Shown here piece by piece: positions 1 through 23,054 of a stretch of DNA of 23,054 bases. Position numbers and translations under genes: made by a program. Source of the stretch: a bacterium (lineage in GTDB: Bacteria; SZUA-182; DTGQ01). Position 1 is the stretch's first letter; the number at the start of each line of letters is the position of its first letter. The notes under the pieces are model-generated. The model ran no database searches and had not been told where the DNA came from. It worked only from the letters and a program-made list of their open reading frames with translations. The stretch covers positions 1 to 23,054 of the forward strand of contig JAILZY010000057.1 in the NCBI GenBank assembly GCA_023512255.1. The letters are read 5' to 3'.

Positions 1-61
1 CTATTGTCTTTTACCTCAATACCCTTCCCCTGCAGCTTATCTACTTCTCCTAATTTTAAAT

Positions 62-93
62 ATGGGGAACATCTGTAGGAATATCAGATGTTC
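62..93. repeat. Short inverted repeat with outward-facing CAGATGTTC ends
   Basis: The 9-bp arm at 67-75 (GAACATCTG) is the exact reverse complement of 85-93 (CAGATGTTC), with a 9-nt loop between them. Bases 62-75 are also the exact reverse complement of 22980-22993 at the far end of the window (14 bp), and a related sequence starts at 1321. This may be a dispersed repeat or the ends of two miniature elements placed back to back. I see no gene in 1-160. Confidence 0.5.
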
Positions 94-160
94 GAGGAGT
101 GCGACCGAATCAATCAAGTACGCTCTTTTTCAACCCAAAGTGCTGCTTTTTAGATAGGTC

Positions 161-1114
161 TTACCAAACTGGCCAGAATGGGAAGGGGGGAAAAAGATAA
201 AGGGGGGGCTGTGGTGGCAAAGGATAAGGGCTGAAGGCAGGAAACCCATATCCAGCAGCAGGGAACCCATATCCGTATGAAGCATACCTGTATGGTGGGG
301 CAAAACCAAGAGATGATGTTACCCCAAAAGCAGACTCTGGCCAAAACGAGGGTCTTGGAGAAAGATACGCACTCCCGATCGGCAGAGCAGCGGCCACTGT
401 CCAAGGGGAGACATCAACAACCGGAAAGATTGGCTGAGAAGCTGGGAAAATTGGCTGAGATGGACTTGGTGCGGGAAAGGGTGTGGGAGCTGACAGCGGC
501 GGATAAGGAAAGATAGGTGGGGGCGATGGGCTAACGTAGGGAGAAGAGGGAAATGGCGCCGAGGGAATAGGTTCACCCCTTGAGGGTGATGGAGCCGGCG
601 GAGTAAAAACATATCCAACCATTGGAGCCGAGAGCATCGACTCTGCTTTCGGCAGATCAAATTGTTGCGCCTGCTGATAATGAGCCTGCCGGGAGCTGGC
701 ATCTTCAACCGCAAGCGAAATACTGAGGAGCATAGGATAAGCCAGTGAGTAGGTCATTAGGGGAATTTGAGAAGAAGCTGATCCTATCTGCGTCTTTGGC
801 CCAGTGCCCCATGAGCCAATAGGCATTTTAGCCTCCATCGGAGGGCTGCTCGGAATAAGGGCAGTCGGGATAAGGGCAGTCGGGCTCTGGGGAAAAAAAG
901 CCAGCCTGGTCGCTTCTGAAGCCTGCCGCACAGCTTCCTCCTCGCCATCAGGCAGGGTGCTGGCAAGCGGCTGGGTCTGGGGAATCGGTCCAAGTCCTAT
1001 GCTGAAGTGGCTCGGTCTGCTCGGTCTTGGAAGATCAACTGATTGAGCGACGACTACCAGAGGGTGGAAGATGATAAGCCAAACTATAAAGAACAATACC
1101 TTCTTTTTTACCAA
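161..1114 (-). CDS. Secreted proline/alanine/phenylalanine-rich low-complexity protein
   Basis: This is a 317-residue open frame that starts at a TTG (1114). A weak AAGG lies about 12 nt upstream. The N-terminus is a clear signal peptide: MVKKK, then about 18 hydrophobic residues, with cleavage likely near VVVAQS. The mature part is low complexity and rich in Pro, Ser, Ala, Phe and Tyr. It includes a tandem TALIP-TALIP (from a 15-bp DNA duplication at 851-880), PSPSQPIFPASQPIFP-type repeats and a Tyr/Gly/Phe/Pro tail ending FPPFPFWPVW. I recognise no catalytic domain. It is divergent from the Gly/Leu/Tyr-rich secreted protein at 1820 and may be a surface or matrix component, which is inference. 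Long shadow frames on the other strand come from the biased composition. The signal peptide and the bias continuing to the stop argue that this frame is the real one. Confidence 0.6.
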   Translation of the reverse strand: MVKKKVLFFIVWLIIFHPLVVVAQSVDLPRPSRPSHFSIGLGPIPQTQPLASTLPDGEEEAVRQASEATRLAFFPQSPTALIPTALIPSSPPMEAKMPIGSWGTGPKTQIGSASSQIPLMTYSLAYPMLLSISLAVEDASSRQAHYQQAQQFDLPKAESMLSAPMVGYVFTPPAPSPSRGEPIPSAPFPSSPYVSPSPPPIFPYPPLSAPTPFPAPSPSQPIFPASQPIFPVVDVSPWTVAAALPIGSAYLSPRPSFWPESAFGVTSSLGFAPPYRYASYGYGFPAAGYGFPAFSPYPLPPQPPLYLFPPFPFWPVW

Positions 1115-1310
1115 ATCTTACTAAAACCTTATAGTCTATGGGGAGTAAATTTATTGTTTTTAGTTTTCTAGTTATTGAATGCCGGACCGTTGAAGTCAAC
1201 GGCAGTGATACATGATGATGTAATAAATAGTGATGTATAGATGGTGCTGGAGGTTTAATATTTTAGCATAATTATATTACCATGACTAGAAGATCAAAGT
1301 CAAAATAAAA

Positions 1311-1410
1311 ATCAACCAGGCAGATGTTCCCTGCAATTTCCCCTTCCCATTAAGGGGGTGAGGATAGTATGGGAGTCTTTAATAAAGATGGAAAACATCT
1401 ATCAACCAGG
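1311..1410. repeat. Possible miniature inverted-repeat element with flanking direct repeats
   Basis: The 10-bp direct repeat ATCAACCAGG occurs at 1311-1320 and 1401-1410. The 80 bp between begins CAGATGTTCC and ends GGAAAACATCT, an imperfect inverted pair. In addition 1321-1343 is imperfectly inverted at 1409-1431, so part of the symmetry runs over the right direct repeat. The CAGATGTTCC end is the same motif seen at 62-93 and 22980. No transposase is present. This may be a decayed MITE or a structured regulatory site. Confidence 0.35.
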
Positions 1411-1610
1411 GGAAATGTAGGGAATATCTTGTAAATTCTGGTAAAATTGGTTTTCGCTTGATCGGAAAAGAGAATTTATGCTATTTTAATTTTGTAATTT
1501 ATCCAGCTTCATAAGCTCTATGTCAAGGTATAATAATTATCCGTAACTTACAGCCCACAAGACGCAAATGGGCTATTCAATTATCCTTTCCTGAAAGACT
1601 GATCCAATGA

Positions 1611-1630
1611 TACCTGTAGGTAAGAATACC
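1611..1630 (+). promoter_or_regulatory. Regular TACC/GGTA half-sites, candidate activator operator
   Basis: Three four-base half-sites of alternating orientation are spaced exactly 4 bp apart: TACC (1611-1614), GGTA (1619-1622) and TACC (1627-1630). They lie about 30-48 bp upstream of the sigma-54-type promoter at 1659. That is close for a classic enhancer site, but binding of a regulator here is plausible. In RNA form the same bases could make a small hairpin (GGTA-agaa-TACC). Confidence 0.3.
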
Positions 1631-1658
1631 GAGCTGTTTTCTCTTGCGGCTACTATAC

Positions 1659-1674
1659 TGGCATTTTGATTGCA
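1659..1674 (+). promoter_or_regulatory. Sigma-54 (RpoN) type -24/-12 promoter
   Basis: The sequence TGGCATTTTGATTGCA matches the -24/-12 consensus TGGCAC-N5-TTGCA, with the required GG-N10-GC spacing and one main mismatch (C to T in the -24 element). Initiation would be near 1685, giving a leader of about 135 nt before the GTG at 1820. If real, the Gly/Leu/Tyr-rich secreted protein is expressed only with an activating enhancer-binding protein. Confidence 0.6.
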
Positions 1675-1819
1675 TTCTTAGTCAATAGAAGAATTCAGGA
1701 AATGGGACCCGAATTTTGAAAGGGGGTGTAAATCAATAAAATATAAAAATATAGTAGATAGGGAAGGTATATTAAACTCTCAATTAAATCAAATAATAAA
1801 AGTTAGTGAGGTATAAGCA

Positions 1820-2599
1820 GTGAAAAAGAAATGGTTTTTGAAGGTATTAGCAGCGGCGTATTTAATATTGATCATAAGTTCTTTGCCCTCATCTGCTCAG
1901 GCGCAATTTGGATTAAGCAGCCTCTATGGCCGTGGGCTCTACGGCGGACTCTATGGCAGCAGCCTATATGGCAGTCTGCTGGGCTCTGGCCTCTATGGCC
2001 GAGGGCTGTACGGCGGCCTGCTGGGCGGCGGTCTATATGGTATGTACGGCGGCCTGCTGGGCGCTGGCCTATATGGCCGAGGGCTGTATGGCGGGCTGCT
2101 GGGTGGTGGCCTATATGGCCGTGGGCTGTACGGCGGCCTGCTGGGCGCTGGCCTATATGGTATGTATGGCGGGCTGCTGGGCGGCGGCCTATACGGTATG
2201 TACGGCGGGCTCTATGGCGGCATGATGGGCGGGCTCTACAACAGTCTGCTGCTGAGCGGTGGTGGGCTTTCGGGTAGCAGTCTTTTGGGAAGCGGCCTTG
2301 GCGGACTCCTGAGCCTCAATAGCGGCAATGCAGCCCTGCAGGACTATCTGCTCAGGGTAACTGGCCTTGACGGAGGGCTTGGAGGACTGGCAGGTTTACA
2401 GAAGACCTATTGGGAGCTTGTCAGTCAGATACCGGCGCCGCCGACAACGAGCACAGTTGTTCCTGCTCCCACAACTACAACTCTTACCCCTGTGACCACA
2501 ACTCCAGCTCCCTTGGCTACGACCATACCAGCAACTACTGTAGCCCCAGCTACTACCTCGGTTCCGGCAGCGGTTATCAGCGGACTGTGGCTGCTGTGA
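1820..2599 (+). CDS. Secreted Leu-Tyr-Gly repeat protein with Thr/Pro-rich tail
   Basis: This is a 259-residue protein starting at GTG 1820, with GAGGT seven nt upstream. Residues 1-28 are a signal peptide (MKKK, hydrophobic core, cleavage after SAQA). Residues about 32-137 contain 14 LYG units, mostly arranged as GLYGRGLYGG, LLGGG and GLYGMYGG modules encoded by near-identical DNA repeats (about 1919-2230). A Ser/Leu/Gly stretch and a short non-repetitive segment (AALQDYLLRVTGLDG to YWELVSQ) follow, then a Thr/Pro/Ala-rich tail of about 50 residues that could be glycosylated or span the cell wall. I see no sorting signal or enzyme motif. Aromatic/glycine repeats suggest a self-associating structural protein, such as a fibre, sheath or matrix, which is inference. 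It has its own sigma-54-type promoter and a strong terminator, so it is probably monocistronic. Confidence 0.7.
   Translation: MKKKWFLKVLAAAYLILIISSLPSSAQAQFGLSSLYGRGLYGGLYGSSLYGSLLGSGLYGRGLYGGLLGGGLYGMYGGLLGAGLYGRGLYGGLLGGGLYGRGLYGGLLGAGLYGMYGGLLGGGLYGMYGGLYGGMMGGLYNSLLLSGGGLSGSSLLGSGLGGLLSLNSGNAALQDYLLRVTGLDGGLGGLAGLQKTYWELVSQIPAPPTTSTVVPAPTTTTLTPVTTTPAPLATTIPATTVAPATTSVPAAVISGLWLL
1919..2230 (+). repeat. In-frame tandem DNA repeats encoding LYG modules
   Basis: Degenerate units such as GGCCTATATGGCCG and GGCGGCCTGCTGGGC recur in varied order through the repeat domain of the secreted protein. Unit lengths are multiples of three, so copy-number changes would keep the frame. Synonymous differences between copies suggest some age, while longer near-identical blocks suggest recent unit shuffling. 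Confidence 0.75.
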
Positions 2600-2675
2600 T
2601 TTTAACGGGGGTGTGATTTTAATGGGGGGATTATCCCGCTTTGAGCTTGATTCTTACCCAAAGGTAATGCATAAT

Positions 2676-2715
2676 AAGCGGGAGATTGGAAACCTCAATC
2701 TCCCGCTTGTTTTTT
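2676..2715 (+). terminator. Rho-independent terminator after the LYG-repeat gene
   Basis: A perfect 13-bp stem (2676-2688 with 2696-2708) and a 7-nt loop are followed by G and six T's (2710-2715). It lies 77 bp after the stop codon at 2597-2599. It also shows that the upstream extension of the HD-domain frame (2613-2771) is not coding. Confidence 0.9.
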
Positions 2716-2771
2716 CTAGCAGCCTTTGTGGCGGCATTTTTGAATCTGGATCAAGCGATAAAAGCGGATAT

Positions 2772-3554
2772 ATGGATAGGGAAATAATAGCTTATTTTAG
2801 AGCCTGGTTTTCACAGTATGTGGCCACCTTCTCCTCTTCATCTGCGGAGCAGGAGCGAAACATTATCCTCAAAAAAGAGCATACCCTAAGGGTTTGTCAG
2901 GAGATCTTAAGTCTTGGCCACGATCTTGGCCTCACCGATCAGGAACTTTTCCTGGCTGAGGCCGCGGCTTTGTTTCACGATCTTGGCAGATTTCGGCAGT
3001 GGCAACAATACGGCACCTTCAGGGACGATCAGTCTGAAAACCACGCTCTCCTGGCCTTGCGAGTGCTAGATGAGCACAAGCTCCTGGCCAAACTCTCTCC
3101 GACAGAGCAAGAATTGATCCGCTGGGCTATTCAGTATCATAACACCCTGCATGTTCCTGAAATGGAGAACCTGCAGGCCGTGCAGCTCACCCGACTGTTG
3201 CGGGATGCAGACAAGCTTGACATCTTTCGGGTATTTCTCGACCATTTTCATTCTCCTCCGGAGCAGAAAAATTTCTCAGTCGAGTGGAATCTGCCAGACA
3301 CTGACGGCTACTCTGAAGCCATATGGGCTGATCTTAGCCACCATCGAATATCTTCTTTGGCCTATGTACGGAATCGAAATGATTTCAAGCTGCTGCTTCT
3401 TGGCTGGGTCTTTGACATAAATTTCTTGCCTACTGTCCAGCGGATTTTGGAGCGAAAATATGTAGAGGAAATTTGTCGACTGCTGCCCCCTTATCCTGAA
3501 ATTCGCTCCCTAGAAGCAGAGCTTTTGGCTTATCTGAGAAGATTGATTTTTTAA
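2772..3554 (+). CDS. HD-domain metal-dependent phosphohydrolase
   Basis: This 260-residue protein belongs to the HD superfamily. The metal-binding set is complete: H37 (KKEHTLRV), H69-D70 (ALFHDLGRF), H91 (SENHALL), H123 (QYHNTLH) and D145 (LRDADKLDIF). The family hydrolyses phosphate esters or nucleotides; the exact substrate cannot be read from the sequence. The open frame extends back to 2613, but that part runs through a strong terminator hairpin, so the ATG at 2772 is chosen. Its ribosome binding site is weak. It lies 146 bp upstream of lon with promoter-like sequence between, so the two are probably transcribed separately. Confidence 0.8.
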   Translation: MDREIIAYFRAWFSQYVATFSSSSAEQERNIILKKEHTLRVCQEILSLGHDLGLTDQELFLAEAAALFHDLGRFRQWQQYGTFRDDQSENHALLALRVLDEHKLLAKLSPTEQELIRWAIQYHNTLHVPEMENLQAVQLTRLLRDADKLDIFRVFLDHFHSPPEQKNFSVEWNLPDTDGYSEAIWADLSHHRISSLAYVRNRNDFKLLLLGWVFDINFLPTVQRILERKYVEEICRLLPPYPEIRSLEAELLAYLRRLIF

Positions 3555-3620
3555 ACCTAAAATACAAAAACAACCCCTCTGAGTTAAGTCAATCTCGAAT
3601 TTTGAAAATCTGTTTTTCTC

Positions 3621-3650
3621 TTGCTATTGTGTCTAAGACTATGTTATAAA
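3621..3650 (+). promoter_or_regulatory. Candidate sigma-70 promoter for lon
   Basis: A TTGCTA at 3621-3626 is followed after 18 bp by TATAAA at 3645-3650, which would start transcription about 45 nt before the lon GTG. No CIRCE element or clear sigma-32 consensus was seen, so heat-shock control is not evident from the sequence. Confidence 0.45.
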
Positions 3651-3700
3651 TTTAGTTTTGAATATCTTTATTTTCATTGGATAAAAGATAGGGAGTTTTT

Positions 3701-6136
3701 GTGATCATTATGGGAAGTGAAAATCAAAACATACTGGAACCCCACCTAGAGCAGGAAGAGAAGCAGATCGTTCTGGCTTCAGAAATCCTGCCGGAAAATT
3801 TGGCGATTATTCCGATCAACGATCGCCCGATATTTCCAGGGATTATTATTCCCATCATCATTGAAAACGATATCCTGAAAAATGCCATTGAAACCGTTCA
3901 CCACTCAACCCATAAAACGGTTGGCCTATTCCTGACCAAAGGGGAAGAGGAAAAGGAGACTTACGGCCTGGAGGATATATACCAGGTCGGAGTCGCGGCC
4001 AAAATTCTCAAGCTTATTCCTACGGAAACAAATGAATTGCATGTCCTTATCTCCTCCCAGGAGAGGATACGGCTGCGGGAAATCGTAACTCAACATCCCT
4101 ATCCAATCGGAAAAGTGGAATACTACCACGAGGCTAGGTTCTCAATGAATGAAGAACTAAAGGCCTACTCGATGGCTATTGTCTCCTCCATTAAGGAACT
4201 GTTGAAGCTAAACCCCCTGTTCAAAGAAGAATTAAAAATATTTTTGACCCGCTCCACCCTGGAAGAGCCCGGCAAGCTGGCTGATTTTGCTGCCTCTCTG
4301 ACCACTGCTGACCGAGAGGAGCTCCAGGAGGTTCTGGAGACGATCAAAATCAGAGAACGAATCGACAAGGTGCTGCTGCTGCTGCGCAAAGAGGTCGATG
4401 TGACCAAGCTTCAGGCCAAGATAACCAAGCAGATCGAAGATAAAATATCCAAGCATCAGCGAACCTTCTTTCTGAAGGAGCAACTGCGGGCTATTCAGAA
4501 GGAATTAGGGATCGTCAAGGATGAGCGGGCCGCGGCGGCCGAAAGATTCATCAAGCGGATCAAAAGGTTAAAGCTCAGCCCGGAGGCGATGAAGGTTGTC
4601 GATGAGGAACTAGAGAAGATTTCACTCCTTGAGCCTGCCTCTCCAGAGTATCATGTTTCCTACAACTATCTGGAATGGTTGACCTCGCTGCCTTGGGGAA
4701 AGCAGTCAAAAGACAATTACGACCTTGAGGCGGCCCAGAAGATACTCGACCAGGATCACTACGGCCTTTTGGATGTCAAGGAAAGGATCCTTGAATTTAT
4801 AAGCGTCGGAAAGCTTAGAAAGAGTATCACTGGCTCTATTCTCTGCCTTATCGGCCCACCCGGGGTAGGCAAGACATCTCTTGGCAAATCCATTGCCCGA
4901 GCCTTGGGCAGGAAATTTTATCGCTTCTCCCTTGGCGGCATGAGGGATGAGGCGGAAATTAAAGGCCACAGACGAACCTATATTGGAGCCATGCCGGGCA
5001 AATTCATTCAAAGTCTCAAGGTTGTCCAGACCTCAAATCCGGTTATCATGCTTGATGAGATTGACAAGGTGGGAAAAAGCTTTCAAGGGGATCCTGCCTC
5101 TGCCCTGCTGGAGGTCCTTGATCCTGAGCAAAATGTGGAATTCCTTGACCATTTTATTGATGTCCGGTTTGACCTGTCCAATATTCTCTTTATTGCTACG
5201 GCCAATCAGCCAGATACCATTCCCAGCCCCCTGCTTGACCGGATGGAAATCCTGCGGCTTTCTGGATACGTTCTGGAAGAGAAGCTTGAGATTGCCAAAA
5301 AATTTTTAATCCCCAAACAGATCAAAAATCATGGTCTAAGCCGCAAAAAGGTGATTATTCAGGAAGATGCTCTCAGGCAGATGATTGACCAGTATGCCCG
5401 CGAGGCAGGCGTGCGGAGCCTGGAAAATCAGATCAAGAAAATCTGCCGCAAAGCCGCTCGCCACTTTGCCAGTGGAGAAAAAAAAGCCGTGATCGTAACG
5501 CCACAAAATCTAAGAGAATACCTGGGAATGCCACTCTTTGCCAAGGAGGAGATCAGCAAGGAGAGAATACCCGGAGTGGCCACAGGTCTAGCCTGGACCG
5601 AAACCGGAGGGGCTATTTTGTCGATCGAGGCCGCAGGGATCCTATCCAGGCGAAAGGGATTCAAACAGACAGGCCAATTAGGGGAAGTGATGATAGAGTC
5701 TTCCGAAATTGCCTATAGCTACATTATGTCATCCTTGCCAAGATATCAGGCTGATCCGAAGTATTTTGATCGACACTTTGTCCATCTCCACGTTCCGGCA
5801 GGGGCCACACCCAAAGATGGTCCTTCAGCCGGAATAACCATGGCTACGGCTCTACTTTCCTTAGTGCTGCAAAAGCCGGTCCGGCCAGATATAGCCATGA
5901 CCGGAGAAATTACTCTCACTGGCCAGGTCTTACCCATCGGCGGGGTAAAGGAGAAGACTATTGCTGCCCGCCGGGCAAATATCAAGGAACTGATCCTCCC
6001 CTGGGAAAATAAAAAAGACTTTGACGAGCTTCCCGACTACATCAAGGAGGGGCTTGCGGTTCACTACGTCAAAAAATTCGATGACATCTACAACCTGTTG
6101 TTTGTTGATGATCATAAAGAAAATTCAAACCATTAA
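3701..6136 (+). CDS. lon: ATP-dependent protease La (Lon)
   Basis: This is an 811-residue cytoplasmic AAA+ serine protease that degrades misfolded and regulatory proteins. The N-terminal substrate-binding domain covers about residues 30-230. The AAA+ module has Walker [10 protein letters not shown] (385-393, K391) and Walker B (VIMLDEID). The protease domain has the Ser/Lys dyad S709 (PKDGPSAG) and K752 (GGVKEK). Length and motifs match bacterial LonA. The start is GTG 3701, five nt after AGGGAG; an in-frame ATG three codons later is too far from that site. The stop lies 16 bp before the next gene, so the two are probably co-transcribed. Confidence 0.97.
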
Positions 6137-6152
6137 AGAAAGGGATAAGGCC

Positions 6153-6953
6153 ATGCTGGGTATAGGTAAAAATATCCGACTGGAGAGAATTATTGATCGG
6201 AACACGGGTCGGACGGTTATTGTACCCATGGATCATGGGGTAACTCTCGGCCCAATCAAGGGCCTGGTTGACATGCGGGATATGGTCAATGAGATTGCCG
6301 AGGGAGGCGCCAATGCCGTGCTGGGACACATTGGGCTTCCGCTCCACGGCCACCGCAAGCACGGAAGGGACATAGGGTTGATTCTTCACCTCTCGGGCAG
6401 CACGGTCTGGGCACCGGATCCGAATGCCAAGGTTTTGGTCAATACGGTAGAGATGGCCCTAAAAATCGGTGCTGATGCAGTTTCGGTTCATATTAATATT
6501 GGTGCGGAAAGTGAATCACAGATGCTCCAGGACCTGGGCGAGGTATCGGTAAAATGTCTTGAGTGGGGAATGCCTCTTTTGGCCATGATGTACACCCGAG
6601 GTGAAAAATTCCAGGATGAAAACTCCGTCGAGGGCGTAAAACATGCCGCCCGGATCGCGGCCGAGCTTGGAGCCGATCTGGTCAAGGTAAGCTATACAGG
6701 CTCTCCGGAATCCTTCCGGCAGGTAGTTGAGGGCTGCCCTATTCCGGTTCTTATCGCCGGAGGAGAGAAGACTAAAAACGAACGAGAGATCCTCCAGATT
6801 ATCAAAGATGCCCTTGAGGCTGGCGGAGCAGGAGTGTCAATTGGCCGCAATATCTTCCAGCACGAAAAAAAGCAGGCCATGGTGAGAGCGATCTGTAAAA
6901 TGGTTCATGAGAATATTTCTGTTGAGGAAGCCTTGGAAATTCTAGCTAAATGA
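6153..6953 (+). CDS. 2-amino-3,7-dideoxy-D-threo-hept-6-ulosonate (ADH) synthase-type class I aldolase
   Basis: This 266-residue class I aldolase belongs to the DeoC/FbaB-like family. It most resembles the methanogen enzyme that makes aminodideoxyheptulosonate, the first step of the alternative route to 3-dehydroquinate. Visible active-site residues are D27 ([11 protein letters not shown]), Y147 (MMYTRGE) and the Schiff-base lysine K178 (DLVKVSYTG). Each sits six positions before the counterpart I recall for MJ0400 (Asp33, Tyr153, Lys184). The ATG at 6153 follows AGGGATAAGG; the frame upstream overlaps the end of lon and is not used. No partner 3-dehydroquinate synthase II (AroB') is in the window. 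A class I fructose-bisphosphate aldolase of the same fold is the main alternative. Confidence 0.8.
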
Positions 6954-6966
6954 GAAAAGAGCATCT

Positions 6967-6993
6967 GCTGAAAAAAAGCCGCTTTTTTTCAGC
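6967..6993. terminator. Bidirectional terminator between convergent genes
   Basis: A perfect 12-bp stem (GCTGAAAAAAAG, 6967-6978, with 6982-6993) closes a 3-nt loop. Its arms provide runs of seven T's on either strand. It lies 14 bp after the aldolase stop and contains the stop codon of the convergent membrane protein gene (6989-6991). Confidence 0.75.
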
Positions 6994-7720
6994 CTGCAAG
7001 CAGCCAAAGGCCGGCTAGCCCGCAGCTTAATCCCAGCAGCAAGTTGGACAGATGATCAATTTTGCCCATAAGATCAATTCCCTTATTTCGGTACACAATC
7101 CCTAAAAAATAGACCGACAAAAACAGCCCGCAGAAAAAAACAGCCAGGGAAATCAGGATTCCGCTCAAGGGGAAAACGAGAGCAGTCATGGAGACCGCTA
7201 GGGTGGAGAAGTGATTGTGGAGGCTGCCAAGGCGGCTGAGCTTTCTGGTGCTGTGCTGATGAGTGTGATTTTGCTTGGCTTGCGGAGCATGAAAATGCAG
7301 GTGCTCATGCCGATGAGTATAAGAAGGGGGTTGATGCTCTGCGGCTTTTGATTCTGGCCGATCAAGCTCTTTGGGAGCATGAGCATGATCGAGCTGATGT
7401 GAGTGTTCGTGCTGGTGAAGTTGCTTTGGCGGTACCCAAAAAAATTCATACAAACTCTGCAATCCCAAGGCCCAGAGAGCGATTCCAATAGCAGGCCGGG
7501 ATGAAAAATACCCCAGACCAGAGAGTTTAATTCTAAGCAGCCAAAGCGGGATGACTAAGGCCAGGACATATCCAAGGTGGATCAGCCCTACCTTGCCCGA
7601 AACCAGAGATGGCCGATAGTAGATCTCATCGGCTTGGTCGGAATTTAGAATATCAATGATATGATCTCCCCTAAGGCCATGGAAAAATCCAAGAAAAAAT
7701 ATCGCCTGAAAAATCACCAT
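6989..7720 (-). CDS. NiCoT/RcnA-like nickel-cobalt transporter-like membrane protein with His-rich loop
   Basis: This 243-residue inner-membrane protein has about six hydrophobic segments. The first contains FHGLRGDHI, which fits the HX4DH signature of NiCoT-type Ni/Co permeases (H14, D19, H20). Between the third and fourth segments lies a hydrophilic loop (about 102-170) with 17 histidines in HXH runs such as THRHEHLHFH, as in RcnA-type exporters and other metal carriers. It is shorter than typical NiCoT proteins (about 330 residues) and the second conserved motif is not obvious, so uptake or export and the metal itself are uncertain. It starts at ATG 7720 with a weak ribosome binding site. 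It is convergent with the aldolase gene and follows ahbC on the same strand. Confidence 0.6.
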   Translation of the reverse strand: MVIFQAIFFLGFFHGLRGDHIIDILNSDQADEIYYRPSLVSGKVGLIHLGYVLALVIPLWLLRIKLSGLGYFSSRPAIGIALWALGLQSLYEFFWVPPKQLHQHEHSHQLDHAHAPKELDRPESKAAEHQPPSYTHRHEHLHFHAPQAKQNHTHQHSTRKLSRLGSLHNHFSTLAVSMTALVFPLSGILISLAVFFCGLFLSVYFLGIVYRNKGIDLMGKIDHLSNLLLGLSCGLAGLWLLAG

Positions 7721-7743
7721 CTAACTACCCATAAAGAAAAGAG

Positions 7744-7797
7744 TTAATCAGCAACTTGCCGACCGCCAAAGCTTTAATCATTAACTTGCCGCCCGCC
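7744..7797. repeat. Imperfect tandem direct repeat, 24 bp at 30-bp period
   Basis: TTAATCA followed by an ACTTGCCGNCCGCC core occurs at 7744-7767 and 7774-7797 with about four mismatches. It lies in the gap between ahbC and the His-rich membrane protein gene. No function is evident. Confidence 0.45.
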
Positions 7798-7844
7798 TTT
7801 TTCCCCTCTCGGAGATCACCGATCGCTGATTGCTCGCTCATTGC

Positions 7845-9077
7845 TCACTGATCGCTGATTCCGCACTCCTCAGGAGTCAAGTAGCACTGAGGATCTTCCA
7901 TCCAGGGATCGCCGTAAACTCGCAGGGCCCGCACCCTAAAAGAGCCACCGCAGGCATCGATCCACCGACATCGGCTGCACTTTCCCTTGAGCAGGGGCTT
8001 TCGATTTTTTAGGCCAGCCATGATCGGATCTCGCGTATCCATCCAAATCTCCGAGAAAGGCCGCTCCCTGACATTCCCCAGGGTATAATCCAACCAGAAT
8101 TGATCTGGATGCACATTCCCGCAAAAATCAATTTCACCAATACCAACCCCAGTTGAGTAAAGCCCTCCGCCATTCCAGGTCAGAAGCTCCATGACCTCTT
8201 TTGCCCGCTGCGGATTTTTCTGTTTCAGTTTCAAGTAGAGGTAGATTCCATCCACATGGTTGTCTACAGTCAGAATCTCTTTGGCCAGCCCTCGTCTGGC
8301 AAAATCCTCACTCCGCTCCAAAATGATGTCCATAGCTTTACGGGATTCTTCAGCCGTCAGGTCATCATTGCGGATATCAATTCCCCGACCGGAATAAACC
8401 AGATGATAGAAGCAGGCCCGGTCAATATCTTCAGCCTCAATAAAGTCAAAAATTCTGTGCAGATCCTTGGCATTTCTGCGGGTCAGAGTCAGGCGCAAAC
8501 CTACCCGTTGCCCAACTTCAACGCAATTTCTAAACCCTCTCATAGCTCGCTCGAACGCGCCCGCAACCCCTCGAAATTGATCGTTCACTTCACCGATCCC
8601 ATCCAGGCTGATGCCTACATAGGTAAAGCCCACCTCTTTCAGCTTGCGAGCCACTTCCTTGGTGATCAGGGTGCCGTTAGTTGACAGGGTCGGCTTAACT
8701 CCCTGCTCCAGGGCATAGGCAGCTAGCTCAAAAAGGTCCTTTCGGATCAGCGGCTCTCCGCCTGAAAAGAGAATAGCCGGCACCTTGAATCTTCCAAGGT
8801 CAGCCAGCATTGCTTTGGCCTCATCCGTGGTCAACTCTCCCTGATAGGGAATATTTTCCGAATCAGTATAGCAGTGAACACATTTCAAATTGCAGGTCCT
8901 GGTTGAGTTCCAGACCACAATAGGCCGCCTTTCAGAAGCACTCAAGGGAATACGGCTGTTAGTCAGCCCTTCCCAACCCTGGCCAAGCCTATGATGACTT
9001 TTGTTGATTTTTCGGCCATACCGAAGATCATCACTCGGAGTCTCCTCTCCGCAATACAATCTCGTAATGTTGATCAT
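7845..9077 (-). CDS. ahbC: 12,18-didecarboxysiroheme deacetylase (radical SAM, AhbC)
   Basis: This 410-residue radical SAM enzyme acts in the siroheme-dependent heme pathway, where AhbC removes the two acetate side chains of didecarboxysiroheme to give iron-coproporphyrin III. Family marks are the N-terminal MINITRLYCGEETPSDDLRYG, the cluster site C62-x3-C66-x2-C69 (TCNLKCVHCY), FSGGEPL, STNGTLI, GISLDG, CFYHLVYSGRG, VDNHVDGIY and the C-terminal Cys set (GKCSRCRWIDACGGSFRVRA) for a second cluster. ATG 9077 is preferred because AAGGAAAA lies 6-8 nt upstream and homologues begin at this residue; a TTG at 9095 is also in frame. A sigma-70 promoter lies at 9128-9156. The related NirJ of heme d1 synthesis is an alternative, but the motifs fit AhbC better. 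No other ahb genes are in the window. Confidence 0.88.
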   Translation of the reverse strand: MINITRLYCGEETPSDDLRYGRKINKSHHRLGQGWEGLTNSRIPLSASERRPIVVWNSTRTCNLKCVHCYTDSENIPYQGELTTDEAKAMLADLGRFKVPAILFSGGEPLIRKDLFELAAYALEQGVKPTLSTNGTLITKEVARKLKEVGFTYVGISLDGIGEVNDQFRGVAGAFERAMRGFRNCVEVGQRVGLRLTLTRRNAKDLHRIFDFIEAEDIDRACFYHLVYSGRGIDIRNDDLTAEESRKAMDIILERSEDFARRGLAKEILTVDNHVDGIYLYLKLKQKNPQRAKEVMELLTWNGGGLYSTGVGIGEIDFCGNVHPDQFWLDYTLGNVRERPFSEIWMDTRDPIMAGLKNRKPLLKGKCSRCRWIDACGGSFRVRALRVYGDPWMEDPQCYLTPEECGISDQ

Positions 9078-9127
9078 GATGATTTTCCTTATCAAGTTTT
9101 AGTGATCAGGAAGCAAAAAGCTTCTTC

Positions 9128-9156
9128 ATCATAACTTTTTTTTTCTCGTTTTTCAA
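9128..9156 (-). promoter_or_regulatory. Sigma-70 promoter of ahbC
   Basis: On the minus strand TTGAAA (9156-9151) and TATGAT (9133-9128) are separated by 17 bp, each one mismatch from consensus. The predicted start near 9121 leaves a leader of about 44 nt containing a small GAAGC/GCTTC hairpin (9110-9124). Confidence 0.65.
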
Positions 9157-9171
9157 TCCCAGATTAAAAGG

Positions 9172-9207
9172 AAGGGGAAAACCCTTTTAAAAAAGGGTTT
9201 TCCCCTT
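9172..9207. repeat. Palindromic hairpin repeat, copy A1
   Basis: A perfect 17-bp inverted repeat (9172-9188 with 9191-9207) has a 2-nt centre and the core AACCCTTTT-nn-AAAAGGGTT. It has no T-tract on either strand, so it is not a typical terminator. It is followed from 9211 by CCCCTTTCCTAAAACTTTA, nearly identical to the sequence after the related hairpin at 16045-16086. Confidence 0.8.
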
Positions 9208-9217
9208 TCGCCCCTTT

Positions 9218-9253
9218 CCTAAAACTTTAATATCTTAATATTAAAGTTTTAGG
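9218..9253. repeat. Palindromic hairpin repeat, copy A2
   Basis: A perfect 16-bp stem (9218-9233 with 9238-9253) and 4-nt loop. Its left arm, CCTAAAACTTTA, is the part conserved beside the hairpin at 16045-16086, where the right arm is missing. Confidence 0.75.
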
Positions 9254-9261
9254 AGGATGGT

Positions 9262-9318
9262 TTGGAAGGAACCCTTTTTCAAAAGGGTTCCTTCCAATTT
9301 TAAAAGGGTTTCTTCCAA
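9262..9318. repeat. Palindromic hairpin repeat, copy A3, plus an extra half-arm
   Basis: A perfect 17-bp stem (9262-9278 with 9281-9297) has a 2-nt centre and the same CCCTTTT/AAAAGGG core as copy A1. The right arm is repeated with one change at 9302-9318. The three hairpins occupy most of the divergent gap between ahbC and the glucan dikinase gene. Confidence 0.75.
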
Positions 9319-9326
9319 AATTTTTC

Positions 9327-9362
9327 TTGATCAACTGCTCAAGATTTAGTACCATACGTATG
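9327..9362 (+). promoter_or_regulatory. Candidate promoter and palindrome before the glucan dikinase gene
   Basis: TTGATC (9327-9332) and TACCAT (9350-9355) are 17 bp apart, each matching four of six consensus bases. The -10 overlaps a perfect 10-bp palindrome CATACGTATG (9353-9362) that could bind a regulator. The match is weak. Confidence 0.35.
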
Positions 9363-9422
9363 TAGCAGGCAGGAAGGTACGTATCGCTAATTAACTCAAG
9401 GAGAAGCAGAACTATTCTTGGA

Positions 9423-12400
9423 TTGGATAAAAAAAGTGAAGCTGCAATAGACAGCCGCACAGGCTCGATTCTGCTTGCGGGAAAAGAGGGTGCCATCTGC
9501 TGGCAACTTAAACTGGGGGAGCACCCAAGGGAGGAGCACTCAAAGAGGGAACACCCAAGAGGGGAGCACTCAAGGCCGCAAGAGCCAAAGCTGGTCTTGG
9601 TTATTGTCGCCCATTGCTCTGAAAAACCCCTCCTTCACTGGGGCGTCGCCTACACACCCCCCTGGGCTAGCGCTTATGAAAAATGCCCATCAGGCTGGGT
9701 TCTTCCGCCGCCGATCATCCGACCGCCAGAGACAGTGGATTGTCGGGATGGCCTGGCTGTGCAAACTCCCATGATTGAGGCGGGAGAAAGTGGCCTTTTT
9801 TCAATTACCATAACTATTCCAACGAGTCTGAATATCAGACAAATTCTCTTTGTCCTCTATTTTCCTCAAAGCCACACCTGGGATAACAACCAGCAACAGG
9901 ATTATATCATCCCTCTGCCAGCAAGATCAGACATTCCACTGCTACTGACTCTTGCAGCTTCCCAGCAAGGGGAAGCCCCCCTGATCCAGTCGATTGTAGG
10001 ACGAATCCTAGCCCATGAGAGCCGAAAACATTGGGAGATGGGGATGCGGCTTGAATTTATCGGCCATCTGCTCGATGAGTTTGAGCCAACTGAATCTGTG
10101 CTTAGCCTGCTTGAAATTTACTTACAGTATGCGGCTCAAGGCCATCTTCCCTGGCGCCGCCACTATGACCGACAGACTTACATCCTGGCCCCGAAGATTC
10201 TAAGGCTAGCTGAGAAAATTTCTAAACTCTTGCTCGCCTGGCGTCCCCGCTTTCTGCCGATCTGGCGGCGGATGCTGGGAAATCTCCCCTCATCAGGCCG
10301 CAATCTACAGGATATTGGCCTGGCTATCCGACTCAAGATTCTCGAGTGTAAGGATCACCAGATACGGATTATCTATGACCCATTTGTGTCTGATTTCCAC
10401 CAGAAGCTCCACAATGCCAGCGGACCTGAAGATGTGGCTATCTGCCGAGCATATCTGGCCTTTCTGGACTCTGGGGGAGATATCAACCAATTCTATCAGA
10501 GCCTCTGGCAGGCAGGGTTAGCTAAGGAGGAGCGGCTGGATAATGGTCAAAAGGTGTTCATCCCACTTCTGGACCTCTACGGAGACTGTCGCTCCATTCG
10601 GCATCTTCCAACCTATGATGTCCAAAAAGCCCAAGCGACTAGGAAGGTTTTCGATGAGCTTCTCATCCTCCTTGAGAAGTTTTTCGGTGGTATGGAAGTC
10701 GAGGAGGCAATTGCCCTGGTCAAACCACAGGCTGATTCTGACCTCTGGCAGAAATTGCAAAACCTTTTGGCTCTGAAAGAAAAACAGAAGGCTCATGGCT
10801 CATCACCTCCTGCTTGCTTTGAGGCCATCTGCTCACTTGCTGAGCTAAGGCTTGAGCTTCGGTCAAGAATCCTACACATTAGCCTGACAAGCGATGACAT
10901 CCGTAAATTTTTGCACCTTGACCTGGCCCTTGGAAACTATGCCAAAGCCCTGGCCGCATCTCTTCTCAATGCCCTATCATCCACTGACAGCCTCGACCGC
11001 AGCCACCACCGTCTCATAGAATCACTATTTTCTTGCTTTGATCTTCTCGATCTCCTTATCCTGCACCTTTCTGCTGATGCTCAGCCTGAGGCTGAGATTC
11101 CCGTAATCCAACAGCACCTTAGGCAGTGGCTAGAAAGGGGTAAGCGATGCGGCATAAAGCAGCAGACTCAAAAAGAGGGCAGTGCCGACGACTGGTATCT
11201 TGAGGGAAAGGCTATTTTGGCTCGTCTTGGCCATGTTATCCAGACCCAGGCAAGGAGCCGCATAGCCCTATATCAACCCAAAGCAGAGCTACTTGGCCGT
11301 CTGCTTGAGATCAGCCCAAAGGTTTGGCAAACCTTCAGCGAGGAGAGCCTGCGCCATGACTGGCTATTTTATCTTTCCCGGCTGCTCACTCTGGCTAGAC
11401 ATACCCTGCGGCAAATAGCTGGATGGAGTGCAACCGAGGTGCTGGTGCCTGGACGGGTGCAGGGGAAGGTAGCCAGGCTGGATGAACTCTCATCCTTGCC
11501 CTCTTCTTCTTTACTCGGTGAGGCTCCCCTGATTCTGCTTTTAGAACATTTGCGCGGCGATGAAGATATTCCTGAAGGCATAGCCGCCATGATCAGTCGA
11601 ATAGCACGGGATAGGCTGAGCCACTTCGGGATTAGGGCCAGGGAACAGGGGGTAGTCTGGATCTGCCTTGAAGAGGAAGCCGACTACCAGAAGCTTAAAC
11701 AGTATGAAGGAGCTTGGATCGAGCTTTTAGCCGATGAGAATCAGATCCGGGTTACAACTATTGCCCCACCTTCCCCTTGGGCTCATCCTGCTGCCGGAAA
11801 AGTCAAGAGCCGGGGATTTTCTCTGCCAGTGGTGCGCCGCGCTGGGTCATTAACTTTAGTCTATCCAGAACAGTATGAGCTTTCAACTGTCGGCCCAAAG
11901 GCATATCAACTTCGACTGCTCAGGGAGCGGCTCTGTGGCCAGGTGCAGGTACCGGACTCTATAGCCGTACCCTTTGGCGTTTTCGAGCTGCTATTGCAGG
12001 CTAACCCTAAAGCAAGCAGCGAATACCGCAAGATAACCGACAGCTTGGCCAGGGGCGAGGAGTCAGTGGCGGCGGCGGATAGTAGTCAGTTGGGCAAGCA
12101 ACTTGAAGCCTTGCGGGAGCTGATCGAATCGCTCGATATAAGTCAGGATTACTGCCTCAGGCTAAGGCAGGCTGTGCAGGAAAGACTTGGCCCAAATGTC
12201 CCCCTGATTTTCCGCTCAAGCTCCAATGCCGAGGACCTTGAAGGTTATAGCGCCGCCGGTCTATATGAGTCTTACCCAGGGGTACATCTTGAGAAGCTGC
12301 CACGGTTTTTGAAAAAGGTCTGGGCTTCTCAATGGAGCCTGCGGGCAGTAACTAACCGCCTCAGGGCAGGGATCCCTCATGAAGAAGTTCGCCTGGCGGT

Positions 12401-12884
12401 GTTGATCCAGGAGTTGATTTTAGCCGATTATGCATTTGTGGTCCATACTCATTATCCCCTAGCCTCTGCTGGCAGTCAGGCTCTGTCTGAAAGCCGTAAT
12501 CAACTATACATCGAGCTGGTCCAGGGCCTTGGAGAATCGCTAGTCGGAGGGTCAGAAGGGCAGGGATACCAGATCCTATATGAGCGAAGCTCAGGGGAAT
12601 TGAAACGGATAGGCTTTGCCACCAAGGGGTGGCGCTGGATGATCGGAGCCGATGGTCTCCCGGTCAGGGTCGTCAGTGACTATTCAAACGATCTACTCTG
12701 CTTGGAAAAGGATAAATGGGCGCCCCTGATTCGCCAGGTTGCTCTGATCTCGATCATGATCGAAGCGGCTTGGGGAAATCAGCCCCAGGATATTGAAGGG
12801 GTAATTAAGGATGGGAAAATTTTTATTGTCCAGACCAGGCCACAGCAGATTTTCAAAGCCACTGACATCATCCATAAACCATGA
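9423..12884 (+). CDS. Alpha-glucan water dikinase (GWD) family protein
   Basis: This 1153-residue homologue of plant GWD would transfer the beta-phosphate of ATP to a glucan glucosyl unit and release the gamma-phosphate to water. Parts seen in order: a CBM45-like region (about 14-170; LHWGV at 71, GWVLPPP at 91); a central GWD region with DFHQKLHNASGPEDVAICRA (324-343; plant EWHQKLHNNTSPDDVVIC); the swivelling phosphohistidine domain with GDEDIPEG and LSHFGIRAR, whose H734 is the predicted phosphorylated histidine (plant LSHVSVRAR); and the C-terminal PPDK-type nucleotide-binding domain with GPKAYQL (824), FRSSSNAEDLEGYSAAGLYES (930-950; R931) and VQTRPQ near the end. Plant GWD is longer with two CBM45 domains; this has one plus a charged repeat insert (about 32-51). 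The start is uncertain: TTG 9423 lies 19 nt after AAGGAG (9398-9403), and an ATT at 9414 is better spaced. The phosphatase gene begins 33 bp downstream. Confidence 0.9.
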   Translation: MDKKSEAAIDSRTGSILLAGKEGAICWQLKLGEHPREEHSKREHPRGEHSRPQEPKLVLVIVAHCSEKPLLHWGVAYTPPWASAYEKCPSGWVLPPPIIRPPETVDCRDGLAVQTPMIEAGESGLFSITITIPTSLNIRQILFVLYFPQSHTWDNNQQQDYIIPLPARSDIPLLLTLAASQQGEAPLIQSIVGRILAHESRKHWEMGMRLEFIGHLLDEFEPTESVLSLLEIYLQYAAQGHLPWRRHYDRQTYILAPKILRLAEKISKLLLAWRPRFLPIWRRMLGNLPSSGRNLQDIGLAIRLKILECKDHQIRIIYDPFVSDFHQKLHNASGPEDVAICRAYLAFLDSGGDINQFYQSLWQAGLAKEERLDNGQKVFIPLLDLYGDCRSIRHLPTYDVQKAQATRKVFDELLILLEKFFGGMEVEEAIALVKPQADSDLWQKLQNLLALKEKQKAHGSSPPACFEAICSLAELRLELRSRILHISLTSDDIRKFLHLDLALGNYAKALAASLLNALSSTDSLDRSHHRLIESLFSCFDLLDLLILHLSADAQPEAEIPVIQQHLRQWLERGKRCGIKQQTQKEGSADDWYLEGKAILARLGHVIQTQARSRIALYQPKAELLGRLLEISPKVWQTFSEESLRHDWLFYLSRLLTLARHTLRQIAGWSATEVLVPGRVQGKVARLDELSSLPSSSLLGEAPLILLLEHLRGDEDIPEGIAAMISRIARDRLSHFGIRAREQGVVWICLEEEADYQKLKQYEGAWIELLADENQIRVTTIAPPSPWAHPAAGKVKSRGFSLPVVRRAGSLTLVYPEQYELSTVGPKAYQLRLLRERLCGQVQVPDSIAVPFGVFELLLQANPKASSEYRKITDSLARGEESVAAADSSQLGKQLEALRELIESLDISQDYCLRLRQAVQERLGPNVPLIFRSSSNAEDLEGYSAAGLYESYPGVHLEKLPRFLKKVWASQWSLRAVTNRLRAGIPHEEVRLAVLIQELILADYAFVVHTHYPLASAGSQALSESRNQLYIELVQGLGESLVGGSEGQGYQILYERSSGELKRIGFATKGWRWMIGADGLPVRVVSDYSNDLLCLEKDKWAPLIRQVALISIMIEAAWGNQPQDIEGVIKDGKIFIVQTRPQQIFKATDIIHKP
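9516..9575 (+). repeat. Short tandem repeats inside the dikinase N-terminus
   Basis: About four units of the type GGAGCACYCAAGRG encode a highly charged EHPREEHSKREHPRGEHSR-like stretch inside the CBM45-like domain. This looks like a local expansion and probably a surface loop. Confidence 0.6.
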
Positions 12885-12917
12885 CAAACGAGGGAGAAGA
12901 AGGGAGAAGAAAAGACT

Positions 12918-13766
12918 ATGACTGATCAATTTGTCCAGATCACAGAGATTCAGCCTCCCCTAGGCTCATCCCGCACCCTGTACATGCTGGAGCCCTTCGG
13001 CGTGATGGTAAAGGCTACTGCCTACCCCTGTTGCTCACCTCAAAGCCTGGTGGCGGAAATCTGGACCAATGCCATTGACAAACTCAGCCCAGAGGGTGCA
13101 TGGCATGGAGTCCCCATGTACCTAAATTCATCACCAGCCGCAAATCTTCTTGAATTTCACGGCTCTTTCATGCCCACAGATCAGGGGCGATTCGAGTACA
13201 CCGTCAGGGTCGGACTCAAGAAAAACGGACAACCCTATCCCTCCTGCTGGCAGTGGGCCGGAGCCTATGGGCAAAATGGAGCCTTAACCGTTCTCCCACC
13301 CTCTCCTGAGATGGACTGGACTCAAGGGCCGCAGGCTGAGGAGATTGCCCCTGGTGTATTTGTGGCCAATCTCATTGCTGCCTCAAAAGCCCCTGAGCTT
13401 GGCTTCCAAGCCGTATTGAATATGGCCGAAGAGCTTAATTTCGGCTTTCCAGAAGGCGGCGTCGAATATAAAAAGATTGCCCTGCCCGATGGCGCCCATA
13501 ATCCGATTCCTTCAGAAAAGATTCTGGAGGCGGTATCCTGGATCAAGCAACAGGTTGAGCAAGGACGAAGGGTGTGCATCAATTGTCGGGCTGGAATTGG
13601 CAGATCAGGCTCAATTGGCATCGCCTACCTATATGCTTCCCACCCAGACTGGTCGTATACCGAGGCTCTCCAGGCCGCCTGGAGCAAAAAGCCAAATATT
13701 TATCCTCATCAAAATCTGCATCTGACCCTAGAAGCGCTCTTTCCCAGAAGGCCGAGGAAAAGCTGA
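12918..13766 (+). CDS. Dual-specificity (DSP-type) phosphatase with N-terminal beta-sandwich-like domain; candidate glucan phosphatase
   Basis: The C-terminal half of this 282-residue protein (about 135-275) is a DSP/PTP-type phosphatase. It has the loop C223-R-A-G-I-G-R229-S and the likely general acid D191 (LPDGAHNP), 32 residues before the cysteine as is usual. The residue before the cysteine is Asn (INCRAG), where most PTPs have His. The N-terminal half (about 1-130) has no catalytic motif but is rich in alternating strands and aromatics (FHGSFMPTDQGRFEYTV, CWQWAGAYGQNGALTV), suggesting an Ig-like or carbohydrate-binding fold. Laforin also has a binding domain before its DSP; SEX4 has one after. 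Position directly after the dikinase, same strand, 33 bp apart, suggests it removes glucan phosphate; a protein phosphatase role remains possible. The start is ATG 12918, preceded by purine-rich GGGAGAAG. Confidence 0.75.
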   Translation: MTDQFVQITEIQPPLGSSRTLYMLEPFGVMVKATAYPCCSPQSLVAEIWTNAIDKLSPEGAWHGVPMYLNSSPAANLLEFHGSFMPTDQGRFEYTVRVGLKKNGQPYPSCWQWAGAYGQNGALTVLPPSPEMDWTQGPQAEEIAPGVFVANLIAASKAPELGFQAVLNMAEELNFGFPEGGVEYKKIALPDGAHNPIPSEKILEAVSWIKQQVEQGRRVCINCRAGIGRSGSIGIAYLYASHPDWSYTEALQAAWSKKPNIYPHQNLHLTLEALFPRRPRKS

Positions 13767-13768
13767 AG

Positions 13769-13817
13769 GTTTTTTGGCCAGCCTCATTACCAGAAGCGCT
13801 CCTTTTTCCCAAAAAAC
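13769..13817. repeat. Inverted and direct repeats after the phosphatase gene
   Basis: A 9-bp inverted repeat (GTTTTTTGG 13769-13777, CCAAAAAAC 13809-13817) has a 31-nt loop and could act as a weak terminator. AGAAGCGCTC followed by a T-run and CCC appears both just before the stop codon (about 13731) and again near 13791, suggesting a partial duplication of the gene's 3' end. Confidence 0.35.
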
Positions 13818-13926
13818 AATTTTAAAAAATAAGTAGTGATAAAACACTTCTTGATACGATCTTACTTGGGTATAGTGTTCAATAATTGCTAAAAACCCAC
13901 TTTTTTCGTATCAGGAGGGAAAGGCT

Positions 13927-15174
13927 TTGAGGGGCGATAGCCAAGAGAAGGCGCTAAAAAGATTAAAAAACCGCATTAAACTTTGCTCTCGCGGCATTAC
14001 CCTGCCGCCTGGCTCAAAACCCGTACTTCACCTTCAATCAAAACAAGGAGGAGCAGGACCTCAAGGTGTGGCTAGCTATGTCGGCGAGTCTCCAGGAGAC
14101 CACAGCAGTCAGATAAGCTTGCTGATCCTTCCCGAAGAACATTATCTGGCCCGATATGCTTTGCCAACATGTTGGGTAGAAAACCAATCGAACCGCATGG
14201 GTAAAGAGGGAAAGAGAAAGGTCTTGCAGGCAGATGGCGAAGATATCTTCTTGGAAAAGGTACCAAACAACTGGAGAGGAATATTGCCCAATGGCCGAAA
14301 AACTAACATCCTTTCAAAAGCAAGGTTTCATCCCTATGGGACCTTCTCGATCTGCCTGTATCGGAATTGCAGGCATCTTGAAAGTGACGAAGGGTGCAAG
14401 TATTGCACGGCCAATTTGCTGATCAATAAACTTAACTTCTATGAGCGGCTACCAGATCAGGAGAACCTCGATTACCTCACCTTGGCTATGGCTCACAATC
14501 CGATCCGCTCGGTTACCCTGACCAGCGGCACTTTTGAATCCCCAGAGAAAACCACCAGAGAACTGATATCTCAAGCCAGATTGATTAAGGAGAAAACCGC
14601 TCTGTCGATTCATGTTCAGATCGAGCCGATTTTCGACCCAACACTAATGAAGGAGCTGAGCCAGGTCAGCGACTCAATCGGCATATTCCTGGAATTTTTC
14701 GATGAGCGCATCAGACGACAAATCTGCCCCGGCAAAGCCAAAGCCTTCTCTCAGGAGGATTACCTGCGGAGTTGGGAGCTGGCCGTAGCCTGCTTTGGCT
14801 GGGGAAAGGTCTTCACGACCAATATTCTCGGTTTTGATGATGACTATGAGCTTATCCTGCGAGGGATTGAGAAAGCGGCTAAAGTCGGAGTAATGACCTC
14901 TCTCCTCTGGCTTCGGGTCGGAAGTCCCCAGTTGGGTGAGTTCGTTCCCTCATACCTTGAGCGAGATGAAGAGCTGCTGGTGCAACTCCACCTTGAGGCA
15001 GGAAAAATTCTGGTCGAAAACTCGGTGGATAGCCTGGCTGGGGAAAATTCTGGCTGCCTAGGCTGCCATGGCTGCAACGCTATCGGTGAGGCTATTTCCT
15101 GGGCGCGGCTGGCTTTACAGAAGAGCCACAAGACCACAACCTCAAATAAAAGTGAGGCCGCGGCAGTTAGCTAA
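13927..15174 (+). CDS. Radical SAM protein, MSMEG_0568-like
   Basis: This 415-residue protein shows a radical SAM barrel with a widely spaced cluster motif, C148-x8-C157-x2-C160 (an extra C143 precedes it), followed by TLTSGTFES as the SAM-contacting strand. Further blocks (SIHVQIEP, FLEFFDE, CPGKA, YLRSWELAVACFGWGKV, NILGFDDDYEL) resemble, from memory, the MSMEG_0568 radical SAM family, whose reaction is not established. The C-terminus has GCLGCHGCNA (C377, C380, C383), possible ligands of a second Fe-S cluster. The start is TTG 13927, eight nt after a perfect AGGAGG. It follows the dikinase-phosphatase pair by 160 bp and is convergent with the Nif3-like gene; no functional link to glucan metabolism is evident. 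Substrate unknown. Confidence 0.7.
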   Translation: MRGDSQEKALKRLKNRIKLCSRGITLPPGSKPVLHLQSKQGGAGPQGVASYVGESPGDHSSQISLLILPEEHYLARYALPTCWVENQSNRMGKEGKRKVLQADGEDIFLEKVPNNWRGILPNGRKTNILSKARFHPYGTFSICLYRNCRHLESDEGCKYCTANLLINKLNFYERLPDQENLDYLTLAMAHNPIRSVTLTSGTFESPEKTTRELISQARLIKEKTALSIHVQIEPIFDPTLMKELSQVSDSIGIFLEFFDERIRRQICPGKAKAFSQEDYLRSWELAVACFGWGKVFTTNILGFDDDYELILRGIEKAAKVGVMTSLLWLRVGSPQLGEFVPSYLERDEELLVQLHLEAGKILVENSVDSLAGENSGCLGCHGCNAIGEAISWARLALQKSHKTTTSNKSEAAAVS

Positions 15175-15274
15175 AATTCTGGAGAGGTCAAAACCACAAG
15201 GGTGGCGGATTGAGGCCAAAAAAGAAGAGAACTTTAGTCCAGCCGCCCTCTTTTGTTTCACCACCTCTTTCTGG

Positions 15275-16021
15275 CTAAACCGGGGAAGGAATATCTACAT
15301 AGGCCGCCTCGATCTGAAATCTTTCCTGAATAAGGTTAGACAGGGCCCGAATCCCCAAAGTCTCAGTGTGATAATGCCCAGCTACAATGACATTAAATTT
15401 GGCCTCTTCGATCTTTCGCACCAGGGATTCTTTCATATCCCCACAGATAAAAAGGTCTGCTCCGACCCGCTGAGCCTCCTCCCAAAGGTATGAGCTTCCG
15501 CCGCTGATAATGGCTACTCTGCCAACCTGCTCAGGGCCAAATCCAAAGGTCATAACCTCCTGCCGGCCATAAAGATTTTGAACTTGATCGACTAGAAGAT
15601 CAAGGGCTTGAGGAGCAGGCAGATCAGCGATAAAACCAACATCAAGCGGTTTTAGATTTTGCATCCCAAGCTCTTTGCAAGCTAAAGCATTATTGCCAAT
15701 CTCAGGATGAGCATCAAGTGGCAGATGATAGCCAACCAGATTGATGTCCTGGCCAAGCAAAAGAGCCAGCCGCTCCCGCAAGACACCACAGAGGCGGGGC
15801 GGATCCGGAATATCTCCCTTGAACAGGCCGTGATGAACCAAGATAAGCTCTGCCCTGCGGAGTATGGCCTCATGGATCAGGCGCTGGCTGAGGGTAACTC
15901 CTGAAACGATTTTATTCACTACCCGACTGCCCTGCACCTGAAGACCATTGTAACAGTAATCCTGAAAGCGGTCTGCCCCCAAATACTCATTGAGATAGGA
16001 AATTAACTCGTCTCGATCCAA
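15275..16021 (-). CDS. Nif3/YbgI-like dinuclear metal-binding protein (DUF34)
   Basis: This 248-residue protein is of usual family length. Metal-site residues are visible: H63-H64 (LVHHGLF), H99 and D103 (GYHLPLD, then HPEIGNN), and H216/H218/E220 (AGHYHTE). The family forms hexameric rings and is commonly annotated as GTP cyclohydrolase 1 type 2, but its true role is unsettled. It starts at TTG 16021, with AAGGAGAG nine nt upstream. A perfect 20-bp hairpin lies directly upstream of that site (16045-16086), which could affect translation or RNA stability. It follows argJ by 143 bp. Confidence 0.9.
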   Translation of the reverse strand: MDRDELISYLNEYLGADRFQDYCYNGLQVQGSRVVNKIVSGVTLSQRLIHEAILRRAELILVHHGLFKGDIPDPPRLCGVLRERLALLLGQDINLVGYHLPLDAHPEIGNNALACKELGMQNLKPLDVGFIADLPAPQALDLLVDQVQNLYGRQEVMTFGFGPEQVGRVAIISGGSSYLWEEAQRVGADLFICGDMKESLVRKIEEAKFNVIVAGHYHTETLGIRALSNLIQERFQIEAAYVDIPSPV

Positions 16022-16044
16022 TGCTAAAAACTCTCCTTTTGTTT

Positions 16045-16105
16045 TTTAAGGAGAAAACCCTTTTGAAAAAGGGTTTTCTCCTTAAACCTCTTTCCTAAAA
16101 CTTTA
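16045..16105. repeat. Palindromic hairpin repeat, copy B
   Basis: A perfect 20-bp stem (16045-16064 with 16067-16086) has a 2-nt centre and the AAAACCCTTTT/AAAAGGGTTTT core of the hairpin at 9172-9207. It is followed by CCTCTTTCCTAAAACTTTA (16087-16105), matching 9211-9229 at 18 of 19 bases. There is no T-tract on either side. It lies between argJ and the Nif3-like gene. Confidence 0.8.
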
Positions 16106-16164
16106 TTAATAACCAAAGGGAGAAATTTTGACCAGAAGGGGAAATTTTCTACTTTTTGTACAGA

Positions 16165-17403
16165 TCAACTATAACCCATATTGATATTTACATACTCTGT
16201 CGACAGGTCGCAGGTGTAAATCGTGGCCTCCTCCTGACCAAGGTCAAGATCAATAACAATCTGAATTTCTTTCCCCTCCATGACGCCATTGGCCTCGACC
16301 TCTTTCCCCGTACCGACGCCCTTTGAAACCACCTGCACCGGACCAAAGAAAACACTGACCTTATCCGGCTCAACCGGTATCCCTGAGTAGCCAACCGCCG
16401 CCAAAATCCGACCCCACATGCACCGTCCCCCGCTAAAAGATGTTTTCACCAGGGGAGATTCGGCCACCGAGTAGGCTATTTGTCTAGCCTCATCACGATT
16501 TCGGGCTCTTTTGACCTTAATTTCCACAAACTTGGTCGCTCCCTCACCATCTTTGACAATCATCTTGGCCAACTTCAGGGTAACATAGTTCAAGGCTTCC
16601 TGAAACCTGGCAAAATCAGAGCTGTCTTCAGTCATCAAACAGGGGTTTTGAGCTAGTCCATTGGCCAAAATGACCACCATGTCATTAGTGCTGGTATCAC
16701 CGTCAATGGTGATGGCATGGAAAGACTGATCCACGGCCTGCCGAAGAGCCTTATTCAAAAGCCTAGCCTCAATGGAAACATCAGTGCAGAGAAAAGAGAG
16801 CATGGTGGCCATATTCGGCTTGATCATCCCGGCCCCTTTGGCTATACCAGCTAAATTTACCCTACTGCCTGAAAGATCAAACTCAACCGCGGCTGACTTG
16901 GCAAAGGTATCAGTAGTCATAATGGCTTCGGCTGCCTCAGCACTCCCATCACGGGATAGCTTGGCTGATGCGGCTAAAATCCCATCACGAATTTTATCCA
17001 TAGGCAGCCTGCGGCCAATCATCCCTGTTGAGGCCACAATGATCCTATTGCTCGCAATATGCAAGGCCTCGGCTCCAATAGCAGCCATGTTTCTAGCATC
17101 TTCTAACCCTTGCGCTCCAGTGCAAGCATTGGCACTGCCGCTATTGGCAATAATGGCCTGAGCCCGTGAATCCTGAAGATGAGCTTCGGACACAATCACC
17201 GGCGCGGCCCGAAACGGATTGATAGTAAATACGCCGGCCGCGGTGCACTCTACTTCTGAATAGATTATGGCTAGATCTTTCTTATTTTTTTTGATTCCAC
17301 AACTGACTCCAGCCGTCAGTATACCCCTGACCAGCGAAAGCCCAGCATCGACTTTTTCCCTCACTGAGGTCAGATCTTCTTTGACTTCAACCGAATAATC
17401 CAT
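16165..17403 (-). CDS. argJ: Bifunctional ornithine acetyltransferase / N-acetylglutamate synthase (ArgJ)
   Basis: This 412-residue enzyme of the acetyl cycle in arginine synthesis moves acetyl from N-acetylornithine to glutamate and may also use acetyl-CoA. The autocleavage site is present: KGAGMIKPNMATML with the break between A199 and nucleophile T200. Other family marks are NSGSANACTG, STGMIG, TTDTFAK, TIDGDTSTND and the C-terminal GEGATKF. The start is ATG 17403, five nt after GGAGAG. It lies 65 bp after argC and is almost certainly in the same operon. Whether it is bifunctional or only an ornithine acetyltransferase cannot be read from the sequence. Confidence 0.96.
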   Translation of the reverse strand: MDYSVEVKEDLTSVREKVDAGLSLVRGILTAGVSCGIKKNKKDLAIIYSEVECTAAGVFTINPFRAAPVIVSEAHLQDSRAQAIIANSGSANACTGAQGLEDARNMAAIGAEALHIASNRIIVASTGMIGRRLPMDKIRDGILAASAKLSRDGSAEAAEAIMTTDTFAKSAAVEFDLSGSRVNLAGIAKGAGMIKPNMATMLSFLCTDVSIEARLLNKALRQAVDQSFHAITIDGDTSTNDMVVILANGLAQNPCLMTEDSSDFARFQEALNYVTLKLAKMIVKDGEGATKFVEIKVKRARNRDEARQIAYSVAESPLVKTSFSGGRCMWGRILAAVGYSGIPVEPDKVSVFFGPVQVVSKGVGTGKEVEANGVMEGKEIQIVIDLDLGQEEATIYTCDLSTEYVNINMGYS

Positions 17404-17468
17404 GCGATCTCTCCAATAGAACGCTGTGTGAACTTCTTGCCAAGGGAGTACAAAAGTTTCCCCCTAAT

Positions 17469-18536
17469 TTAAGGATAGGGTACCGAAAACTCAAGCCCTG
17501 CTCTCTCATCCTGTCCGAGGATAATGTTCAGATTTTGAATCGCCTGCCCAGCGGCCCCTTTCAAGAGATTGTCAAGCACCGAGACCACGATCAGGGTCCT
17601 GGTCTGCTGATCAAGCACCAGGCCCAAGCGGCAGTAATTTGATAGGTAAACATCCTTAACACAAGGTATGGTACCCAGTGGGCTCACCAGGACAAAGGGC
17701 TCACGCTGATAAAACCGGCCATAGATATCTACTATCTCATCAAGGGAGGGATGATCCGGCCGCAGCGGCACATAGATATTGCTGAGGATCCCACGGCGCA
17801 GCGGCACAAGTTGCGGGACAAACAAGACCGAGACCTCGGTCTTGGCAAATAGGGAAAGCTCCTGCTCAATTTCAGGAACATGTCGATGCTGCCGCCCAAG
17901 GCTGTATGGTTTTATGTTCTGATCGCACTCGGTAAATAGATAGGTAGCTTCAAGTTTTCTGCCCGCACCGGAGATGCCTGATTTAGCATCAGCAATGATC
18001 GGCAGATGATCGCTTAGCAGCCCTGCCTGCAGGCAGGGAAGCAAGCCAAGGATGATACTGGTGGCATAACAGCCAGGGTTGGCAATAAGTGAGGCCGAGC
18101 GGATCGCCTGGCGGTGAATTTCAGGCAAACCATAAACTGCCTCCGCGGCCAATGACGGATCGATATGACTTTTCCCATAAATACGCTCATAGATTTTGAG
18201 GTCTTGAAACCGAAAGTCGGCACTCAGGTCAATGACAATCTTGCCTGAAGCCCTCAGCTTGGGTGTAACCGACAGGGAAACCCCATTCGGAAGAGCCAGG
18301 AAAAAGACATCAGCTTTAGATACAGCCACATCCAAATCAAACGCCTGGTATTCCAAGCTCAGGTAAGTGGGCAGAAAGGGGAAGCAATCCCGCACTCTCT
18401 TTCCCGCCAGCCGCTCAGAGGTTACATAGCTCAGCTCAAGGCCGGGATGAGCAAGCACAAGACGGACCAACTCTAGGCCTGTATAGCCGCTGCCGCCGAT
18501 AACAGCCACCCTGGTCAGGTCGGATTTCACAACCAC
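17469..18536 (-). CDS. argC: N-acetyl-gamma-glutamyl-phosphate reductase (ArgC)
   Basis: This 355-residue NADPH-dependent enzyme carries out the third step of arginine synthesis. The nucleotide-binding loop GGSGYTG (14-20), the catalytic C156 in ANPGCYATS, KSGISGAGR and the active-site histidine in GRQHRHVPEIEQ (217/219) are all present. GTG 18536 is preferred because GGAGG sits eight nt upstream; the longer frame from GTG 18551 would place that site inside the gene. It follows rpsI by 38 bp and precedes argJ, an arrangement known from deltaproteobacterial genomes. Confidence 0.95.
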   Translation of the reverse strand: MVVKSDLTRVAVIGGSGYTGLELVRLVLAHPGLELSYVTSERLAGKRVRDCFPFLPTYLSLEYQAFDLDVAVSKADVFFLALPNGVSLSVTPKLRASGKIVIDLSADFRFQDLKIYERIYGKSHIDPSLAAEAVYGLPEIHRQAIRSASLIANPGCYATSIILGLLPCLQAGLLSDHLPIIADAKSGISGAGRKLEATYLFTECDQNIKPYSLGRQHRHVPEIEQELSLFAKTEVSVLFVPQLVPLRRGILSNIYVPLRPDHPSLDEIVDIYGRFYQREPFVLVSPLGTIPCVKDVYLSNYCRLGLVLDQQTRTLIVVSVLDNLLKGAAGQAIQNLNIILGQDERAGLEFSVPYP

Positions 18537-18574
18537 AAAGACTACCTCCACCCCCCTTGGGTTTCTCTGTTTCC

Positions 18575-18967
18575 TTATCTCTTGGAGAACTGATAACGAG
18601 CTCGTGCACCCCGCTGACCATACTTCTTTCTTTCTTTGACTCTAGGATCGCGGGTAATGAGGCCAGCTTTTTTCAGCTTCTGTCGAAGGTCTGGATTAAT
18701 CTGAAGGAGGGCTTTTGATATGCCATGCCGCACAGCCCCTGCCTGTCCATAGATTCCCCCTCCGCCGACGTTAACAGAAATATCGTATTTATTGAGATAT
18801 TCAGTCAACTGGAGCGGCTGCAAAACCATGGCCTTCATCCGCTCAGTAGGAAAATAATCCTCAAATGTCCGGTCATTGATAAGAATTTTGCCGCTTCCCG
18901 GACGCAGCCATACTCTGGCGACCGAGGTTTTGCGCTTGCCCGTTCCATAGTACTGTACAAGTGCCAT
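18575..18967 (-). CDS. rpsI: 30S ribosomal protein S9
   Basis: This 130-residue S9 has the [11 protein letters not shown] start, the [22 protein letters not shown] core and the conserved basic tail ending RYQFSKR, which reaches the P-site tRNA. The start is ATG 18967, with GGAGAG nine nt upstream. Usually rpsI follows rplM directly; here two unrelated genes lie between them. A 239-bp AT-rich gap (18968-19206) with repeated GATATACTA motifs (19072-19080 and 19089-19097) precedes it and probably carries its own promoter. Confidence 0.98.
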
Positions 18968-19206
18968 ACTCTTTATCTCTCCTTTCTTCCCCCACCATAT
19001 TTTCGGTGTTGGCTAATTCAATCCATTTTTCGGTTATTGTCTATTTGTCTATTTTGATATTTTGTATTTATGATATACTATTTATTACGATATACTAATA
19101 TACTATTCATTAAACCCTATATCAGAACAACCATAAACCCTCGAAAAGGCTTAGCTCTTGTTAGGGTTATGTCTCTCAGATGGTAGCTAATAAATAAGAG
19201 CGAATT

Positions 19207-19728
19207 TTATTGCCTATCATGGCAAGCAATGCACAAGGCGCTACCGATATTGCTCCGCCGTAAAAAATATGATCGATATCGACCTGTCCCCATCGGCTTG
19301 GTATCCTGGGCGGTCATAGGGATCGGGGCTGTCCAATTGCCATGCGGGTTATGACAGGTAACGCAGGTTATTCTCATGTTCTCATCAAGATGCAGATCTT
19401 CTGGAATCCGCATACCCTCTTTAGGCTCAACATCTATCGGATGAGTGCGGCCCAGTTTTTCTGCTGAATGACAGCTAATTCCATTGATTCCTTCATCTCC
19501 TCTAAGACAAGAGGCCGCAACCGGCTGCCTCAGACGGACATCCAAATAACTGGCTACAGCATTGGGATCGTTGGCATGACACACCCGGCAAAAGGTGTGG
19601 CTTTCATCATTCATAAATGGATGAGGATTCTCCTCATTAACAGCAAACAATTTGGCATAAATCAAAAACGTCAAGAACGTACAAAAGAGCATAAGCGATA
19701 AGAATATAACTCTCATCTTTTCTTTCAC
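19207..19728 (-). CDS. Small membrane-anchored multiheme cytochrome c
   Basis: This 173-residue protein has an N-terminal hydrophobic segment (about 6-25) acting as signal or anchor, so the rest is periplasmic. There are three CXXCH heme sites: CRVCH (47-51), CVTCH (122-126) and CIACH (166-170). A fourth possible site is unusual: C74 and C86-H87 form C-x11-CH (SCLRGDEG...ISCHSAEK), either a non-canonical site or a degraded one. Further histidines (H37, H44, H96, H113, H129) may serve as distal ligands. GTG 19728 is chosen because AGGG lies six nt upstream; a TTG at 19734 is almost on top of that site. It sits between a HAMP membrane protein and rpsI. A partner or substrate cannot be assigned. 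Confidence 0.8.
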   Translation of the reverse strand: MKEKMRVIFLSLMLFCTFLTFLIYAKLFAVNEENPHPFMNDESHTFCRVCHANDPNAVASYLDVRLRQPVAASCLRGDEGINGISCHSAEKLGRTHPIDVEPKEGMRIPEDLHLDENMRITCVTCHNPHGNWTAPIPMTAQDTKPMGTGRYRSYFLRRSNIGSALCIACHDRQ

Positions 19729-19789
19729 GGCCAACCCTGCCAGAAGGTTACAGCTTGTTGATGCTCCCTCGCCTCAGCAGCAGCATAAA

Positions 19790-20395
19790 CTATAATTTAA
19801 AATGTTCAAGCGACTGTTGCAGGCTTGAAGATATGCGTGATAGACGATTCATGATACTCGTCAGCTCTTCTGAGGATACGGTTTTCTTTTGACTCAAGGC
19901 CTTCATCTCATCGAGCAGCAGCGGCAGCTCTTCTGATTTTTTGCGAATATCAAGTATTTTTTCCCTCAACTCCATAGTCATTCTGCTCAAGGCATCAGCC
20001 AGACTCTTGACCTGGTCATATTGGCGCAATCTGGTAACAATGGTCAAATCCCCCTGGGCAATTTGCTCGGTGGTTTTTTCAAACCGATAGAGGGGCCCGG
20101 CGACTCGATGGGAGATAATAACAGTCAAAGCCACGGTAGCCACACCAATGATGATTATGGCTACGATATTGCCAATCAGAACATTCGGAAGGATAAGCTC
20201 ACCAGTTGTCTTTAGCTTTGAATGGGCCTCTGAGTAGGAATTACCCAGGTCTACCGAGGTCCGTTTATAGAGCAATCCCCCGGAGATGATACTGCCCAAG
20301 ATGACCAAGAATAGAAAGAGGATAATAAATTTTGTTTGAAAAAGCCGCTGAATGAAATACTTTTTTCTCTTTTTCATACCCTCTTCCCTGGACAT
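19790..20395 (-). CDS. Membrane protein with HAMP domain and no output domain
   Basis: This 201-residue protein has a basic N-terminus (MKKRKKYFIQR), a first membrane segment, a short periplasmic stretch of about 35 residues, a second segment and a cytoplasmic HAMP domain (HRVAGPLYRFEKTTEQIAQGDLT), then about 80 residues of predicted coiled coil. No kinase, cyclase or chemoreceptor signalling tip follows, so it is not a complete sensor. ATG 20395 is preferred, six nt after AGGAAGGA; the frame is open back to 20428. It lies downstream of rplM and upstream of the cytochrome gene on the same strand. It may sense or organise something linked to that cytochrome, which is inference. Confidence 0.75.
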   Translation of the reverse strand: MSREEGMKKRKKYFIQRLFQTKFIILFLFLVILGSIISGGLLYKRTSVDLGNSYSEAHSKLKTTGELILPNVLIGNIVAIIIIGVATVALTVIISHRVAGPLYRFEKTTEQIAQGDLTIVTRLRQYDQVKSLADALSRMTMELREKILDIRKKSEELPLLLDEMKALSQKKTVSSEELTSIMNRLSRISSSLQQSLEHFKL

Positions 20396-20420
20396 CGCTT
20401 TTCCTTCCTGGCTTTGGGAT

Positions 20421-20459
20421 TGAATCATGAGAGTCTTAATTTGATCATGAGAGTCTTAA
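20421..20459. repeat. Tandem duplication over the rplM stop codon
   Basis: ATCATGAGAGTCTTAA occurs at 20424-20439 and 20444-20459. The right copy encodes the last residues and stop of rplM (LLRLS, stop); the left copy is its untranslated duplicate. Confidence 0.7.
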
Positions 20460-20876
20460 AAGTTGCGGCTTTTGCGCCTGATGCGGATGATCCGCCCCAG
20501 CGTATACCTTCAATTTCCGAAAAAGTTGCCTTCCCAGTCTGTTTTTAGGAAGCATACCCCTGACCGCTTTCCTAATCACCTCTTCGGGTTTTTCCTTTAT
20601 CATCTTGCGGGCCGCCACTACCTTGAGCGCTCCTGGATAGCCGGAGTGGTGGTAGTAGAGCTTCTGCTGAAATTTTCTACCAGTCATCCGGACCTTAGCC
20701 GCATTGATGATAATCACAAAATCACCCGTGTCTATGTGGGGAGTAAATTCCGGTTTTGTTTTCCCACGCAGGATGACAGCAGCTTTTGAGGCTAGCCGTC
20801 CCAGGACCTCATTCTGGGCATCTAAAACGTACCAACACTTCTTCTGATCTTCTTCTTTGGCCATAAATGTTTTCAT
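20445..20876 (-). CDS. rplM: 50S ribosomal protein L13
   Basis: This 143-residue L13 has [38 protein letters not shown] and [32 protein letters not shown], all characteristic of the family. The start is ATG 20876, with GAGGT five nt upstream. A near-perfect sigma-70 promoter lies at 20966-20995, giving a leader of about 80 nt that contains a short ATAGC/GCTAT stem. The gene's 3' end carries a short tandem duplication. Confidence 0.98.
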
Positions 20877-20965
20877 GTTCTACCTCATGTTACCTAACTT
20901 TCTATTCCTCATCACATAGCAGATGCAAAAGTGGCTATTCTCATCTTAACATAAAATAACTAGCT

Positions 20966-20995
20966 ATTATATAAGCAATTAACTCGTAGTGTCAA
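20966..20995 (-). promoter_or_regulatory. Consensus sigma-70 promoter of rplM
   Basis: On the minus strand TTGACA (20995-20990) and TATAAT (20971-20966) both match consensus exactly and are 18 bp apart. Strong constitutive expression is expected for the ribosomal operon and probably for the HAMP and cytochrome genes behind it. Confidence 0.85.
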
Positions 20996-21015
20996 GGAAA
21001 ACTTTCGCTTTTTTT

Positions 21016-21765
21016 TCAAGCTGTCGGCTGATTACCCCTCATCAGCAACTCTTCAATTCTAAAGATATCTTCCGGTGTATCCACCCCATATGAGTCATAA
21101 TCGGTCTCAATCACTTTGATCCGATAGCCGCTCTCAAGAACCCGAAGCTGCTCAAGCCTCTCAGCCTGCTCCAGCACTGAGGGTGGAAGAAGAGGAATCT
21201 GGAGCAGGAAATCCTTCCTATAAGCATAGATTCCAATATGCCTATATATGGGAAACTGACTTTGAGTGTCTGAATCTCGGATAAAAGGAATCAGGGAGCG
21301 AGAAAAATAGAGAGCAAAGCCATCTCGATCAGCTACCACCTTGACGCAGTTAGGGTTATGGATATCTTGTTTTCGCTCGATCTTGCGCTTTAAAGTAGCC
21401 ATCAGTATCTGCCGATCCTCAACAGTAGCCTTAGCCAGAAGATCAATAGCCTCAGGACGAATCAGCGGCTCATCTCCCTGAACGTTGATCACTATCTCGG
21501 CCTCGATTTTTCGAGCCGCCTCAGCCACCCTTTCTGTGCCTGACTCATGGTTTGGAGAGGTGAGGATTGCCTGCCCGCCAAATGACCTGACCCGATCATA
21601 AATTCTCTGATCATCGGTAGCCACCCAAACCTCGTCGATCAGACAAGCTGCCCTGGACTGCTCGTAAACATACTGAATCATGGGCTTTCCCAGAATCGGG
21701 GCCAATGGTTTGCCAGCGAATCGGCTGGATCTATACCGCGCTGGGATAATGACCACAATGCGCAT
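21016..21765 (-). CDS. kdsB: 3-deoxy-manno-octulosonate cytidylyltransferase (CMP-KDO synthetase)
   Basis: This 249-residue enzyme activates KDO with CTP for lipopolysaccharide inner-core synthesis in the cytoplasm. Diagnostic motifs are IPARYRSSRFAGKPL (N-terminal nucleotide site), ATDDQRI, SGTERVAEA, NVQGDEPLI, YFSRSLIPFIR and YRHIGIYAYR. The start is ATG 21765, with AGGAG nine nt upstream. It lies 67 bp after dgt and probably shares its promoter. Its presence implies an outer membrane with LPS. Confidence 0.96.
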   Translation of the reverse strand: MRIVVIIPARYRSSRFAGKPLAPILGKPMIQYVYEQSRAACLIDEVWVATDDQRIYDRVRSFGGQAILTSPNHESGTERVAEAARKIEAEIVINVQGDEPLIRPEAIDLLAKATVEDRQILMATLKRKIERKQDIHNPNCVKVVADRDGFALYFSRSLIPFIRDSDTQSQFPIYRHIGIYAYRKDFLLQIPLLPPSVLEQAERLEQLRVLESGYRIKVIETDYDSYGVDTPEDIFRIEELLMRGNQPTA

Positions 21766-21832
21766 ACTCTTTAACTCCTAAATAACTCCTCCTGAATAAC
21801 TCCAAATTTTACCTCTTTTCGCTGGCCACTGT

Positions 21833-22882
21833 TCATATCACCAGCCAGGGTTTGGGAAAGAATATTTCCTGATACAGCCGCAGGGCAAAGCGGTCGGTCA
21901 TGCCAGCAATGTAGTCACACACGGCCCGGTGGATATTCTCCTCCGAAGTTGCCTCCCTGGTGAAGTGATCGGGTAAAAGCTGTGGATGCTCAAAGTAATA
22001 TTCGTATAGTTCTTTGATGATTTTTGAAGCCTTGGTGAATTCGCTGTCAGCTTTGGAATTATAATATACCTTCTGGTAGAGGTATTCCCGCAGGCTCAAG
22101 GTAGCTGATAAAACATCCTCACTCATGCAAATCCGCTCCAGGTCATGCTCTAGGGTAGTCTTAATGACATCGGTAACCATAGTATTAATCCGCTCGACCG
22201 TGGTCTCACCAAGGATTGCCCGGCAATCCTGAGGCAAATGCTCCACTCGTATAATTCCTGCCCTCATTCCATCATCGACGTCATGATTCACATAGGCAAT
22301 GGTATCCGCTACCCGAACGATATCTCCCTCAAGGGTAAGGGATCTGTCTTGCGGAGTGGGCAAAAGCTCTGCCCTTCCCTTTGAGTGACGGAGAATCCCA
22401 TCGCGGACCTCAAGGGTAAGATTGAGCCCCCGGCCATTTTTCTCCAGCACATCAGCCACCCGCAGACTCTGCTCCGCGTGCTTGAACCCACCGGGATGAA
22501 TTTCATTTAAAACATCCTCTCCAGCATGGCCAAAAGGAGTGTGACCCAAATCATGTCCCATGGAAATGGCTTCCGTCAGGGTCTCATTGAGTGAGAGCGC
22601 CTTGGCAATGGTTCTGGCGATCTGTGAAACCTCAAGGGTATGGGTCAGCCGGGTACGATAATGATCACCCGAAGGTGACAGGAAGACCTGTGTCTTGTCC
22701 TTAAGTCGGCGAAAGCTCTTGCAATGGATTATTCGATCGCGGTCCCGCTGAAAACTTGGCCGGATGGGACATTCCTCCTCAGGATGGAGACGGCCTCGGC
22801 TGAGTGAGCTGAAAGCAGCTTTGGGGGAGAGTATTTTCTTTTCCTGCTCCTCCAGCATGGTGCGAATATTCATGGATTTCAC
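21833..22882 (-). CDS. dgt: Deoxyguanosinetriphosphate triphosphohydrolase-like protein (dGTPase family)
   Basis: This 349-residue HD-domain dNTP triphosphohydrolase splits dNTPs to deoxynucleoside and triphosphate. HD residues are RLTHTLEVSQIA, GHDLGHTPFGHAGE and ADTIAYVNHDVDD, and FQRDRDRIIHCKSFRRLKDKTQVF is the family's N-terminal signature. Its length fits the shorter type common outside enterobacteria, for which strict dGTP specificity is not established. The start is uncertain: GTG 22882 lies only four nt after AGGAG, and ATG 22873 about thirteen nt after it. It is first in an apparent operon with kdsB. Confidence 0.93.
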   Translation of the reverse strand: MKSMNIRTMLEEQEKKILSPKAAFSSLSRGRLHPEEECPIRPSFQRDRDRIIHCKSFRRLKDKTQVFLSPSGDHYRTRLTHTLEVSQIARTIAKALSLNETLTEAISMGHDLGHTPFGHAGEDVLNEIHPGGFKHAEQSLRVADVLEKNGRGLNLTLEVRDGILRHSKGRAELLPTPQDRSLTLEGDIVRVADTIAYVNHDVDDGMRAGIIRVEHLPQDCRAILGETTVERINTMVTDVIKTTLEHDLERICMSEDVLSATLSLREYLYQKVYYNSKADSEFTKASKIIKELYEYYFEHPQLLPDHFTREATSEENIHRAVCDYIAGMTDRFALRLYQEIFFPKPWLVI

Positions 22883-22932
22883 CAGACTCCTGCTAGGATA
22901 GCTATGCGTTTTAAACCTTATCTAAAGGAGAA

Positions 22933-22962
22933 ATTATACCACAGCTAGTCGCGGCCTGTCCA
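22933..22962 (-). promoter_or_regulatory. Sigma-70 promoter of dgt-kdsB
   Basis: On the minus strand TGGACA (22962-22957) and TATAAT (22938-22933) are separated by 18 bp; only one -35 base departs from consensus. Transcription would begin near 22926, about 45 nt before the start codon. Confidence 0.7.
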
Positions 22963-22971
22963 ACAGGAGAG

Positions 22972-22993
22972 AGGAATTTCAGATGTTCCCCAT
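22972..22993. repeat. Dispersed repeat end CAGATGTTCCCCAT
   Basis: Bases 22980-22993 are the exact reverse complement of 62-75, and 22972-22988 match 77-93 at 16 of 17 positions. The rest of the window to 23054 is purine-rich, with no gene seen. Confidence 0.5.
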
Positions 22994-23054
22994 GTTGAAA
23001 AAATAATGTTGAAAATATAAAGGGGAGGAGAGAAAATAAAGAGAGAAGAAAGTT

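Follow-up and report, generated by a model that had tools for sequence, protein, structure and literature searches.

A gene cluster encoding a putative alpha-glucan water dikinase (GWD) and, 33 bp downstream, a two-domain phosphatase of predicted laforin-like arrangement was found in a bacterial window of 23,054 bp (the whole stretch of DNA analyzed, which is one entire contig of a 3.83-Mb draft genome). The locus supplies a named candidate writer and a named candidate eraser of glucan phosphate in one bacterial gene cluster. The best reading, held here with moderate confidence, is reversible phosphorylation of a glucan, probably glycogen, by a GWD and an independently arisen laforin-like phosphatase. 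In this reading, the two proteins would act as a write/erase module, adding covalent phosphate to a cytoplasmic alpha-1,4/1,6-glucan and removing it again; the likeliest such glucan is the glycogen of the cell itself. The beta-phosphate of ATP would be passed by the GWD, by way of its own phosphohistidine, to glucosyl units of that glucan; the N-terminal beta-sandwich of the phosphatase would dock on the glucan, and the glucan phosphate would then be stripped by a Cys-x5-Arg mechanism. We infer a shared glucan substrate, the directions of the two reactions, glycogen as the polymer, and an effect on its turnover.

Gentry and Pace (2009; PMC2714694) stated that a phosphatase and a carbohydrate-binding domain are combined in no bacterial or archaeal protein and deemed a bacterial glucan phosphatase unlikely. 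Glycogen phosphorylation in organisms without laforin, bacteria included, was more recently treated as a matter of speculation (PMC13011383, 2025), and PMC12834914 (2025) names laforin as the only known glycogen phosphatase. Our searches of open-licence literature, a body with most subscription journals outside it, returned no report of a bacterial GWD or a bacterial glucan phosphatase. In a bacterium of a little-known lineage, the pair joins a relative of the plant enzyme that phosphorylates starch to a phosphatase resembling laforin, the animal enzyme for removal of such phosphate, and it opens bacterial glycogen phosphorylation to experimental test. Should both activities be confirmed, glucan phosphate could no longer be counted as an invention of eukaryotes, and work on starch phosphate and Lafora-type biology would gain small, soluble enzymes of bacterial origin.

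Gene content of the window

Both ORFs of the pair were intact and lay at the coordinates given in the first-pass annotation, and the gap between them contained no terminator-like site on the plus strand (Table 1). The neighboring ORFs were annotated as ordinary bacterial genes, encoding Lon, a DhnA-type aldolase, an NirJ1/AhbC-like radical SAM protein, a Nif3-type protein, ArgJ, ArgC, RpsI, RplM, KdsB, and a dGTPase-type HD protein (names without a family match here were assigned by inspection). Searches of the window for Rfam families and tRNAs were negative, as was a plasmid search. Glycogen genes (glg), for which the first-pass annotation had proposed a neighborhood survey, did not adjoin the pair but were found elsewhere in the host genome, where ORFs encoding a GT5 glycogen synthase, a phosphorylase-family protein, and several CBM48/GH13 proteins were identified. 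The host genome contained no second dual-specificity phosphatase (DSP) and no second GWD_pHisD protein.

Table 1. Features of the dikinase-phosphatase locus (nucleotide positions refer to the window; aa, residues of the encoded protein)
Feature	Position	Strand	Evidence or remark
Alpha-glucan water dikinase homologue, 1,153 aa	9423..12884	+	ORF, Pfam, PDB profile match, dN/dS
GWD Ig-like N-terminal domain, Ig_N_CWD1 (PF23166)	aa 56-165		Pfam, 2.1e-12, above curated cut-off
GWD HQKLHN core	about aa 190-450		
GWD phosphohistidine domain, GWD1_pHisD (PF22973)	aa 672-780		6.7e-19; 68 bits versus 27-bit cut-off
GWD catalytic His, in SHFGIRAR	His 734		Within phosphohistidine domain
GWD ATP-grasp domain, PPDK_N (PF01326)	aa 822-1143		Pfam, 3.8e-36, above curated cut-off
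GWD-phosphatase gap, 33 bp	12885..12917	+	Purine-rich, ribosome-binding-type gggagaagaagggag ahead of phosphatase ATG
Two-domain phosphatase, 282 aa	12918..13766	+	ORF, DSPc, models and fold searches, family conservation, dN/dS
Phosphatase N-terminal beta-sandwich, predicted alpha-glucan-binding type by fold	aa ~1-135		Predicted model
Dual-specificity phosphatase domain	aa ~137-280		DSPc, aa 156-270, 9.4e-13, above cut-off
Radical SAM protein	13927..15174	+	NCBIfam variant rSAM/MSMEG_0568-like, below cut-off; constant third neighbor

The dikinase ORF

Sequence evidence strongly supports the annotation of the first ORF as a genuine GWD, that is, as a dikinase. The motifs HQKLHN, LSHFGIRAR, and RSSSNAEDLEGYSAAGLYES, which the first-pass annotation had listed as a GWD signature set, were all found, together with the corresponding Pfam domains; the start of the protein, described there as CBM45-like, corresponded to the Pfam family Ig_N_CWD1. 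A profile of the GWD core was constructed from the window protein together with six of its bacterial relatives; its PDB matches (E = 7e-83) were all to plant GWD, namely, structures 9ha9 and 9qvi. The Ig_N_CWD1 domain, HQKLHN core, GWD phosphohistidine domain, and PPDK_N ATP-grasp domain are shared with plant and algal GWD1 (EC 2.7.9.4), from which the window protein differs in being bacterial and in having no evident targeting peptide.

The order of two motifs is a difference from plant GWD1. RSSSNAEDL was located at residue 931 and WASQW at residue 966, so that RSxxNxEDL stands ahead of WASxW in the PPDK-like order, opposite to that in most bacterial GWD1-like proteins, in which RSxxNxEDL follows WASxW. 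Plant GWD1 is circularly permuted, with RSDSNGEDL after WASxW, whereas plant PWD has the unpermuted ATP-grasp order, as in the window GWD. Because RSSSNAEDL precedes WASQW, the protein is regarded as a member of the GWD family but not of the GWD1 type proper. It differs from PWD (GWD3) in having the GWD-type Ig N-terminal domain and HQKLHN in place of CBM20.

The phosphatase ORF

The second ORF encodes what had been described as a DSP with an intact C-x5-R loop and an extra N-terminal domain, and this description held: the DSPc match was above cut-off, the signature NCRAGIGRSG was present, Asp 191, Cys 223, and Arg 229 were invariant across six homologues, and the N-terminal domain (about aa 1 to 140) was conserved. 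The catalytic domain was modeled as an ordinary DSP fold (VIA Z, 12 to 13). Searched by sequence against the PDB, it matched TkPTP first and also ShufPTP and DUSP10, with LSF2 reached at an E value of just 0.0043, and its nearest sequences were archaeal or ancestral PTPs and MAP kinase phosphatases. It fell outside the laforin/SEX4/LSF cluster by sequence, and a DSP tree with long branches left the window clade unplaced relative to SEX4-like proteins. Because the catalytic domain clusters elsewhere, the phosphatase is described here as one that may work like laforin or SEX4 and not as a member of that group; for the same reason, the laforin-like arrangement would be an independent combination, and the laforin domain order appears to have been reached independently.

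Residues 1 to 140 had no significant sequence match in Pfam or the PDB, and four Trp residues in this domain (W49, W62, W111, and W113) were invariant in the family. Subthreshold hints were discounted, namely, those to the GlgE N/S domain as the best (E = 0.19) and a chance helical-domain match (E = 0.1) in Pfam and one to Caf1M (E = 0.08) in the PDB. The full-length model (pLDDT, 67) had human laforin (4rkk) as its best PDB match in Foldseek, over both domains (E = 3.4e-7; 313 columns; 12 to 13% identity), ahead of single-domain DSPs at about 1e-5; the high rmsd of this match indicates that the domain orientation differs between the model and laforin.

When the N-terminal domain was modeled by itself, with middling confidence (pLDDT, 65; pTM, 0.66), alpha-glucan-active or alpha-glucan-binding proteins filled the top 17 rows in Foldseek and the top 28 in VIA-align. 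These included S. copri glycogen phosphorylase, Thermoactinomyces alpha-amylase I, MalZ, acarbose hydrolase, cyclomaltodextrinase, GlgE, and the CBM21 of PTG, with VIA Z scores of 8.4 for GlgE, 8.3 for glycogen phosphorylase, 7.5 for a CBM34 alpha-amylase, and 6.3 for PTG CBM21. The first unrelated beta-sandwich in the VIA ranking was beta2-microglobulin (Z, 6.3). Because the PDB is rich in immunoglobulin-like sandwiches, a generic Ig fold would not be expected to give this ranking. A relation of the domain to carbohydrate binding, on which the earlier interpretation depended, is thereby favored at the level of a predicted fold resembling alpha-glucan-binding modules; glucan binding is predicted from this likeness in a model of middling confidence, the sequence matches being nonsignificant. 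The CBM20 of laforin was absent from the top fold-search rows, which does not in itself prove its absence. Two homologues (L013 and L178) had a further C-terminal domain, which in L178 gave a subthreshold match to CBM53 (starch binding; E = 0.033); comparison of the N-terminal domain with the additional C-terminal domain in the phosphatase of the sister species gave no support for homology.

The arrangement predicted for the window protein, a glucan-binding-type beta-sandwich followed by a DSP domain, is that of laforin, which is found in animals and some protists; C-x5-R and the D-loop Asp are shared as well. The N-terminal domain of the window protein, unlike that of laforin, has no CBM20 match and is nearest in fold to GlgE, the C-terminal domain of glycogen phosphorylase, CBM34, and CBM21; the catalytic domains are not close by sequence; and a GWD adjoins the window phosphatase, whereas animals are without GWD. 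SEX4 and LSF2 of plants are DSPs acting on phosphoglucan, as is proposed for the window protein, but the extra domain of the latter is N-terminal, not C-terminal. A plant-like dikinase and a laforin-like phosphatase (TgLaforin) are paired in reversible glucan phosphorylation in Toxoplasma, which, however, is a eukaryote and whose TgLaforin has a split CBM20 (PMC9254107).

Conservation of the gene trio

Nine genomes of the phylum were sampled, four in the family (G000 to G003) and five outside it. Conserved adjacency in relatives, raised in the first-pass annotation, was borne out in all four family genomes, which represent three genera: the GWD, phosphatase, and radical SAM genes followed one another on one strand, and the GWD and phosphatase genes were separated by 33, 92, 8, and 6 bp in the four genomes. 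The flanks of the trio were common to G000 and G001 and different in G002; in G003, the contig ends within the GWD gene and is too short to say much on flanks. Adjacency of the pair is kept in relatives, on four genomes, despite changed flanks. None of the three genes was found in the five genomes outside the family. Compared with a same-genus genome, dN/dS was 0.09 for the phosphatase, 0.20 for the GWD, and 0.09 for the radical SAM gene (reference genes in the same comparison: argC, 0.09; argJ, 0.05), and all three genes are under purifying selection. The radical SAM gene has no place in the write/erase model.

These data bear on the explanation that the arrangement is a chance adjacency or an artifact of eukaryotic contamination or misassembly. 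The assemblies are drafts, and one is known to be a metagenome assembly, but the neighbors are bacterial (Lon, ArgJ, ArgC, RpsI, RplM, and KdsB), the genes are intronless, and the same trio recurs in four genomes of three genera with dN/dS ratios of 0.09 to 0.20; we regard this explanation as extremely improbable and as already excluded by the evidence.

A scan of genome contigs with the phosphatase alone as the query gave no match. A full-length homologue of the phosphatase (42% identity) was found in a complete genome, cyanobacterium-like by its neighboring genes, in which GWD_pHisD had no match; the phosphatase is therefore not obligatorily paired with a GWD. Another homologue, with a different N-terminal part, was found in a second genome.

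The main rival explanation grants that the GWD phosphorylates glucan and makes its partner a glycogen-targeted protein phosphatase that acts on glycogen-bound proteins or on the dikinase, in the manner of PP1 with a CBM21 subunit. We consider it unlikely, although the N-terminal domain resembles the CBM21 of PTG/PPP1R3B among others, the catalytic domain is closest by sequence to protein tyrosine and MAP kinase phosphatases, and the homologue just described comes from a genome in which no GWD was detected. On the last point, laforin in animals likewise has no known GWD partner. The loop of glucan phosphatases is C-x-AG-x-GR, visible in SEX4/LSF2 alignments, and CRAGIGR in the window protein fits it, though this loop is common in bacterial DSPs. 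Strict adjacency to the GWD within the family, in turn, suggests a shared substrate. In the preferred reading of reversible glucan phosphorylation, the phosphate removed would be that of the glucan itself, not that of a protein bound to glycogen, with targeting to glucan predicted from the fold and from adjacency.

GWDs and SEX4/LSF2-like phosphatases in other bacteria

In a scan of 84,980 species genomes, relatives of the GWD core were encoded at 132 loci, the best 80 of which came from records of Nitrospirota, Thermodesulfobacteriota and other "Deltaproteobacteria," Planctomycetota, Verrucomicrobiota, Pseudomonadota, Acidobacteriota, Omnitrophota, and Myxococcota. Three fully supported clades were resolved in the GWD tree. 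The first, separate and long branched, contained the window class, which is set apart from other bacterial GWD1-like proteins by clade as well as by motif order; the second contained GWD1-like proteins with a permuted ATP-binding segment; and the third contained proteins in tandem with the GWD1-like class of the second, with the unpermuted order and without HQKLHN. Two GWD-family ORFs, counted as distinct ORFs, were present at 23 loci.

The separate, long-branched class with its non-GWD1 domain order would also be compatible with a second rival, in which the trio is a lineage-specific pathway on another carbohydrate or a cofactor, not glycogen, and a dikinase core and a DSP were co-recruited with a radical SAM enzyme. 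The radical SAM gene is always third, and no alpha-glucan gene lay closer than 8 kb to the trio at any of the four family loci, both of which would suit such a pathway. We nevertheless rate it as distinctly improbable: the GWD retains the Ig N-terminal domain and the HQKLHN core, the predicted fold of the DSP N-terminal domain is specifically like that of alpha-glucan binders, and the trio includes no other substrate-specific gene.

For bacterial GWDs in general, alpha-glucan as the substrate is supported by gene neighborhoods. Among the 32 bacterial loci flanked by 4 kb or more of sequence on each side, 22 had an alpha-glucan gene (GH13/debranching, GH57, GT5, GlgB, or MalQ, with the families verified) within 8 kb of the GWD. 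In the sister species G001, ORFs encoding a GH13 protein and a debranching enzyme of the GDE type lie downstream of a GWD1-like paralogue.

A DSP of some kind was encoded in 23 of 50 GWD-bearing genomes, and in three of these 23 the best PDB matches were SEX4, LSF2, and LSF1 (best E values, 6e-18 to 2e-23). The carriers were gammaproteobacterial, desulfobacterial, and acidobacterial MAGs, in which the three genes lay in bacterial contexts unlinked to the GWD. Algal contamination as the source of the SEX4-like matches was rejected because the genes beside them are bacterial. The survey thus adds many bacterial GWDs and three SEX4/LSF2-like phosphatases to the window locus, and the initial picture of a lone two-gene prokaryotic counterpart calls for revision: GWDs are widespread in bacteria, the radical SAM gene is a constant third member, and three GWD-bearing bacteria encode phosphatases of the plant type.

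A broader reading is offered tentatively, as possible but short of probable: reversible phosphorylation of storage glucan may be an old and fairly widespread bacterial process, of which the plant and animal systems would be later versions and the window the first clustered bacterial writer and eraser. The toolkit of such a process would comprise GWD1-like dikinases, a second tandem dikinase, and phosphatases of either the SEX4/LSF2 type or an independently assembled laforin type.

Possible start codons of the glucan dikinase and tandem GWD-family ORFs

The alpha-glucan water dikinase (GWD) frame of the window may begin at ATT (position 9414; region 9398-9423), and that of the sister-species homologue (L013) may begin at ATC (region L013:6322-6340); in L013, no canonical start codon lies upstream of the homologous GWD N-terminus. 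AAGGAG lies 6 to 10 nt before each candidate start. At the bacterial GWD locus L021 and about 22 further loci, a GWD1-like gene was followed directly by a second GWD-family ORF. This second ORF of L021 (12641-16159) joins an N-terminal xylose-isomerase-like TIM barrel (PF01261, 5.7e-24) to GWD phosphohistidine and PPDK_N domains. Such tandem ORFs could possibly encode a bacterial PWD counterpart or a new dikinase.

Phosphatases and neighboring features

Plant SEX4/LSF2/LSF1 ranked first (best E values of 6e-18 to 2e-23) in PDB comparisons of proteins from three other genomes that also encode GWD (L147, L161, and L148), with the loops VHCTAGMGRAP/VHCTAGINRAP. Near the L177 homologue of the window phosphatase lies a carotene-desaturase-like gene, and no GWD_pHisD match was present in that genome. 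The extra C-terminal domain of the L178 phosphatase homologue gave a weak CBM53 match (E 0.033).

Within the phylum, the radical-SAM gene of the GWD-phosphatase cluster was limited to the family carrying that cluster, and two family genomes (G002 and G003) each held a second copy. NirJ1/AhbC, which the other radical-SAM protein of the window closely resembles, belong to the heme d1/alternative heme pathway. The two low-complexity proteins had no matches in the Pfam search. One inverted repeat upstream of GWD is terminator-like on the minus strand, with a 16-pair stem.

Locations of features in the window and at related loci
Location	Feature	Remark
G073:C279:3752-4042	L147 bacterial protein	Top PDB matches SEX4/LSF2/LSF1
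G067:C207:39294-39536	L161 bacterial protein	Top PDB matches SEX4/LSF2/LSF1
G078:C411:15196-15432	L148 bacterial protein	Top PDB matches SEX4/LSF2/LSF1
L177:9375-10199	Window-phosphatase homologue	Full length; complete genome, apparently cyanobacterial
L013:9672-10880	Phosphatase homologue	Extra C-terminal beta-rich domain
L178:9328-10494	Phosphatase homologue	Extra C-terminal beta-rich domain
Window 13927-15174	Radical-SAM protein	Constant third gene of GWD-phosphatase cluster
Window 7845-9095 (-)	Radical SAM/SPASM protein	Closely resembles NirJ1/AhbC (1.1e-168, below curated cutoff)
Window 161-1114	Pro-rich protein	Low complexity, secreted-looking
Window 1820-2599	Gly/Leu/Tyr-rich protein, GLYGGLLG repeats	Low complexity, secreted-looking
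Window 9172-9310	Strong AAAACCCTTTT/AAAAGGGTTTT-type inverted repeats	Upstream of GWD

Follow-up and report, generated by a model that had tools for sequence, protein, structure and literature searches.

A bacterial gene adjacent to one for a glucan, water dikinase (GWD) encodes what is probably a phosphoglucan phosphatase. Such an enzyme would reverse the phosphorylation of storage glucan by the GWD; we infer both its substrate and its binding to glucan. The gene is located in a stretch of 23,054 nucleotides, the whole of which is referred to here as the window. Its product combines an Ig-like N-terminal domain (NTD) with a dual-specificity phosphatase (DSP) domain in which the catalytic residues are conserved. 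The neighbouring protein is a GWD by its domain order, and the pairing of the two genes is conserved. The relevant features of the window are the following.

9423-12884, + strand: GWD, 1153 aa from a TTG start taken from a mechanical ORF list, the true start possibly lying further downstream; Ig_N_CWD1 at residues 56-165, GWD1_pHisD at 672-780 (His734), PPDK_N at 822-1143
12918-13766, + strand: proposed phosphoglucan phosphatase, 282 aa, ATG start (Pfam, relatives, gene order after the GWD in four genomes)
12918-13325, + strand: Ig-like NTD resembling GlgE domain N in its predicted fold, residues 1-136 (AlphaFold2, Foldseek, VIA-align)
13326-13763, + strand: DSP catalytic domain, residues 137-282 (PF00782; VIA-align Z 13.7 against DSPs)
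13488-13490, + strand: Asp191, putative general acid, 32 residues N-terminal to the catalytic cysteine (invariant in ten relatives)
13581-13607, + strand: signature loop N-C-R-A-G-I-G-R-S, residues 222-230 (read from the sequence and compared with the family)
13927-15174, + strand: radical SAM protein after the phosphatase (PF04055 and NF045502/TIGR04043 below cut-off; synteny)

The catalytic domain and its asparagine loop

The window protein consists of two domains, the Ig-like NTD (residues 1 to about 135) and the DSP domain. The Pfam family DSPc (PF00782) matches residues 156-270 with an E-value of 9.4e-13 and 48.6 bits (cut-off 33.5), and this is the single match to the family in the window's genome. 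Judging by its conservation, the reading frame is a real protein and no chance frame, since its relatives in three other family genomes are 82, 68 and 59% identical to it and a cyanobacterial one is 42% identical, numerous residues being invariant in both domains.

The stretch I-N-C-R-A-G-I-G-R-S occupies residues 221-230, with Cys223 as the catalytic cysteine. As expected of a DSP, the loop follows the pattern CX5R with a serine after the arginine, and a general-acid aspartate is found upstream. Asp191, Cys223, Arg229 and Ser230 are invariant in an alignment of ten relatives. Because the first three of these are kept throughout, the enzyme looks catalytically intact. The histidine that usually precedes the catalytic cysteine (HCX5R) is missing, its place being taken by Asn222. 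This histidine is a usual feature of DSPs, but not an essential one.

The original prediction had already read this loop with its asparagine in the window ORF, and had suggested that the change marks a separate group. Asparagine precedes the cysteine in 17 of the 19 distinct full-length family members in the tree set. The other two (L018 and L041), which come from different cyanobacteria, have HC instead; they lie apart in the tree, in a part where the branching is poorly resolved. The simplest reading is that asparagine changed to histidine within the family. In 26 PTP- or DSP-like loops from other bacterial proteins, the residue before the cysteine is histidine 23 times, cysteine twice, phenylalanine once and asparagine never. 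By these counts, asparagine is a good but not absolute mark of the family. Thus, the phosphatases do form a distinct group, although the residue is not strictly diagnostic of it, and the suspicion that asparagine might be common across general bacterial DSPs finds no instance among the unrelated loops.

Some relatives differ from the window protein in other ways. The sister phosphatase in genome G001 (L065:9672-10880) has an extra C-terminal stretch of about 120 residues, for which no Pfam or PDB sequence match was found. A copy in the cyanobacterium G256 (L038) contains an in-frame stop and looks broken.

The N-terminal domain

In residues 1-135 of the window protein, all Pfam matches stay below their cut-offs. 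The best Pfam match of the NTD is GlgE_dom_N_S (PF11896), at 12.7 bits against a cut-off of 25 (E 0.17). When the domain is predicted alone with ten relatives, AlphaFold2 gives a confident beta-sandwich (pLDDT 89.1, pTM 0.82).

Both Foldseek and VIA-align rank GlgE domain N among the highest fold matches of this model, with Z scores of 10-10.7 over 116-121 residues at an identity of about 12-16%. For the GlgE chain 5cim_B, VIA-align aligns 117 residues with a Z score of 10.7 and an rmsd of 3.8. Glycan enzymes supply most of the best matches, with GlgE domain N leading; in VIA-align, mannanase ManDH5 and TVA I alpha-amylase match with their N-domains (Z 10.2 and 8.8) and a glycogen phosphorylase with one of its domains (Z 8.5). 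Integrator chains, which have no connection with glucan, score nearly as high as GlgE (Z 9.2-9.9), and antibodies and other Ig domains reach about 7-8. In the predicted model, the match to GlgE exceeds the background, though it is not alone there. The NTD is thus like GlgE domain N by predicted fold, while its sequence stays below the PF11896 cut-off.

The original prediction pictured the N-terminal part as a strand-rich glucan module placed like that of laforin, and it proposed a structure prediction with a fold search against CBM20 and CBM48. The beta-sandwich and the preponderance of glycan-enzyme matches agree with such a module, and the placement agrees as well, with a beta-sandwich preceding the DSP domain as the CBM does in laforin. 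The type of module, however, appears to be different, with GlgE domain N as the best match. No Pfam match to CBM20 or CBM48 was found in ten NTDs, and neither is named among the fold matches listed.

In the 19 genomes searched, the NTD is joined only to the DSP domain, except for a short fragment in G128. A shared origin of the NTD and the Ig domain of the GWD is unsupported (hhalign probability 0.5%).

The neighbouring dikinase, its gene order and its distribution

The GWD gene, which the original prediction did not mention, gives independent support for a role in glucan metabolism. It ends 33 bp upstream of the phosphatase gene on the same strand. Its product matches Ig_N_CWD1 (E 2.1e-12), GWD1_pHisD (E 6.7e-19) and PPDK_N (E 3.8e-36), all over cut-off and in the same order of Ig_N, pHis and ATP-binding domains as in plant GWD1. 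PEP synthase carries its ATP domain first, so the protein is of the GWD type. In phmmer searches it also matches the solved chloroplastic GWD (9ha9/9qvi). The SH motif at the pHis site, found in plant GWD1 as well, is invariant with His734 in seven bacterial GWDs, and His734 is presumably equivalent to the catalytic histidine of the plant enzyme.

The four family genomes share the gene order GWD, phosphatase, radical SAM; belonging to one family, they do not represent four independent events of pairing. The gaps between GWD and phosphatase in these genomes are 33, 92, 8 and 6 bp. The flanks of the block in G002 and G003 differ from those in the window and in G001. The radical SAM gene is possibly part of the same operon as the phosphatase; in G002 it occurs as a tandem duplicate (L017:9103-10350 and 10385-11626).

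Contamination was considered and rejected: the neighbours are by sequence ordinary bacterial genes (Lon-, ArgJ-, ArgC-, S9- and L13-like), and three further genomes contain the block as well. Likewise, no match was found that would point to spread by a plasmid. Two sister genomes were assembled from cold-seep metagenomes and carry the label Pseudomonadota (CSMAG; PMC10491686).

The window contains several other genes. One codes for a secreted-looking protein with GLYGG repeats (1820-2599); this repeat pattern occurs 55 times in the window's genome and 45 times in G001, and is rare or absent in the rest of the class. Another codes for a membrane protein in which one loop is rich in histidine; it may be a metal transporter and has no Pfam match over cut-off (6989-7720). 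A third codes for a radical SAM/SPASM protein near NirJ1 and AhbC of heme biosynthesis, below both curated cut-offs (7845-9095).

Genes for storage glucan accompany the pair. A GT35 phosphorylase is present in all four family genomes, and glycogen synthase has strong matches in three of them, with only weaker GT5-family matches in G002. G001 has three GWDs. One of these (L061:6243-9458) lies directly before two glycogen-debranching genes (L061:9613-10917 and 11014-13203), which match the glucanotransferase family PF14701 and the amylo-1,6-glucosidase family PF06202 (PF06202/PF12439). On the evidence of this adjacency, the GWD of this bacterial family is tied to alpha-glucan. The active-site stretch of this paralogue reads SHVAIRARNARVLFATC, which we take to be much like the active site of plant GWD1. 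It has the ATC motif after the histidine, which is missing from the window GWD. A further class of GWD, found in three family genomes (L062:1097-3814, L063:8463-11129 and L064:7974-10892), has the pHis and PPDK_N domains without Ig_N and without an adjoining phosphatase.

Outside the window's genome, the phosphatase has full-length relatives in the family's other three genomes and in cyanobacteria, most of them filamentous. Elsewhere, none turned up in the samples searched or in a pattern-based scan covering about 85,000 species genomes. Five genomes of the same class outside the window's family have neither the GWD nor the phosphatase. In a set of 386 genomes taken from around the window's relatives, only the four family genomes have a GWD pHis domain over cut-off. 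In 386 genomes from the cyanobacterial phylum, this domain occurs in one family with genomes of about 2 Mb, where the best GWD-like copies are about 540-570 aa long and the two that were scanned have pHis and PPDK_N only. Short GWD-like dikinases of this family are L130:994-2715, L131:532-2202 and L132:1141-2757; their hosts are probably non-photosynthetic, gut-type relatives.

In cyanobacteria, the phosphatase homologues stand alone, and none of the seven phosphatase-carrying genomes examined has a GWD. Thus, the phosphatase family extends beyond the pairing and does not depend on the GWD. The phosphate on the cyanobacterial substrate must therefore come from another source.

Proposed function and alternative explanations

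The model proposed for the pair starts with the two genes, which are probably co-transcribed. The GWD would transfer phosphate from ATP to glucosyl units of a storage alpha-glucan. The GlgE-N-like NTD would hold the phosphatase on the glucan or position the chain, and the DSP domain would remove the phosphate via Cys223, Arg229 and Asp191. This would be the usual two-step mechanism of cysteine phosphatases, with Asn222 replacing the histidine. Such a cycle of phosphorylation and dephosphorylation may control the solubility or turnover of the glucan, much as plant starch is controlled by GWD and SEX4.

Alternately, the enzyme may be a protein phosphatase. Its NTD would then be a protein-interaction Ig domain, with a target such as a regulator of glucan metabolism or the GWD itself. 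Ig folds are often protein-binding, protein phosphatases and an archaeal PTP come nearest in sequence among solved DSPs, and the cyanobacterial members occur without a GWD. This explanation is nonetheless unlikely, since the fold matches of the NTD place glycan-enzyme domains above antibody-type Ig domains and the conserved partner gene codes for a glucan dikinase. The partner also speaks against an enzyme that dephosphorylates small phosphosugars (for instance maltose 1-phosphate or glucose phosphates) or some other phosphorylated polysaccharide, in which the GlgE-like domain would dimerise or shape the site. The NTD does resemble domain N of an enzyme that uses maltose 1-phosphate, and glycogen genes are also present in G000. 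The paired gene, however, is a GWD and not GlgE, and plant GWD acts on polymeric glucan (PMC12892837), so that this role seems quite improbable.

The loop itself suggests a third possibility, a catalytically weak phosphatase serving mainly as a glucan-binding scaffold. The loop histidine of PTPs, which is replaced by asparagine in most members of the family, stabilises the thiolate (PMC5779698). A pseudoenzyme would be expected to lose the cysteine or the arginine, yet both are invariant here together with Asp191 and Ser230. Two members have histidine in the same loop, and the site therefore tolerates either residue. There is very little chance that the protein is such a scaffold.

A phosphoglucan phosphatase of the kind favoured here can be compared with several known systems. 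Laforin is a glucan phosphatase of the form CBM20-DSP. Like the window protein, it has a beta-sandwich of glucan type before a DSP domain with a CX5R loop. Laforin carries CBM20 and histidine, whereas the window protein has a GlgE-domain-N-like NTD and asparagine, is bacterial and is encoded beside a GWD. When the full-length model is searched with Foldseek, the structure 4rkk, presumably laforin, comes 5th and 11th, and its superposition is poor.

The window protein would counteract GWD in a glucan phosphate cycle, as the plant enzyme SEX4 (DSP-CBM48) does. The CBM of SEX4 follows the DSP domain (PMC5779698), while the extra domain of the window protein is N-terminal and the chain ends just after the DSP domain. 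In the loop, SEX4 has histidine and the window protein asparagine.

LSF2, a plant C3 phosphoglucan phosphatase, has the DSP fold in common with the window protein, but no binding module corresponding to the extra NTD. Judging by the spacing to the cysteine, Phe162 of its aromatic channel appears to match the invariant Gly192. The DSP domain matches LSF2 only weakly in sequence (E 0.0015), below many protein-acting DSPs. Because of this, it is plausible that the window phosphatase was assembled independently from an ordinary DSP. The original prediction proposed placing the DSP domain in a phylogeny with SEX4, LSF2 and laforin; in ranked similarity, ordinary DSPs are at least as close to the domain as LSF2 is. 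GlgE (alpha-1,4-glucan:maltose-1-phosphate maltosyltransferase) shares the predicted fold of the NTD as its domain N, and its catalytic domain is absent from the window protein.

A survey from 2009 found laforin and SEX4 absent from bacteria and archaea and considered a bacterial glucan phosphatase unlikely (PMC2714694). The phosphorylation of bacterial glycogen is still an open question according to a 2025 paper (PMC13011383). In a literature search covering few subscription papers, no description of a GWD-phosphatase pair in bacteria was found.

The pairing of a glucan phosphatase with GWD is known from plants and was thought to be missing from bacteria. The chances are about even that some bacteria have a complete, plant-like phosphate cycle on storage glucan, made up of a GWD and a phosphatase of DSP/GlgE type with an asparagine loop, independent of laforin and SEX4. 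A locus with both dikinase and phosphatase provides a means of testing the phosphorylation of bacterial glycogen directly. It also bears on the origin of plant GWD and raises the possibility that glucan phosphatases were assembled on more than one occasion, from different binding domains.
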